NCBI RefSeq assembly: GCF_000214595.1
Contig: NZ_AFIG01000001.1
Span: 310,001-374,000, forward strand
Source of the DNA: Methylophaga thalassica MP
GTDB taxonomy: Bacteria; Pseudomonadota; Gammaproteobacteria; Nitrosococcales; Methylophagaceae
Direction of reading: 5' to 3'
Length of the DNA stretch: 64,000 bases
Positions 1 through 64,000 of the stretch are shown here, in pieces. The translations under genes and the position numbers were made by a program. The first letter of the stretch is position 1; every line of letters begins with the position of its first letter. Under the pieces are notes generated by a model that ran no database searches, was not told where the DNA came from, and saw only the letters and a program-made list of their open reading frames with translations.

Positions 1-2233
1 TCTCTGTACCACGACTTTTAGTCGTTTTTAGTGTCAGAATCGGCCAGCTACATTTCGGGCAAGGCTCTTTCAGTGGCTCATTCCATAAAGCGTAGTCGCA
101 ATCAGGATACTCTGAACAAGAGTAAAAGACTTTTCCTCGACGTGATTTACGCGTCAGAATCTCGCCTTTATGGCATTGTGGGCATTCAACACCAGTATTG
201 GCCGGCTGTTCCAAAGATTCGATATGTTTACACTTAGGATAGCTGGAGCAACCAATGAATTTCCCATAACGTCCAGTTCGTATCCATAAATCAGAGTCAC
301 ATTTTGGACATTTCCTGCCCTCAACCACCTCAGGTTCATTATTAGTGGTTTCTTCACCATCAATATTACGGGTGTAATCACACTCTGGGTAACCAGTACA
401 GCCAATAAAACGCCCACTCCGGCCAAGACGGCTGGAGAGTTTTTTACCGCATTTAGGACAGTCTTCATCTAGCAGTTCTTGTGTCACATCACTGCGTTGA
501 ACTTCTTTATCCTTGGTTTCGACTTGTTCTTTAAACGGTCCCCAGAACTTTCTCAGTAATGGCACCCATTCTTCTTCGCCTCTGGCCACCGCATCAAGTT
601 CATCTTCCAACTCAGCGGTAAAGTTATAGTCGACATACTTAGTAAAGTGATCGACAAGAAACTTACCCACCACACGACCCACGTCAGTCGGATGAAAACG
701 TTTATTGATAATTTCAACGTATTCACGCTGAACAAGTGTAGAAATAATGCTCGCGTATGTTGATGGTCGGCCAATATCGTGCTCTTCCAGACTTCTGACC
801 AGGCTGGCTTCACTATATCTGGGTGGTGGTTCAGTAAAGTGCCGCTCAGGCCTAATCGCTTTTAATTCAACAACTTGGCCGACCTCCATCGGAGGCAGCA
901 GTTTTTCGTCTTTGTCGCTGGCGGCAGAATCATCTTTATCTTCCAGATACACACTCATAAAGCCTGGATTGACTACCGTCGAACCATTTGCACGGAAAGT
1001 ATTACCTTTACCACATGCCAAATCGACAGCAACCGTATTCAGGGTGGCATGAATCATTTGACTTGCCATAGTACGTTGCCAGACAAGTGTATAAAGCTTT
1101 AACTGATCGGCAGAAAGATAGGCTTTCATATCTTCTGGCGTTCTAAGCACAGAAGTCGGACGTATCGCTTCATGCGCCTCTTGCGCGTTTTTTGATTTCG
1201 TTTTGTATTCTTGTGGTTTTGCAGGAACCATTTTCTGGCCGTATTTTTCTGCAATGAATCCACGTATTTCATCTAAAGCTTCTTGAGCCAAGGTGACAGA
1301 GTCAGTACGCATATAGGTGATTAAACCAACCGCGCCCTCTCCGGTATCTACACCCTCGTATAACTGTTGAGCAATGCTCATGGTACGCTGGGCACCAAAA
1401 CCTAGTTTGCGTGATGCTTCTTGCTGTAATGTGGATGTGGTAAACGGTGCTGCAGGGTTACGTTTGCGTTGTTTTTTCTCAACATTGGAAACCAGCAACT
1501 TACCTTGTGCGGCTTTATCTAATGCCTTTACAACCTTTGCCGATTGCTTTTCATCCGTCACACTAAACTGACTGAGTTTTTCACCTTCGAAATAGGTCAG
1601 CTTGGCCTGGAAATCGTTTTTATCAGCACTCGCATCAGCTTCGATGCTCCAATACTCTTTCGCTACGAAAGCTTCTATTTCCAGCTCACGCTCTACGATC
1701 ATTCTCAACGCTGGACTTTGCACCCTTCCCGCCGAAAGTCCGCGTCGAACCTTTTTCCAAAGCAGCGGCGACAAGGTAAAACCAACTAGATAATCCAATG
1801 CACGTCTGGCCTGCTGTGCATTAACGAGCGACATGGATAATTCACGAGGGTGGGCAACGGCGTCATTTACCGCTTGTTTGGTAATTTCGTGGAAAACGAC
1901 ACGGTGAGTCTCTTTGTCTTTCAAAGCGCCACGCTTTTTCAATAACTCATACAGATGCCAGGAAATGGCTTCCCCTTCTCTATCAGGGTCAGTCGCGAGA
2001 TATAGGGCATCAGCTTTTTTCATCGCTTTTACAATCGCATCGACATGCTTGCTGTTACGGTCGATAACTTGGTATTTCATCTCAAAATCTTTGGCAGTAT
2101 CAACCGCCCCTTCTTTTGGTAATAAATCACGCACATGACCATAAGAAGCTAAGACTTCGACATCTTTACCGAGATATTTTTTGATTGTTTTCGCCTTGGC
2201 TGGCGACTCAACGATGACTAGTTTTTTTCCCAT
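1..2233 (-). CDS. topA: DNA topoisomerase I (3' end outside window)
   Basis: Type IA topoisomerase that relaxes negative supercoils through a transient 5'-phosphotyrosine link. The reading frame opens with MGKKLVIVESPAKAKTIKKY, the classic Toprim start, and runs without a stop to the left edge, giving about 744 codons. The active-site motif LITYMRTDS is visible, with the Tyr codon at 1313-1315 (about residue 307). The C-terminal part at about 1-470 carries repeated four-cysteine zinc ribbons of the type CPKCG...FIGCTGYPEC. E. coli TopA has 865 residues, so only the last part is missing. It is the first gene of the conserved topA-smg-dprA-lysM neighbourhood. Identity is secure; the stop codon is not in the window. 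Confidence 0.97.
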   Translation of the reverse strand, partial: MGKKLVIVESPAKAKTIKKYLGKDVEVLASYGHVRDLLPKEGAVDTAKDFEMKYQVIDRNSKHVDAIVKAMKKADALYLATDPDREGEAISWHLYELLKKRGALKDKETHRVVFHEITKQAVNDAVAHPRELSMSLVNAQQARRALDYLVGFTLSPLLWKKVRRGLSAGRVQSPALRMIVERELEIEAFVAKEYWSIEADASADKNDFQAKLTYFEGEKLSQFSVTDEKQSAKVVKALDKAAQGKLLVSNVEKKQRKRNPAAPFTTSTLQQEASRKLGFGAQRTMSIAQQLYEGVDTGEGAVGLITYMRTDSVTLAQEALDEIRGFIAEKYGQKMVPAKPQEYKTKSKNAQEAHEAIRPTSVLRTPEDMKAYLSADQLKLYTLVWQRTMASQMIHATLNTVAVDLACGKGNTFRANGSTVVNPGFMSVYLEDKDDSAASDKDEKLLPPMEVGQVVELKAIRPERHFTEPPPRYSEASLVRSLEEHDIGRPSTYASIISTLVQREYVEIINKRFHPTDVGRVVGKFLVDHFTKYVDYNFTAELEDELDAVARGEEEWVPLLRKFWGPFKEQVETKDKEVQRSDVTQELLDEDCPKCGKKLSSRLGRSGRFIGCTGYPECDYTRNIDGEETTNNEPEVVEGRKCPKCDSDLWIRTGRYGKFIGCSSYPKCKHIESLEQPANTGVECPQCHKGEILTRKSRRGKVFYSCSEYPDCDYALWNEPLKEPCPKCSWPILTLKTTKSRGTE

Positions 2234-2317
2234 TTTCCCCGATACCAAAAACCTACGCACATATAAACAAAGCCCGTTGAGACGGGCAATGTTGAAGTTT
2301 CTTATTCTATTTTTAGT

Positions 2318-2785
2318 CTAGTGAACGATGGCTTCCATGTCTTCAAAGACCAAGTCTTCCATCCAGGCAAAAGCGACTTCCCTTCCAGGCTGATAAAACA
2401 ACACCATCAGCACAACCCACTTAAGCTGATCAAGGTCAATCTCTTCTGTATCCAGCGCCATCACTCGTTCGAGCACGATCTCCCGAGTTTCGACGTCTAA
2501 AACGCCCACTTGTTCCAGAAACAATAAATAACCTCGGCACTCCACATCCAACCGTTCCAGCTCATTGTCACTGAACACGCGCATTGTGGCGTGCCGTTTG
2601 AGAGGTTGATCAGCGGCCACGGTCATATTATCTAACCATTCCAGCGCTTTATGAATTTCTAATTCCTGAAAACCAACCTGCTCTAATTCAAGCTCTAACA
2701 CTTCATTATCAGGTTTATTTCGTTCTTCCGTATCGATGTAGGTTTCAAATAGATATAACAACACATCAATGACATTTTCTTTCAT
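2318..2785 (-). CDS. smg: Smg family protein (DUF494)
   Basis: A 155-residue acidic protein of the Smg/DUF494 family, of unknown biochemical role, which almost always sits beside dprA in gammaproteobacteria. The frame could be extended upstream, but the start at MKENVIDVLLYLFETYI has a GAGAG ribosome site and gives the usual family length (E. coli about 157 residues). The longer start would place it inside the end of dprA. It lies about 25 bases downstream of dprA on the same strand, so the two are probably cotranscribed. Family assignment rests on the N-terminal motif, the length and the synteny. Confidence 0.9.
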   Translation of the reverse strand: MKENVIDVLLYLFETYIDTEERNKPDNEVLELELEQVGFQELEIHKALEWLDNMTVAADQPLKRHATMRVFSDNELERLDVECRGYLLFLEQVGVLDVETREIVLERVMALDTEEIDLDQLKWVVLMVLFYQPGREVAFAWMEDLVFEDMEAIVH

Positions 2786-2810
2786 CTGACTCTCTTTGAA
2801 TAAGCCTGGT

Positions 2811-3917
2811 TCAGGAACCCGTCCGAACATAACGGCTGCCGGGCAATGACTCAACCACGCCCTCTAGCTCAAGTAATAACAGCATGGATGAAACAGCATC
2901 AGCCGTCAATCCAGTATTTTCTATCAGGCCGTCTATGGCAACTGGGTCAAATCCAAGATGATTAAGCAACACTTGGTAGTCACCGTCTTTTTCATGTGTG
3001 GATTCTGTTTTGTCTTTAGTGTCTTCATGTTGAGTCTTGATTCCTGCCAGCGCACCCAACTCTTCAATAATATCCTGCGCCGTCTCTACCAGCTTTGCCC
3101 CATCCCGGATCAACTGATGACAGCCTCTGGATAAAGGGTTATGAATCGAACCGGGAATAGCAAAAACCTCGCGTGACTGCTCCATTGCCATTCTGGCTGT
3201 GATTAGAGAACCACTTTTTAATGCGGCCTCAACCACCAGGGTTCCTAGCGATAATCCACTGATGATTCGGTTTCTTCTCGGGAATAGCTCTGGTCGTGGT
3301 GAAGTACCTAACGGAAACTCTGACACCATCGCACCGTTTTCTACAATATCGTAGGCTAGTTGACGATGCTGGGCAGGATAAACACGATCAAGACCTGTAG
3401 CAACAACCGCTATTGTTTTCCCCTTGCTCAGGGCGCCCTTATGTGCGGCAGCGTCGATCCCCATTGCAAGCCCACTCGTCACCACTAAACCGCCCTCAGC
3501 CAGGTAGTGAGCAAAGTCATACGCCGTATTTCTGCCTGACGGCGATGGGTTTCGGCTGCCCACAATCGCAAGCTGCCAGTCGTTTAACAATGAAACATCA
3601 CCTTGAACATAGAGTAAACAAGGTGGATCGGTAATTTCTTTGAGTAAACTTGGATAGCGTTCATCTTCAATGGTCAGAATGTAACGGTTATGTTGTTGTT
3701 CCAACCAGAGCAAATCTTGCTCAACTTGTTGCCAGTCGGGATGGCGTAACTTCTCTACCAGTTCATCATTGAAGCCAGTTATTTGGCCTGGGTTATTTAA
3801 TATGTATTGCGGATTGCCATACTGTTGCAAGAGTTTTTGATATGTTACCGGGCCAATCCCTGGCACTCGCTGTAGAGCAATCCAACAAGCTAATTCACTG
3901 TGCTTGTTAGCTATCAT
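2811..3917 (-). CDS. dprA: DNA-processing protein DprA
   Basis: Rossmann-like protein that binds incoming single-stranded DNA and loads RecA during natural transformation (family knowledge). Of its 368 residues the N-terminal part has a helix-hairpin-helix-like segment (VPGIGPVTYQKLL). The central domain shows the hallmark runs LAIVGSRNPSPSGR, TSGLAMGIDAAAH, FPRRNRIISGLS and GSLITARMA. The C-terminal approximately 60 residues form a small winged-helix-like domain (DPVAIDGLIENTGLTADAVSS). It sits between the LysM gene and smg, as in other gammaproteobacteria. Nothing suggests damage. Confidence 0.95.
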   Translation of the reverse strand: MIANKHSELACWIALQRVPGIGPVTYQKLLQQYGNPQYILNNPGQITGFNDELVEKLRHPDWQQVEQDLLWLEQQHNRYILTIEDERYPSLLKEITDPPCLLYVQGDVSLLNDWQLAIVGSRNPSPSGRNTAYDFAHYLAEGGLVVTSGLAMGIDAAAHKGALSKGKTIAVVATGLDRVYPAQHRQLAYDIVENGAMVSEFPLGTSPRPELFPRRNRIISGLSLGTLVVEAALKSGSLITARMAMEQSREVFAIPGSIHNPLSRGCHQLIRDGAKLVETAQDIIEELGALAGIKTQHEDTKDKTESTHEKDGDYQVLLNHLGFDPVAIDGLIENTGLTADAVSSMLLLLELEGVVESLPGSRYVRTGS

Positions 3918-3935
3918 TCCGCTGAATAAGTCCTT

Positions 3936-4967
3936 TTATTGGGCGCTTTTCACTTTGTCATACACATGCATAGCACGGGTGGCTTTCATAACAATGGCAT
4001 AACTGACTTTGTCGTATAGTTTGAATACCATAGCTTCACCAGCATGTTCATCAGGTAATGTCACCGTGTCCTTGCGATCAACTGACACTGAATCTTTTAA
4101 CGTTTCCCCAGCTTGATAGACTGATAAAACATTTCCTGTTTGCAAGCCATCGCGCTTGCCTAAACTTAGAACAACAATCTGATATTGCCCTATTTGAGAA
4201 ACACCATCAAAAACAGAAATGATGCGTCCATTTAACGGCTTATCAGGGGCACGAGGAATGAAATTAAGATCAAAGTCGTCATCTTCGACTTTTAATAAGC
4301 GATCACCAATTTGAATTTCTCTGTTTGTGTAGGTCAAGCTGACTTTGGCCGGATCCCCCTGAGTCATTGTTTCAGCATCACCCAGATAGATTGCTTCGTA
4401 TCCTAATACTTCGCCAGTGTCAGGATCTTTATATGCTTTGCCACCCTTGAAAAGACTATATGTATTACTATCCGAGTCTGTGATACCCCTTACGTAAACA
4501 TAATCGCCCGCGCCTGAGATAAGACGTTCATCGGCACTGGCAACAACATAAGGTGCATCATTGAGTACTTCATCGCCCACTACGCGAGGTTTGGATAAAA
4601 ATGGGCCAATTGCCGATAGCGGAATAGTCAGGATGGGTTTATCTAAAATCGTTTCTCGAACCTCAGGCGACAGCTTCACACTGCGTTTGCCACGGTTAAC
4701 CTCAATGACTGGTTTGCCATCACGATAACTAAGGGATAATTCATCACCAGGATAGATTAGGTGAGGATTTTCAATTTGCGGATTCACATACCAAATATCA
4801 GGCCAGTGCCACGGATATTTTAAGAACATGCCTGAAATATCCCATAAGGTATCGCCTTTTTTAACCGTATATCGTTGTGGATGGTCTGGATTAAGCTCCA
4901 CTTCTTTGGCCAGCAGAGGGTTACTCAGCAAAACAAAAATCAAACTAATCGCTATGCGCTTTATCAT
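3936..4967 (-). CDS. LysM peptidoglycan-binding protein
   Basis: Exported protein of 343 residues. It begins with a signal peptide (IAISLIFVLLSNPLLA) and is followed by one LysM domain at about residues 32-80 (YTVKKGDTLWDISGMFLKYP). LysM binds N-acetylglucosamine in peptidoglycan, so the product is expected in the periplasm on the wall. The remaining approximately 260 residues are of the uncharacterised type that accompanies LysM in the gene next to dprA in many proteobacteria. It lies just upstream of dprA, separated by 18 bases, and diverges from def. Its precise role is unknown; a wall-remodelling or scaffold function is an inference. Confidence 0.9.
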   Translation of the reverse strand: MIKRIAISLIFVLLSNPLLAKEVELNPDHPQRYTVKKGDTLWDISGMFLKYPWHWPDIWYVNPQIENPHLIYPGDELSLSYRDGKPVIEVNRGKRSVKLSPEVRETILDKPILTIPLSAIGPFLSKPRVVGDEVLNDAPYVVASADERLISGAGDYVYVRGITDSDSNTYSLFKGGKAYKDPDTGEVLGYEAIYLGDAETMTQGDPAKVSLTYTNREIQIGDRLLKVEDDDFDLNFIPRAPDKPLNGRIISVFDGVSQIGQYQIVVLSLGKRDGLQTGNVLSVYQAGETLKDSVSVDRKDTVTLPDEHAGEAMVFKLYDKVSYAIVMKATRAMHVYDKVKSAQ

Positions 4968-5363
4968 CGAACCATCCTCATGGACCTTAATCTTGCCCCA
5001 ATCCTGTAATGGGCAACTTTAAATAGTGTGTTATATGCGGTATGACTAATCAAGTATTGCTACCAGCGTCAAACTTAATCATTTTTAGACAACAAGTAAA
5101 CTCCGGCAAGTAATTTGAGACTCAGCGCTGAAACTAGTCATTGAGTCTAACTGTCGCATTCAGCACAAGGATACCGGGAAAAAACTCAAAAAAATGTTAA
5201 CAGGCTCGGTTTATGACGCCATAGCTGGTTTGCTGAGGTTTTGATTCACCGTCACCAATGACTAATCGGGATCAAGCAAAATTCATTATATTTTCAATAA
5301 GGCGCTGGCAGACTACAATATAAGGTTTGTAAAAGCAGTAAATCATCCTGACAGGTATTACTC
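4968..5363. other. Divergent intergenic region lysM / def
   Basis: About 396 bases without a convincing gene between two divergent operons, so it should hold promoters for both. Toward def there is a TACAAT hexamer at about 5315 preceded by AT-rich DNA (CATTATATTTTCAA), a plausible minus-10 region with a weak minus-35. I see no strong hairpin, operator palindrome or RNA gene. Confidence 0.5.
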
Positions 5364-5867
5364 ATGGCCATTTTAAATATTCTCCATTTCCCCGATCCAC
5401 GGCTGCGCAAAAAAGCTGAGCCCATAGAGGAAGTGACTGATGACATCCGTCAACTTGCCGACGACATGCTAGAAACGATGTATGATGCGCCAGGAATAGG
5501 TCTTGCCGCCAATCAGGTGAATGTACAAAAACGCCTGATAGTTATCGATATTTCTGAAGACAAATCAGAACCACTCATCCTTATCAACCCAGAAATACTT
5601 GATAAGCAAGGTGAACGAGAATATGAAGAAGGCTGCTTATCCGTGCCAGAGGCCTATGAAACCGTTGTGCGTGCTGACACAGTAACAATAAAAGCAGTGA
5701 ACCGAGATGGTGAACCTTTTGAATTTTCTGCCGAAGGACTTCTGGCGACCTGTGTTCAACACGAAATTGATCACCTCGATGGTAAATTATTTGTTGATTA
5801 TCTGAGTAACCTAAAACGCGAACGCATAAAAAAACGCTTAGAAAAACACCAAAAACAAAAACTATAA
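5364..5867 (+). CDS. def: Peptide deformylase
   Basis: Metal-dependent hydrolase that removes the formyl group from the N-terminal methionine of new proteins. The 167-residue protein carries all three family motifs: GIGLAANQV (residues 44-52), EGCLS with the metal-binding Cys91, and HEIDH with metal ligands His133 and His137 and catalytic Glu134. The C-terminal basic tail ([15 protein letters not shown]) is typical. It is the first gene of the plus-strand run and is followed nine bases later by fmt, whose product adds the formyl group that this enzyme removes. Confidence 0.98.
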
Positions 5868-5876
5868 GGATCTTGG

Positions 5877-6806
5877 ATGCGCATTATTTTCGCCGGTACT
5901 CCGGCTTTCGCCGCAGAAACACTGAAAGCTTTAATCAATACCGAGCATGAAATTTGCGCTGTTTATACTCAGCCGGATCGCCCCGCAGGTCGTGGACGTA
6001 AATTAACAGCCAGTCCTGTTAAACAACTCGCTCTCGAACATAATATTCCGGTAGAACAGCCTCTTAACTTCAAAACCGATGATGCGATACAGACTCTAGC
6101 CGGCTACCAGGCGGATCTGATGATCGTTGTTGCTTATGGTTTATTGTTACCTCAAGTCGTTCTGGATACGCCCAAGCTTGGCTGCATCAATGTGCATGCC
6201 TCTCTACTTCCCCGCTGGCGTGGCGCAGCGCCTATCCAACGAGCTATCTTGGCCGGCGACAAAGAATCCGGTGTCTGCATCATGCAAATGGAAGCCGGCC
6301 TTGATACCGGCCCCGTTCTTTCTGAAGCGCGTTGTCCAATTACCGAAGAAGATACTGCCCAGGTACTTCATGATCGTCTCGCAATATTGGGCGCCACAAC
6401 CTTAGTTGAAACTCTCAAGGATATTGAGCAACGCCAACGCAATGCCAAACCACAAAATGACGATCTGACAAGCTATGCCAGCAAATTAGATAAAAAAGAA
6501 GCCGATATTGACTGGCAACTTTCAGCTCAAGATATTCTTCGTAAAATCAATGCCTTTAACCCCTGGCCTGTAGCGCAGACGATCTGGCACGATGCCATTT
6601 TTCGTATATGGCGAGCACAATTAGTGAAAGAAGAAACACGGCAACCAGCAGGTCAAATTATTAAGGTCGATAAAGTCGGGATTGATGTTGCCACCGGCGA
6701 CGGTGTTATTCGCATCACTGAGCTACAGTTACCCGGTAAACGTGCGATGTCTGTGCAGGATTTCCTTAATGCAAACACCATGAAAGTTGGCGATCATTTT
6801 GGCTAA
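5877..6806 (+). CDS. fmt: Methionyl-tRNA formyltransferase
   Basis: Transfers a formyl group from 10-formyl-tetrahydrofolate to initiator Met-tRNA. The 309 residues begin with IIFAGTPAFAAETLKAL. They contain the folate-binding and catalytic signature INVHASLLPRWRGAAPIQ with Asn105 and His107, and the downstream MEAGLDTGPV with the catalytic Asp. The C-terminal OB-fold domain follows from about residue 205. Length equals the family norm (about 315). The end overlaps the start of rsmB, which suggests translational coupling. Confidence 0.98.
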   Translation: MRIIFAGTPAFAAETLKALINTEHEICAVYTQPDRPAGRGRKLTASPVKQLALEHNIPVEQPLNFKTDDAIQTLAGYQADLMIVVAYGLLLPQVVLDTPKLGCINVHASLLPRWRGAAPIQRAILAGDKESGVCIMQMEAGLDTGPVLSEARCPITEEDTAQVLHDRLAILGATTLVETLKDIEQRQRNAKPQNDDLTSYASKLDKKEADIDWQLSAQDILRKINAFNPWPVAQTIWHDAIFRIWRAQLVKEETRQPAGQIIKVDKVGIDVATGDGVIRITELQLPGKRAMSVQDFLNANTMKVGDHFG

Positions 6807-8112
6807 GCCTAACCCCACTAAAGGTGCCCGAACGAATGCTGCACTCATTTTGAATGAAGTAGTCGTTCAGCAACGTTCTCTCAATACGGCCTTAGCTCAG
6901 TATTTGCCTCATGTTGATGAAAAAGATCGTGGTTTTTGTCAACAGCTTTGCTATAGCAGTTTGCGTCATTACCCGACTCTGCAATTTATCGTCCACCAGC
7001 TGATAAAAAAACCCTTTAAAGCTAAAGACAAAGATATTGAGCAACTATTAATACTCGGTATTTTACAGTTACGTTTTTTAAATACACCGGATCATGCCGC
7101 CATTTCTGAAACAGTGGATGCCAGTAAAAAACTGAAAAAAGTCTGGGCGGGTGGTTTATTAAATGCCTGCCTGAGAAACTATCTAAGACAACAAGAACAG
7201 ATCGAACAGAAGCTGTTGGCAAATGACCCAGCTAATTACGGGCATCCAAGCTGGTTACTCTCACAATACCAGCAAGACTGGCCTGAAAGCTGGCAAGATA
7301 TTACCAACGCTAATAATAAACAGCCCCCGATGATGCTCCGGGTTAATCAGCAAAAAGTTTCACGTGAAGCATATCTTCAGCAGTTAGAGTCTGAACAGAT
7401 TGCTGCCTCAATTATTGAAGCCACCGACCAGGGTATCTTGCTGGACCAACCTTGCGATGTATATAAACTACCGGGATTTGAAGAAGGTTGGGTTTCTGTG
7501 CAAGACGGCTCAGCCCAACTAGCCACAACGATTCTGAACATAACCCCCGGACAGCGCGTGTTAGATGCCTGTGCTGCGCCCGGCGGTAAGACATGCCATA
7601 TTCTTGAAACCTCTCCTGAAAATGACGTCACAGCTATCGATATATCATCTGATCGCTTACTGCAAATTCAACAAAATACGGATCGGCTTGGTTTACACGC
7701 CACATTAGTTGCTGCCGATGCCGCAGACACCAACCATTGGTGGAACGGACAAGCGTTTGACCGCATCCTTATCGATGCACCCTGCACGGGTAGTGGTGTC
7801 ATTCGCCGCCATCCGGACATAAAACTACTACGTCATCCAGAAGATATCGATACTTTGGCCAGTAAACAACAGGCTTTATTAGATAAATTGTGGCCACTGC
7901 TGAAAGCCGATGGTTTAATGGTTTACACTACCTGCTCTGCCTTTAAAAAAGAAAATGAGCAGCAAATTGAAGCGTTTCTACAACGACATCCAGATGCTGA
8001 AGAAGTCAAACTCTCTTCGACACCAGCGACAGCTAGGCCTTTCGGCTACCAGAGACTGCCTGGTGATGATGTTATGGACGGTTTTTATTATGCCTGCCTT
8101 CGCCGTAAGTAA
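6799..8112 (+). CDS. rsmB: 16S rRNA (cytosine-967-C5)-methyltransferase
   Basis: SAM-dependent enzyme that methylates C967 of 16S rRNA. An N-terminal NusB-like RNA-binding domain covers about residues 5-140. A Rossmann methyltransferase domain follows, with VLDACAAPGGKT for SAM binding. Catalytic cysteines lie in DAPCTGSGVIRRHPD and in TTCSAFKKEN. There is no ATG: the frame opens with TTG codons at 6787 and 6799. I prefer 6799 (TTG GCT AAG) because the product then aligns best with the E. coli N-terminus. The gene overlaps the end of fmt, so it may depend on translational coupling. Start uncertain, function secure. Confidence 0.95.
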   Translation: MAKPNPTKGARTNAALILNEVVVQQRSLNTALAQYLPHVDEKDRGFCQQLCYSSLRHYPTLQFIVHQLIKKPFKAKDKDIEQLLILGILQLRFLNTPDHAAISETVDASKKLKKVWAGGLLNACLRNYLRQQEQIEQKLLANDPANYGHPSWLLSQYQQDWPESWQDITNANNKQPPMMLRVNQQKVSREAYLQQLESEQIAASIIEATDQGILLDQPCDVYKLPGFEEGWVSVQDGSAQLATTILNITPGQRVLDACAAPGGKTCHILETSPENDVTAIDISSDRLLQIQQNTDRLGLHATLVAADAADTNHWWNGQAFDRILIDAPCTGSGVIRRHPDIKLLRHPEDIDTLASKQQALLDKLWPLLKADGLMVYTTCSAFKKENEQQIEAFLQRHPDAEEVKLSSTPATARPFGYQRLPGDDVMDGFYYACLRRK

Positions 8113-8665
8113 GCGTCTATTCCTGTCTCTTTTCTTATGGTTGTTTATTCAAACATCAGCCAATGCCACTGTTTTTAGCGTCAATAACCCGGTTGTTCAT
8201 CCCATTGGTAATGCCTATGTGCTGACGGCTCAAATTAATTACCCATTAACACCACGAGTGATTGAAGCCCTGCAAAATGGCGTACCCATTACCTTTTTGC
8301 AAGAGTTTCGGCTAATTGATGCTATGCCAATATTGGGCAGCTTCTGGCAATGGGAAACCACCTTATGGGAGAGCACTCTGAGCTATGAGCTTCGTTACCA
8401 CGCATTATCAGAGCAATATATTGTGGAGTCACTCGATACTCATGAACAACAAAACTTCCCTAGTTTGAGTGGTGCTCTAAAAGCCTTGGGCGATATTAAT
8501 GCGCTCTCGCTGCCACCAGAATATACCGAAGATACGGAAAATCTGATTCTGGAAATTCGCAGTGGATTGGATCTCAATGCCTTACCAACTCCAATGCGTC
8601 CTGGAGCCTTAATCTCTGACAAATGGCAACTCACCAGTCCATGGGTTCAAGCAGTATGGCTATAA
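8090..8665 (+). CDS. DUF4390 domain protein, exported
   Basis: A 191-residue protein with an N-terminal hydrophobic signal (RLFLSLFLWLFIQTSANA) and a beta-rich remainder typical of DUF4390, whose members are usually found between rsmB and an NtrY-like kinase. Function unknown. The frame is open further upstream inside rsmB, but the ATG at 8090 puts the signal peptide at the N-terminus and leaves only a 23-base overlap. The next gene, the kinase, starts within its last bases, so the three are translationally coupled. A link to envelope sensing by the kinase is inference. Confidence 0.82.
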   Translation: MPAFAVSKRLFLSLFLWLFIQTSANATVFSVNNPVVHPIGNAYVLTAQINYPLTPRVIEALQNGVPITFLQEFRLIDAMPILGSFWQWETTLWESTLSYELRYHALSEQYIVESLDTHEQQNFPSLSGALKALGDINALSLPPEYTEDTENLILEIRSGLDLNALPTPMRPGALISDKWQLTSPWVQAVWL

Positions 8666-10821
8666 GTCTTATCAAGCGACTTAGCTCAGGTACAGCACCA
8701 TACTTCTCTCTCGCATTTTTACTGCTTGTTCTCGCCTATTTGCTAAGCGCGGCTACTCAAGATAGTTCACGGCTGAATGACCTCTTTCTGGTTATCTTTG
8801 GTATTGGTGTTGCCTGTCTATTATTACTGGTGGGCATTCTTGCTCGCAGCCTCTTTCGTTTATATCGCGACTTTAAAAAACATGAGGCGGGATCGCGGCT
8901 TACCGTCCGACTGGTCAGCCTGTTTGTTTTATTGATTTTAGTTGCCACATCGATTGTTTACGGCTTTTCGATTCACTTCCTGCATCGTGGTATTAACAGC
9001 TGGTTTGATGTCAAAGTAGAACAAGCACTGAATGATTCACTGGAGTTAAGCCGTACCGCTTTTGGTATCCGCATGCGAACCCTGCTACGCCAAACAAGGA
9101 TGATGGCTGGTGTTCTTAGTGAACTACCCGATAGCGAGCTATCACACAGCTTACGGGATTTAACGCAATTGAGTGGCGCACTGGAGCTTAGTATCTGGGC
9201 AAGAGATGGACAACCGATTGCGTCGAGTATTGAAAGTCCAACTATTATGGTACCGAACAGACCTAACGATACCATCATGCATCAGCTGCTTCAGGGTGAA
9301 GATTATATCGGCATGGACCCCTCAGAAAATGACAAGCTCCAACTGCGGGCCGCTGTCAGAATTCCACAAAAGTCTGTCTTAGCCGAAGAACGAATTCTCA
9401 ATGTGTTGTTTCCGATCAATGATCATTTAAGTGAGCTCGGTAAAACCGTGCAAGATGCTTACTCTGATTACAAAGAGTTAAGTTATCTCAGAAAACCTTT
9501 AATTACCGTGTTCACACTGACCTTAAGCCTGATTGTGTTTTTAACCATTCTGGTGTCTATCTGGTTTGCTATCTGGATATCCCGACGTATCGTCGAGCCG
9601 CTACAAGAACTAGCGCAAGGTACACAAGCGGTGGCTTCCGGTAACTACAATATGCAACTGACGGCCTCAGGCCACGATGAAATTGGCTTCCTGGTTCGCT
9701 CGTTTAACCAAATGACACAAAGGCTAACCCATGCCCGCAATGCGTCACAGCGTAGTCACCGTTTATTAGAACAACAAACAAGTTACCTAACCACTGTCCT
9801 TGGCAGCTTATCCAGTGGCGTGGTCACCGTGGATAAACGCCTTTATCTGCATACAGCCAATAATGCCAGCAGCAAAATTCTCGGTGTTAAACTCCAGCAA
9901 CGTCTGGAAAGCCCTTTATCCAAGCTGGCTGAAATTAACAAAAATATGAAAACGTTCTGCGAAATGATTGAACGTTGCGCTGTCAAAGGTATTGCCTGGG
10001 AACAGCAAGTAGAACTACAAAAACAAAACGGCAACCAAACCTTAATTTGTCATGGTACCGAATTACCCAATAATAGTGGCTGGGTTATCGTTTTTGAAGA
10101 CATCACTACACTGCTACAAGCACAGCGTAATGCCGCCTGGGGTGAAGTGGCACGGCGTCTGGCTCACGAAATAAAAAATCCTTTAACACCGATTCAGCTG
10201 TCAGCGGAACGTCTGCAACGAAAATACGCAGCGATTGTGCCCGAGGAGCAGGTCGAAGTCGTCGATAAACTCACCAATACCATCATTCAACAAGTTGAAG
10301 CGATGAAAGAAATGGTGAATGAATTCTCGGAGTATGCGCGCACACCAGCATTACAATTACAGTCCTATGATATCGGTCAACTGATTCGTGAAGTGCTCAC
10401 CATGTATCAGAGTAATCCGAATCATCAGTTCACGCTGTTAAACAGCCCGGAAAGTGTGGCGGTTAAAATTGATGTCAATCGTTTTCGGCAAGTCATGCAT
10501 AATTTATTGAAAAACGCTATCGAAGCCTGTGAGGACGCTCAGCTTCCTGTCGATATCGTTATCAGTTACCATCCACTTACTCACCAACAACGTCGTTGGC
10601 TTGAAATTTCTGTTCGGGATTACGGTCCTGGCATCCCCTTTTCTATTATTGATAAATTATTCGAACCCTACGCCACGACGAAACATAAAGGCACCGGGCT
10701 TGGCTTAGCTATCGTTAAAAAAATGATCGAAGAACATGGTGGTGATGTCTGGGCGGAAAATCTGGATCCAGAAGGAACGAGTATAATTATAAGATTGCCA
10801 TTGGAGGAGTCTCCGTCGTGA
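8656..10821 (+). CDS. NtrY-type sensor histidine kinase
   Basis: Membrane kinase of the NtrY family, expected to phosphorylate the regulator encoded next. It has two hydrophobic segments near the N-terminus, a third at about 9080-9560 that ends the periplasmic region, a HAMP domain (RRIVEPLQELAQGTQAVASG) and a PAS-like region. The dimerisation domain holds the phospho-accepting His in RRLAHEIKNPLTP (codon 10165-10167). ATP-binding motifs are NLLKNAIEA, DYGPGI and GTGLGLAIVKK. Three in-frame ATGs (8623, 8641, 8656) are possible, none with a clear ribosome site. I chose 8656 because it places the basic residues directly before the first membrane segment. It overlaps the regulator gene by four bases. 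Confidence 0.92.
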   Translation: MAISLIKRLSSGTAPYFSLAFLLLVLAYLLSAATQDSSRLNDLFLVIFGIGVACLLLLVGILARSLFRLYRDFKKHEAGSRLTVRLVSLFVLLILVATSIVYGFSIHFLHRGINSWFDVKVEQALNDSLELSRTAFGIRMRTLLRQTRMMAGVLSELPDSELSHSLRDLTQLSGALELSIWARDGQPIASSIESPTIMVPNRPNDTIMHQLLQGEDYIGMDPSENDKLQLRAAVRIPQKSVLAEERILNVLFPINDHLSELGKTVQDAYSDYKELSYLRKPLITVFTLTLSLIVFLTILVSIWFAIWISRRIVEPLQELAQGTQAVASGNYNMQLTASGHDEIGFLVRSFNQMTQRLTHARNASQRSHRLLEQQTSYLTTVLGSLSSGVVTVDKRLYLHTANNASSKILGVKLQQRLESPLSKLAEINKNMKTFCEMIERCAVKGIAWEQQVELQKQNGNQTLICHGTELPNNSGWVIVFEDITTLLQAQRNAAWGEVARRLAHEIKNPLTPIQLSAERLQRKYAAIVPEEQVEVVDKLTNTIIQQVEAMKEMVNEFSEYARTPALQLQSYDIGQLIREVLTMYQSNPNHQFTLLNSPESVAVKIDVNRFRQVMHNLLKNAIEACEDAQLPVDIVISYHPLTHQQRRWLEISVRDYGPGIPFSIIDKLFEPYATTKHKGTGLGLAIVKKMIEEHGGDVWAENLDPEGTSIIIRLPLEESPS

Positions 10822-12092
10822 GTAATGACAAACCCCTGATTCTTGTTGTTGATGATGAGCCGGATATTCGCGAGCTAATCAAAGACATTCTGGAAGACGA
10901 AAACTATGAAGTCAAAATTGCTGCTGATGGGCAGGAAGCACAACAAATTTTTAACGAACAACAGCCTGATCTGATTCTGCTCGATATCTGGATGCCGGAT
11001 ATCGATGGTATTAGCTTGTTAAAAGAATTCAAACAACAAAATAAAAATGTCACTATCGTGATGATGTCCGGCCATGGCACGATAGAAACCGCCGTAGAAG
11101 CAACGCGGCTGGGCGCCAGTGATTTCATTGAGAAACCGCTGTCGACGGCCAAACTTCTGCGCGGTGTTGAGCAAGCCCTCGAAAATAGAGCAAAACAAGC
11201 CAGCATACAAAAAGAACTGGCACAGATTCCTGTGGGTAAAAGTCAGCAGATAAAATTATTGCGTGAACAAGTTGAACGCGTTGCGAAACATGAAATGCCT
11301 ATTCTGCTGGTAGGTGAGCCTGGGGTGGGTAAACATTGTTTTTCGCATTATTTACATAGCCTGGGTCAATTCTCAGGCGGTAAATTTATTGAATTAAGCC
11401 CAGAAAGCTTTCCATTAGATAGCCTGAAGATTACCTCATTAGCTAAAAATAACTGTTTGTATATCCATGACTTGGCCTTGCTGAGTGATGAAGCTCAGGC
11501 ACTGTTATTACACCTGTTGGAGACTCATAAATTACAGCAGTGTCAGCTGATTTGCGCTACACAATACTCCTTACAAAAAGCCGTCGATAACGGTGACTTT
11601 CTGGAGAGCCTGTTGTATCAACTCAATAGCATCACTCTGGTAGTACCACCACTTCGTGATCATATTGAAGATATTCCAGAGCTTGTTCATCACTTTGTTG
11701 ACGTACAAACCACCCGCTCAGGTCTACCATACCGTCGTTTCACTGTTGCCGCACAAAACCGCCTCAGGAACCATGAATGGTCTGGCAATATTCTTGAATT
11801 GAAAAATGTCATCCAACGCTTATTAGTACTGGGGAATGGTGAAGATATTGATGTCGCAGATGTCGATCTTGCACTCGCCTCAGAAGCTGAAGCTATCGAA
11901 AATGGTGATGAAACTATTAACTTTGAATTACCTCTGCGTGAAGCCAGAGAACAATTCGAGCGCATTTACCTTTTACGTAAATTACAAGAAACAGACGGCA
12001 ATGTAGGTAAAGCGGCTAAACTGGCTGGCATGGAAAGAACACATCTTTATCGAAAGCTTCGCTCTCTTGGTATAGACACCAAACAGATTTAG
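10818..12092 (+). CDS. NtrX-like response regulator with degenerate AAA+ domain
   Basis: Partner of the preceding kinase, starting with GTG in a GTGA overlap. The receiver domain (residues 1-120) has the acidic pair Asp12/Asp13 and phospho-acceptor Asp56 (LLDIWMPDIDG). A sigma54-type AAA+ domain follows with Walker A GEPGVGKH, but the ELFG-GAFTGA segment is absent, Walker B reads CLYIHDL, and the arginine finger motif reads LLYQLN instead of LFYRLN. A Fis-type helix-turn-helix closes the 424-residue protein (NVGKAAKLAGMERTHLYRKL). By analogy with other GAFTGA-less NtrX proteins it probably regulates sigma70 promoters; this is inference. Confidence 0.9.
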   Translation: MSNDKPLILVVDDEPDIRELIKDILEDENYEVKIAADGQEAQQIFNEQQPDLILLDIWMPDIDGISLLKEFKQQNKNVTIVMMSGHGTIETAVEATRLGASDFIEKPLSTAKLLRGVEQALENRAKQASIQKELAQIPVGKSQQIKLLREQVERVAKHEMPILLVGEPGVGKHCFSHYLHSLGQFSGGKFIELSPESFPLDSLKITSLAKNNCLYIHDLALLSDEAQALLLHLLETHKLQQCQLICATQYSLQKAVDNGDFLESLLYQLNSITLVVPPLRDHIEDIPELVHHFVDVQTTRSGLPYRRFTVAAQNRLRNHEWSGNILELKNVIQRLLVLGNGEDIDVADVDLALASEAEAIENGDETINFELPLREAREQFERIYLLRKLQETDGNVGKAAKLAGMERTHLYRKLRSLGIDTKQI

Positions 12093-12101
12093 GAATCGAC
12101 T

Positions 12102-13484
12102 ATGAAAATTCTGATCCTCGGAGCCGGTCAAGTCGGCGCTTCTGTGGCGGCAACATTGGCTCGCGAAGACGATGATGTCACCCTTGTCGATACAGACAGC
12201 ACTAACTTACTCAAACTGCAGGATCATTACGATATTCGAACGATTCAGGGACAAGCCTCTCATCCCGATGTGTTGGCCCGGGCCGGCGCTGAAGATGCTG
12301 ACTTGATTCTGGCGGTGACCAACAGTGATGAAACCAATATGGTGGCCTGCCAGATTTGTCATACGCTCTACAACACGCCCACTAAAATTGCGCGTATTCG
12401 CTCAACAGGCTATCTGTCCACGCCACAATTATTTGATAAAGAAAACCCTCAGGCAATTGCTATTGATATGCTGATCAGTCCTGAGCAAATCGTCACGGAA
12501 TATATCCAGCGACTTATCAGCCACCCTAATGCTTTGCAGGTATTGGATTTTGCTGAAGGTAAAGTGCAGCTTGTCGCGGTAAAAGCCTTTCATGGCGGTC
12601 TGTTGGTCGGGCATCCGCTGCGTGATTTACGCAAACATATTCCGAAAACAGAAACCCGGGTTGCCGCTATTTTCCGTGATGGTCACCCTATCACGCCCAC
12701 CGGTGACACTACGATTCAGGCCGATGATGAAGTTTTTTTCATCGCCGCCACCAAAGACATTCGTGCTGTCATGGGCGAACTGCGTCGTCTGGAAAAACCC
12801 TATAAACGTATTATGCTGGCTGGCGGCGGTAATATCGGTGCCCGCCTGGCAAAAGCCTTAGAAAATGATTATCAAATCAAACTAATCGAAGCCAACCCCG
12901 ATCGCGCTGAGTTCTTGTCAGAAGAGTTGAGTAACAGTATTGTGCTGTTAGGCGATGTCGCCAATGAAGAGCTGTTACTCGAAGAAGAAATCGATAAAGT
13001 CGATCTGTTTTGTGCCTTAACCAATGATGACGAGGCCAATATTCTCTCTGCGATGCTGGCAAAACGACTTGGTGCCAGTAAGGTTTTATCGCTGATTAAT
13101 CGGGCAGCCTATGTGGATTTGGTAGAAAGTGGCAGTATTGATATTGCCTTATCACCACAGCAGGCGACTATTGGTAGTCTGCTTGCCCATATTCGTCGTG
13201 GCGATATTGTCGCCGTACACTCCCTACGCCGTGGTGCTGCTGAAGCATTGGAAGCGATTGCTCATGGTGATAGCAGTTCTTCTGTCGTTGTCGGTCGACG
13301 CATTGATGAAATCGACTTACCACCAGGTACAACGATTGGGGCGATTGTGCGGGGTGAAGAAGTGATTATTGCTAAAGATGAGACCATTATTGAATCTGAA
13401 GACCACGTTATTTTATTTTTAGTGAATAAACGTTACATAAAAGAGGTCGAACGTTTATTCCAGGTTGGCTTTACCTTCTTTTAG
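12102..13484 (+). CDS. trkA: Trk potassium uptake system NAD-binding subunit
   Basis: Cytoplasmic regulatory subunit of the Trk potassium transporter. The 460 residues hold two RCK_N Rossmann domains with dinucleotide-binding loops, [12 protein letters not shown] near residue 5 and [15 protein letters not shown] near residue 236, each followed by an RCK_C domain. Length matches E. coli TrkA (458). No trkH/G channel gene lies in the window. The gene follows the NtrYX-type pair by nine bases, and the rsmB-to-trkA linkage is conserved in gammaproteobacteria. Confidence 0.96.
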
Positions 13485-13491
13485 GAGTGCT

Positions 13492-14052
13492 ATGGAGTCT
13501 TCATTACAAAACCATTTTCTGATTGCGATGCCTGCTCTGGCCGATTCATTTTTTTATCGTTCGGTCATTTATCTCTGCGAACATGATAAAAATGGTGCTA
13601 TGGGCCTGATTATTAACCGACCGACCCGTGTCATGTTAGAAGAACTCTTATCTCACCTTCATATTGAGAACCCCTCCGAAAGCATAAAAAACACACCGGT
13701 TTTATTTGGGGGACCGGTACAAAAAGGCCAGGGCATGGTGATACATGATCAGGCTCAGTCCCCCTGGAAATCGAGTCTGCAATTATCTGACGATGTTATC
13801 TTAACCACATCCACCGATATTCTTGAAGCTATTGGTACTGATGAAGGCCCATCTAATGCCCTGGTAACCCTGGGTTATGCCGGTTGGTCCGCAGGTCAGC
13901 TAGAAGAGGAACTCATGGAAAATAGCTGGCTAACTGTTCCAGCCAGTCATGAGTTATTATTTACCACACCAGCCGAACAGCGCTGGCAAGCAGCCGCTAA
14001 ATCTATCGGTGTTGATATTAACCTGATGTCTAACTTTGCAGGCCACTCATGA
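13492..14052 (+). CDS. YqgE/AlgH family protein
   Basis: A 186-residue protein of the YqgE/AlgH (UPF0301) family. It carries the family features HFLIAMPALADSFFYRSVIYL at the start, GAMGLIINRP, and VTLGYAGWSAGQLEEEL in the second half. Biochemical function is not established. The ATG at 13492 follows a TAGGAG ribosome site; the open frame extends slightly upstream into trkA but has no better start. The stop overlaps the start of ruvX (ATGA), matching the conserved yqgE-yqgF pair. Confidence 0.93.
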   Translation: MESSLQNHFLIAMPALADSFFYRSVIYLCEHDKNGAMGLIINRPTRVMLEELLSHLHIENPSESIKNTPVLFGGPVQKGQGMVIHDQAQSPWKSSLQLSDDVILTTSTDILEAIGTDEGPSNALVTLGYAGWSAGQLEEELMENSWLTVPASHELLFTTPAEQRWQAAAKSIGVDINLMSNFAGHS

Positions 14053-14468
14053 GTGCAGCCAGGACCTTACTTGGTTTCGATTTCGGCATGAAAAATATCG
14101 GCATTGCCGTCGGTCAGGAATTAACGGCCACCGCCAACCCACTGACCGCAATCAAAGCACGTGATGGTATTCCGGACTGGTCGCAAATAGAAAAACTACT
14201 GAAAGAGTGGCAACCCGATCTGCTTATCGTCGGCCTTCCTCTGAATATGGATGGGACCGAACAAGAAATGACGGCCGCCGCCAAACGGTTTGGAAATCGA
14301 CTGAATGGTCGTTTTAATATTCCTGTGGAATGGCAAGATGAAAGACTGACAACATATGAAGCACTAGACCAAATGGGAATCCGCAGTAAAATGGACTCTC
14401 GTCAACGCAGTGACGTCGATCAGTTATCTGCACAACTCATACTTCAATCATGGCTGAACCAACAATGA
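14049..14468 (+). CDS. ruvX: Putative pre-16S rRNA nuclease YqgF/RuvX
   Basis: RNase H-fold protein of the YqgF family, linked by family knowledge to maturation of the 5' end of 16S rRNA. The 139 residues open with the catalytic strand [16 protein letters not shown] (acidic Asp11). The downstream conserved stretches are [17 protein letters not shown] and [11 protein letters not shown], and the terminal acidic motif is [12 protein letters not shown]. It overlaps yqgE by four bases and its stop overlaps an ATGA that starts pyrR. Confidence 0.95.
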
Positions 14469-14989
14469 CCATCGCACTGACCCAAACTCAAGTTCAGAAC
14501 CTGCTCAATGATATGGCAGCAGATATTCGCGAGAAATTCGCGGAAAAACAACCCTTACTCGTCGGTATTCATACTGGTGGTGTATGGGTTGCCAAAGCTT
14601 TACAGGATATTCTGGGCAAGGATTTTTTCGACGCACCACTCGGCACCCTTAACATTGCCTATTATCGGGATGATTTCACCCGCATTGGCATGCACCCTCA
14701 GGTGACACCATCGGATTTGCCTTTTAGCGTAGATGGCCGTCATCTGATTCTGGTTGATGATGTGCTGCATAGTGGACGCACCACTCGTGCTGCCCTCAAT
14801 GAGATTTTTGACTATGGCCGCCCCGCTAGCGTCACACTGGTGGTTTTGGTGGACCGTAATGGGCGTGAACTGCCTATCCAGGCAGATATCATCGGAAAAA
14901 CCGTTGAAGTCGCTAAAGGCCAACATATCAAACTCACTAATAGTTCAGGATTACAGTTGGAATATCGAAACAAAGGCAAGGCTGAATGA
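14465..14989 (+). CDS. pyrR: Pyr operon regulator / uracil phosphoribosyltransferase PyrR
   Basis: PyrR family protein (about 174 residues). The PRPP-binding signature [17 protein letters not shown] is clear, and the N-terminal part has the [10 protein letters not shown] segment. In Gram-positive bacteria PyrR attenuates pyr mRNA; in proteobacteria its role is less clear. An upstream ATG at 14450 is also possible. I chose 14465 because it forms an ATGA overlap with the ruvX stop, like the neighbouring junctions. Its position directly before pyrB supports a pyrimidine function. I saw no PyrR-type anti-terminator in the DNA upstream, which is coding. Confidence 0.92.
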
Positions 14990-15960
14990 ATAACAACCAA
15001 TTGACGGAAAGCGGTCAGCTACGCCATTTCCTCACGATTGAAGGTCTAAAAAAGCCACTACTGACTGAAATTATGGATCGGGCAGAGCAATTTTCAGGCA
15101 TCACCAATCGACAGGTAAAAAAAGTCCCTATCCTGCGGGGAAAAACCATTGTTAACCTGTTTTTTGAGAACAGCACTCGTACCCGCTCTACCTTTGAGCT
15201 GGCAGCAAAGCGTCTGTCTGCCGATGTCATGAATTTTAATATCAGCACCTCAGCTACTTCAAAAGGTGAAAGCCTGCTGGATACCTTGCACAACCTTGAG
15301 TCGATGCACACAGACATGTTTGTTGTCAGACACAATCAAAGCGGTGCCGCTGAATTTATTGCTCAACATGTATCACCTCATGTCAGCGTCATTAATGCGG
15401 GTGATGGCTGCCATGCCCATCCGACACAAGCCATGCTGGATATGTTTACCATTCGTCGCCATAAAAAAAGTTTCCCTGATCTGCGGGTGGCGATCGTCGG
15501 TGATATTTTACACTCACGGGTGGCGCGTTCACAGATTCAAGCGTTATCAACACTCGGCGTTGGCGAAATTCGTGTTATTGGCCCCAAAACCTTACTGCCT
15601 GCGGACTGCCAGACGCTCGGCGTGCATGTGTATCACGATATGGAAGCAGGCTTAGAAGATGTTGACGTCATTATTATGCTGCGTCTGCAACTTGAACGTA
15701 TGCAAGGGGCTTTAATCCCCAGCGCCAGAGAGTATTTCCACTGCTTTGGGCTAACAGATGACAAACTCAAACTCGCTAAACCAGATGCCATTGTGATGCA
15801 CCCTGGCCCGATCAATCGGGGCGTCGAAATTGCCTCTTCCGTGGCTGACGGCCCACAATCGGTCATTTTAGAACAAGTCACTCATGGTATTGCTGTCAGA
15901 ATGGCTGTCATGTCCATGGCTATGGGTGCACAATCAGAACAAAACGAGCTGCCAGCATGA
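14986..15960 (+). CDS. pyrB: Aspartate carbamoyltransferase catalytic chain
   Basis: Joins carbamoyl phosphate and aspartate in the committed step of pyrimidine synthesis. The 324-residue chain contains the carbamoyl-phosphate motif [15 protein letters not shown] and the aspartate-loop region MLRLQLERM. It ends with the conserved [12 protein letters not shown]. No pyrI regulatory chain is present. The following gene encodes an inactive dihydroorotase homologue, the arrangement of the PyrB-PyrC' dodecamers known in Pseudomonas, where PyrC' is needed for assembly. It overlaps pyrR and pyrC' by four bases each. Confidence 0.97.
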
Positions 15961-17234
15961 AAATTCGTATAAAAAATGGCCGTGTTATCGATCCTGCAAG
16001 CCAGTTTGATGGCCGCCAGGATGTCTATATCAGTAATGGCAAGATTATCGCTATCGGCGAGCAATTAGATGGTTTTGAGGCTGATAAAACCATTGATGCA
16101 ACCGGTTTAATCGTTTCCCCCGGCCTAATTGATCTCAGTGTCAGACTACGTGAGCCGGGACAGGAACACACAGCCACTATCCTCACAGAAACCAAGGCAG
16201 CCGCCGCTGGTGGCATCACCACGGTCTGTGTACCGCCAGACACGGCACCGGTGATTGATAATCCCACCGTAGTTGAACTCATTGAGGATCGTGCTAAAAA
16301 ATCCGGTCGCAGCATGGTATTGACCATGGGCGCAATGACGCAAAATTTGAACAGTGAATTATTAGCCGAGATGGCCAGACTAAAAGCCGCTGGTTGTGTC
16401 GGAATCAGTAATGGACTGTCTCCGATTAAAAATAGTGTCATCTTACAAAGAGCAATGGCTTATGCTGCCACACTCGATATGACGGTTTTTATCACGCCTG
16501 CCGATCCATGGTTACAAAGCCAGGGTTGTGTACATGAGGGAGCAGTTAGCTCACGACTTGGTTTAGGAGGCATTGCAGAAAGTGCTGAAACCATTGCTGT
16601 CAGTCGTGATTTGATCTTAATCGAACAAACCGGAGTGCGTGCTCACTTTCATAATTTATCCACAGCTAAAGCGGTTAAATTAATTCGTGATGCACAAAAT
16701 AGAGGGTTACCGGTAACCGCCGATGTCAGTGCCCATCATCTACATTTATCCGAGCATGACCTGGGTAATTACGATGCGTTGAGCCATGTATTGCCGCCAT
16801 TTCGCAGTATCCGCGACCGAGAGCAACTGCAACAAGGTGTCCGTGATGGTGTTATTTCAGCGATATCTTCTCATCATCAACCACTTGATAAAGACGATAA
16901 ATTAGGGCCCTTCGCAGAAACAAAACCTGGTATTTCTGGTCTTGAAACCTTATTACCATTAACAATGAAGTTAGTAGAAGATGACGAGGTTAATTTGCAC
17001 ACTGCTTTAGCTGCTCTAACCTGTAACCCGGCAGACATTCTGGGTATCGACTCTGGACAGCTTAAAGTGGGGGCTACTGCCGATATCTGCTTAATTGATC
17101 CTGATTCTGAATATGAATGCCAACCGTTAAACTTTGTCAGTGCCGGTAAAAATAGCCCCTTTGAAGGCTGGTTATTTAACCACCAGGTCAGCCATACTTT
17201 ATTTCATGGTCGCTTAGTTCATGAACGAGATTAA
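15957..17234 (+). CDS. pyrC': Non-catalytic dihydroorotase-like protein PyrC'
   Basis: A 425-residue amidohydrolase-fold protein, homologous to class I dihydroorotase but lacking the zinc site. The usual DxHxH motif before LREPG reads [10 protein letters not shown], so the metal-binding histidines at positions 61 and 63 are Ser and Arg. The catalytic TDHAPH motif reads SSHHQPLD, without its Asp. Both changes predict no hydrolase activity. By analogy with Pseudomonas it should be the structural partner of the PyrB chain encoded just upstream with a four-base overlap. An active pyrC must lie elsewhere. Confidence 0.9.
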
Positions 17235-17251
17235 GAGTTAAAGGAAACAAG

Positions 17252-17443
17252 ATGAAATCAATAAAAATGGCTTTATGCTGCGCCACGTTAATTGCTGCAT
17301 TTTTCATGATAACCGCCTGTAGCCCAGAAGTAGGCAGCGAAGACTGGTGCCAAATGATGAAAGATAAAGCCAAAGGCGACTGGACTGCCAACGAAGCCGC
17401 TGACTTCACTCGTTACTGTATTTTCCCAAGCAATGACAAATAA
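17252..17443 (+). CDS. Small lipoprotein, DUF3012 family
   Basis: A 63-residue exported peptide. A basic start and hydrophobic segment lead to a lipobox-like FMITAC, followed by a conserved short domain with GSEDWCQMMKDKAKGDWTANEA and a second Cys near the end (TRYCIF). That motif matches the DUF3012 family of small gammaproteobacterial lipoproteins; function unknown. A ribosome site AAAGGAAA precedes the ATG. It follows pyrC' by 17 bases and its end overlaps the start of the HAD gene by 11 bases. Confidence 0.85.
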   Translation: MKSIKMALCCATLIAAFFMITACSPEVGSEDWCQMMKDKAKGDWTANEAADFTRYCIFPSNDK

Positions 17444-18182
17444 ACTCTACGCGCTGGATTTTGATGGTGTTATCTGTGATAGCGCTATAGAGACTGGCAT
17501 AGCAGGTTGGAAGGTTGCCCTGAAAGTATGGGCAGATATGCCAACTGAGATGCCTGATGATTTACTGGAAAAATTCCGGCAAGTGCGTCCAGTCATGGAA
17601 ACAGGTTATGAGGCCGTGCTTATCATGCGACTGCTGTATGAAGGCATGTCTGCTGACACACTCATGTCTGCATTTCATCATCAGATTGAAGCGTTGATGA
17701 TCCGCGATGATATGTTTGTCGATGAACTGAAAGAAGTTTTTGGCTCAACACGCGATGAGTGGATTAGGGACGACTTTGATAGCTGGATTGCTATGAACCC
17801 ATTATTTGAAGGTATTGCTGAAAAACTTCGGACCATTCCAACGGATAATCTAGTGATTATCACTACAAAACAGGAACGCTTCGTTGATCATATTCTCAAA
17901 GCGAATCAGATTTCACTGCCAATAGCACAGGTTTATGGCCTGGACAGAAATATGAGCAAACAACAGATCCTCAGCGATCTGCACGCCGAAAAACCGGATA
18001 TGGAGATTGTTTTCATTGAGGATAGACTTCCAGCACTGATAAATGTCATCACTGAAGACGGTCTGGATGATATCAAGCTCTATCTGGCGAGTTGGGGCTA
18101 CAACACCGCTTCAGATAAGGAAAGTGCAAATAATATCGACAGAATCTCTGTTATCCAACTCTCAGACATGGCACTACTTTGA
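17433..18182 (+). CDS. HAD superfamily hydrolase
   Basis: Phosphatase-fold protein of 249 residues. HAD motif I is LDFDGVICDSA near the N-terminus with the nucleophile and general-acid aspartates. Motif II is likely the TT of LVIITTKQERF, and motif IV is VFIEDRLPALIN with its acidic pair. The cap between motifs I and II is mostly helical, as in phosphoglycolate phosphatase-like members. Substrate unknown. It starts inside the end of the small lipoprotein gene and ends eight bases before a convergent Sel1 gene. Confidence 0.88.
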   Translation: MTNKLYALDFDGVICDSAIETGIAGWKVALKVWADMPTEMPDDLLEKFRQVRPVMETGYEAVLIMRLLYEGMSADTLMSAFHHQIEALMIRDDMFVDELKEVFGSTRDEWIRDDFDSWIAMNPLFEGIAEKLRTIPTDNLVIITTKQERFVDHILKANQISLPIAQVYGLDRNMSKQQILSDLHAEKPDMEIVFIEDRLPALINVITEDGLDDIKLYLASWGYNTASDKESANNIDRISVIQLSDMALL

Positions 18183-18189
18183 TACAAAT

Positions 18190-19260
18190 TTAGTGCTGGT
18201 GAGGAACCTTATTGTAGTGTTTGTGTGGCGTATCGTGATTTTCATCAAACCACTGCTGGGCTAACTGACTGGCTTGCTGTCTCTGCTCTGCACTTAACGC
18301 AGCCGCCACAGCTGAACGATAGTAATGGGCATCTTCATGTCCGCTAGAAGCGGCTAAATCAAACCACTTATAGGCTTCGAGAAGATTCTTCTGCTCACCA
18401 TCACCACGTTGGTTCATCAACCCCAAATAAAACTGTGCATTTCGGTCCCATCCCTTCGCGGCAACATCAAACCAGTGTCTTGCCATTAAATTATCCTGAC
18501 TGCCTCCTAGCCCTAGATAACTCATAAACCCCAACATAAATGCTGCCTCAACACTATTATTCTCTTGGGCTTTTAGAAACCAGCTTTTTGCCTGTACATG
18601 ATCTAAAGCAGCACCATCCCCATCAAATAACATTTTTGCTACACGATATTGTGCATTCGGATAACCAGATTCTGCTGAGCGTTTAAACCAAGAATAAGCG
18701 CGTTTTGTGTCCTGCTTAACACCAGAACCACTCAAATAGAGAAGCCCAAGATTGAATTGGGCCTGACTATGTCCTTGTTCACCGGCTTTTTCAAACCAGT
18801 CAGCGGCAGCTTTGAGATCTTTTTCAACACCCTGTCCATTCATTAACATGGCACCGACATTAAACTGAGCCACGGCACTGCCTCTTTCTGCAGATTTTTT
18901 AAAAAGTTCAAAGGCTTTCTTTTGATCTCTCTTTACGTCTGGCTCATTCCCAGTGTAGTAAAGCATTCCCAACGCATAAGCCGCTTCATCATGGCCTTTT
19001 TGCGCGGCGATATCTAACCAGCTCATTGCAGAATCGTAATCTGGCTGGCCCAGCTTTCCTGATAGCAGTAACGCCCCAAGATTATATTGGGCTTCAATAT
19101 TTCCCTGCTTGGCAGCAGCTAACCAGTTCTGCTGGGCAGCCTGATAATCGCCTTTTTGCGCTGCATCCATGCCTTCGGAAAAACTATCAGCATGAACAGC
19201 AACGAAAATATTAGAAATGACAAGAATCACTTTTAAAAAAAACAAAAATATTTGTTTCAA
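18190..19260 (-). CDS. Exported Sel1-repeat (TPR-like) protein
   Basis: A 356-residue secreted protein: signal peptide at residues 1-24 (VILVISNIFVAVHA), then about eight tandem Sel1-type repeats of about 36 residues with the pattern A..WF.KAA..G...AQF.LG.LY..G. Such repeats form a superhelical protein-binding scaffold. There is no catalytic motif. It diverges from the autotransporter-like gene, sharing a 180-base control region, which may mean the two are used together at the cell surface; that is inference only. Confidence 0.9.
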   Translation of the reverse strand: MKQIFLFFLKVILVISNIFVAVHADSFSEGMDAAQKGDYQAAQQNWLAAAKQGNIEAQYNLGALLLSGKLGQPDYDSAMSWLDIAAQKGHDEAAYALGMLYYTGNEPDVKRDQKKAFELFKKSAERGSAVAQFNVGAMLMNGQGVEKDLKAAADWFEKAGEQGHSQAQFNLGLLYLSGSGVKQDTKRAYSWFKRSAESGYPNAQYRVAKMLFDGDGAALDHVQAKSWFLKAQENNSVEAAFMLGFMSYLGLGGSQDNLMARHWFDVAAKGWDRNAQFYLGLMNQRGDGEQKNLLEAYKWFDLAASSGHEDAHYYRSAVAAALSAEQRQQASQLAQQWFDENHDTPHKHYNKVPHQH

Positions 19261-19379
19261 ATTTTATCCTTTTGAACCGATAAATATAGACATAAAAATC
19301 TAATGAGCAATGCTGAGAAATCTTAACGAAAATATAAACTATCTCACATTAGATCATGTGTTTTTTACAAAAACATACC

Positions 19380-19385
19380 TATAAT
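19380..19385 (+). promoter_or_regulatory. Candidate minus-10 box for autotransporter-like gene
   Basis: A perfect TATAAT lies 54 bases before the start codon at 19440, in an AT-rich divergent region between the Sel1 gene and the autotransporter-like gene. No good minus-35 hexamer stands at 16-18 bases, so an activator may be needed. The start codon is preceded by a weak GGAG (TAACGGAGCAGCACC). Confidence 0.35.
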
Positions 19386-19439
19386 ATTTTCCAATCTCAA
19401 CAAAATCTATTGGACGAGATTTGGTAACGGAGCAGCACC

Positions 19440-21098
19440 ATGGTCAAATTCTTTTTACGTTTTACGTTCTTTTCTCTTCTTATAGTTTCATTCTCCGCTA
19501 ATGCTGGTCACTTGTTTACCCAAGGCTCAAGTAATACGCCTATCAACCTGAAGTCAGGTCAAGGTATTGAAATAACCCAATTATCATACGAAAGCGCTGG
19601 AGCAAGTGGGCTTGTTGATATTCATTTTCTGGGTACTGGAGTGGATAATAATGTTTCATGGTCAGCTGGAGACAGTTTAAAAGTAACCATCGGCTCATGG
19701 AGTCAAACTTTTAGCTATGACACTTTAGCAACTGACTTTTCGAATGTTACACAATCAGCATCATCGTTTAGAGCAACTGACCCCACGCTAGCAGCCGCCA
19801 ATATTACCCCTTCTGGTACAACTACTTTTACTATAGAAGCGACCTCAGGTCAGTTCACCTTTGATGGCTACCGTATTTCCGTAAATGGTGCGAGATATAA
19901 TGGCTCTAATTCAGGCCCTATCGATCAATCTCAAGTTGTTTCCTCATCTACTTTTCAGTCCAACGCCGGATCAAATCAGAAAACCGGGGTTGGGCAACAC
20001 TTAGATCAAATTAGTGGCAACGTTGGAGGTAAACTCGATGATTTCATCACACTGCTCGCTAGTCAAACACCAGAAAAGCAACAGGAAGTTTTAAAAAGCA
20101 TCTCACCGGAACAAAGTCAGGCATTAGGTCAATCTGTTAATAATACGGTTTCCGGAAGTTTCGACACCGTTCAGGTACGCCTTGATTCGCTCAGGCTGGG
20201 TGGTACAGATGTCCAAAACCTGAATCATTCATCAGGTTTATCCTCCGGTGGAGTTCTTGATGGCATATTAGAGCGTCATGCTTGGGTCAAAGCACTTGGT
20301 GGCAAGTCTAAACAGGATAGTGAAGATGGGTTTGCCGGCGCAGACTCGCGTTATCATGGTGTGATGGGTGGCATGGACTTTACCAACAGCTCAGATCTCA
20401 CATTAGGTGCAGCCTTTGCTTACGCCCGAACCGATGTCAATATGAATGATTATCGTGATGGTGATGGCGCCGATATTGACACCTATCAATTAACAGCCTA
20501 CTTCAATCAATCTTTTGAACGTTTTTATGTAGAAGGGATGCTGACATATGCCTACCAAAATTATGAAACCAAAAGAAATACCCATGTTATCGGTGTAGCC
20601 AAAGGTGACTTTGATGGTGATATGTTTGCAGCAAGACTGGTTACAGGCATGCCACTCTATCTGGAAACAATCACTGTTACCCCATTTGTCGGCGTTGAGG
20701 GTTACCATACAAGACAGCGGGGTTATACTGAGAAAGGGGCTGACTACCTTTCTATGCACATAAACAGTAATGAGTCTAATCGCTTCCGTTCACTTGTGGG
20801 TACAAAAGTGAGCAAAGAGTTTGAATTATCCGACGGCAGTATCTTAACGCCGACACTACAAGTAAGCTGGCGTCATGAATTTAAAGAAGATGGCATCACA
20901 ACTACATCATCATTCTTGGGTGGTGGTGGTCAGTTTGAGAGTGTTGGTCAAAATGTCGATCGTAATACTGGCAGTATTAGTGGCCGGGTTAACTGGGCAA
21001 AAACAGATAGCCTGTCACTGGGTGTTGAGCTAGGTGCAGAAGCCTCTTCCGGTTATCGTGCCTATAATGGTCAGCTCTATGCTGACTGGACTTTCTAA
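19440..21098 (+). CDS. Autotransporter-like outer membrane beta-barrel protein
   Basis: A 552-residue exported protein. A signal peptide (FFSLLIVSFSANA) is followed by a Ser/Gly/Thr-rich N-terminal domain at about residues 24-170. A linker with ISPEQSQALGQSVNNT comes next, and then a C-terminal beta-barrel of about 275 residues that starts with RHAWVKALGGKSKQD and ends in the aromatic YADWTF, as required for Bam-dependent insertion. This matches the autotransporter beta-domain. The passenger is much shorter than in typical autotransporters and has no visible protease or adhesin motif. Function unknown. It ends before a strong hairpin terminator. Confidence 0.85.
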   Translation: MVKFFLRFTFFSLLIVSFSANAGHLFTQGSSNTPINLKSGQGIEITQLSYESAGASGLVDIHFLGTGVDNNVSWSAGDSLKVTIGSWSQTFSYDTLATDFSNVTQSASSFRATDPTLAAANITPSGTTTFTIEATSGQFTFDGYRISVNGARYNGSNSGPIDQSQVVSSSTFQSNAGSNQKTGVGQHLDQISGNVGGKLDDFITLLASQTPEKQQEVLKSISPEQSQALGQSVNNTVSGSFDTVQVRLDSLRLGGTDVQNLNHSSGLSSGGVLDGILERHAWVKALGGKSKQDSEDGFAGADSRYHGVMGGMDFTNSSDLTLGAAFAYARTDVNMNDYRDGDGADIDTYQLTAYFNQSFERFYVEGMLTYAYQNYETKRNTHVIGVAKGDFDGDMFAARLVTGMPLYLETITVTPFVGVEGYHTRQRGYTEKGADYLSMHINSNESNRFRSLVGTKVSKEFELSDGSILTPTLQVSWRHEFKEDGITTTSSFLGGGGQFESVGQNVDRNTGSISGRVNWAKTDSLSLGVELGAEASSGYRAYNGQLYADWTF

Positions 21099-21116
21099 TC
21101 AGAAAACAGTAATGAT

Positions 21117-21142
21117 AAAGGCACCTTAATGGTGCCTTTTTC
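21117..21142 (+). terminator. Intrinsic terminator after autotransporter-like gene
   Basis: Inverted repeat AAAGGCACC / GGTGCCTTT around a TTAAT loop, followed by a T-run. It lies 19 bases after the stop codon and just before the GMC cassette, so that cassette should have its own promoter or be read through at low level. Confidence 0.85.
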
Positions 21143-21168
21143 GTTTATAGCGTGTACTAAATACAGAT

Positions 21169-21666
21169 ATGAAACGCCGAGATATAATAAAAAGTGGGGT
21201 TGGTTTGGGGTTATTTTTACCCTACTTCTATTTACCAGCAGCTTTGGCTAACTTGTTATCTTTTCAGCAAACACGCACCCTTGTAGCCTTCATCGACGCA
21301 TTAATTCCGGCTGATACAACACCTTCCGCTTCACAACTAAAACTTCATCAAACCTTGTTACTTCACGCTAAAGAAATAAAAAACTATCCTGAGCTGATTC
21401 AGCTTGGTTGTCAGTGGTTAGATAACCAAGCTGACCTCATCAATCAACAGCCGTTTCTTCGTCTTAATGTTCAACAACAAAACCTTATTATAAAAAAAGC
21501 AGCAAACAGTGATGAGCTGAGTATCCCTGCACAATTTTTTACTCACATTAGGCAGGATCTGTTTCGTTTTTACTATGCTAATCCAGCCAGCTGGTCAGGA
21601 TTAGACATTTCACCACCACAACCGACCGGCTATTTAAGCTACTTCAGACCGTTACTTAATGAATAA
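21169..21666 (+). CDS. Gluconate 2-dehydrogenase subunit 3-like protein
   Basis: A 165-residue exported small subunit. The N-terminus MKRRDIIKSGVGLGLFLPY carries a twin-arginine-like signal, and the C-terminal part SWSGLDISPPQPTGYLSYF matches the gluconate 2-dehydrogenase subunit 3 family. In FAD-dependent sugar dehydrogenases this gamma subunit carries the catalytic subunit through the Tat pathway. It overlaps the GMC gene by eight bases, consistent with the same job here. No cytochrome c subunit gene, the usual third partner, is present; a membrane protein takes that place. Confidence 0.88.
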   Translation: MKRRDIIKSGVGLGLFLPYFYLPAALANLLSFQQTRTLVAFIDALIPADTTPSASQLKLHQTLLLHAKEIKNYPELIQLGCQWLDNQADLINQQPFLRLNVQQQNLIIKKAANSDELSIPAQFFTHIRQDLFRFYYANPASWSGLDISPPQPTGYLSYFRPLLNE

Positions 21667-23335
21667 CGCCACACCTTATTATGATGCCGTCATCGTTGGC
21701 TCTGGGGCTGGCGGAGGTACTGCTGCCTGGTATTTAAGTCATCATGGCTGGAAAGTGCTTGTAATTGAAGCTGGACCATATTTCCACCCTGAAAATGATT
21801 ATTTAGCTGCCACTAGTCAGTGGGAGTCACCCTTCCCACAAAAAAAACTTAGCCAGGGAAATTATAGCTATGCGGATATGCAATTACTTTCTGAAAAGAA
21901 TGATGATCTGCGTTCATGGAATCATATTCAAGGGAAATTAAACAAAACGGATCGTCGTATCCCATTTGGCTATCAGCATGTCCAAGGGGTTGGTGGTAGC
22001 TCACTTCATTTTAGTGGTGAAGCACACCGTCTGAACCCTCGCTCAATGAACATGTTTTCAGAATTCGGACTCTCGGCTGACTGGCCAGTTTCATACAAGG
22101 AACTAGAGCCCTTCTATAATCAAGCTGAGCAACTGGTTGGTGTGGCAGGTTCGACCATCGATAACTCACGTCCTCGTTCCCAACCTTATCCACAAAGCCC
22201 TCATAAACAGAGCTATAGCAGTCAGCTTTTAAAAAAAGCCTTTTCAGAAAAAAATCTGAATCTGATAGAAAACAGTGTCGCTATACTTAGCGCCAATAAA
22301 CAAGACCGACCAGAGTGCAATTATTGCAACTGCTGCCTCAAAGGCTGCCCACGCGCTGACAAAGGCAGTATTGATGTGACATATATACGAATGGCAAAGG
22401 CAAGCGGACGCTGTGATATAAAAACCGGCTGCTACGTCACACAAATTGAGGCTGATAAAAACGATAAAGTAAAAGGTATTTACTATATCGACAATGATGG
22501 CGTTGAACACTTCATTTCAACACCACATCTTATTCTTGCTGCTGGTGCTATAGAAACCCCCAGATTATTACTAGCATCTGGAACCAAGGACGTAAAAGGT
22601 CTTGCCAATGAATCCGGCCAAGTCGGAAAAAACTTCATGGAAACCATTTTATGGACATCAAATGCCATTTTAGATGCTCCACTTGGCAGTCATCGTGGCC
22701 TGGCTGTCGATAGTATTTGCTGGGACTATAATCAGCCTGACAGTATTCCGGGCATTATTGGGGGCTGTCGTTTTTCGCCTTCTGTAGCTGAATCAGATCT
22801 TATTGGTCCAATTAACTATGCTCAACGAGTAGTTGCAGGCTGGGGACTAGAACACAAACAACAGATGAGAAAACAGTTCGGTCAGGTATTATCGCTGAGT
22901 GGTATAGCTGAAAGTCACACACACCCCAAAAGTTTTATCGATCTCGATCCAAGTATCAAAACCAGACATAAACAACCAGCAGCAAGGATTCACAGTTATA
23001 TTGATAAGATGACCACCAAGCGCATACGGTTTATGGCAGAGATATGCAGAGATATCCTAAAACAAACTGGAACCACGGATATTTTTGAAGAATTTAGTTG
23101 CTACGATATTTTTAGTAGCTCTCATGTGTTTGGCACATGCCGGATGGGTAATGACCCAGAGCAGTCTGTCGTCAATCAATGGTGTCAAAGTCATCGCTGG
23201 AACAACTTATATATTGTTGATGGTAGCGTGTTTCCAAGTTCAGGCGGTGGTGAGTCACCCGGTCTTACTATTCAAGCAATAACCTTACGAGCAATGAAAA
23301 AACTACATGAAACCAAAAAAAGCACTTCGCGGTAA
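21659..23335 (+). CDS. GMC family FAD-dependent oxidoreductase
   Basis: Large subunit (558 residues) of a GMC-type dehydrogenase. The FAD-binding loop is IVGSGAGGGTAAWYL at residues 13-27. A cysteine cluster lies at about residues 220-230 (ECNYCNCCLKGC; Cys220, 223, 225, 226, 230), in the place where FAD-glucose dehydrogenases hold an iron-sulfur cluster. The C-terminal catalytic region contains HVFGTCRMG and GSVFPSSGGGESPGLTIQA. The usual Asn or His of the SGG-x-NP motif is replaced here by ES. It has no signal peptide, so export would rely on the small subunit upstream. Substrate unknown, possibly an alcohol or sugar. Confidence 0.9.
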   Translation: MNNATPYYDAVIVGSGAGGGTAAWYLSHHGWKVLVIEAGPYFHPENDYLAATSQWESPFPQKKLSQGNYSYADMQLLSEKNDDLRSWNHIQGKLNKTDRRIPFGYQHVQGVGGSSLHFSGEAHRLNPRSMNMFSEFGLSADWPVSYKELEPFYNQAEQLVGVAGSTIDNSRPRSQPYPQSPHKQSYSSQLLKKAFSEKNLNLIENSVAILSANKQDRPECNYCNCCLKGCPRADKGSIDVTYIRMAKASGRCDIKTGCYVTQIEADKNDKVKGIYYIDNDGVEHFISTPHLILAAGAIETPRLLLASGTKDVKGLANESGQVGKNFMETILWTSNAILDAPLGSHRGLAVDSICWDYNQPDSIPGIIGGCRFSPSVAESDLIGPINYAQRVVAGWGLEHKQQMRKQFGQVLSLSGIAESHTHPKSFIDLDPSIKTRHKQPAARIHSYIDKMTTKRIRFMAEICRDILKQTGTTDIFEEFSCYDIFSSSHVFGTCRMGNDPEQSVVNQWCQSHRWNNLYIVDGSVFPSSGGGESPGLTIQAITLRAMKKLHETKKSTSR

Positions 23336-24416
23336 TCGGTCCGGTTATATTCTGTCTGAAAGCCTCGATTTTTGGATGACAGGCGGTGTATCCATTGTTG
23401 TGATGTTTTTATTGTTGGTCTATATCTTTTTTACTGGCGTCCCACAATCTACAGCTAACATTACCAGCATCTTAGGCACTGCCATTGTGCTACAGCTACT
23501 CATTAACTGGCCCCATTTCATGGGTGCTTATCGACTTATTTATACTCCAAAAAGTAATATAAAACGCTACAAGTCAGCCACTATTTATATCCCATCAGTA
23601 CTTTTATTAATCTTAATAGTTGGGTTAGTCACCAGTGAGCCAACCGAAGGAACTGTATCGCTATTTTCTGTGAATCAGGATGTCACCTATTTTTGCTGGC
23701 TCGTTGCTGCCTTCTATCTTGCTTGGCATTACACCGGACAGGCTTGGGGGATGATAGCGACTTACAGCAAATTGAGTCAGTTGACGCTGAAAAAAAGTGA
23801 ACGGCTTACACTTCGTTTAGGGCTAAGAACCTTGCTTACATGGCATGTAATCTGGGGAGCTCAGGATCTACCTGCAGAATGGTTTGGTGGTGTTTTACAT
23901 GCCAATATTGATATGTTGCTGAGCTTGGTCAATATCGCTGCTTGTCTTGCCTTTTTTGCCTCATCGATGGTGTGGTATGGCGTTTACCTTCGAACAAAGC
24001 GAATTCCAGATAAACGTATACTCGTCTCGTGGTTATCGATTTATTTATGGTATTTCGTATTATTTTTTATGCCAGAAGCATACTTGTTGGTACAAGCATC
24101 TCACGCATTACAGTATCTACCGTTTCCAATGCGTGTTGAGTTAAACCGTCGACAAGCAAATTTAGGTGATATCAAACAATTTGCATTAAAAGCCTGGGCT
24201 ATAAAATATTACGTATTGCTGCTCAGTGCCGGTATCGTCTTTTTTTACTTTCCGGAATTTATCTCTATCGAAAACCAACAATTTACATTTGCAGTACTGG
24301 TTTCAAGCTTGATAAATATTCATCATTATTTTGTTGATAGCTGTATCTGGCGGATTAGCAATGCAGAAGTCAGGCATGAACTTTTCGCTCATTTAGAAAC
24401 AAAAAATGTGAAATAA
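23307..24416 (+). CDS. Polytopic membrane protein with conserved-looking histidine motifs
   Basis: A 369-residue protein with about eight to nine hydrophobic segments. I do not recognise a named family. Histidines stand at membrane borders in motif-like settings: NWPHFMGAY (His70), AWHYTGQAWG (His141), TWHVIWGAQ (His180), QASHALQYLPFPMR (His266) and INIHHYFVDSCIWR (His339, His340, with Asp344). The spread resembles integral-membrane metalloenzymes, but this is inference. The start overlaps the GMC gene by 29 bases, so the three genes are a tight unit. A later ATG near 23376 is a possible alternative start. Confidence 0.75.
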   Translation: MKPKKALRGNRSGYILSESLDFWMTGGVSIVVMFLLLVYIFFTGVPQSTANITSILGTAIVLQLLINWPHFMGAYRLIYTPKSNIKRYKSATIYIPSVLLLILIVGLVTSEPTEGTVSLFSVNQDVTYFCWLVAAFYLAWHYTGQAWGMIATYSKLSQLTLKKSERLTLRLGLRTLLTWHVIWGAQDLPAEWFGGVLHANIDMLLSLVNIAACLAFFASSMVWYGVYLRTKRIPDKRILVSWLSIYLWYFVLFFMPEAYLLVQASHALQYLPFPMRVELNRRQANLGDIKQFALKAWAIKYYVLLLSAGIVFFYFPEFISIENQQFTFAVLVSSLINIHHYFVDSCIWRISNAEVRHELFAHLETKNVK

Positions 24417-24442
24417 ACTTGGGGAAAATAGGTAAGGAATAA

Positions 24443-24519
24443 TGGCGGAGCGGACGGGACTCGAACCCGCGACCCCCGGCGTGACAGGCCGGTATTCTAA
24501 CCAACTGAACTACCGCTCC
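24443..24519 (-). tRNA. tRNA-Asp (GTC)
   Basis: 77 bases including an encoded CCA (TGG at 24443-24445 on plus). Reading minus, the acceptor GGAGCGG pairs with CCGCTCC, the D arm is GTTCAGTTGGTTAGAAT, the anticodon loop CTGTCAC gives GTC, and the T loop is GGTTCGAGTCC. All four arms fold. It stands alone, between the membrane protein gene and ycaO. Confidence 0.97.
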
Positions 24520-24533
24520 ACTATCCTTCTTGG

Positions 24534-24551
24534 CAGACGAAAAAACGTCTG
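24534..24551 (-). other. Hairpin in the leader of tRNA-Asp
   Basis: Perfect inverted repeat CAGACG-AAAAAA-CGTCTG located 15-32 bases upstream of the tRNA on its strand. It has no following T-run in either direction, so it is unlikely to be a terminator; it may mark processing of the tRNA precursor. Confidence 0.4.
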
Positions 24552-24641
24552 TTGGCCGAAGAAGCGAGAGAATATACAGCAATTTTTACAAAGGTGTTAG
24601 TGTTTCATGTAAAAATTTTTTCTCTCACCTTTAAATCGCTC

Positions 24642-26393
24642 TTAATCCTTTTTATCCCAGTACGCTTTTTTGGCTTTTTGAAGTTTTTCATAGCCAGCCA
24701 ACAGTGCATTATGACGTTCAAAGCCATGCAGGCTCAGACCAGGTGTATGTAATTGATGGAAAACTGTTTTTGCATCAACGATAGCGATGCCATCTTGCAC
24801 ATTTTGCTCACCGTACATTAAGGCCAAATACTGCTGATAGTCTTTATATTCACGCTCATCATCCCATTTGATGTCCAGTAACGCTTTTAAGCAGCGATAG
24901 AAGCGTAATTGCGCCTCGTCGCCTTGCCCCAGCGACAAACACCAGTCCACCCACTCCAATGCCTGCTCATCTTCCAAAGCCAAACACAACATCAATTTGA
25001 TTTCACCTAAGCGAATGGTTGACCACAAAGTGCCAGGGTCAGGCGCTAAACCGATAAACTGAGCAACCGGTGTATGGTCGTTATAACCACCATCTTCCAA
25101 AGCCACTAATAACTCTCTCCACTGCTCTTTGGTACGAAATTTCAGTGATAATAAGTCTTCGCGAAATAAGGCGCCTTCATTATTATTTTCCCAGAGCAAT
25201 TCATCCACTGGATAGATATCCGACATCCCTGGCACCAGAATACGGCAAGCGTAGACATCCAGATGCTCATAGTCGGCAATATAGATATCAAACCCCATCT
25301 CATGAATGATATCGGTCAGATAAGTAAACTCATCGCGGGTAGGCGCATCGTGATCCCAGTCATAGAATTCGTAATCTGGCGCATCACGAAAAAAGTCATA
25401 GGAGACATAACCACTGGAATCTATAAAGTGCATTTCCAGGTTTTGTGGTGATGCCACCTCTTCCATGTCAAATGTCGGTGGATGGAACACATCCAGTTGG
25501 TCCAGACCTCTACCCTGAAGTAACTCAGTGACCGTTCTTTCTAAAGCCACTTCAAAGCTGGGATGAGCACCAAAAGAAGCAAACACAGAACCATCTTTCG
25601 GATTAATCAAGGTCACGTTCATCACCGGGAACTGACCACCCAGTGAGGCATCAGCCACTTTTAGGTGATAACCATGTCCCTCAAGCTCTTCTAATGCGGC
25701 TTTAATTTTAGGAAATCGGTCGATGACGTACTGAGGCACTTCCGGTAAACAAATCCCTTCCGCGATGATATGGTTTTTGACATAACGCTCAAACACTTCA
25801 GACAAACCCTGAACACGAGCCTCATTCTGGGTATTGCCTGCTGACATACCATTGCTGACATAGATATTACCGATGATATTGACCGGGAAATACAGGGTTT
25901 CGTAATCACGCTGACGCACATACGGCACCGCGCATATGCCTCTTTCACCAGCACCGGAGTTAGTATCAAATAATTTCTCTGCCGTCAGCGCTCTTTCTGG
26001 ATCAAAGTGATCCCATAAGCCTTCATCTAATAAGCCTTCAGGCATCTCACCATCATTGGAAACAAACCAGCGCTCATTCGGATAATGCACAAAGGGTGCC
26101 TGGCTATGCTGCTCACCTAAATAAAAATCAGCAAAAAAGTAATTACAGCTGAGGCGCTCAAAATACTCACCCAAGGCACTGGCTAAACAGGCTTTAGCAG
26201 AGCTGCCTTTACCATTGGTAAACATCAACGGACAGGTTTTATCCCGTATGTGTACAGAATAAACATGACTGACCGGATTCAGCCACGAGGCTTCTTCCAC
26301 ATCAAAACCAAATGCCTTTAGCTTTGCTTGCATGGTCGCAATACTGGTTTCCAGATCACGATCTTTACCCTTAATAAATGTTTGCTCAGTCAT
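24642..26393 (-). CDS. ycaO: YcaO protein (ribosomal S12 thiomethylation accessory / OsmC-YcaO type)
   Basis: A close relative of E. coli YcaO by length (583 residues here, 586 there) and sequence: MTEQTFIKGKDRDLE at the start and ALGEYFERLSCNYFFADFYLG in the ATP-binding region. YcaO is a cyclodehydratase-like enzyme implicated in the RimO-dependent beta-methylthiolation of ribosomal protein S12. The chosen ATG is the second of two adjacent ATGs and has the better spacing from GGAAG. The ribosome site abuts the terminator hairpin of the preceding cupredoxin gene, so expression may be read-through dependent. No peptide-precursor gene for a modified natural product is visible nearby. Confidence 0.92.
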   Translation of the reverse strand: MTEQTFIKGKDRDLETSIATMQAKLKAFGFDVEEASWLNPVSHVYSVHIRDKTCPLMFTNGKGSSAKACLASALGEYFERLSCNYFFADFYLGEQHSQAPFVHYPNERWFVSNDGEMPEGLLDEGLWDHFDPERALTAEKLFDTNSGAGERGICAVPYVRQRDYETLYFPVNIIGNIYVSNGMSAGNTQNEARVQGLSEVFERYVKNHIIAEGICLPEVPQYVIDRFPKIKAALEELEGHGYHLKVADASLGGQFPVMNVTLINPKDGSVFASFGAHPSFEVALERTVTELLQGRGLDQLDVFHPPTFDMEEVASPQNLEMHFIDSSGYVSYDFFRDAPDYEFYDWDHDAPTRDEFTYLTDIIHEMGFDIYIADYEHLDVYACRILVPGMSDIYPVDELLWENNNEGALFREDLLSLKFRTKEQWRELLVALEDGGYNDHTPVAQFIGLAPDPGTLWSTIRLGEIKLMLCLALEDEQALEWVDWCLSLGQGDEAQLRFYRCLKALLDIKWDDEREYKDYQQYLALMYGEQNVQDGIAIVDAKTVFHQLHTPGLSLHGFERHNALLAGYEKLQKAKKAYWDKKD

Positions 26394-26402
26394 CATTTCT
26401 TC

Positions 26403-26439
26403 CAAAAAATAACCCCCTGCCCGGTACGAGCAGAGGGTT
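26403..26439 (-). terminator. Hairpin terminator between cupredoxin gene and ycaO
   Basis: On the minus strand the inverted repeat AACCCTCTGC / GCAGGGGGTT is followed directly by TTATTTTTTG. The T-run touches the GGAAG ribosome site of ycaO. It should end most cupredoxin transcripts and leave ycaO to read-through. Confidence 0.75.
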
Positions 26440-26461
26440 GATTGACATCATCAGCTGTTTC

Positions 26462-27190
26462 TTACATTTTTTCAGCGGCAGCAATGGCTTTTTTCACCAG
26501 ACGTGCTGCTGCACCTTTTGCATCAGCCGCTTTGATTTGATCCAGATTGACAGGGTTACCCACAATAATGGCCCCCCCCATGCCAGCACCAAAGTGAGGC
26601 GTGCATTTGTAAACATAAATCCCTTCAACCGTGAAGGTGCGCTGATAGTTTTCACCCATTTGTGAATGCCATGCTTCAGCACCTTCTGGAATCAGACCTT
26701 CCAGAGATTGGGTGTCATGTGTAGGCATATTTTCCCAGGCGACTTTATCGCCAGGTTGAATTTGAATCACCAAAGGTTCGTACTTCAGACCGACCGCAGT
26801 CACGATATGTGTTTTTGCTTCGGCAGAGGCTTGTTCTTGTTCTGCAGGAGCCGCTTCTGCTTGGTCTTGTTCAACCGGCGCTGTCGCTTCTTCAGTCGTA
26901 TCCGGTTCTGCTATCGCGCCTTCATCTACCACCGTTTCAGGCACAGCTTCATTCGCATCTTCCATATGCTCGGTAACTGTCTCATTCACCCCACCGACTT
27001 CATTTTGTGCCAGTGGCTGTGTTGATTCATCTTTAACTGAGGCTGGTGCAACAGCATCATCAGACTTATTAGATGAGACATTGGCGTAACGTTCTTTACT
27101 ATCGTTAACAAACACTGTGGAGACAGCCGCCACAACAAAGATTGCTAGTAACGCAATCACAATAGCAATTAAAATCGATTTTTTCTTCAT
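26462..27190 (-). CDS. Membrane-anchored cupredoxin (pseudoazurin-like)
   Basis: A 242-residue protein in three parts. A membrane anchor spans residues 5-27. An acidic Pro/Ala/Glu-rich linker of about 110 residues follows. The C-terminal domain is a cupredoxin of the pseudoazurin/plastocyanin type. Copper ligands are visible: His in NMPTHDTQS, then CTPHFGAGM giving Cys, His and Met in the C-x2-H-x4-M spacing of pseudoazurin. The domain probably shuttles electrons in the periplasm, tethered to the inner membrane. The start follows AGGAGG; an upstream frame extension has no ribosome site. A run of eight G (coding strand) lies at the Met ligand. Redox partner unknown. Confidence 0.88.
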   Translation of the reverse strand: MKKKSILIAIVIALLAIFVVAAVSTVFVNDSKERYANVSSNKSDDAVAPASVKDESTQPLAQNEVGGVNETVTEHMEDANEAVPETVVDEGAIAEPDTTEEATAPVEQDQAEAAPAEQEQASAEAKTHIVTAVGLKYEPLVIQIQPGDKVAWENMPTHDTQSLEGLIPEGAEAWHSQMGENYQRTFTVEGIYVYKCTPHFGAGMGGAIIVGNPVNLDQIKAADAKGAAARLVKKAIAAAEKM

Positions 27191-27488
27191 GATTCCTCCT
27201 GGATAAAAATTCATAGGTGAATGATAACATTCTCAACTAACGATTTAGTGTAGAGAAAACAATATTCTCATTAAAACTCTGTCATAATTGCATCTATAGA
27301 ACTCGTCGTTACCTGAATTCATGGTAAACAATCAGTTCCATGTGTTAACAGACGTTCTGGCATTACCTCCGCTTTTACATCACTTTTTGTCGATGTAACA
27401 AAACCGTGACTGTTAACCTTATCCAACGACACACGCTGAATAATGCGAAGACGCTGTTTTCACTATAACGCTTTATATTGAGTAAATT
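27191..27488. other. Divergent intergenic region cupredoxin / DEAD-box helicase
   Basis: 298 bases without a gene. It must hold both promoters. A small inverted repeat TTACATC / GATGTAA lies at 27375-27398 in what would be the helicase leader. The final part is AT-rich (GCTTTATATTGAG) directly before the helicase ATG. No clear operator is visible. Confidence 0.45.
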
Positions 27489-28790
27489 ATGACATTTTCC
27501 GAGTTAGGCCTCATTCTGCCACTGCAACGTGCCGTCACAGAATCAGGTTATACGACCCCTTCTCCAATTCAAGCCAAAGCCATTCCTGCGATCATGCAGG
27601 GTAATGATGTGATGGCTGCTGCCCAAACGGGCACCGGTAAAACTGCAGGGTTTACCTTACCACTTCTGCATAAACTGTCTGAAGGCAAACCAGCCCGCGC
27701 TAATCAGGCGCGTGCCCTTGTGTTAACACCGACGCGTGAACTCGCCGCCCAAGTCGAAGAAAGCATTAAAACTTACGGTAAATATTTACCCTTACGTTCA
27801 GCTGTGGTGTTTGGTGGCGTTAAAATCAACCCTCAAATGATGCAAATGCGCCGTGGCGTTGATGTATTAGTGGCCACACCTGGACGTCTTCTGGATCTTT
27901 ACCAACAAAATGCGATTCGCTTTGATGAGTTGGAAGTCTTGGTGCTGGATGAGGCAGATCGTATGCTGGATATGGGCTTTATTCATGATATCCGCAAGAT
28001 CATTAATATGTTGCCGCAAAAGCGCCAGACCTTGCTATTTTCAGCGACATTCTCTAATGAGATCCGCGAGCTGGCAAAACGTCTGGTAAAAAACCCAGTT
28101 GAGATTTCTGTTGCGCCGGCGAATACCACCGCTAAGAAAGTGAAACAGTGGATCATTCCTGTTGATAAAAAACAAAAACCGGCGCTACTGAACCAACTCA
28201 TTCAGGATAACAACTGGTATCAGGTGTTAGTGTTTTCGAAAACAAAACATGGCGCCAATAAATTAACGAAATATCTGGAAGATCACGGCCTGAAAGCTGC
28301 GGCCATTCACGGTAATAAAAGTCAGGGAGCAAGAACACGAGCGCTGGCTGATTTTAAGTCCAATACGATTCAGGTATTAGTTGCTACAGATATTGCCGCA
28401 AGGGGGTTAGATATTGATCAACTGCCTCATGTCATCAACGTTGATCTGCCCAATGTGGCTGCTGATTATGTTCACCGAATCGGCCGAACTGGCCGTGCTG
28501 GAGCTACTGGAGAAGCGATATCATTAGTCAGTGCTGATGAAATTGATCAACTCAAAGATATCGAAAAACTCATCGGTAATAAACTTGAACGAGAGTATGT
28601 GGATGGTTTTGAACCGACACATGATGTGCCTGATAGTTACAGCATTACTAAAAAAGCTCCCTCTAACCGTAGTCCGGCAAAACGCCGTCCAGCTAGAGCA
28701 AATGCTGACAATGCAACGCCAGCAAAACGACCTGCGCGTCGTCCGCCACGGGCCAAACCTGCCAATAGAACAAATAAAAAACCACGATAA
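27489..28790 (+). CDS. DEAD-box RNA helicase (RhlE-like)
   Basis: ATP-dependent RNA helicase of 433 residues. Helicase core motifs in order: Q motif [11 protein letters not shown], motif [10 protein letters not shown], Ia [14 protein letters not shown] in [30 protein letters not shown] and [13 protein letters not shown] basic, Arg/Lys/Pro-rich tail of about 50 residues follows, as in RhlE and CsdA types that bind RNA non-specifically. Probable roles are ribosome assembly or RNA turnover at low temperature. RhlE is my best guess among paralogues because the core is short and the tail simple. Confidence 0.93.
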
Positions 28791-29036
28791 GACTGATATA
28801 TTCAGACGCAGAGTTAGCCAACACTATGCGTCTGCATAACTCCAACTATGTCAGAAAGTAGTGGATTCATAATAAGACTTTATCAACCATCTCAATTTGT
28901 CTGAATTAGCGTATTAGTAAAAAACCACTAATCAATGTAATCTTCGTATCACCATTCTTAACAAATATTTACATATCGGGGAACTAAGCTCTGACTTATC
29001 ACCTAAGTTAGCGACGACTTGGTATATCGGAATAAT
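28791..29036 (+). other. Intergenic region with hairpin after helicase gene
   Basis: Contains an eight-base inverted repeat, CAGACGCA at 28803-28810 and TGCGTCTG at 28827-28834, with no T-run; it may end the helicase transcript with Rho help. The rest is AT-rich and should contain the promoter for the RND pair. Confidence 0.45.
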
Positions 29037-30119
29037 ATGAAGAATAGTTATTATTTAAAATCAATCTATCTATTTTTATTCGCCCTGTACGGATTTTTAA
29101 CCATCACGACAGTCTATGCTGAAACTCCTGTATCAGTCATATCGCCAGAAAAATCAAAGGTAAGTGATAACTTAACTCTAAGTGGTACACTCACCGCAGA
29201 AAAACAAGCCATGCTTTCACCACGTGTTGATGGCTTGGTGTCGAGTGTTCTGGTTGATGCAGGAAGTAAAGTAAAAAAAGGCGAACTATTACTCGAGTTG
29301 GATCCTGCCTTGTCCAAACAAGTTTTGAATCAGGCCAAAGCCGCCACCGCTGAAGCACAAGCGGCTCGGAATGAGGCGCAGCGGCTTGTTGATGAAGCCA
29401 AAGGTTTACGTGAAAAAAACTATATCTCCGCCAGTGAAAATGCCAGCCGATTATCCAATCTAAAACTGACCGAAGCAGCACTTATGGCCGCAAAAGCGGC
29501 TGAAGCATCAGCACTGGAAGAATTGACTCGACATCGCTTACCAGCCCCTTTTTCAGGCGTTATCAGCGCTAAACTTACTGAAGTGGGTGAATGGGTAAAC
29601 CGGGGTACAACGGTACTAGAACTGGTGGCAACCAATAAAGTCCGGCTTGATGTCAAAGTACCACAGGAACGTTTTTCAGAAATTAACCGGCAAAATGCGG
29701 TGGAAGTCATTCCTGATGTTTTTCCTGATAAGCGTTTTAAAGGGACCATAAATGCCATTGTTCCGGTCAGCGACCCACAAGCGAGAGCCTTTTTAGTACG
29801 AATTCTTATCGATACAGGCGACATCAGCTTACTACCGGGTACCTCAGCAAAAGCCATTATTGGCTTGAATGACAATCAACAGAACCAACAGCGAATCATT
29901 ATCCCCAGAGATGCATTACTTTTACACCCTGACGGTGGTTACAGTGTCTTTGTAGTAAAAGATGGCATTGCCAAACGCCATAAAGTCAGCATCGGCAATC
30001 AAAGCAGTCAGGGCGTGACCATTTTATCTGGTATCACACTAGACGACAGGGTTGTCACACGCGGTAACGAAGTTCTGCGTGATGGGCAAAACGTTACCAT
30101 CGTTGACTCAGAACAATAG
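29037..30119 (+). CDS. RND efflux periplasmic adaptor (HlyD/AcrA family)
   Basis: Membrane-fusion protein of 360 residues that bridges an RND pump to an outer membrane channel. It has an N-terminal signal segment (YLFLFALYGFLTITTVYA) and the lipoyl-like halves GTLTAEKQAMLSPRVDGLVSSVLVDAGSKVKKGELLLELD and LPAPFSGVISAKLTEVGEWVNRG. An Ala-rich coiled-coil hairpin lies between them, and the beta-barrel VRLDVKVPQERFSEI follows. The ATG at 29037 is preferred over an upstream TTG. It sits 12 bases before the pump gene; no TolC gene is nearby, so a shared channel is likely. Confidence 0.92.
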   Translation: MKNSYYLKSIYLFLFALYGFLTITTVYAETPVSVISPEKSKVSDNLTLSGTLTAEKQAMLSPRVDGLVSSVLVDAGSKVKKGELLLELDPALSKQVLNQAKAATAEAQAARNEAQRLVDEAKGLREKNYISASENASRLSNLKLTEAALMAAKAAEASALEELTRHRLPAPFSGVISAKLTEVGEWVNRGTTVLELVATNKVRLDVKVPQERFSEINRQNAVEVIPDVFPDKRFKGTINAIVPVSDPQARAFLVRILIDTGDISLLPGTSAKAIIGLNDNQQNQQRIIIPRDALLLHPDGGYSVFVVKDGIAKRHKVSIGNQSSQGVTILSGITLDDRVVTRGNEVLRDGQNVTIVDSEQ

Positions 30120-30131
30120 TCAGGTCTAGCT

Positions 30132-33100
30132 ATGCTTGAAGCCCCCATCAGAAACGGAAAGCTACTTACGGTTATCGTTCTTATCATTATGGTACTGGGC
30201 ATTGCCGCAGCAAAACGTATTCCAGTCCAGATGATTCCTGATCTCGATGTGCAAACCATCAGCGTGGTTACCGGCTGGCCAGGAGCAACACCACAGGATA
30301 TTGAAAAAGAAATCCTCATCGAACAAGAACGCTATCTGCGCAGTGTGCCGAATCTGGCTAGAATGGAATCACTGGCAGATACTGGCCAGGCTACAATCGA
30401 GCTGGAATTTCCGTTTGGGGTTGATGTGAATGAAACTCTTATAGAAGTTTCTAACGCACTCAGCCAGGTCTCCAATTACCCAGAAAATGTCGATCAACCG
30501 CGGCTATATAGCAGTTCTTTCTCAGAAAATGCCTTTATGTATTTTGCTGTTACCCCGCTGCCCGGAAATCCACTGAGCCTTGATATGGATATGGTCACTG
30601 ATTTCATCGATGATGATGTCAGACCTCGTATGGAAAGGGTTCCTGGAGTATCTGAAGTTCAACTTCGTGGTGGTGCTGAAAGACAAATACAAATCCATAT
30701 AGATCCCGCCAAACTCGCACAACGAGGTCTGTCCTTAACTGATGTCAGAGACGCCATTCGTGAACGTAACAGAGATACCTCCGCCGGCGATCTTGACGAT
30801 GGTAAGCGCCGTTACTTTATCCGGACCGTAGGACGTTTCAAAGATGTTGAAAGCCTTCGAGAATTGACTCTGGCTCATCGCAATAATACGGATATCAAAC
30901 TCAAAGACGTGGCAGAAGTCAGGCTGGATCACTATGAAGTGCGAGGTTTATCGATAGTCAATGATGAAGCGGCACTGACCATGGCCGTTAAGCGAGAAAC
31001 AGGCTCAAATGTCATTGATATCAAACAGGCCATGCTGAAAGAAATTGATGAAATCCGCCAGGATCAACTTCATCCTAACGGTTTAACTATTTCCCTAATA
31101 GGTGATGACGTTCGTTATGTTCAAGCCTCTGTAGAAAAAGTCACGCAGAACCTGGCTCTGGGTGCCATTCTTGCGACACTTATTCTGTATTTATTCTTAC
31201 GTTCAGGCAGAGCCACCGTTATCGGCCTACTCGGCATGCCGGTATGCACGATTGCAGCCTTTATCGGTTTACTCGCCTTTGATCGCACGATCAATGTGAT
31301 CTCTCTGGCAGGGATTGCTTTTGCCATTGGTATGACCGTGGATAACACCATTGTGGTCCTGGAAAGTATTGAACAGGCACGTCGACGTGGATTAGATCGG
31401 ATCCAAGCGGCCATTACTGGCGTAAAAGAAGTCTGGACTGCAGTACTGGCTTCCAGTATGACCACGGTATTAGTGTTTGCTCCGGTGTTATTTGTTGATG
31501 AAGAAGCGGGTCAACTTTATTCAGATATTGCGATTGCGATATCTACAGCTATTTTAGCCTCTATGCTATTTGCTGTTGCCGTGGTACCGGCTGCCTGTGC
31601 CCGGGTTGGGTTTGGTGATGATCGTGATCATGGTGATGATTTAAAGCACCCTGGCCCGATTTTAAAAATGGTCAGCTGGCTCAATACCTCACCTTTAAAA
31701 CGCTTACTTTCCATTGTGATTATTTTTACCAGCACCATGGGCGCTGGCTGGTATCTGCTACCACCAGCTGAGTATTTACCGGAAGGTGAAGAACCCAAAG
31801 CCTTCAGTATGATGATTGCTCCGCCCGGCTATAACATACCTGAGATGCGTTTATTGGCAGATGATATCCGCCAGCATTTAAGTGAAGCCTTGCATGCCGA
31901 TCCACAAAAGTTTGATAACGGTGAACACCGCTTACCTGCACTGAAATATTATTTTCAGCGGATTAATCCAGGTTCGATATGGATTCTGAGTGAACCTGTT
32001 CGTCCACAAGATTTACAGGCGATGATGGATGCACTCACGTCGATGTTTAAAGAATATCCAGGAATGCGTGGTTTCTCGAACCGGGGTTCGATTATTTCCA
32101 GCAATCAGGGAGGCACACGCGCTGTTAATCTCGATATTTCCGGCGCCGATCAGGAAAGCCTCTACAGCACGGCTGAATACGCAATGAGACGTGCTGAAAA
32201 GCTATTTGGCAATCCGCAGATCGAGTCTGAACCTTCAGCACTGTCTCTCGATCAACCCTTAGTTGAAATTCGTCCGAACTGGGATCGACTAGCCGAGATT
32301 GATATGTCTGCAGATGATTTTGGTTACACGGTAGCAGCGCTGAGTGATGGCGCTTATGTCGATGAGTTTTTTATGAATGATGACAAAATTGATATGTTCA
32401 TCTTTAGCACCGCCGGACAAAACCAAACCCTGTCGTCACTGGCTAATGTGCCTATCATGACGCCACAAGGCACGGTTTTACCCTTAAATGCGCTGGCCAA
32501 TATTGTTGATACGGTAGACAGTGATCAATTACGACGTGTGAATGGTCGTCGTACCGTCACCTTACTGATTATTCCGCCACGAGAAATTGCACTGGAAACA
32601 GCGGTGAACCAGGTTCGTACTCAAATGCTGCCAAATATGCAGGCTGAGGGGGAAGTAGCTAAAGGGGTTTCTATCAGTATTTCGGGTGCGGCTGATCAGT
32701 TAGATGCTACCCGTGAATCCTTATCAGGCAACCTTGTCATTGCGTTAATTCTTATTTATTTGCTGCTGGTCGCTATCTTTAGTCACTGGTGGTATCCACT
32801 ACTCATTCTTGCGACCGTGCCCTTAGGTATTGCTGGAGGTATTGTCGGCTTAGCGGCAGTCAATGCCGCCGGGCCTTTACTCAACCTGTTTGGTCTTCCA
32901 GCGATTATTCAACCATTCGATATGATTACCATGCTTGGTTTTGTCATTTTGCTGGGTACTGTCGTCAACAACCCTATTCTGATTGTTGAACAGGCACGAA
33001 GGAATTTGGAAGATAAAGCAGTATCCGTGCGTGATGCGGTCAATCAGGCGGTTGCCACTCGCTTGCGTCCAATCTTGATGTCAACCGCCACTACCGTGTT

Positions 33101-33302
33101 TGGTCTGGCACCTTTGGTCTTTATTCCAGGTGCAGGGACGGAGCTTTATCGCGGCGTCGGTATCGTCGTGCTGGTTGGCATTTTATGTTCAATGATCGTC
33201 ACGCTGACCTTTTTACCCAGCTTGTTAATCACTGTTTTAAACTGGGCTGAACGCTTCTCCGTTAAGAAAACAGAGATTAATGAAGCAACGACGAGAATGT
33301 AA
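30132..33302 (+). CDS. RND family efflux permease
   Basis: Proton-driven inner membrane pump of 1056 residues with the RND layout: 12 membrane segments and two large periplasmic loops between TM1-2 and TM7-8. The proton-relay region in TM4 reads GMTVDNTIVVLES with a single Asp (404) followed by Asn. TM10 reads GTVVNNPILIVEQ where AcrB has Lys940. This places it with the VDN-type pumps rather than classic AcrB. Substrates cannot be told. It is paired with the adaptor upstream and ends 26 bases before a convergent acetyltransferase gene. Confidence 0.93.
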   Translation: MLEAPIRNGKLLTVIVLIIMVLGIAAAKRIPVQMIPDLDVQTISVVTGWPGATPQDIEKEILIEQERYLRSVPNLARMESLADTGQATIELEFPFGVDVNETLIEVSNALSQVSNYPENVDQPRLYSSSFSENAFMYFAVTPLPGNPLSLDMDMVTDFIDDDVRPRMERVPGVSEVQLRGGAERQIQIHIDPAKLAQRGLSLTDVRDAIRERNRDTSAGDLDDGKRRYFIRTVGRFKDVESLRELTLAHRNNTDIKLKDVAEVRLDHYEVRGLSIVNDEAALTMAVKRETGSNVIDIKQAMLKEIDEIRQDQLHPNGLTISLIGDDVRYVQASVEKVTQNLALGAILATLILYLFLRSGRATVIGLLGMPVCTIAAFIGLLAFDRTINVISLAGIAFAIGMTVDNTIVVLESIEQARRRGLDRIQAAITGVKEVWTAVLASSMTTVLVFAPVLFVDEEAGQLYSDIAIAISTAILASMLFAVAVVPAACARVGFGDDRDHGDDLKHPGPILKMVSWLNTSPLKRLLSIVIIFTSTMGAGWYLLPPAEYLPEGEEPKAFSMMIAPPGYNIPEMRLLADDIRQHLSEALHADPQKFDNGEHRLPALKYYFQRINPGSIWILSEPVRPQDLQAMMDALTSMFKEYPGMRGFSNRGSIISSNQGGTRAVNLDISGADQESLYSTAEYAMRRAEKLFGNPQIESEPSALSLDQPLVEIRPNWDRLAEIDMSADDFGYTVAALSDGAYVDEFFMNDDKIDMFIFSTAGQNQTLSSLANVPIMTPQGTVLPLNALANIVDTVDSDQLRRVNGRRTVTLLIIPPREIALETAVNQVRTQMLPNMQAEGEVAKGVSISISGAADQLDATRESLSGNLVIALILIYLLLVAIFSHWWYPLLILATVPLGIAGGIVGLAAVNAAGPLLNLFGLPAIIQPFDMITMLGFVILLGTVVNNPILIVEQARRNLEDKAVSVRDAVNQAVATRLRPILMSTATTVFGLAPLVFIPGAGTELYRGVGIVVLVGILCSMIVTLTFLPSLLITVLNWAERFSVKKTEINEATTRM

Positions 33303-33327
33303 CTAACACCACTTGTTCTATTTGAAT

Positions 33328-33768
33328 TTATCTCAATGGTTTGCTGACCAGATAATGTGGACCGATGCCGGAAATCATAAACTCCTCGGAAGCCAGCGTA
33401 TAAGCTGATCGGCGATAAAAACCGATTGCCGAACTTCTGGCATTGGCCCAGATGAGGGTTGCTCCCTGGGATTTCGCATATCGCTCCGCAGCCGTCAGTA
33501 AGGCGCTTCCAACACCACCTCCTCGGTATTCCGGTGCAGTTGCCATCGCTCTGATTTGATAGCTATTGCTCTGCTTCAATAAAGGATTATCGTTGAGATA
33601 AACCGATACTATTCCAACGATATTCCCGGCTTGATCCACGGCAGCAAAATGTCTTGTGGTGACAGCATCATCGCCCTCAAAGACACATTCAGAAAGCGGT
33701 TTACCTGGGCGCAAAACCTGACTTCTTAAAGCATGTGTTTGCTGTGAAGCTATTTCTCTAATTTCCAT
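33328..33768 (-). CDS. GNAT family N-acetyltransferase
   Basis: A 146-residue acetyltransferase. The acetyl-CoA pyrophosphate loop is IRAMATAPEYRGGGVGSALL (Q/RxxGxG/A type) and the C-terminal motif is SSAIGFYRRSAYTL. The frame is open further upstream with a hydrophobic extension, but MEIREIAS at 33768 gives the normal family start and follows GAGA. Substrate unknown. It stands alone, convergent with the RND pump gene. Confidence 0.88.
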   Translation of the reverse strand: MEIREIASQQTHALRSQVLRPGKPLSECVFEGDDAVTTRHFAAVDQAGNIVGIVSVYLNDNPLLKQSNSYQIRAMATAPEYRGGGVGSALLTAAERYAKSQGATLIWANARSSAIGFYRRSAYTLASEEFMISGIGPHYLVSKPLR

Positions 33769-33907
33769 ATTTCTCAACGACAACGGCAATAGGATGATGA
33801 CTATCAAAAATAAACATAATAAAGGCATCCATTAAACGGCGTGATTATACCTTTTCAACACCAGAGTGAAGCCAAGTGACCAGAACAGCCAAAGCTAAAT
33901 TATGCTG

Positions 33908-33944
33908 AAAAAAACGCCTCTGTTGTCTGATAACAAGAGAGGCG
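33908..33944 (-). terminator. Intrinsic terminator of TonB receptor gene
   Basis: On the minus strand CGCCTCTCTTGTT pairs with ACAACAGAGGCG and is followed by seven T. It begins seven bases beyond the receptor stop codon and closes the fecI-fecR-receptor unit. Confidence 0.88.
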
Positions 33945-33950
33945 GATAAT

Positions 33951-36338
33951 TCAAAAGTCGATGCTGGTTGAAATGGTAAATGTGCGTGGTGCGCCGTAAG
34001 CCATGCCGCTCCAGGTATCCACACCTGACCAGTAGTCACGATCAAAGACATTATGGATACCGGCACGAACGGTCACGTCTTTACCTGCCACCAACAGATC
34101 ATAACGAGCACCTAGGTCGAGTCGGGTCCAGCTGGGGATTTTCTGAGTATTGGCCTGATTAACATATTGTTCACCGGTGTAAATCAAATTTGCCGTCCAG
34201 GTTAAAGCTGGCAGCATGGGCATATCCCATTCAGCACTAATATTGGCCTGACGTTCAGCGACACCAACAGGGGTATTACCTTGGGTTGCCGGGTTATTGG
34301 TTTTATTTAATTCTGCATCCAGTAACATCAAACCACCTAATAGCCGAACATCTGGGGTTAATTGTCCAAACACATTCATTTCGATGCCGCGGTTGCGTTG
34401 TTCACCTGACACAGATGAGATATTGTTCACCGTCTGATAGCTGGGCTTTTCGATCTGGAACAAACTCACTGTTGATGTGAACTCACCAAAATCAATCTTA
34501 GCACCCACTTCATATTGCTTGGTTTTATAGGGTTCAAACACTTCCCCCGCATTGGCTGAACTATCGGGCGCAATATCGCCTTTACTCAAGCCCTCACTGC
34601 GATTGGCGTAAAACGATACATTTTCCCAGGGTTTAATGACTACACCCACCATCGGTGTTAATGCACTTTCATTGTAGTGTGTGGTGACGGCACCAGTACT
34701 GGCATTGAAACTGTCTGATTCCACCTGTTGTCTTCTGACACCAAGGGTCAGTTGCACTCTGTCATCCAACGCAGACAAGGTATCCGCTAAAGCTATCCCT
34801 GTTAATCGACTCTCACTGACTCTAGGTGCATTATGCGGATTAGCGACCACAATCTCTGCCTGATCGGTCGGTGAATAAAGATTATTTAAATAGGATGAAC
34901 TGGCATTGATAGTCGCTTTTTCGAGCTGATCGCGATACTCCGTTAATTGCACAGTCATATTATGATTTATCGCACCCGTATCAAACCAGCCTCTCAAGCC
35001 AGCGCTGACGGTATATCTATCCACATTAAAATCGGCATTACTTGGTGTTACGGTGACATCACCATTTGCATTGGTAATGCTGGGATAACCAAATAATCGG
35101 GATACACGGGTTTTACCACCGCCGATATCCGCAAAAAAAGTTAATTGGTCATGGATATCGTATTCCGCTTTGAGCAGTAATGACTTGTCATCTACCTTCG
35201 ACCATTCCCAATCCTGAGTAATATTATGTTCACCATCCGGCGCTGACGGCACACCAACACCACTGGCTAACCATAAATGGCGTAATGGGGCATCCAGATC
35301 TTCTTTTTGATGAATAAGATCGGCAGTCATTCTCAGTTTTTCGCCTTGATAATCCAAAGCTAATGCCCATGACTCAACTTCGCGTGATTGATTTTCATGC
35401 TCGGTATGACCATCACTGACCGTACCGTTAAATCTAACCCCAAATTGATCGTCATCACCAAAGCGTCGACTCAGATCAAGATGGCCTTTCAGCTGGCTGT
35501 CAGAAGCATAAGATGCAGTAAGCCGAGTTAAGTCTTCATCCAGAGCACGCTTGGGCACGATATTGATACTGCCACCCACACTACTGTCTGGTGACATTCC
35601 ATAGATCATGGATGCCGGGCCTTTTATGACTTCAATTCTGTCCACATAATCTGCCAACACCCGGTAATTAGACGCCACCCCATAGACACCATCAAAGGCG
35701 ATATCACCTGAGTTACCTTCATTCATAGCAAAACCACGAATACGGAAAGAATCCAGCATGCCACCACTCACATGTGCTGTTCTGACGGAAGGATCAGTTG
35801 ATACCACATCGGCTATGGTTTCGGCCTGAGTATTGTCGATAAAATCACTGGTAAAGTTGGTCATATTAAACGGCGTGTCCATCACATCACGGTTACCCAA
35901 GATACCGACACGACCTTGTTTCGCGACCTGTCCCCCAGCATATTTATCAGTTTGTAAGGACTTTTTTACTTTTTCAGCGTTTATATCAATAGCGCTTAAA
36001 ACAACCTCATCCTCTGACACCGCTTTAATAACAAAGCCTGTACCGGTATCTTCCGCCTGCAGCTTATGTCCATCTAATAACATCTCTAAAGCGTTCTTCG
36101 GCGTATAAAAACCTTTAATCGCTTTTGCTGATTTGTTTTTCACCAGATCAGTATTCACCACGATGGATATCTCTGTCTGGCTGGCAAGTTGGTTGAGACT
36201 ACTTGATAAAGGACCTGCCTTAATATCAATTGGCTTTTTCTGACTCTCTGCCGCCGTCACAACGGAAAGCCAGCTTAATAAAAACACAAAAAGGCTATAG
36301 CGAAACCCGGCTGTTGAAAAAAAACGATAAATAAACAT
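33951..36338 (-). CDS. TonB-dependent siderophore receptor with STN signalling domain
   Basis: A 795-residue outer membrane receptor of the FecA/FpvA/FoxA type. The signal peptide is followed by an STN domain (residues about 30-110, ITVDTDLV-like: SLNQLASQTEISIVVNTDLV). A plug domain contains RVGILGNRDVMDTPFN and RIEVIKGPASMIYGMSP. The 22-strand barrel ends in TISTSIDF with a C-terminal Phe. The STN domain contacts FecR and the adjacent fecR/fecI genes complete the cell-surface signalling path. Ligand is probably a ferric siderophore, of unknown type. No siderophore biosynthesis gene lies in the window. Confidence 0.93.
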   Translation of the reverse strand: MFIYRFFSTAGFRYSLFVFLLSWLSVVTAAESQKKPIDIKAGPLSSSLNQLASQTEISIVVNTDLVKNKSAKAIKGFYTPKNALEMLLDGHKLQAEDTGTGFVIKAVSEDEVVLSAIDINAEKVKKSLQTDKYAGGQVAKQGRVGILGNRDVMDTPFNMTNFTSDFIDNTQAETIADVVSTDPSVRTAHVSGGMLDSFRIRGFAMNEGNSGDIAFDGVYGVASNYRVLADYVDRIEVIKGPASMIYGMSPDSSVGGSINIVPKRALDEDLTRLTASYASDSQLKGHLDLSRRFGDDDQFGVRFNGTVSDGHTEHENQSREVESWALALDYQGEKLRMTADLIHQKEDLDAPLRHLWLASGVGVPSAPDGEHNITQDWEWSKVDDKSLLLKAEYDIHDQLTFFADIGGGKTRVSRLFGYPSITNANGDVTVTPSNADFNVDRYTVSAGLRGWFDTGAINHNMTVQLTEYRDQLEKATINASSSYLNNLYSPTDQAEIVVANPHNAPRVSESRLTGIALADTLSALDDRVQLTLGVRRQQVESDSFNASTGAVTTHYNESALTPMVGVVIKPWENVSFYANRSEGLSKGDIAPDSSANAGEVFEPYKTKQYEVGAKIDFGEFTSTVSLFQIEKPSYQTVNNISSVSGEQRNRGIEMNVFGQLTPDVRLLGGLMLLDAELNKTNNPATQGNTPVGVAERQANISAEWDMPMLPALTWTANLIYTGEQYVNQANTQKIPSWTRLDLGARYDLLVAGKDVTVRAGIHNVFDRDYWSGVDTWSGMAYGAPRTFTISTSIDF

Positions 36339-36410
36339 GAGACTCCCTTATTTCATTTGTCTTACCTACTCTGACGAATGACATAAAGAAATCACCACCT
36401 TTAACTTCAT

Positions 36411-37412
36411 TTATGTTTTTGGGACGACAGTAATAGCCGTCCACCAGGGAGTGATATGAGTGACTTTTAGCGGGAATGAGTCTGCTAATAAGGATAATGC
36501 CGCCTGCGGATTATCAAGCGGCAACACGGCTGAGACATGATAATTCTCTATCTGCTGAGCATCAAAATAGAAATAGCCCTTATGGAAACGGTTCAGAACA
36601 GTAAGCACCTCATTTAACGGCATACCATCCACCATCAACTGGCGTTTATTCCACATCAAACTGGCATCAGCAACACTAAAGTCAGAAACCTTACCCAAAT
36701 GTTCAGCATAAACACGAATCTGCTGGCCCGGCTGAAGGGGCTTAACATCACAGCCTCGTCGCTGACATGTGGCTGCTACAGTGGATTCGATCACTTTCAG
36801 TAAGGTGTAATCGCTACGCTTATCCACACTAAACTCTGTACCCAAAGCCGTGAGACTACCGTGTTCTGTTTTGACGACAAACGGTCTTTGTGGATTTTTA
36901 CTTACCTTGACCCGTATTTCTCCCTTTAATAAATGAATGGTTCGCTGGCTATGATTAAAATCCACATTAATAGCACTATCACTGCTGAGCATAATTACTG
37001 AGTTATCTGCCAGGGTGTAGGATTGCCAATCACCGACGGATGTTTGTTTATCAGCCATCATCAGCGTGACTTTATCTGGTAGCCAAACAAACATTGGGAT
37101 AAAAATAACCATTAATAATACAAAGGTTTTTGCTAAGGTCTGCCAGGAATGCTGATGATATGCTTTGCTGGTTGAGACTGATAATGCAGCCTTTGATGCA
37201 GACCGGGGAAACTGTTGGATGTCACCTAAAAGGGTTTGTAACTTATCCACCGCCTCAGCATGCTGAGGATCCTGATTTCTCCAGTCAAGGAAGGCTTTTT
37301 TTTGTGTTGTTGACAGTGGATTTTCTTCATCTGACATCAACACAACCCACTCTGCCGCTTGGGTGGCAATGTTTTCTGAATCTGTCATTTCAGGTGATGA
37401 ACTCGTGACCAT
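36411..37412 (-). CDS. FecR family anti-sigma / transmembrane signal transducer
   Basis: A 333-residue FecR homologue that relays receptor status to the ECF sigma factor. The cytoplasmic N-terminus has the FecR_N signature (ATQAAEWVVLMSDEENPLS). One membrane segment lies at about residues 97-115 (LAKTFVLLMVIFIPMFVW). The periplasmic FecR domain contains GDWQSYTLADNSVIMLSSDS and TEFSVDKRSDYT. Start and fecI stop overlap as TAATG. It lies between the sigma factor and the receptor, in the standard order. Confidence 0.92.
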   Translation of the reverse strand: MVTSSSPEMTDSENIATQAAEWVVLMSDEENPLSTTQKKAFLDWRNQDPQHAEAVDKLQTLLGDIQQFPRSASKAALSVSTSKAYHQHSWQTLAKTFVLLMVIFIPMFVWLPDKVTLMMADKQTSVGDWQSYTLADNSVIMLSSDSAINVDFNHSQRTIHLLKGEIRVKVSKNPQRPFVVKTEHGSLTALGTEFSVDKRSDYTLLKVIESTVAATCQRRGCDVKPLQPGQQIRVYAEHLGKVSDFSVADASLMWNKRQLMVDGMPLNEVLTVLNRFHKGYFYFDAQQIENYHVSAVLPLDNPQAALSLLADSFPLKVTHITPWWTAITVVPKT

Positions 37413-37978
37413 TAAAATGTTTCTGTTTCAAACGCCTGCTGACAGGCGACTAAACTCTGAATCAAATACTTCTGCACCATGGTGGTGGATACACCCAGTT
37501 TTTGGGCAATGGCAGACTGGGTTAAACCATCAATATGCCTGAGAATAAAAGCCTGTCTGACGTGGCTAGGTAAGGTTTCCAGCGCCTCAGAAATTCTACT
37601 AAGTGCATTAATAGCCAGATAAACATCTTCTGTTGATGGTATTGGCTCTGCATCATCCAGGCTAAGTTTTAACTCTTCTAAATAGGCTTGTTCTAATAAA
37701 AAGCGACGACGTTTATCAATCAATAAGCGCTTGGCAATCGTCAACAACCAGGGACGAGGTTCTCTGATTTGAGTTAAGTCATTTTGTTTGCTGATGACAT
37801 TCACAAAGGTGTCATGAGTGAGATCGCTGGCGTTTTGCGAACAGCCTAATTTTTTACTTAACCAGCCCGTCAACCAATAGTGATGATTTTCATACAAAGA
37901 CGCAATAAAACTGTTTTTATAGCTCGGCTGATCAAAAACAATCTGTTTATTACTCGACATATTAAACGGCTGAACCAT
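37412..37978 (-). CDS. ECF RNA polymerase sigma factor, FecI type
   Basis: A 188-residue sigma factor. Region 2 includes ASDLTHDTFVNVISK and REPRPWLLTIAKRLLIDKRRR. Region 4 contains the helix-turn-helix SHVRQAFILRHIDGLTQSAIAQKLGVSTTMVQKY. It is followed by FecR and a TonB receptor, so it should drive that receptor gene when the siderophore is bound. A Fur-box-like palindrome stands 12 bases before the start codon. A second in-frame ATG is available seven codons in. Confidence 0.92.
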   Translation of the reverse strand: MVQPFNMSSNKQIVFDQPSYKNSFIASLYENHHYWLTGWLSKKLGCSQNASDLTHDTFVNVISKQNDLTQIREPRPWLLTIAKRLLIDKRRRFLLEQAYLEELKLSLDDAEPIPSTEDVYLAINALSRISEALETLPSHVRQAFILRHIDGLTQSAIAQKLGVSTTMVQKYLIQSLVACQQAFETETF

Positions 37979-37989
37979 ATATAGATATT

Positions 37990-38008
37990 AATGATAACTA
38001 TTATCATT
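37990..38008. promoter_or_regulatory. Candidate Fur box upstream of fecI
   Basis: AATGATAACTATTATCATT is an inverted repeat (ATGATAA / TTATCAT around a short centre) that closely follows the Fur consensus of GATAAT-type hexamers. It sits 12 bases before the fecI start codon, where bound Fur-Fe would block transcription. It is about 158 bases from the divergent VOC gene. Confidence 0.75.
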
Positions 38009-38165
38009 TAAAAACTATCCCTTATGCAACCTTTTGTTTTTAATAAAAACCGTTATCTGAGTTAATATGAAGCGATTATTGCATTGAATAAGATATGAAT
38101 TATGTGTAGAAGCAAGCGGATGATCTACATTGAATAGATAAAATAACCAGAGATAATGATAAATA

Positions 38166-38516
38166 ATGAAAGAGGCAGGAAAGATTAACTATCTTGAAAT
38201 TCCATCGTCGGATTTAGATAAGACCAAAGCTTTTTTCAGTCATGCATTTGGCTGGAAATTTATTGATTATGGTTCGGACTATATCGCCATTGAAGACGCC
38301 GGCATTGATGGTGGATTTTATCGATCACCACTGGTCGCGACACCAGAGTCAGGTAGTGTATTGATAGTGCTCTATAGCAACGCTCTGGAGGAAACACTAA
38401 AAGACGTAAACGCCGCTGGTGGTCAGATTGTCAAAGACATTTTCGCTTTTCCGGGAGGAAGACGTTTTCACTTCACCGATCTCACTGGTAATGAATATGC
38501 CGTATGGTCTGAATAA
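38166..38516 (+). CDS. VOC (glyoxalase/bleomycin-resistance) family protein
   Basis: A 116-residue vicinal-oxygen-chelate fold protein: INYLEIPSSDLDKTKAFFSHAFGWKFIDYG is the first babb unit, and RFHFTDLTGNEYAVWSE is the typical C-terminal end with a metal-ligand-like Glu. Substrate unknown. It diverges from fecI and converges on mgtC, 19 bases away. The small size fits a dimer acting as one functional unit. Confidence 0.85.
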   Translation: MKEAGKINYLEIPSSDLDKTKAFFSHAFGWKFIDYGSDYIAIEDAGIDGGFYRSPLVATPESGSVLIVLYSNALEETLKDVNAAGGQIVKDIFAFPGGRRFHFTDLTGNEYAVWSE

Positions 38517-38535
38517 ACGATAACCTCCGACAAAC

Positions 38536-38967
38536 TTATGATTCATCACGCCTTTTCAGATAACTGCCAAACTGAAATATCAAAAAACCAATCAACGATA
38601 ACACGATAGCAATTTCATACCTTCTGTAAGCCACGGAAAGACCTATCGCACCCGTTAACCAAATACCGGCCGCGTTAGCGGTACCCATCGCTCTACCAGA
38701 TTCTTTCACTATGGCACCACCACCAATAAATCCCATACCGGTAATCACGCCATACATGACCCGCGCTTCAGCATCACTTCCCTGATAAACATCCATCGCC
38801 ACCAACATAAAGGCACAACAGGCAATAGACACCAAGGGATAGGTTCTTAACCCGGCACCGCCGGTATCTACATATTCACGATTAAACGCAATAGGCAGTG
38901 CGAGCATAAACGCGATACCTATCTGATATAAATTAAACCAAACCTGATCAAAATTAATATCGGGCAT
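38536..38967 (-). CDS. MgtC/SapB family inner membrane protein
   Basis: A 143-residue protein with four hydrophobic segments. It shows the MgtC hallmarks LPIAFNREY, GLRTYPLVSIACCAFM, GVITGMGFIGGGAIVKES and TANAAGIWLTGAIGLSVA. Family members act in Mg2+ limitation and, in pathogens, inhibit F1F0-ATPase. Only the membrane domain is present, without the C-terminal ACT-like domain of Salmonella MgtC. No leader with an obvious Mg2+ riboswitch is visible. Confidence 0.9.
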   Translation of the reverse strand: MPDINFDQVWFNLYQIGIAFMLALPIAFNREYVDTGGAGLRTYPLVSIACCAFMLVAMDVYQGSDAEARVMYGVITGMGFIGGGAIVKESGRAMGTANAAGIWLTGAIGLSVAYRRYEIAIVLSLIGFLIFQFGSYLKRRDES

Positions 38968-39015
38968 AAAAACATCTCTTAAAGGCAGAGTGTCACCATG
39001 CCATTAGCAGGCGAT

Positions 39016-39540
39016 CTATTTCAATGATTTTTGTTTCACAAAGATCAGATCATCTGTATCGAAACCCGCCGCTTTAGCTCTATTAATAAAGCGTTGCTTC
39101 ACCTCTTCAGACACATCCGGAGTCCGTGAAAGTAACCACAGATAATTGTGATTTGGGCCAGAAACAAAGGCGTAACGATAATCATCTTCTAACTCAAATA
39201 CCACATAACTGCCATAAAAAGGGCCAAAAAAAGAGACTTTAAGATGTCCGGTATGTGGACCTTCGACAAAATAGGCTTTGCCTTCGGCCTGTTTCCACTC
39301 CTTATCCTCTTCCGAGTAACCGCGGTTGATCACTTTAACGCCACCATCCCCTTTTAAAGAATATTGCGCTGTAACATTACTTAAACCACGTTCAAAGCGA
39401 TGATCAAGTCTGGCTACTTCGTACCAGTTGCCGAGATAGCGGTTTAAAACAAAGTTATCTACAGGTGTGACGCCTTTGGGTGTGCCTGTACAGGCTACGA
39501 CGCTCATAACTAACAAACAAAGCATGCCGATTAGCCGCAT
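39016..39540 (-). CDS. blc: Outer membrane lipocalin (Blc-like lipoprotein)
   Basis: A 174-residue lipocalin with a lipoprotein signal (LCLLVMSVVACTG, Cys at about 17). The mature part has the lipocalin motif NRYLGNWYEVARLDHRFERGL near the N-terminus and the second conserved region PNHNYLWLLSRTP. E. coli Blc binds lysophospholipid at the outer membrane; the same is likely here. Strand direction and spacing suggest it stands alone or with the MAPEG gene upstream. Confidence 0.9.
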   Translation of the reverse strand: MRLIGMLCLLVMSVVACTGTPKGVTPVDNFVLNRYLGNWYEVARLDHRFERGLSNVTAQYSLKGDGGVKVINRGYSEEDKEWKQAEGKAYFVEGPHTGHLKVSFFGPFYGSYVVFELEDDYRYAFVSGPNHNYLWLLSRTPDVSEEVKQRFINRAKAAGFDTDDLIFVKQKSLK

Positions 39541-39639
39541 ATATCACCGTCCTCTCATTATTTTTATGGCTGAAGCAATATGTGTACGACACGAATTGAC
39601 GCTATTGTTTCCCTTAAAGAAGAAATAAGCTGATGGATC

Positions 39640-40035
39640 CTAAAAGGCAGTGATTGCTTTCACACCAATATAGATGGCACTAAATAAACCAATCAAAAAA
39701 ACCAATGAACGATAGGTATCCATATCGAGAATATAAAATAAGGGATGAAAAATTCTACTAAGTAAAAATAAGCCAGCTGGATAACTAAAATCAGCTAGAT
39801 TAAGTCCAGAGGCATATGCCAGTAAACTCATAGCAGAAAACAGAGTCAGTGACTCCCAGGCATTATGCTGAGCAGCCATAACACGTGCGCCCAAACCGGT
39901 CATGTGTGCTTGCTGTGATCTCGGATAATGATTATCAAACTTGCCAAACTGCCTGTAACGGCAATAACCACCTAACACCGCCAGTAACATCGGCAAAATA
40001 GCCACGATAAATAAGACCCATAAAATAAACGGCAT
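39640..40035 (-). CDS. MAPEG family membrane protein
   Basis: A 131-residue protein with four membrane segments. The region AHMTGLGARVMAAQHNAWESLTLFSA holds the polar residues that in MAPEG proteins bind glutathione. Eukaryotic relatives are microsomal glutathione transferases and leukotriene synthases; bacterial members are mostly uncharacterised. It lies five bases after the alpha/beta hydrolase gene on the same strand, so the two are probably cotranscribed. Confidence 0.85.
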   Translation of the reverse strand: MPFILWVLFIVAILPMLLAVLGGYCRYRQFGKFDNHYPRSQQAHMTGLGARVMAAQHNAWESLTLFSAMSLLAYASGLNLADFSYPAGLFLLSRIFHPLFYILDMDTYRSLVFLIGLFSAIYIGVKAITAF

Positions 40036-40039
40036 ACAT

Positions 40040-41062
40040 CTACTCGCTTTGTTTAGAAAATACGGTGTTTAATGCGTTTAATAACGCCTGTTGAAAACGT
40101 TCAGGTTCCTGAATCTGTGGCGAATGACCTAAATCATTAAACAATATCAAATGTGAATCAGGAATCGCTTTTGCCGTTTTTCTGGCTAATACGGGGTAGT
40201 TGCCCAATTGTTTTTTGATATCGTCTGGCACAAAGGCTTTACCGATAGCAGTATTGTCTTTCTCACCAATAAATAGCCATGTCGGCACTGAGAGCTGATC
40301 AAATTCATGAACGACGGGCTGCGTTAAAATCATGTCGTAATGAATAGCAGATAACCAGGCTGAGTCTTCTTTATCCGCCCTATACTGTATCATCAGCATA
40401 TCGACCCACTTCTGATAATCATCACGCCATTGACCCGCGTAGTATGTTTTTTGTTGATAGGCTCTGGCGCGCTTTGTTGTTAGTGTCAGTTGGTTTTTAT
40501 ACCAGTCTTTAATCGACACATATGGCACACCTTTAGCTAACCAATCTTCCAGACCGATTGGATTCACTAAAAATAAAGCATCAACATTATCTGGATACAG
40601 CAAAGCATAGCGTGTTGCCAGCATGCCACCCATTGAGTGGCCGACAATGACAGCTTTTTCAATACCCAGTTTATTTAATAAATTCCAGCTATTGGTTGCC
40701 AATTGATGGAAGCTGTATTGATAATCAACTGGTTTTGAAGATTTACAAAACCCTATCTGATCCATTGCTATAACCCGATAACCAGCTGCCGCTAGCGCTT
40801 TAATTGTCTCCCCCCAGGTGGCAGCACAGAAGTTTTTGCCATGGAACAATACAATCGTTTTCCCATTGGCTTTAGCTGTCGGTTTTATATCCATATAAGC
40901 CATTTCCAACTGCTTTTTCTGGCTGGAGAGAGGCATAAACTGTACCGGATATGGGTAGTCAAAATTCTCTAATCTAAAGCCCGTTTTATTATTTGCTGAG
41001 ACAAAAGAACTGATCAGTAACAGCGTAACAATAAAACTAACTGCACGGCATATTTTCATCAT
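40040..41062 (-). CDS. Exported alpha/beta hydrolase
   Basis: A 340-residue alpha/beta-hydrolase. A signal segment (AVSFIVTLLLISSFVSA) leads to the fold. The oxyanion region is IVLFHGKNFCAATW, the nucleophile elbow GHSMGG, and the catalytic His lies in FNDLGHSPQIQEPE. The Asp is probably in LFIGEKDNTAIG. Esterase, lipase or dehalogenase-type activity cannot be told from sequence. It precedes the MAPEG gene and follows the DM13 gene by about 50 bases. Confidence 0.88.
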   Translation of the reverse strand: MMKICRAVSFIVTLLLISSFVSANNKTGFRLENFDYPYPVQFMPLSSQKKQLEMAYMDIKPTAKANGKTIVLFHGKNFCAATWGETIKALAAAGYRVIAMDQIGFCKSSKPVDYQYSFHQLATNSWNLLNKLGIEKAVIVGHSMGGMLATRYALLYPDNVDALFLVNPIGLEDWLAKGVPYVSIKDWYKNQLTLTTKRARAYQQKTYYAGQWRDDYQKWVDMLMIQYRADKEDSAWLSAIHYDMILTQPVVHEFDQLSVPTWLFIGEKDNTAIGKAFVPDDIKKQLGNYPVLARKTAKAIPDSHLILFNDLGHSPQIQEPERFQQALLNALNTVFSKQSE

Positions 41063-41112
41063 GACTAACTATTTACCTGCTTCTTTGTTGTTTTGGCTTG
41101 TGATCATTAACA

Positions 41113-41580
41113 TTAATGATATTTAGCCGCTGTGATAAAGAGATTAAATGACTCACACCAAATCACGACGGCCTGGTAATCTGCCGGATTAATACCTTCT
41201 GGTATATCAAGCATAAAGCCATTAAAGGTTCTGACATCACCTATATTTAACATATTATCTTTATTCGCTAAAAAGTCTGTTTTATTCTCAACAAACACGG
41301 GTGATAAATACAATTTGTAATCAGGGCCTGGAGAAATCTGCCCATCAAACGCTATTTGATGAGCATTGATATATACCGTACCACTGCCGTAATGCAGAGC
41401 ATCACTCCCCTCTAGATCGCGCTCAAACTGCCCAGTGAATAATGCTGATGTTGCGACCTTACCAATCTCCGTCATTGACGGTTTATCTGGTTGCGTCAAT
41501 ATGGGTAAAGCATAAATACCTAAGCCAAAACCAAGAACCAACATCATTCCATGCGTTATCAGTAATAATAGCTTTTTCAT
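41113..41580 (-). CDS. DM13 domain protein, membrane-anchored
   Basis: A 155-residue protein with an N-terminal membrane segment (THGMMLVLGFGLGIYALPI) and one DM13 domain (about residues 45-155: HYGSGTVYINAHQIAFDG ... PEGINPADYQAVVIWCESFNLFITAAKY). DM13 is proposed to be a redox domain with a near-invariant Cys, seen here in VIWCESF. The exact role is unknown. It lies between the DUF4124 gene and the hydrolase gene. Confidence 0.87.
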   Translation of the reverse strand: MKKLLLLITHGMMLVLGFGLGIYALPILTQPDKPSMTEIGKVATSALFTGQFERDLEGSDALHYGSGTVYINAHQIAFDGQISPGPDYKLYLSPVFVENKTDFLANKDNMLNIGDVRTFNGFMLDIPEGINPADYQAVVIWCESFNLFITAAKYH

Positions 41581-41603
41581 GGGTTACTCCCTTTTTAACC
41601 ACG

Positions 41604-42077
41604 TTACTGTTGCGCAGAAAGCGCTTGTATCTGTCGTTTATTGTTATCTATTTCCTGCTGAAGGCTTTTAAGCTGCTGTACATGCTGCTCAACTATCCCG
41701 CGCATATTTTCCAATAATACCGGGTCACGAGTGGCAACTATTCCGTTTCCTACATCGTAGGTTTGATTCTGCAGCTCGTCATATTTTGCTTTGTTTTCTT
41801 TTTCCAGTGCGATTTTTTGCTTTTGCAACTCCCTATTTTTTTGCTTGAGCTTATTTATCTGGTAAATACGTGAATTTTCGTTATATGCAGCGGTTCGCTT
41901 GTTTTGTTGTTCAATATCTTCTTTTGAAGGTTGGTGAAGTTTGATTTCGACTTTTTCAGACTGAGCATTACAGGGCTTATCCTGATAATGAACTTGTCCA
42001 TTATCATGACATTTATAAATGTCTGCCTGAACTGGTAAACCAATACAAAGACTGATTAATAATACAAATCGAGACAT
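41604..42077 (-). CDS. DUF4124 domain protein with coiled coil
   Basis: A 157-residue periplasmic protein. A signal peptide (VLLISLCIGLPVQA) precedes a DUF4124 domain (DIYKCHDNGQVHYQDKPCNAQ), with two cysteines likely to form a disulfide. The rest is a Gln/Lys/Glu-rich coiled coil. DUF4124 proteins are common in gammaproteobacteria and of unknown function. It is the first gene of a minus-strand set after fbp, 36 bases away. Confidence 0.85.
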   Translation of the reverse strand: MSRFVLLISLCIGLPVQADIYKCHDNGQVHYQDKPCNAQSEKVEIKLHQPSKEDIEQQNKRTAAYNENSRIYQINKLKQKNRELQKQKIALEKENKAKYDELQNQTYDVGNGIVATRDPVLLENMRGIVEQHVQQLKSLQQEIDNNKRQIQALSAQQ

Positions 42078-42113
42078 CCATTGCTCCTAAAATCCCATAT
42101 ATAGCGATAACGC

Positions 42114-43118
42114 TTACTTATGGTAGGAAACCACCCTTTCCACTTCATTTTTTGAGCCAAGAAAGACCGGGACACGCTGATGGATAGATTCTGGTTGCCG
42201 GTCCATAATACGCTCTGTGCCCGTACTGCTGGCACCACCCGCTTGCTCAATGATAAAACTCATCGGATTGGCTTCGTACATCAGGCGTAACTTTCCTCCC
42301 TGCTGTGCAATCCGACTATCAAGTGGATACATAAAAATGCCACCGCGTGTCAAAATGCGATAGACCTCCGCCACCATTGAAGCATTCCAACGCATATTGA
42401 AATTCTTGTCACGCACACCATCAACACCCTGAACACATTCATCAATATAACGTTTAACAGGCGACTGCCAATAGCGCTGGTTCGACATATTAATGGCAAA
42501 CTCGGCGGTATCCTCAGGAATCTGCATATTGGGATGCGTCAAAATAAACTCGCCGACCTCTCTATCTAAGGTAAAACCATTCACTCCAAAGCCAGTGGTA
42601 AGAATCAGCATCGTGCTCGGACCATAGACACAAAATCCAGCGCAAACTTGCTCTGTGCCTTTTTGCAAAAAATGTTCGTGGCTTGGGTTTTTGATATCTT
42701 CAGGACAGGGTAATACCGAAAAGATGGTACCCACACTCAGGTTGATATCGACATTACTGGAGCCATCTAACGGGTCAAAACAGAGTAAGTACTTACCCTT
42801 GGGGTAATCCTCAGAAATGGAGATAATGTCATCAATTTCTTCTGACACCATGGCAGCAAGGTGGCCTGTCCAGTTTAAGTGCTCAACCATGACATCATTG
42901 GTCAGAATATCGAGTTTTTTCTGATGTTCACCCTGCACATTATTACTACTGGCATAACCTTCAAGGCCTAAAATACTGCTACGGTTAACCAGATTCGCGA
43001 TTTTTTTGCAGGCGCTGATGACATCATTTAACAGCCCGGTTAAATCACCTGTAGCGGAAGGATGAGCACGCTGCGTTTCAACAAGGAATTGATTAACTGA
43101 TTGTCCGATATCAGACAT
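42114..43118 (-). CDS. fbp: Fructose-1,6-bisphosphatase class I
   Basis: Hydrolyses fructose-1,6-bisphosphate to fructose-6-phosphate. The 334 residues include the metal-binding and active-site motif [21 protein letters not shown], the upstream EEIDD motif with acidic ligands, and the signature [15 protein letters not shown] with [20 protein letters not shown]. In a methylotroph it would regenerate hexose phosphate for ribulose monophosphate or Calvin-type cycling. It lies just after the fhc operon, separated by a terminator. Confidence 0.96.
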
Positions 43119-43177
43119 AGAAACGTCTCCGTTATTAACACATTAAAGCTATCACCATTTCTAACACGGAGAGAAAA

Positions 43178-43204
43178 GAAACCCGGCCTGAAGCCGGGTT
43201 TTTA
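43178..43204 (-). terminator. Intrinsic terminator of fhc operon
   Basis: GC-rich inverted repeat AACCCGGC / GCCGGGTT with a short loop, just after the fhcC stop codon on the minus strand, followed by TTTCTTTTCT. It separates the fhc operon from fbp. Confidence 0.85.
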
Positions 43205-43208
43205 AGGT

Positions 43209-44024
43209 TTAAATTTTAATTAAAATCTCACCCATGCCTATGCCGGAAACATCACCAGCATAACGTTGAACACGTGAAAAAGGTTCAATTTCAGCAAATT
43301 TGGTATCAAACTTTTTAAATGACGCAAACATCAGCGGCAAAAAGGCTAATGTATGTGAACCACAGTCATTAAAGTTAGCAGAAATACCTTGTTCCGGTGC
43401 TGATGTCAGTAATAAAGTGCCGCGTTTCATCGCGTAACCAAAATGCTTTCCGACTTTTCCTAACACAGCAATAGTGCCAGACACCATTCTTGAACCACAG
43501 TAATCACCCGCATTACCTTCAATGAAGATGTAACCACGACGCATATGATCACCGGTTCGTGCACCTGTATTACCTGTCACGATCACGGTACCACCAGTCA
43601 TGCCATTTTTATAACCAATGCGTGCACCACCCAGGAAATCACCGGCATTACCATTAATTTTAATGGTGCCACCTTTCATTTCACAGGCTGTATAAACCCC
43701 AGTGTTGCCGTTAATAACGATATCACCGGCTGCCATAAACTGACCAAGATAAGCACCGGCATCACCATCAACCGTGATTTTACCCGTAGCCATGGCATGA
43801 CCTATATGGTCCAGTTTGTCTGTAGCTTTAGCAAAATGAATATTCGCGACATCCTCACCTTGAATATCAAAAATTTCATCGGTACGGACTTTTTGATTAC
43901 CGATAACTAAGGTGATCGCTGCAATCTCAGCAGCTGTTTTATCAGCCAGTTTATCCGCTGTTAATGGTGAACAATCCACCCGCTGTGCAGGTGACGTTTT
44001 TAACGTGAATGTTAATGCACTCAT
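43209..44024 (-). CDS. fhcC: Formyltransferase/hydrolase complex subunit C
   Basis: The 271-residue homologue of formylmethanofuran dehydrogenase subunit C. After an N-terminal domain it has many tandem repeats of the form GxGDxG-x-GxxMxxGxIxIxGN-G (for example MAAGDIVINGNTGVYTACEMKGG), which fold as a right-handed beta-helix as in the FwdC/glutamate synthase type. In methylotrophs it is a structural part of the Fhc complex that converts formyl-tetrahydromethanopterin to formate. It is the last gene of fhcB-fhcA-fhcD-fhcC and overlaps fhcD by four bases. Confidence 0.95.
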   Translation of the reverse strand: MSALTFTLKTSPAQRVDCSPLTADKLADKTAAEIAAITLVIGNQKVRTDEIFDIQGEDVANIHFAKATDKLDHIGHAMATGKITVDGDAGAYLGQFMAAGDIVINGNTGVYTACEMKGGTIKINGNAGDFLGGARIGYKNGMTGGTVIVTGNTGARTGDHMRRGYIFIEGNAGDYCGSRMVSGTIAVLGKVGKHFGYAMKRGTLLLTSAPEQGISANFNDCGSHTLAFLPLMFASFKKFDTKFAEIEPFSRVQRYAGDVSGIGMGEILIKI

Positions 44025-44920
44025 GCCATGATCTCCTGCAAGTGGAAGTGATATGGGCCTAATTTACCGCCGTAGTTACCCGCACTGATTCGACGAATAC
44101 CGTTTTCAGCGCCCAAGTCACACACAGCTTGAATACCCACTCGCATCGCTTTATCAATATCTTCTTTGGTTAGGCCGTCAATAACAATTTCCATGACCGA
44201 TTCAACTTCTGGTGATAAATCACTCTTAGTCTGACCTTTCAGGGTCGGGCAGAAGGCATCATTGGTCGATGCGTTTAAAGCTTTAAATTTAGAGCCCACT
44301 TTAGAACCGGACCGTACAACCCCACCAGGGAAAGGCATGATGACGTTTGGAATTTTTCTCATCTCTTCGATAGCCGCTTCACAGGCAGCTAAAGCCTGAG
44401 CTTGTGATTCTGCCAATACCAGGAAGTTACCACCACCGACCGAGTCATGCACACCGGTTTTTTCCTGTGTTAAAAATTCACCATCCATCACAGGAATACG
44501 CCAGTAGCGTTTGCCATCAATCATTTTTGAAATCTGGAAACCATCACCGAAATAACGCAGGTTTTGACCTAGAGCAATTTCTTTTTCGCTGTTATCCAGA
44601 CCAGAAAATAAGGCTGAAGTCGGTGAAGTCAAAATACATTGGCCAGCACGTGTTTCTACTTGTTTTGCAAGGCCTTTACCGCCCATAGCAAAGATAAGCA
44701 CAGAGACGCCTGGACGACCATCTGGTGTTTCACTTGGATCCAATTCACGCTCAATACCCGCTTCACAACCACAGGCAATAACAGAGGTAGCAAAGCCGGT
44801 AAATGCCTGTGCCGAAATCATGGCCCACTTGGCATTTAATGCCGTAATAATAAGCCGAGTGCCTTTCATCGGAAAAGCTTCAGCAAACGTCTCGTCTATA
44901 GTGACGCCGTTGATAATCAT
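44021..44920 (-). CDS. fhcD: Formylmethanofuran-tetrahydromethanopterin formyltransferase
   Basis: Transfers the formyl group from formyl-tetrahydromethanopterin to methanofuran within the Fhc complex. The 299-residue length and sequence fit the Ftr/FhcD family: INGVTIDETFAEAFPMKGTRLIITA at the N-terminus and the conserved MPFPGGVVRSGSKVGSKF in the second half. It lacks signs of membrane or export signals. It overlaps fhcA and fhcC by four bases each, so stoichiometric synthesis is expected. Confidence 0.96.
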   Translation of the reverse strand: MIINGVTIDETFAEAFPMKGTRLIITALNAKWAMISAQAFTGFATSVIACGCEAGIERELDPSETPDGRPGVSVLIFAMGGKGLAKQVETRAGQCILTSPTSALFSGLDNSEKEIALGQNLRYFGDGFQISKMIDGKRYWRIPVMDGEFLTQEKTGVHDSVGGGNFLVLAESQAQALAACEAAIEEMRKIPNVIMPFPGGVVRSGSKVGSKFKALNASTNDAFCPTLKGQTKSDLSPEVESVMEIVIDGLTKEDIDKAMRVGIQAVCDLGAENGIRRISAGNYGGKLGPYHFHLQEIMA

Positions 44921-46584
44921 AACTTGCCTCCTTTTTTCAACGGCTGTACGGTCAAGCTTCCGCGGCCATCATCCACGATTTCATCATCACTGATTTTGAA
45001 GTTACCCATCGTCATGGTGTGATATTTATCGAAGTATTCTTTTAATGGTTTTTCAATGCCTTTGTCATATTCAGGTTTGACCACATGAGTCGTCCCCCAG
45101 GTGACTTTAACCAGCTCACCATTTTTCACAACGATATTGCCATCTTTAAACACATAATCAGGTGAGGTGAACATTTTTTCACGATCAGCATGATCGGTAT
45201 ACACGGTGATATCCGCTGCAGCGCCTACACCTAAATGACCACGATCAGACAAACCGACCAGTTTTGCTGCACCGGCACGCGTCATAATCGCAATATCGTA
45301 AAGACTGTATTCGCGATCTAAAGACGCTAAATGCGTGGCATTTTGAGCTTCCGGATGCAGGGTAGACAGCATATCGTTACGGAATGATTTATCCATCAAC
45401 AACTTAATCAAATGAGGATAGCTGGTGAACGGTGCACCATTCGGGTGGTCTGTGGTCAGGAATATGCGCCATGGATCATCCACCATCAGGAAGGTTTCCA
45501 GACCAATCATCCACTGCAAAGCATTTACAAAACTTTGATCTTTGTATTTGAACGGTACAACACCACAACCACCATCACATTCAATATCCATACACACCCA
45601 TTTATTGGGGTGGGCATGTTTGCTGCCATCAAACTGACGCATATTATCGCCAGAGGCAGTGACTGTCTGGCCAAACAGAATCTGACCCACGTCGACGGTG
45701 ATATTTTTGTTTCTGTTAATCGCTTCTGCAATCTCTGCAGCACCGGATGAGAATTTAAAGTCACCTTCTGTGCCATAACTATGGAACTGAATATGCGTTA
45801 GATGCATCGGCAGGCCTTCAATACCTTGAATAGTATCGAGGGTAGTATCTTTATTTCCTGGCACACCAAGATTACAACCATGTACGTGTAATGGATGAGG
45901 AACACCCAGTTCCGTCACCGCACGAGATAGGCGTTGTAGAATCTCACGTGGAGAAACGTTATAAAAACTATTTTTCTCATCCAGATCCAACTTACGTTGA
46001 TTGAATTTGAATGCGTTAATACCGCCAGGATTAACCACTTTCAGACCAATCGCCTGACTGTGAGTTAATGTCCAGGCAACATAGTTATTAATCGCTTCCT
46101 GATCTTCATTGGCTGCCATCATGCGTAACAGGAAGTCATCACTTCCCAGCATGGCATAACCACCTTTATCAATAATCGGTGTGTCATGCATTTCCATATG
46201 TGCCTGGCGAGCATTAACTGGCATCACCGCAGGCTCAAAACCGGCTGTGTAACCCATTTCGGCATAACGATAACCCGTAGTTAATGTGCTTGGTGCAGCA
46301 TGGCCACACCCACTTCGCATTAACTCGGTACGTTCAATTAATGATTCCGCATGATCTTCCGGCAACATGGTACGGGCAATATTGACCTTACCACCACCAA
46401 TATGGGTGTGCATATCAATCGCACCCGACATAATGACTTTGCCACGAACATCAATTTCTTCATCAACTTTACCATCCGCCGGTGCATCAACGATGCGACC
46501 ATCACGGATATAAATATCTCTCACCACATCATTTTGCCCATGTTCTGGGTCAAAAATGCGTCCACCTGTTAATTTAGTCAGCAT
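44917..46584 (-). CDS. fhcA: Formyltransferase/hydrolase complex subunit A
   Basis: Amidohydrolase subunit that releases formate from formylmethanofuran. The 555-residue chain keeps the metal site: HxH in AIDMHTHIGGG (His59, His61), a Lys in AIGLKVVNPGG, histidines in PLHVHGCNLG and THIQFHSYG, and the catalytic Asp in FLTTDHPNGAP. It therefore looks active. The ATG at 46584 follows GGAGAAAAAAT; a longer frame exists but lacks a ribosome site. It stands between fhcB and fhcD. Confidence 0.95.
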   Translation of the reverse strand: MLTKLTGGRIFDPEHGQNDVVRDIYIRDGRIVDAPADGKVDEEIDVRGKVIMSGAIDMHTHIGGGKVNIARTMLPEDHAESLIERTELMRSGCGHAAPSTLTTGYRYAEMGYTAGFEPAVMPVNARQAHMEMHDTPIIDKGGYAMLGSDDFLLRMMAANEDQEAINNYVAWTLTHSQAIGLKVVNPGGINAFKFNQRKLDLDEKNSFYNVSPREILQRLSRAVTELGVPHPLHVHGCNLGVPGNKDTTLDTIQGIEGLPMHLTHIQFHSYGTEGDFKFSSGAAEIAEAINRNKNITVDVGQILFGQTVTASGDNMRQFDGSKHAHPNKWVCMDIECDGGCGVVPFKYKDQSFVNALQWMIGLETFLMVDDPWRIFLTTDHPNGAPFTSYPHLIKLLMDKSFRNDMLSTLHPEAQNATHLASLDREYSLYDIAIMTRAGAAKLVGLSDRGHLGVGAAADITVYTDHADREKMFTSPDYVFKDGNIVVKNGELVKVTWGTTHVVKPEYDKGIEKPLKEYFDKYHTMTMGNFKISDDEIVDDGRGSLTVQPLKKGGKL

Positions 46585-46597
46585 ATTTTTTCTCCGT

Positions 46598-47872
46598 TTA
46601 CAGGGCTTTCTCAACAGCAGTCAGCACGTCATAAGTGCTTGGCAAGCCACTGTCACGTAATTTTTTGAGTGGTAGTGACACAGAACTATCACAGCGGAAA
46701 GTACGACCGACATGATCAATACCAGGAACACCCACCGGGATAAAGACTTCAGGCTCATTATCAAATGTCATACCAGAGCGGCCTAAAACAATTGTTGGTG
46801 CGTCTGTTTTTGGTGGCGTTAATTGGGTATTGAAACTGGAAATCCACACCAGACAATCCACCTCGCCTTCATCCAACATGCGTTGTCCACGATTCAAATA
46901 CGGATCATAGTCGGGCATATTGCGACTGAAGCTGGTTCGCATTGGGTAACCTGCCTGCCAGGATGACACAGCATTCACCGTTGTATCACCATCCTTACCG
47001 CCTAACATCAAACCATTGCAGCGTGTTTTTTCATTGACCTCTTTGATCATTTCACACAGGTTTTGAATAGTGGCTTCAGCATGATCCATGCTCATTTCAG
47101 AACCAGACCAGGTCAGAACGGAATATTTAGCAGCTTTAATTTTTTCAGCCAAATTGGCGAGTTCTGATACAGCAATACCACCAACGGTTTCAGCCTGAAC
47201 AGATTTACCTTTTACCAGAGCACGTAATACTGAAATCACCTCGGGTAAATCATCTGTATCGCAAGGCAGAACAGCTGCTTTTTTACCTGCTGGTGAAGTA
47301 GAAGCATCACCTGAAGGCGCCTTACCTAGATAAATCACTTCTCGAGATTCAATATCCTGGCCGAACATACTTTCTTGTGGCCAAACCATGCGTTCATAAA
47401 AACGGGGAAAGCCTTTTTCAATATCACTACCGACAACGATAAGTAAATCTACACGATTTCTGACTTCGGTCAGCGTGGTCGTCATATAGCCGGTGTCTTG
47501 CAGCACCAGAATATTTTTAAAGGCATTATCAGAATAAAAACTGTCGACTGTTGCTCGTGTCGCATCAGCCACGGCCATCGCTGCACGAGCACCGTTTAAA
47601 TCAGTAGCCATACCACTAATCAGCGGCTGTTTGCTTGATTTCAGCAAACTCGCGATATGGTTAACTGCTTGTTCAAATGAAACATCCTGACCTTTTATTC
47701 GTGGTGAAAGATCGGTTATCGGTGTCTCAAAGCCTGGTTTGGTGACCGCATCGCCATTTTCTTTCACCGTGACAGTATTGCCTTTAACTTCAATGACTAA
47801 ATCATCGGAAGCAATACCACAAAAAGGACTCACTACATCTTCAAAGATGTGAGCTGCTGTATTGTCCGTCAT
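46598..47872 (-). CDS. fhcB: Formyltransferase/hydrolase complex subunit B
   Basis: First gene of the fhc operon; 424 residues, homologous to the molybdopterin subunit FwdB/FmdB of formylmethanofuran dehydrogenase. The N-terminal cluster motif is reduced to SPFCGIASDDLVIEV with one Cys. I see no later Cys or Sec that would bind molybdenum. As in other methylotroph Fhc complexes, it is thus expected to be non-redox and structural, while FhcA does the hydrolysis. The promoter should lie in the 100 bases before 47872. Confidence 0.93.
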   Translation of the reverse strand: MTDNTAAHIFEDVVSPFCGIASDDLVIEVKGNTVTVKENGDAVTKPGFETPITDLSPRIKGQDVSFEQAVNHIASLLKSSKQPLISGMATDLNGARAAMAVADATRATVDSFYSDNAFKNILVLQDTGYMTTTLTEVRNRVDLLIVVGSDIEKGFPRFYERMVWPQESMFGQDIESREVIYLGKAPSGDASTSPAGKKAAVLPCDTDDLPEVISVLRALVKGKSVQAETVGGIAVSELANLAEKIKAAKYSVLTWSGSEMSMDHAEATIQNLCEMIKEVNEKTRCNGLMLGGKDGDTTVNAVSSWQAGYPMRTSFSRNMPDYDPYLNRGQRMLDEGEVDCLVWISSFNTQLTPPKTDAPTIVLGRSGMTFDNEPEVFIPVGVPGIDHVGRTFRCDSSVSLPLKKLRDSGLPSTYDVLTAVEKAL

Positions 47873-47974
47873 GTCGGTGTCCTCAATTACTCAAATTACA
47901 AAACTGAAATCAGTAGCGCTTGATAATAAACAGCCGGGACCATGACAGTCACGAATTAATTCAACTTTCTATTA

Positions 47975-48583
47975 TCAATTATGTTTGGCTCGCAAAAGTA
48001 GTGAGTCAATATTGTTATCACGTAACTGCTTCTGCAATGCATCAGCTTTACTACGCCCAGCAATAGGACCCACCTGAACGCGATGCCACGTATCTTTATT
48101 GTCTATAGTAACGCTCTGAACTTTAGACTCAATACCTAATAAGGCTAATTTGGCCCTGAAACCATCAGCGTCACTTGCCCGCTTAAACGAGCCAACTTGC
48201 AACATATAACTGACATCAGCTTCAGCAGAGGGTTGCGTTTCACTGCCCGTTTCGCTTCCAATAGTGGCTTCTGCTGCATCTGAGTCATCAGAAGGCGAAG
48301 TCACGATAGGCTGAGAACCCTGATTTTTTTTATCCACCATGACTTCCATCTCAGGAAGTAAGGTATAAAAATCAAATGTGGGTTCCACCCCTTCTTTTTT
48401 TGCAGGCTTTTGTTTTTGCTTCGACTCGGTTGTTTTTACACTGCCAGACTTATCTGCTGGAACATTATCTTTGAGATGCAATAAAAACATCACAAATGCG
48501 CCTACAGCAAAGCTCAATAACATCGGCCCCCATGGCAGGGAGCGTGATGATGAATCGTTACGTGTATTTCTTTTTGCCGCCAA
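47975..48583 (-). CDS. SPOR domain protein
   Basis: A 202-residue inner membrane protein: basic N-terminus, one membrane segment (about residues 18-36, GPMLLSFAVGAFVMFLLHL), a charged linker, and a C-terminal SPOR domain (SYMLQVGSFKRASDADGFRAKL ... WHRVQVGPIAGRSKADALQKQL). SPOR binds glycan strands lacking stem peptides, so it probably localises to the division septum. It follows argS, 11 bases away, in the conserved argS-SPOR order. Confidence 0.92.
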   Translation of the reverse strand: MAAKRNTRNDSSSRSLPWGPMLLSFAVGAFVMFLLHLKDNVPADKSGSVKTTESKQKQKPAKKEGVEPTFDFYTLLPEMEVMVDKKNQGSQPIVTSPSDDSDAAEATIGSETGSETQPSAEADVSYMLQVGSFKRASDADGFRAKLALLGIESKVQSVTIDNKDTWHRVQVGPIAGRSKADALQKQLRDNNIDSLLLRAKHN

Positions 48584-48594
48584 TGTTCAACCTC

Positions 48595-50352
48595 TTACAT
48601 AGACTCAGGCGCAGAAACACCCATAACAGACAATGCATTTTTAATCACTTGTCTGACTGCAGATACAAGTAATAAACGAGCCTGACTCAATTCCATATCA
48701 TCCACAATAAACTGATGTGCATTGTAGTAAGTGTGGAAATCACGAGCTAAATCAGTAAGATAATGTGCCAGTAGATGTGGTGTATGGTTTAACGCGGCTG
48801 TTTCCAGAATCTCAGGATAACGCGATAACATGCTCATCAGAGCTTCTTCATGAGGCTCAGTCAACTTAGCTAAATGTTGTTTTGCCGCTTCTGCATCCCA
48901 GTTGTGTCCACGTTCAGCCAGTTGTCTAAAAACACTGCAGACACGTGCATGGGCATACTGGACGTAATACACCGGATTATCGTTGCTCTGTGATTTGGCC
49001 AGTTCCAGATCAAAATCCATATGCTGATCAGCACCACGCATTACATAAAAGAAACGCGCTGCATCTTTGCCAACTTCATTGCGTAATTCACGAAGAGTGA
49101 CAAACTCACCACTACGAGTAGACATACCCACTTTTTCAGTTCCCCGGTACAGCACAGCAAATTGCACCAGCAAGACATTTAATTTATCAGCATCAAGCTG
49201 CATTGACTCCACAGCCGCTTTAACACGCGGGATATAACCATGATGATCAGCACCCCAGATATCAATGATGCGATCAAAGCCACGTTGATATTTATTGAGG
49301 TGATAAGCAATATCAGAAGCAAAATAGGTGGCCTGACCATTATCACGCACAACAACGCGATCTTTTTCATCACCAAAATCTGTGGATTTAAACCACCATG
49401 CACCTTTGTCCTGGTAGAGATGACCAGCTTGTTTCAGCATTTCAACAGCTTTATTTACATCACCGGATTCAACTAATGAACGCTCAGAAAACCATTCATC
49501 ATATTCGGTACCAAACTCAGCCAGATCATCACGAATGTCATTGAGGATGGCATTTAAGCCTTTATCAAAAACAATCCGATAATTGGCTTCGCCTAATAAG
49601 CTTTTGGCTTTATTGGTTAAAGCATCAATGTGCATTTCTTTATCGCCGCCATCAGGTTCATCAGCAGGGATATCCTCAAAAACTTGACTGGCAGACAGCA
49701 AAAATTGATTTCCATACTCCGTTTTTAACTCTGCGGCGATGGTGCGAACATATTCACCTTGATAGCCATTACTTGGGAAGGTAAACACTTCACCACATTC
49801 ATCCAGGTAACGAAGCCAGACACTAGTAGCCAGAATATCCATCTGGCGGCCAGCATCGTTGACATAATATTCACGATGCACATCAAAGCCAGCGGCAGAT
49901 AACAGACTGCTAACAACAGAACCATAAGCTGCACCACGCCCATGACCGACATGCAAAGGACCTGTAGGGTTAGCTGAGACATATTCAACTTGTACTTTTT
50001 TACCCTGACCTACCTGGCTTAATCCGAACTTTTCACCCAGCTCAAGCACATCTTTGATGACTTGTTGATTCGCTTCAGCAGAAAGGAAAAAATTAATAAA
50101 TCCAGGTCCGGCAATTTCGACGTTTGTGACAAAATCGGTTTCAGGTAATGCTTCGAGAATTTCGGTCGCAATTTGTCGTGGATTCATTTTGGCTGGTTTT
50201 GCCAACATCATCGCAATATTTGAAGCAAAATCACCATGAGATTTATCTTTAGTTCGTTCTATCTGAATCTCAGGTAGATCAAACTCTAAAGCATGTTTTT
50301 GAGTAAATGAAGATAAAGCCTGACCAAGCAGGTTTTTCAGTTGATTTTTCAA
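48595..50352 (-). CDS. argS: Arginyl-tRNA synthetase
   Basis: Class I synthetase of 585 residues. It has the HIGH-type motif [11 protein letters not shown] after [10 protein letters not shown], the KMSKS-equivalent [10 protein letters not shown], and the C-terminal anticodon-binding DALR domain ([16 protein letters not shown]). Length fits E. coli ArgS (577). It lies between priA and the SPOR gene, on the same strand, with a 105-base gap upstream. Confidence 0.97.
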
Positions 50353-50457
50353 CGTTGATGAACCTTGAATGCAATTTGAATAGTGTCGCGCATTTTACCC
50401 GATCATCCGCTTGGATTACATCCTTGTTTCGTTATCGTTTTTAGTCGGTAATTTTGT

Positions 50458-52641
50458 TTACAAAAGATCGACTGGATCAATATCAATTGACCAACGTACT
50501 TTTCTTGCCAGTTTATGCCGTGAAATCACACTGATATGTCGATCCAATAACTGATGTAAGGGTTTTCGATGTGCGCTACTCAATAATAATTGTGCTCTGA
50601 ACCGCCCTCCCTTTTTTTCCATAATCGCTGGAACCGGTCCCAAAATCAGAACATCCTCTGACGCATGTTGATGACATTGTGCGCTGAACTCTTGTAAAAA
50701 CGCTGTTGCTTGTTCTCTATCAGAAGATTCAGCGCGGATAACCGCCCAATTCGAAACCGGCGGTAATTCCATATCAATACGTTCTTCCAACAAGCTTTCT
50801 GCTGTTTTCTTATAGCCTTTTTTGATGAAGTTTTTCCAGAAAATATGCGCAGGTTGTTCTGTCTGAATTAATACCTCGCCTGACTTATCTCCTCGCCCGG
50901 CTCTACCTGTGACCTGGGTAATCATTTGTGCCAGATTTTCTGTGGCTCTGAAATCAGCACTATACAATCCCTGATCAGTATCGAGAACACCGACGAGAGT
51001 AACATCATGAAAATCATGACCTTTTGCCAGTATTTGTGTTCCCACCAGAATTCGGGCTTCCCCTTGTTTAATATCAGCAATCAGATCTGAAAAAGCGTTC
51101 ACTCTCTGGGTAGTATCTCGATCCACTCTAATAACCGGTGTTTCAGGAAAAAGTTTTTGCAAGTGCTGTTCAATTTTTTCCGTGCCAGCACCATAACTTT
51201 TCAATGACTTTGATTCACATTCAGGACATTCTTCAACTAATCGCTGAATAAAACCACAATGATGACAAAACAAAATATTGCGATGCTGATGAACCACCAT
51301 TCTTGCATCACAATGTTTACATTTAGCCTGCCAGCCACAGTCATGACACATCAAAACGGGGGCATAACCACGTCGGTTGATAAACAAAATAATCTGATTA
51401 CCCGCATCCAGATGTTTTTTGATTGCTTTGAGTAAGACATCGCTAAAGCCATGCTCAGGATTTGCTTGACTGTTATCGACTAAACGTACCGGTGGTAATT
51501 GAGCATTACCTGCTCTTTGTGTTAATTCAAGCAATTGAAAACGTTGTTTTTTTACTTGGTACAAGCTCTCTAGTGACGGTGTCGCACTGCCCATGACGAT
51601 CGGTATATTGTATTTTTGAGCTCTAATCAGAGCGACATTTCTTGCATGATAACGTAAGCCATCTTGCTGTTTATAGGAACTGTCATGCTCTTCATCGATG
51701 ATGATAAGTCCTGGGTTAATCAATGGGGTGAAAACGGCTGAGCGTGTACCGATAATCACATTTGCTAAACCTTGTTTTGCTAATAACCAGGCTTGTTTTC
51801 TTTCTTTATCTGAAACGGCTGAGTTCAGGATGACTATGGTCGTGTTCAGTCTTTTTTTAAATCGTTCAACAAACTGTCCTGTCAGACCAATTTCTGGAAT
51901 AAGTATTAATACTTGTTTATTGGTTTTTAACACTCTTTCGGTTAGCTCAATATAAACTTCTGTTTTACCGCTACCAGTTATTCCTTCCAATAAAAAGGGC
52001 TGAAATTCTTCTTTTTTTTGCCAAACGTTTTCTACAATCTGTTGTTGTTGCTGATTCAGTATTAAATCAACATTCAGTTCATTACTTGGAATGGGTAATT
52101 TTGCTTTTTGTTGTTGTGATATCAAGCCTGCTGTTTCAAGCGCTTTGAGAGAACTGCTGACATTCCCTAAATACTGTTTAAACATCGACTGGCTGATACC
52201 GTCAGCATAATCTTCTAGCAAATCCAGACACTGCTGCTGTTTTGAACCCATTTTTTTATCGACAGTTATGTCTGTTCTGAACCACCACGTTTCTTTATCA
52301 AGTTCTGCTGGTTTTCCTGTTCTGAGTAATTTGGGCAAAGCTGTCTGAAAACATTCGCCAAGAGGATGGTGATAATACCGACTTACCCAAAGTAATGTTT
52401 GCATTAATTCATCTGGAATTAATTTTTTGTCATCTAACTTTTCTTCGATCGCTTTTAACTTAGTGATATCTGTATCGCTTTTAACTTCACTCAGTTTTAC
52501 AACAATGCCAGTGCAGAGTCGGTTGGCAAAGTTTATTTTTACCCGAGCACCTATTTCCCATTCGGAGATAGGTAAATCTGAGGTGTAATCAAACAATTGT
52601 CTGAGAGGACACGGTACGCTAATGTGAAGTATGCAAGTCAT
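50458..52641 (-). CDS. priA: Primosomal replication protein N' (PriA helicase)
   Basis: Superfamily 2 DNA helicase that restarts stalled replication forks. The 727 residues show Walker A GITGSGKTEVY, the DEAH-type box IIIDEEHDSSYKQQDG, the late motif MITQVTGRAGRGDKSGEV, and a cluster of zinc-binding cysteines (CHDCGWQAKCKHCDA and CHHCGFIQRLVEECPEC). The N-terminal 3'-DNA-binding domain is present. It diverges from folA across a DnaA-box-rich region. Confidence 0.96.
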   Translation of the reverse strand: MTCILHISVPCPLRQLFDYTSDLPISEWEIGARVKINFANRLCTGIVVKLSEVKSDTDITKLKAIEEKLDDKKLIPDELMQTLLWVSRYYHHPLGECFQTALPKLLRTGKPAELDKETWWFRTDITVDKKMGSKQQQCLDLLEDYADGISQSMFKQYLGNVSSSLKALETAGLISQQQKAKLPIPSNELNVDLILNQQQQQIVENVWQKKEEFQPFLLEGITGSGKTEVYIELTERVLKTNKQVLILIPEIGLTGQFVERFKKRLNTTIVILNSAVSDKERKQAWLLAKQGLANVIIGTRSAVFTPLINPGLIIIDEEHDSSYKQQDGLRYHARNVALIRAQKYNIPIVMGSATPSLESLYQVKKQRFQLLELTQRAGNAQLPPVRLVDNSQANPEHGFSDVLLKAIKKHLDAGNQIILFINRRGYAPVLMCHDCGWQAKCKHCDARMVVHQHRNILFCHHCGFIQRLVEECPECESKSLKSYGAGTEKIEQHLQKLFPETPVIRVDRDTTQRVNAFSDLIADIKQGEARILVGTQILAKGHDFHDVTLVGVLDTDQGLYSADFRATENLAQMITQVTGRAGRGDKSGEVLIQTEQPAHIFWKNFIKKGYKKTAESLLEERIDMELPPVSNWAVIRAESSDREQATAFLQEFSAQCHQHASEDVLILGPVPAIMEKKGGRFRAQLLLSSAHRKPLHQLLDRHISVISRHKLARKVRWSIDIDPVDLL

Positions 52642-52758
52642 TAATTAAACATAAAGAAAGAAAGATATTTTTTTAGTGATGTTAATGATTTATGCCTGTG
52701 GATTGTTGGATAGTTCTTATTACAACATATAAATCAGATTGTTATCGATGTTTACACA

Positions 52759-52865
52759 TGTTGATAACTTTAAAGCTGCGCAGACTAAATCCTGTGGATA
52801 AAAACAGGAGTTATCCACAGGGAAAGTTATCCACAGCTTGTGATCGATCTTATAGGGATCTTATA
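52759..52865. other. DnaA-box cluster, candidate oriC or DnaA titration site
   Basis: Within the 286-base priA/folA gap there are three perfect DnaA boxes TTATCCACA: minus at 52793-52801, plus at 52811-52819 and plus at 52827-52835. A one-mismatch box (TTATCAACA, minus) is at 52759-52767. Immediately beside them lie two GATCTTATA 9-mers at 52846-52854 and 52857-52865, one helical turn apart, and AT-rich DNA on both sides. The set is what one expects of an origin or of a DnaA-controlled promoter. Which of the two cannot be settled here. Confidence 0.6.
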
Positions 52866-52927
52866 CAGCACTTATTATGAGTAAAATTTACGCCTGTTAT
52901 TAGGTTAAAAATGTGTTTGGAGAATGA

Positions 52928-53425
52928 ATGAAAATAGCAATGATTGTGGCGATGGATGAACAAGGTGTGATTGGCAAAGACAATGATTTGCCATGGAAAA
53001 TCTCTGCCGATTTACAGTTTTTTAAACGAACTACCATGGGTAAGCCCATTATCATGGGAAGAAACACGCATGAATCAATTGGTAGACCACTACCGGGTCG
53101 AAGAAACGTCGTTGTGACGTCACAAGATGATTATATTGCTGACGGTTGTGATGTTGTTCATTCATTGGAGCAGGCATTTTCTTTGTGTGAAAATGCTGAA
53201 GAAGTGATGATTATGGGAGGAGCATCGCTCTATAAACAATGTTTTCCACTATCTGACAAACTCTATATCACACAAGTCCACACCACCATTGATGGTGGTG
53301 ATACCTGGTTTCCTGACTGGGATCGTTCTGATTGGAAACTGGTGAGTTCAGAAGACCATAAAGCCGATGAAAAGAATCAGTATGATTATAGCTTTATGCT
53401 ATTTCAGAAGATTCAGAACAGATGA
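52928..53425 (+). CDS. folA: Dihydrofolate reductase
   Basis: NADPH-dependent reductase of dihydrofolate, 165 residues. Motifs: AMDEQGVIGKDNDLPWKISADLQFF with the acidic substrate-binding Asp28, MGRNTHESIGRPLPGRRNVV, and the NADPH loop IMGGASLYKQCFP. Length and sequence fit chromosomal FolA rather than plasmid types. It diverges from priA and its end overlaps a convergent TIGR02647-type gene by 32 bases. Confidence 0.97.
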   Translation: MKIAMIVAMDEQGVIGKDNDLPWKISADLQFFKRTTMGKPIIMGRNTHESIGRPLPGRRNVVVTSQDDYIADGCDVVHSLEQAFSLCENAEEVMIMGGASLYKQCFPLSDKLYITQVHTTIDGGDTWFPDWDRSDWKLVSSEDHKADEKNQYDYSFMLFQKIQNR

Positions 53426-53645
53426 TTTGTAATGCGTGCTGTAAGTGTTCTGCAGCTTCGTAGCCTAAATCAGTGAGATAACCCCCATCATGTTGGCTGA
53501 TGAGTCCTTTTTTATATAAATTTTCAGTGGCATCGATCATTTCTTGTCTGGCGTTGTGATGAACTTTAATGCCTGCTTGAGTGCTGTTTAACGGGAATTG
53601 AAGTAATACTTCGATTTCTTCTATTAGATATTGTTTGATTGTCAT
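53394..53645 (-). CDS. TIGR02647 family small protein
   Basis: An 83-residue acidic protein with the motif LLLQFPLNSTQAGIKVHHNA and the winged-helix-like YKKGLISQHDGGYLTDLGYEAAEHLQ, which match TIGR02647, a family common beside other housekeeping genes in gammaproteobacteria and thought to bind DNA. Function not established. Its 3' end overlaps the folA stop region on the opposite strand by 32 bases, so transcripts are complementary there. Confidence 0.85.
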   Translation of the reverse strand: MTIKQYLIEEIEVLLQFPLNSTQAGIKVHHNARQEMIDATENLYKKGLISQHDGGYLTDLGYEAAEHLQHALQIICSESSEIA

Positions 53646-53812
53646 GATCTGAGCCTTTTGCTGTTTTTATGGATTTAAAATAGCATAAAGGGTGAAATTC
53701 ATTTAGGTATTTGTGAAATATATCGGAATATTTTCTTTTGTATAGAAATATGATGGACTTAGCTAGAATCTAGCCGTTATATAACAATAAAGACAGTAAG
53801 GGAGAAACAACA

Positions 53813-54157
53813 ATGGCTGCTCCAGTAATTACCGATAACCCACTTTACCAATTACTACGTGATGGTAAAGTTCAAGAATTTAACCAACGAGTTGCTGCCG
53901 GTGAGCAGGTAGATTTAAGGGGATGCGATTTTAGGCACTTAACCTTAGTTGGTTTGCTAGCAAAAGGTCTGGACTTTTCAAATAGCTATTTTCGTCAAGC
54001 AGATTTGAGGGGGATAGACTTTACCGAATGTGTCAGCATGGAAGGTGCGAGCATTCATGGTGCAAAAATTTCCGGGGTCTATTTTCCTAAACAATTTGAA
54101 GCTGAGGAAATTTTACTTTCTTTACAACATGGAACACGAATGCGTTACAAGGCTTAG
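53813..54157 (+). CDS. Small pentapeptide-repeat protein
   Basis: A 114-residue protein. An N-terminal region ([24 protein letters not shown]) is followed by repeats of the A(D/N)Lxx type: [36 protein letters not shown] and [13 protein letters not shown]. Such repeats form a short beta-helix. The repeat number is too small for a DNA-gyrase mimic like MfpA/Qnr, so that role is unlikely. It follows a GGGAGA ribosome site and ends four bases into the convergent tatC stop. Function unknown. Confidence 0.82.
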
Positions 54158-54885
54158 AGTTCTTGCTGTTTTTTTGGTAAAAACCGTGCGCTGAATAATC
54201 CCATCTCAAATAATAGCCAAATGGGGACAGCAAGTAAGGTCTGAGAAATCACATCCGGGGGCGTGAGTAACATGCCCACTACAAACGCCCCCACGATGAT
54301 GTAAGGCCGTTTTTCTTTCAAGGCCTCCACCGTTGTCGCTTGAGTCCAGATAAGCAAGACAGTGGCAATAGGGACCTCAAAGGCCAAACCAAAGGCAAAA
54401 AATAGTTTTAAAACAAAATCCAGATAACTACTGATATCTGTCATCACTGCTACCCCTTCAGGAGCAGCTTGCGTCAAAAAAGCAAAGATCAGTGGAAACA
54501 CCGCGTAATAAGCGAAAATAATTCCTAAGAAAAATAAAATGGTGCTGGCAAACAGCAGTGGGAATACCAGCTTTTTTTCATGTGAATATAAGCCTGGTGC
54601 AACAAAGGCCCACAGTTGATATAACAAAACTGGAACAGCCAACAGAATGGAGATGCTCAGCGTCAGTTTAAAGGGGGTCAAAAAGGGGGAAGCGACCTCG
54701 GTCGCAATCATGGTGCTGCTCTCTGGTAATTGCTTTAAGAGCGGTTCGGACAAAAAGTGGTAAAGGTCATTAGAAAAAGGCAGTAAACATAAAGCGATGA
54801 CCAGTACAACTAACACGCCTTTTAGCAAACGATCCCTAAGTTCAACCAGATGTGATATCAATGGTTGTTGATCGTTATTATCCAT
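54154..54885 (-). CDS. tatC: Twin-arginine translocase subunit TatC
   Basis: Polytopic receptor subunit (243 residues) with six membrane segments. Signatures: [18 protein letters not shown] at the N-terminus, [13 protein letters not shown] and [14 protein letters not shown], all TatC hallmarks for recognising twin-arginine signals. It is the last gene of the his-hinT-tatABC run and overlaps tatB by eight bases. Confidence 0.96.
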
Positions 54886-55180
54886 CTTTTTTATCTGTCT
54901 CTTCGGTGTTTTCTGTTTTTTTCTGGCTTTCTAAGCTTTCATCAATATGAATTGTTTGATTCATATCAGACATGGTTTGATTGGTTTTATTCAGAGCATC
55001 TTTAAGCTCTTGTGCCCGAAGCTCTCTTGAAATATCGGTTTTTATGGCGTGCAAAGAAGCCTGGGCTCGCCCTATCCATAATCCTGTCACTCTGATGAGT
55101 TTAGGCAGCCTTTCCGGGCCGACAACAATCAGTGCCACAAGAGCAATAACCAAGATTTCCCAGAATCCAATATCAAACAT
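54878..55180 (-). CDS. tatB: Twin-arginine translocase subunit TatB
   Basis: A 100-residue subunit: one membrane helix ([23 protein letters not shown]) with the conserved Glu-Arg-Leu after it, then an amphipathic helix and a charged tail ending in [14 protein letters not shown]. It is shorter than E. coli TatB (171) but complete; the tail is the variable part. It lies between tatA and tatC. Confidence 0.94.
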
Positions 55181-55200
55181 GGCAAATACGCCGATTTAGC

Positions 55201-55440
55201 TTAGTGAGATGTTTTATCTTTACTATCGCTTTTCTGTGATGACTCATGCGTATCATGGTGCTGAATTGAATCATGTTCACCTTTCTCGATGTCATCCTTG
55301 CCATCTTGCACTGAGTCTTTGAAGTTTTTTATGGCACTGCCTAAATCTCCACCCAAAGAGCGTAATTTTTTTGTACCAAATAATAAAATCACAATGGCTA
55401 AAACAATCAGTAACTGCCAAATGCTAATACCACCTAACAT
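55201..55440 (-). CDS. tatA: Twin-arginine translocase subunit TatA
   Basis: A 79-residue pore-forming subunit: helix [20 protein letters not shown], then [21 protein letters not shown], the amphipathic helix typical of TatA. The His/Asp/Ser-rich tail is unusual in the number of His residues ([14 protein letters not shown]). It follows hinT by about ten bases. Confidence 0.95.
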
Positions 55441-55449
55441 GGTTATCTC

Positions 55450-55791
55450 CTAGTTAAATCCTGGCATTTTATCGCCGCCAAGGATGTGAATGTGCAGATG
55501 ATCAACTTCCTGACCGCCACCCGGTCCGGTATTGATGATAGTTCTAAAGCCATTATCCAAACCTTGACTCTCTGCAATTTTAGGCAGACTGAGCATCATA
55601 TGAGCAAGAAGTGAGGCGTGTTGCTGATTAGCGTGATCCAGTCTGGCAATATGCTGTTTTGGGATAACTAACAGGTGGACCGACGCTTTTGGGTTGATAT
55701 CTTTAAAGACATAAATCAGCTCATCTTCAAAGATCCGGCTTGAAGGTATTTCACCTGCGATAATTTTGCAGAATATACAATCACTCATCAT
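55450..55791 (-). CDS. hinT: HIT family protein (HinT-like nucleotide hydrolase)
   Basis: A 113-residue member of the histidine-triad family; hydrolyses AMP-phosphoramidate-type substrates in HinT. Signatures are [21 protein letters not shown] at the start and the triad [14 protein letters not shown] near the end. The start at 55791 overlaps the hisE stop by four bases, and the next ATG is one codon later. It couples the his genes to the tat genes here. Confidence 0.93.
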
Positions 55792-56105
55792 TTACTCCGG
55801 TTAGCCTTTTCTTCCAGGCCTGAGAGGCCAAAACGTCTTGCAAGTTCGTCTAGCACCGCTTGAGTATCGATATCATTATGTGCCAGTAAAACAAGACTAT
55901 GAAACCATAAGTCGGCAGTTTCATAGATGATTTCATCTTTGTTTCCACCTTTACCCGCGATAACGGTTTCTACCGCTTCCTCACCTAATTTTTTCAGGAT
56001 TTTATCGGTCCCAGCAGCATAGAGACTAGCGACATAAGAACTGTCTGCATCTGCTGTTTTACGTTCAATAAGAACTTCACTCAGTTGTTTGATTATATCG
56101 CTCAT
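55788..56105 (-). CDS. hisE: Phosphoribosyl-ATP pyrophosphatase
   Basis: Second step of histidine synthesis (removes pyrophosphate from PR-ATP). The 105-residue protein has the MazG-like helical fold with [22 protein letters not shown], whose Glu residues bind Mg2+, and the [12 protein letters not shown] motif. It is separate from hisI, unlike the fused enterobacterial HisIE, and starts within the hisI stop (four-base overlap). Confidence 0.96.
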
Positions 56106-56485
56106 GAATAGATATCTTTGGGATCTTTTAACACAGGCTCAACAGCTTGCCATTGACCCTCTTGAAGCTCATTGAAGAAACAGTGATGGCGGCCTGTATG
56201 ACAGGCTATCCCGCCTTTTTGAATCACTTCAAGCAAGATGGCATCGTTATCACAATCCATTCGTATCGATTTAACGAGTTGTTGATGCCCTGACTGTTCC
56301 CCTTTATGCCATAACTTTTGTCGGGAACGAGACCAGTAAACAGCATGCCCTTTTTCTGCGGTCAGTTGTAAAGCGTCTTTGTTCATCCAGGCTAAAGTAA
56401 GTACTTGCTTGCTTTCAAACTCTTGTGTAATAACAGGAACAAGTCCATCGCTATTCCATTTTACTTGTTCTATCCAAGCTGTCAT
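56102..56485 (-). CDS. hisI: Phosphoribosyl-AMP cyclohydrolase
   Basis: Third step of histidine synthesis. The 127 residues include the zinc and Mg2+ motifs [39 protein letters not shown] and [11 protein letters not shown]. Length is normal for monofunctional HisI. It follows hisF directly (stop and start abut) and overlaps hisE by four bases. Confidence 0.96.
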
Positions 56486-57259
56486 TTACAGTCTCACCTC
56501 AATACCCTGTGCTGCCATTTGTTGTTTTGCCTCTTCAACAGTGTGTTCACCAAAGTGGAAGATACTTGCTGCTAAGACAGCATCGGCATGGCCAAGTTTT
56601 ATACCATCGGTTAAATCCTGAAGTTTGCCAACACCACCTGACGCAATAACAGGAACGTTCACCGCATCGCTGACTGCTCGCGTCAGTGCCAGGTCAAACC
56701 CTGATTTGGTGCCGTCTTTATCCATACTGGTTAACAGAATTTCTCCAGCACCATAGTCGACCATTTTTTTAGCCCACTCAACAGCATCAATCCCTGTAGG
56801 TTTACGACCACCGTGGGTAAAAATTTCCCATTTATCAGTTTCGTTTTCAGCAGAGACTTTTTTAGCATCGATCGCTACCACAATACATTGTGAGCCGAAT
56901 TTTTCTGCCGCTTCGCGAACAAATTCAGGATTATTAACTGCAGCAGAGTTGATGCCCACTTTATCGGCACCGGCATTCAGCATTCGGCGAATATCTTCAA
57001 CCGTTCTTATTCCTCCACCAACAGTTAATGGAATAAACACCTGACTGGCTACAGCTTCAACAACATGGACCATTGTGTCACGTTCAGCATGTGTGGCTGT
57101 GATATCGAGAAAAGTGATTTCATCAGCGCCTTGTTGGTCGTAACGTTTAGCAACCTCAATTGGATCGCCGGCATCTCTGATATCAACAAACTGGACGCCT
57201 TTTACGACACGTCCACCATCAACATCAAGACAAGGAATAATGCGTTTCGCGAGAGCCAT
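56486..57259 (-). CDS. hisF: Imidazole glycerol phosphate synthase subunit HisF
   Basis: Cyclase subunit that, with HisH, makes imidazole glycerol phosphate. The 257-residue TIM barrel has [17 protein letters not shown] (Asp11) at the N-terminus, [14 protein letters not shown], and [10 protein letters not shown] with the second catalytic Asp near residue 130. Phosphate-binding loops include [11 protein letters not shown]. It follows hisA by eight bases. Confidence 0.97.
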
Positions 57260-57267
57260 GGTTAGCT

Positions 57268-58017
57268 TTAAAACTCCAACGGCGGGTTTAATTTATCAGC
57301 CAGTTCCTGACCTTTTTTCAGGTCGATACTGCCTTCATAAATTGAGCGGCCTAAAATAGCCCCCATCACACCCTCGTCTTCACAAGCGCATAAAGATTCA
57401 ATATCTTCATAGGAGCTGACGCCACCTGATGCGATAACAGGGATTTGAATTGCCCGAGCCAAGTTTCGAGTAGATTCAAGATTAAAGCCCTGCATCATGC
57501 CATCGCGGCTGATATCTGTGTAAATAATGGCTTCAACACCGTCTTGCTCGAATTGCTGGGCAATGTCGACGACATCATGATTGGATAATTTCGACCAGCC
57601 ATCAATGGCGACTTTCCCGTCTTTAGCGTCGAGACCAACGATGATGTGACCTGGAAATTCGGCACACACATCACCCACAAAATGAGGTGCATTAATCGCC
57701 TTGGTTCCCAGAATGACGTAGCGAACACCGGCGTGAAGATATGTTTCTATCGTTTCTTCATCACGAATGCCACCCCCAACTTGTACATCTAGCTCAGGAA
57801 ATGTTTTGCAAACTTCATGGATAACTTCAGCGTTAACCGGATTACCAGCAAAAGCACCGTCTAAATCTACCATATGAAGTCTTTTGGCTCCCGCTTCAAC
57901 CCATTTACGGGCAACGGCAACAGGATCTTCTGAAAACACGGTGTTATCTTCCATTCGCCCCTGACGCAAGCGCACGCAGTGACCTTGTTTGAGATCAATG
58001 GCAGGGATTAACAACAT
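57268..58017 (-). CDS. hisA: ProFAR isomerase HisA
   Basis: Isomerises ProFAR to PRFAR, just before the HisHF step. The 249-residue TIM barrel begins [17 protein letters not shown] with catalytic Asp8. It also carries [17 protein letters not shown], the second catalytic Asp in [14 protein letters not shown], and the phosphate loop [11 protein letters not shown]. It is paired with hisF and hisH on the same strand. Confidence 0.97.
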
Positions 58018-58043
58018 AATCTTACTCCGTTTGTTGATGTTGA

Positions 58044-58688
58044 TTAGGACGGCTGACCGTCCCAGTTTACAAAATTTTCTAATAACTGAAGCCCAGCACG
58101 CTGACTTTTTTCAGGGTGAAATTGAGCAGCAAAGATATTGTCTTTATACAGTGCGGCGGCAAAATCATCAGGATAGGCAGATGTGCCAGCGATAACCTGT
58201 TTGTCTTCAGGAACAGCATAAAAACTGTGTACAAAATAAAAACGGCTGTTTTGCTCTATGCCTTTCCATAACGGGTGTGAGCAGGTTTGATGAACCTGGT
58301 TCCATCCCATGTGTGGGACTTTGAGTTTTTCGCCATCAGCATTTTTGGCAGGCTGAAATAATTTGACTTCGCCAGTGAAAATATCAAGTGTATTGACGCC
58401 ATTATTTTCTTCACTATGAGTCAATAAGGCCTGCATCCCCAAGCATATTCCAAGAAAAGGCTTTTCCTGAGCAGCTTGTTTGATAACGTGTTCCAGTTCC
58501 AGATGTTTTAGTTCTGCCATACAATCACGTATTGCTCCAACACCTGGAAATAAAACATGGCTGGCAGAAAGAATGGTCTGAGGATCTGACGTAACAACAA
58601 CAGAGGCATTATTGGAAACTGCTTCCAGTGCTTTTGAGACAGAGCGTAAATTACCCATGCCGTAGTCAATCACTGCTATGCGATGCAT
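58044..58688 (-). CDS. hisH: Imidazole glycerol phosphate synthase subunit HisH
   Basis: Glutamine amidotransferase subunit that supplies ammonia to HisF. The 214 residues carry the class I triad: Cys82 in FLGICLGMQ, and His/Glu in [11 protein letters not shown]. The oxyanion motif LFPGVGAI is typical. It lies 26 bases upstream of hisA and follows hisB by about 54 bases. Confidence 0.97.
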
Positions 58689-58742
58689 GTTAAACCTGTT
58701 TATTTACTTAATAATTTATGGCTAATAATTCTTTTAAAAAGA

Positions 58743-59336
58743 TTATAAAGCACCTTTAGTTGAAGGCAATTGTTCTAATGCGCGCTGATCCAGTGAAACA
58801 GCCATTCGTAATGCTCGACCAAATGCCTTGAAAATGGTTTCAGCAATATGATGAGCATTGCGGCCTTTTAGATTATCAATGTGTAGTGTAATGCCGGCGT
58901 GATTTACCAAGCCTTGGAAGAATTCGTAGAACAGGTCAACATCAAACTCGCCAATCTTATCGCGGGTAAATGTGACATCAAACTCGAGTCCAGGACGACC
59001 AGAAAGATCAAGTACAACGCGAGATAATGCTTCATCTAGCGGCACATAGGCATGTCCGTAGCGAACAACCCCTTTTTTATCACCTAATGCTTTTTTTAAG
59101 GCCTGACCGATTGTGATGCCTACATCTTCAACGGTGTGATGAGCATCGATGTGTAAGTCGCCATTTGCTTTAACATTCAGATCAAACAAGCCATGACGGG
59201 CTATTTGATCCATCATGTGATCTAAAAACGGAACACCCGTTTCGGCATTGAATTGACCGCTACCATCCAGATTGATTGAAACTTCGATCTGCGTTTCCAG
59301 TGTGTTTCGCGCAACTGACGCGCTACGAGTGGTCAT
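58743..59336 (-). CDS. hisB: Imidazoleglycerol-phosphate dehydratase
   Basis: Dehydrates imidazole glycerol phosphate. The 197 residues have both Mn2+ motifs, [14 protein letters not shown]...[11 protein letters not shown] and [21 protein letters not shown]. It is the monofunctional form, without the N-terminal phosphatase domain of enterobacterial HisB. As first gene of the his-tat operon its promoter should be in the 98-base gap to the divergent fnr. Confidence 0.97.
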
Positions 59337-59434
59337 TTGATTTCCTGAAAATTAGTAATAAAAGGAGATAATAACTGTTTCGAACAAGGGTTTGAAGCGT
59401 TATTATAGTCAACGTTCACTATATAGGATTAGCA

Positions 59435-60184
59435 ATGACCCAGTTAGGCAACGTTACCCCACTATTTCAGGACCTCGCTAAAGTCGAACATGAACATAAT
59501 CTCGCTTGTCAGGAGTGTTCACTTTATCGTTTATGTTTGCCACTTGGTTTACACAATAACGACTTGATTCAATTAGATAAAATCATCAAGCGCAGTCAGA
59601 GTTATTCCCGAGGTCAGCCACTGTTTAGTACCCAGACACCGTTCAATTCTATCTATGTTGTTCGTTCTGGTTCCTTTAAAACAACGGTTTCTGCGGTTGA
59701 CGGTCGCGAGCAAGTAACCGGATTTTATTTTCCCGGTGAGTTTGTGGGTCTGGATGCTATCTATGAACAGGCTTATCGTTCTAACGCAAAAGCATTAGAA
59801 AGCAGTAGTGTGTGTGAATTACCTTTCGATATGTTGCAAGAGTTGGGCACCAATATGCCTCAACTTCAAGTACAGATGATGTCACGTTTGAGTAAAGAAT
59901 TGTCTGGCGATAAAAGTCTGATGTTTTTATTAGGCAAAAAAACGGCTGAAGAAAAACTGGCGACATTTTTATTATCTATTTCGCGTCGTTTCCAGGATCG
60001 TGGCTTTTCTGCACGTGAATTTCAGCTCAGTATGTCACGTGGTGATATCGCTAATCATTTGGGTCTGGCTGTTGAAACCGTCAGTCGGCTTTTTTCGCGC
60101 TTTCAGGATGAAGGCTTGATCGATATTCAAAACAAATCTATTTCTTTGCGTGACACTGAAAAATTAAAAACATTATGTGGGTAA
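59435..60184 (+). CDS. fnr: FNR-type oxygen-sensing transcription regulator
   Basis: Crp/Fnr family regulator of 249 residues with the iron-sulfur ligands of FNR: Cys25, Cys28 and Cys34 in LACQECSLYRLCLPLG, and Cys127 in SSVCELPFD. The cAMP-like domain follows. The helix-turn-helix MSRGDIANHLGLAVETVSRLFSRFQDEGLI contains the E-SR residues that read TTGAT. It should be active without oxygen. An FNR box lies directly downstream, before ompW. Confidence 0.95.
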   Translation: MTQLGNVTPLFQDLAKVEHEHNLACQECSLYRLCLPLGLHNNDLIQLDKIIKRSQSYSRGQPLFSTQTPFNSIYVVRSGSFKTTVSAVDGREQVTGFYFPGEFVGLDAIYEQAYRSNAKALESSSVCELPFDMLQELGTNMPQLQVQMMSRLSKELSGDKSLMFLLGKKTAEEKLATFLLSISRRFQDRGFSAREFQLSMSRGDIANHLGLAVETVSRLFSRFQDEGLIDIQNKSISLRDTEKLKTLCG

Positions 60185-60215
60185 TTCCGGTAAAAATTCG
60201 TAAGCGCTCGCTTTA

Positions 60216-60256
60216 TTGATCCAGGTCAATGCATTAACCCCACACCTCCGTAAAAT
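60216..60256 (+). promoter_or_regulatory. FNR-dependent class II promoter of ompW
   Basis: The FNR site TTGATCCAGGTCAA is at 60216-60229, and a TAAAAT minus-10 box is at 60251-60256. A start near 60263 would put the FNR centre at about minus 41, the class II activation position. fnr itself is encoded immediately upstream. No good minus-35 is needed in such promoters. Confidence 0.75.
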
Positions 60257-60300
60257 TCAAACCATGTCTTACAGAACATAGTTTGTCCGAGGAGGAAAAA

Positions 60301-60978
60301 ATGAAAACAACAACACTTGCTGCAGCACTACTCACTACTTTAGGCTTGTCTACGCTTGCCGCTCCTGCCATGGCTTATGAAGCAGGTGACTGGTTAGTTC
60401 GTGGTCGTATTATCAACGTTAATCCTAATGATGACAGTGGAACACTTACATTAAATGGTGTTGACCAAGGCACAAAAGGCGTTAGTGTTAACTCTGATAC
60501 GGTTCCAGAGCTTGATATCACTTACATGCTCCATAAAAACTGGGGTGTAGAATTAATCCTAGGTTATTCAAATCACACTGTTAAAGGTGAGAAATCTTGG
60601 TCAGCTCTAGGTGATGTTATTGATACTAAAGTATTGCCACCTACTTTAACGCTGCAATACCACTTTATGCCGGACTCAAATATCAGACCTTATGTCGGTG
60701 CAGGTATCAATTACACTTATTTCTTTGATGAAGAGGTAAAAGGTCCTGTTCTTGATGTACCCGGTGCTAAAGTAAAGCTGGATAGCTCATGGGGCTTAGC
60801 TGCACAAGCTGGTGTTGATGTGGCTCTAAATGATGATTGGTTTGTAAACTTTGATGTGAAATATATTGATATCGATACTACCGCACATTTCAAAAATACT
60901 GGAGCCGCGGCTTCAGCAAAAATTGACGCTGATATCGACCCGTTTGTTTGGGGTATTGGTATCGGACGCCGCTTCTAA
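60301..60978 (+). CDS. ompW: OmpW family outer membrane protein
   Basis: An eight-stranded outer membrane barrel of 225 residues. A signal peptide (LAAALLTTLGLSTLAAPAMA) precedes YEAGDWLVRGRIINVNPNDDSG, the OmpW start, and the barrel ends with WGIGIGRRF, a C-terminal Phe. OmpW forms a hydrophobic channel, controlled by FNR in E. coli. A strong GAGGAGG ribosome site precedes the ATG at 60301. A hairpin terminator follows. Confidence 0.95.
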   Translation: MKTTTLAAALLTTLGLSTLAAPAMAYEAGDWLVRGRIINVNPNDDSGTLTLNGVDQGTKGVSVNSDTVPELDITYMLHKNWGVELILGYSNHTVKGEKSWSALGDVIDTKVLPPTLTLQYHFMPDSNIRPYVGAGINYTYFFDEEVKGPVLDVPGAKVKLDSSWGLAAQAGVDVALNDDWFVNFDVKYIDIDTTAHFKNTGAAASAKIDADIDPFVWGIGIGRRF

Positions 60979-61002
60979 GAAATTAATGTCCTCGTAGTGC
61001 TT

Positions 61003-61027
61003 GGCCCTCTTCGGAGGGCCTTTTTTT
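61003..61027 (+). terminator. Intrinsic terminator of ompW
   Basis: GGCCCTC-TTCG-GAGGGCC stem with a stable tetraloop followed by seven T. It is 24 bases after the ompW stop and its T-run reaches the stop codon of the convergent murJ. Confidence 0.95.
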
Positions 61028-62567
61028 ATCTATTGATTGGTCTAACTAAGCTTCTTAGATTGATACGTAAGATAAGTAGTAAGACAAAATAAATCACAGC
61101 TGCCCCCACGATTAATCCAGATAAATGACTGGCTCTCTGTAAGGCATCCCACATTTCCCAGTTTTTATATACCGGATTCAAGGCGAATAAAAACAGCAGT
61201 AAACCTGAATTAGCGATAATTAATTTCAATGAAAATCGTGCCCAGCCAGGGTTTGGTGAATAAACACCGCGCTTTCTTAAACCTTGATAAAGCAGGCCAG
61301 CGTTAAGTATGGCTGATAATGATGTCGCTAAAGCCAAGCCCACGTGCTCAAGATAGATCATCAGGATTATATTCAGCCCCATATTACTGATCATGGCAAT
61401 GATGCCTATCTTGACAGGGGTTTTTGTGTCTTGTCTGGCGTAATAACCTGGTGCCAGGACTTTGATGAATATAAAAGGTAATAGCCCTAGGCCATAGGCC
61501 ATTAAACTCAAAGAAGCTTTATGAGAATCGACGGTTGTAAATTCTCCATATTGAAATAATGTCATTAACAAAGGTTCAGCTAAATAAATCAGCCCTATTG
61601 CAGCCGGTGTTCCAATAAAAAACACCCAGCGTAACGCCCAGTCGATAGTGTCTGAGAATTCTTCTGTGGTCTTGGCTGCATGTTTCCTGGATAGGCTCGG
61701 TAAAATAACAGTAGATAAAGCGATTCCAAAAACGCCCAATGGAAACTCAACAAGTCGGTCTGAATAATACAACCAGGAAATACTGCCAGTAACTAAAAAT
61801 GATGCAAGTAAGGTATCCAGTAGAAGATTTATCTGCGCAACGGAAACACCAAACATAGCCGGGATCATCAAGCGGATAATTTTCCTGACACCCTCACTTT
61901 TCCACCCCCATTTTGGCCTGGGCAATAAGCCGAGTTTTATTAAAAAGGGTAGCTGAAATAAAAACTGTACAACCCCACCTATAAAAATACCCCAGGCGAG
62001 ACCTGTGACCGGTTCCTCTAATTTAGGTGATAACCATATCGCTGCTGCAATTAGCGATATATTAAGAAATACGGGGGTAAATGCAGGAATAGCAAACTTA
62101 CCAAAACTATTGAGAATTGAACCGGCAAGCGCCGTTAATGAGATAAAAAAGATATACGGAAAGGTGATGGTAAGAAGATTAGCTGCCAGGTCGGCTTTGA
62201 TTGGGTCTTCTACAAAGCCGGGGGCGAAAATCATGATAATCACAGGTGCGGCAATCATCCCCACAGCCGTTATCATGGTTAGAATAACGGCTAAAGTGCC
62301 GCTGGTTTGTGCAATCAATTGCCGTAAGGGCTTATCACCATGTTCTTTAAATTCTGCAAGAACGGGAATAAAAGCTTGTGAAAATGCACCTTCAGCAAAA
62401 AGTCGTCTTAAAAAGTTGGGGATCTTAAAAGCAACAAAGAAAACATCGGCGCCCAAGCCCGCACCGAACATTCTGGCAATGACAATATCTCTTACAAAGC
62501 CTAGTATCCGGGATAAAAAAGTCATCACACTGACAACTGCGGTAGACTTGAAGAGTTTTTCGCTCAT
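61026..62567 (-). CDS. murJ: Lipid II flippase MurJ
   Basis: Inner membrane MOP-fold protein of 513 residues with about 14 hydrophobic segments. It flips lipid II for peptidoglycan synthesis. Conserved motifs at the N-terminus are VVSVMTFLSRILGFVRDIVIARMFGAG and FVAFKIPNFLRRLFAEGAFSQAF, including the charged residues of the central cavity. It diverges from the SCO-like gene with only 48 bases between, so the promoters overlap. Confidence 0.96.
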   Translation of the reverse strand: MSEKLFKSTAVVSVMTFLSRILGFVRDIVIARMFGAGLGADVFFVAFKIPNFLRRLFAEGAFSQAFIPVLAEFKEHGDKPLRQLIAQTSGTLAVILTMITAVGMIAAPVIIMIFAPGFVEDPIKADLAANLLTITFPYIFFISLTALAGSILNSFGKFAIPAFTPVFLNISLIAAAIWLSPKLEEPVTGLAWGIFIGGVVQFLFQLPFLIKLGLLPRPKWGWKSEGVRKIIRLMIPAMFGVSVAQINLLLDTLLASFLVTGSISWLYYSDRLVEFPLGVFGIALSTVILPSLSRKHAAKTTEEFSDTIDWALRWVFFIGTPAAIGLIYLAEPLLMTLFQYGEFTTVDSHKASLSLMAYGLGLLPFIFIKVLAPGYYARQDTKTPVKIGIIAMISNMGLNIILMIYLEHVGLALATSLSAILNAGLLYQGLRKRGVYSPNPGWARFSLKLIIANSGLLLFLFALNPVYKNWEMWDALQRASHLSGLIVGAAVIYFVLLLILRINLRSLVRPINR

Positions 62568-62615
62568 GTTTTACTCACAACAGGGTTATATCTCGGCTGT
62601 ACAAGGTTAAAAAAG

Positions 62616-63245
62616 ATGTTTAAGCCAATTAAAAGTGTTAATTCTAAGGCTTTTTTAGCGTTATATCTTGTTATTACACTGATTATTTTAGTGTTGTGGC
62701 TAAGCAGAATGGAGTTTACGCAACCAGACAGGCGTGATATTCCTGACAATCTGAGAAAATTTCTTATCTCCCCTCCACAACTGATACCTCAGTTTGTATT
62801 GCAAGGCCATGAAAAACAGGTATTAACGAATGTCTCCCTCGACGGCAAATGGAGCTTTGTCTACTTTACACACCTATATTGTGAGCCAGAGTGTACTGTT
62901 GTCGTAAAAGTGATGCAGCATTTGCAACGTTTATTTGCTGGTTCCTCAATACAGTTTTTAATTATTAACTTTGGCGATAATACCGACACTGCTTCCCTTT
63001 CCTTTCCTGACTTAAAAACCTTTGGCGGTTCATCGGAAGTTATCGAATCTATCACTAAAAGTGTCGACTTTTTATATTTAGAGCCTGAGGAATATGAACA
63101 CAGCTTGAAAGTTGAACAACAGCATTATATTTATCTGATTGATCCTCAAGGGCGTGCTTATGCTGTATTCAAACCGCCTTTTACTTCCTTAGCTATTCAA
63201 AAAATATTTTTTCAGATACGCGACTTTTATGCTCGTAGTGAGTAA
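62616..63245 (+). CDS. SCO1/SenC family copper-binding protein
   Basis: A 209-residue membrane-anchored thioredoxin-fold protein with an N-terminal membrane helix at about residues 13-30. The SCO copper site can be read as Cys89 and Cys93 in LYCEPECTVV (CxxxC) with His170 in EQQHYIYLIDPQGR. Members deliver copper to the CuA centre of cytochrome c oxidase or act as thiol oxidoreductases. No oxidase genes are nearby. Its 3' end overlaps the oxyR stop by 19 bases on the opposite strand. Confidence 0.88.
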   Translation: MFKPIKSVNSKAFLALYLVITLIILVLWLSRMEFTQPDRRDIPDNLRKFLISPPQLIPQFVLQGHEKQVLTNVSLDGKWSFVYFTHLYCEPECTVVVKVMQHLQRLFAGSSIQFLIINFGDNTDTASLSFPDLKTFGGSSEVIESITKSVDFLYLEPEEYEHSLKVEQQHYIYLIDPQGRAYAVFKPPFTSLAIQKIFFQIRDFYARSE

Positions 63246-64000
63246 TTAGTATCTGCTAAAGCATCAGAAAATGTTTTTGCCAGCTGCTCTAAGGTCGCTG
63301 TTCTTCTGAAGCTTGGTCGCCATACTAACCCTATCTCACGCATAGCTTGTTCTTTATCAGCAGCTAAAGGAACAAGACGAATGTCTGAATGTATAACCAT
63401 ATCTGAATTTATCGCCATGTCTGGTATAAGTGTGATCCCTAATCCACTGGCCACCATTTCAATCAGTGTATATAAGCTTGTTGCCTGAACGCTTTTACGT
63501 TGAGCTGATGCGGGTAATTGGCAAGCACTCAATGCGTGCTCTCGCAAACAGTGTCCTTCTGCTAATAGTAATAATTCATTAATAGGTAATTCATCAGCGC
63601 TCAACTTATCCTTATCGGCTAAGGGATGATTTTGTGGTAATGCTATCCAGAAGGGTTCTTTTGCAAACTCTCGATGTGTTAATCCGCGAGTATTGTATGG
63701 AAATGCCAATACAGCGACATCGATACTACCTGTTTCCAATTGATCTAACAGACGTTCTGACTGGTCTTCTATTAATACTATCTCAAGATCTGGCAATTGT
63801 TTTCTGACAGTGGGTAAGACTTTTGGCAATAAAAAAGGACTTATTGTCGGAATGATGCCAATTTGAATTCGACCAGATAATGGGTTCTTCTCCGATAAAG
63901 CAAGGTCAACAAGGTCTTCAGTCAATGATAGTATCTGTTGTGCTCTGCTGGCGATTTCTTCTCCGATCGGGGTCGGTAGTACTTTTCGGTTTGTCCTCTC
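63227..64000 (-). CDS. oxyR: Hydrogen peroxide regulator OxyR (5' end outside window)
   Basis: LysR-type regulator lacking its N-terminal helix-turn-helix, which lies beyond the right edge; the visible part covers the last residues of the wing (LPTPIGEEIASRAQQILS) and the whole sensor domain. The OxyR-specific redox motif GHCLREHALSAC is present, with Cys codons at 63548-63550 and 63521-63523, spaced as the C199-x8-C208 pair of E. coli. It should activate peroxide-defence genes. It is convergent with the SCO-like gene. Confidence 0.93.
   Translation of the reverse strand, partial: ERTNRKVLPTPIGEEIASRAQQILSLTEDLVDLALSEKNPLSGRIQIGIIPTISPFLLPKVLPTVRKQLPDLEIVLIEDQSERLLDQLETGSIDVAVLAFPYNTRGLTHREFAKEPFWIALPQNHPLADKDKLSADELPINELLLLAEGHCLREHALSACQLPASAQRKSVQATSLYTLIEMVASGLGITLIPDMAINSDMVIHSDIRLVPLAADKEQAMREIGLVWRPSFRRTATLEQLAKTFSDALADTNYSLRA

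Follow-up and report, generated by a model that had tools for sequence, protein, structure and literature searches.

DnaA boxes cluster in the gap between priA and folA

The window, a 64-kb stretch of DNA covering positions C3:310001-374000 of a 3.26-Mb Methylophaga assembly in three contigs, contains a 286-bp intergenic gap (52642-52927) that is bounded by the start codons of two genes: priA on the minus strand (50458-52641; NCBIfam NF004067, primosomal protein N') and folA on the plus strand (52928-53425; NF008037, type 3 dihydrofolate reductase). Three perfect DnaA boxes with the sequence TTATCCACA lie in this gap, one on the minus strand (52793-52801) and two on the plus strand (52811-52819 and 52827-52835, the latter 16 bp past the box at 52811), together with a near match, TGTTGATAA, that carries one mismatch (52759-52767, minus strand). 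All four fall within 77 bp, and a sequence-only reading of the window, which had reported three perfect boxes and one near match here, is confirmed at these coordinates. An additional sequence on the minus strand, TGTGGATTG (52697-52705), has two mismatches and is a possible weak DnaA site. Among known origins, four strong boxes stand near the low end.

We assessed the cluster against 20,000 random sequences drawn with the gap's own dinucleotide transitions, of which 0.6% contained one perfect box and none contained two or more. Over the 64-kb window as a whole, TTATNCACA matches number 6 against 3.6 expected, i.e., there is no enrichment, and the unusual feature is the clustering of the boxes rather than their number in the window. 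A search against Rfam returned no match.

The box module is conserved upstream of priA in Methylophagaceae

To characterize the distribution of the module, we searched 58 genomes with the pair pattern TTATCCACA-N7-TTATCCACA, allowing up to three mismatches. The box pair was found at this fixed spacing in 30 of them, all Methylophagaceae and nearly always as a single copy, and in no searched genome outside the family. Further-diverged modules lie upstream of folA/priA in G012, G019 and G024, and in the reduced genome G023 the 14 kb surrounding folA contain neither priA nor a box cluster. Conservation of the boxes, which had been proposed as a check on the candidate, was found in close and distant relatives alike. 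The pair pattern was also matched on a Clostridium mediterraneense contig (L154:1386-1812), as part of a dense array of some 16 boxes that is presumably that species' own origin.

Wherever the examined stretch of a family member includes priA, the module is found divergently upstream of this gene's start, and priA is its constant neighbour. The other flank is less stable: folA adjoins the module in many relatives, not in all, and is displaced from it by another gene in several species. In L081, L077, L079 and similar loci, a gene that by eye resembles a Na/phosphate cotransporter stands between the module and folA. Since the position upstream of priA is kept while folA is displaced in several species, the module travels with priA and not with folA. 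A comparison with plasmids yielded distant dfr genes only.

Aligning 43 modules without gaps on the box pair at 52811 and 52827 revealed that the layout is kept while the flanks drift. The two anchor boxes are present in 43/43 modules by construction; a box with at most one mismatch occurs at the position of the 52793 box in 41/43 and at the offset of the near match at 52759 in 27/43, and the ctgtg core of the possible weak site at 52697-52705 is kept in the 43 modules. Second copies were also observed. In L146 (boxes 1494-1624 and 3942-4064), L156 (boxes 3029-3151 and 5609-5738) and L147 (boxes 4803-4932 and 7419-7548), the module occurs again across priA in the same orientation, placing priA between two DnaA-box clusters in an arrangement like a bipartite origin. 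G028 carries a partial second box group (L236:6834-7209) on the module's side of priA, separated from the main copy by about 320 bp.

Next to the plus-strand boxes, a TTAT motif array (52842-52875, plus strand) includes a tandem repeat, GATCTTATA, at 52846 and 52857, 11 bp apart, with TTAT at 52850, 52861 and 52872. The array has the same orientation as the plus-strand boxes and a period of 11 bp, one helical turn. These three TTAT positions are kept in 36/43, 25/43 and 27/43 modules, respectively, compared with at most 6 in shuffled modules. GATC is kept at 52842 in 26/43 modules, and GATC as the functional unit of the repeats was ruled out, as the GATC at 52857 is not conserved. Of the tandem 9-mers beginning with GATC described in the sequence-only reading, the repeats and their 11-bp spacing are thus real, and the conserved unit is TTAT, not GATC. 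The TTAT row fits a series of half-box motifs, candidate weak DnaA sites along which an oligomer could grow, an interpretation modelled on the weak sites that lie close together in E. coli.

The gap is AT-rich, as had been noted for its flanks, with 69% AT overall and 84% across its left end (52642-52690). This left stretch, which is unstable here and AT-rich family-wide (its positions average 73-88% AT over the 43 modules), is the first candidate for an unwinding element; the 40-bp segment at 52652-52691 is exceeded in instability by just 0.1% of such segments in the window. A second and weaker candidate is the AT-rich right flank (52876-52927), which is less unstable and is poorly conserved: the least stable 40 bp in the right part of the gap begin at 52850, with a corresponding fraction of 0.3%, and beyond 52880 the modules share little.

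The module lies at the skew switch, and no rival box cluster was found

We measured GC skew chromosome-wide on sampled stretches and scanned a contiguous 200-kb region surrounding the gap for cumulative minima. Along contig C3, the sampled skew stays negative until the window is reached, is positive between 374 kb and about 1.25 Mb and is negative thereafter, and the negative-to-positive switch at the gap is the only one seen in C3 in these stretches. Within the contiguous 200 kb, cumulative GC skew reaches its minimum at window position 59685 (7 kb from the boxes) and keto skew at 50104 (3 kb away); for four-fold sites the lowest point is at 32429, about 20 kb from the boxes. The genes between the boxes and the GC minimum are mainly on the minus strand, a bias that may shift the GC minimum. 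In the single-contig congeners G022, G007 and G010, the distances between the module and the local cumulative minimum are 12.5, 9.0 and 1.7 kb, respectively, and in all three the sampled chromosome skew flips sign at the module. The skew minimum, suggested earlier as a test of the candidate, therefore falls in the region of the gap in the window's own genome and in three relatives. Because the minima lie 2-12 kb off the module, and the four-fold-site minimum about 20 kb off, skew by itself does not place the origin more finely than some 20 kb.

The position of the terminus was assessed through dif-like sites. These lie nearly opposite the module in G022, where the two arms measure 1.52 and 1.59 Mb, and in G007 (1.68 and 1.45 Mb). 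In our own assembly (G000), dif is 828 kb from the module on one arm, far from opposite. Comparison of its contigs C3 and C1 with G022 shows an off-centre inversion around the terminus, the end of C3 matching G022 at 0.96 Mb and C1 running from 2.2 to 1.8 Mb; this inversion reflects either a genuinely unbalanced chromosome or a misassembly.

Genome-wide, 49 perfect boxes form a single tight group, which is the one in the priA-folA gap, and no comparable group was found in a scan of about 1 Mb that took in the gap's 200-kb neighbourhood as well as the surroundings of dnaA and mnmG. The rival DnaA-box cluster elsewhere that the sequence-only reading had allowed for was not found, including around dnaA and mnmG. 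The dnaA gene lies at C3:149525, 213 kb from the gap, and mnmG at C3:294789, 68 kb away. We rejected an origin at either gene, as neither has a box cluster and the skew is negative on both sides of each. The surroundings of dnaA lack a DnaA-box cluster in four Methylophaga genomes, namely our own, G007, G010 and G022. Separately, G000:C3:1519635-1520010 holds three perfect boxes on a single strand at intervals of 183-184 bp, perhaps a repeat inside a gene.

The gap as the probable replication origin

These observations indicate that the priA-folA gap is very probably oriC, the site at which this Methylophaga starts to replicate its chromosome, an identity that had been put forward as a candidate and is now supported by the skew minimum, the absence of a rival cluster and conservation in relatives.

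DnaA is a known transcription factor in other systems, and the boxes could in principle belong to a promoter region through which DnaA controls priA (and folA), with the true origin within some 20 kb. The constant position of the module just upstream of priA and a skew minimum that is not exactly on the module would both suit such a site, but we consider this reading very unlikely: the contiguous 200 kb holds no other DnaA-box cluster, and a regulatory site would need neither the conserved phased arrays nor a place at the skew minimum in four genomes. A simple scan also found no sigma-70-like promoter in the gap, which is weak evidence. DnaA control of priA may be an additional role beside origin function.

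The gap might instead be a titration site resembling datA, drawing DnaA off from an origin located far away, an alternative raised in the sequence-only reading to which the strong boxes clustered in an intergenic gap 213 kb from dnaA lend some appeal. This is disfavoured, and in our view extremely improbable, as four genomes have the cluster at the skew minimum and no second cluster was found that could serve as the origin. A chance cluster in an AT-rich gap is compatible with a window box count that is about as expected, but has a negligible probability given that two perfect boxes arose in none of the random sequences of like composition and that the layout is conserved across the family.

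Taking the gap as the origin, we go beyond the computed features (a unique box cluster at the skew switch, conserved in position and layout) and infer its mode of action from the way DnaA generally works at oriC. DnaA would occupy the strong boxes, those at 52759 and 52793 facing leftward and those at 52811 and 52827 facing rightward, and its oligomer would then grow along the rightward, 11-bp-phased TTAT array. Strain from this complex would open adjoining AT-rich DNA, most likely at 52642-52690. Helicase loading would take place there and, upon firing, two forks would depart in opposite directions.

Comparison with known origins

The Methylophaga module resembles E. coli oriC, which lies between mnmG/gidA and mioC, in being a single continuous intergenic region of about 250-290 bp, in carrying TTATCCACA boxes in both orientations, an AT-rich flank and closely spaced weak sites, and in its location away from dnaA. 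It differs in its neighbours, priA and folA, with mnmG 68 kb away, and by eye it has no recognisable E. coli 13-mers. It also has few GATC sites; since there are only three in the gap, E. coli-type sequestration is unlikely at the Methylophaga origin. SeqA was not found in five family genomes in a search that detected the E. coli control.

The predicted origin of Francisella likewise has four boxes, and priA is among its nearby marker genes; unlike in Methylophaga, dnaA is near as well, and the sequence is reported to be unique to Francisella (PMC5859110). In general, oriC usually adjoins dnaA, yet its location varies, E. coli being one example (PMC4285127, PMC10225481). Our literature search, outside which lay subscription papers and the DoriC tables, found no oriC description for Methylophaga or upstream of priA, and a database prediction may exist. 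The Methylophaga oriC is thus of an ordinary kind, with ordinary parts in an unusual location; the earlier remark that this place would be unusual for a gammaproteobacterial origin holds, as the module adjoins priA and lies away from both dnaA and mnmG.

A proposed origin relocation within the order

In the sister family (G035 and G037-G040), a dense box array with 11-12 bp spacing follows closely on the AAA+ domain of dnaA, at the position expected for the dnaA-dnaN junction, the gene borders being approximate. This dnaA-side array is a putative origin. It shares with the Methylophaga module the box sequence, the 11-12 bp spacing and an organization in two facing half-arrays, and differs from it in standing beside dnaA and in having many more boxes, of one-mismatch quality. 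Since such an array is present at dnaA in the sister family and none is found at dnaA in Methylophaga, the most parsimonious account places a shift of the origin from dnaA to priA at the root of Methylophagaceae or close to it. A fuller scenario, which we offer only tentatively, is that a single ancestral move from dnaA to priA was kept, that some members have a bipartite origin with priA as its spacer, and that DnaA bound at the origin may set priA expression.

The analysis locates the replication origin for a family of marine methylotrophs in which the origin has left dnaA for priA. In the four genomes analysed, annotating the origin by way of dnaA would displace it by 123-217 kb. With Methylophagaceae and their sister family belonging to the same order, the two offer a natural comparison for how origins relocate.
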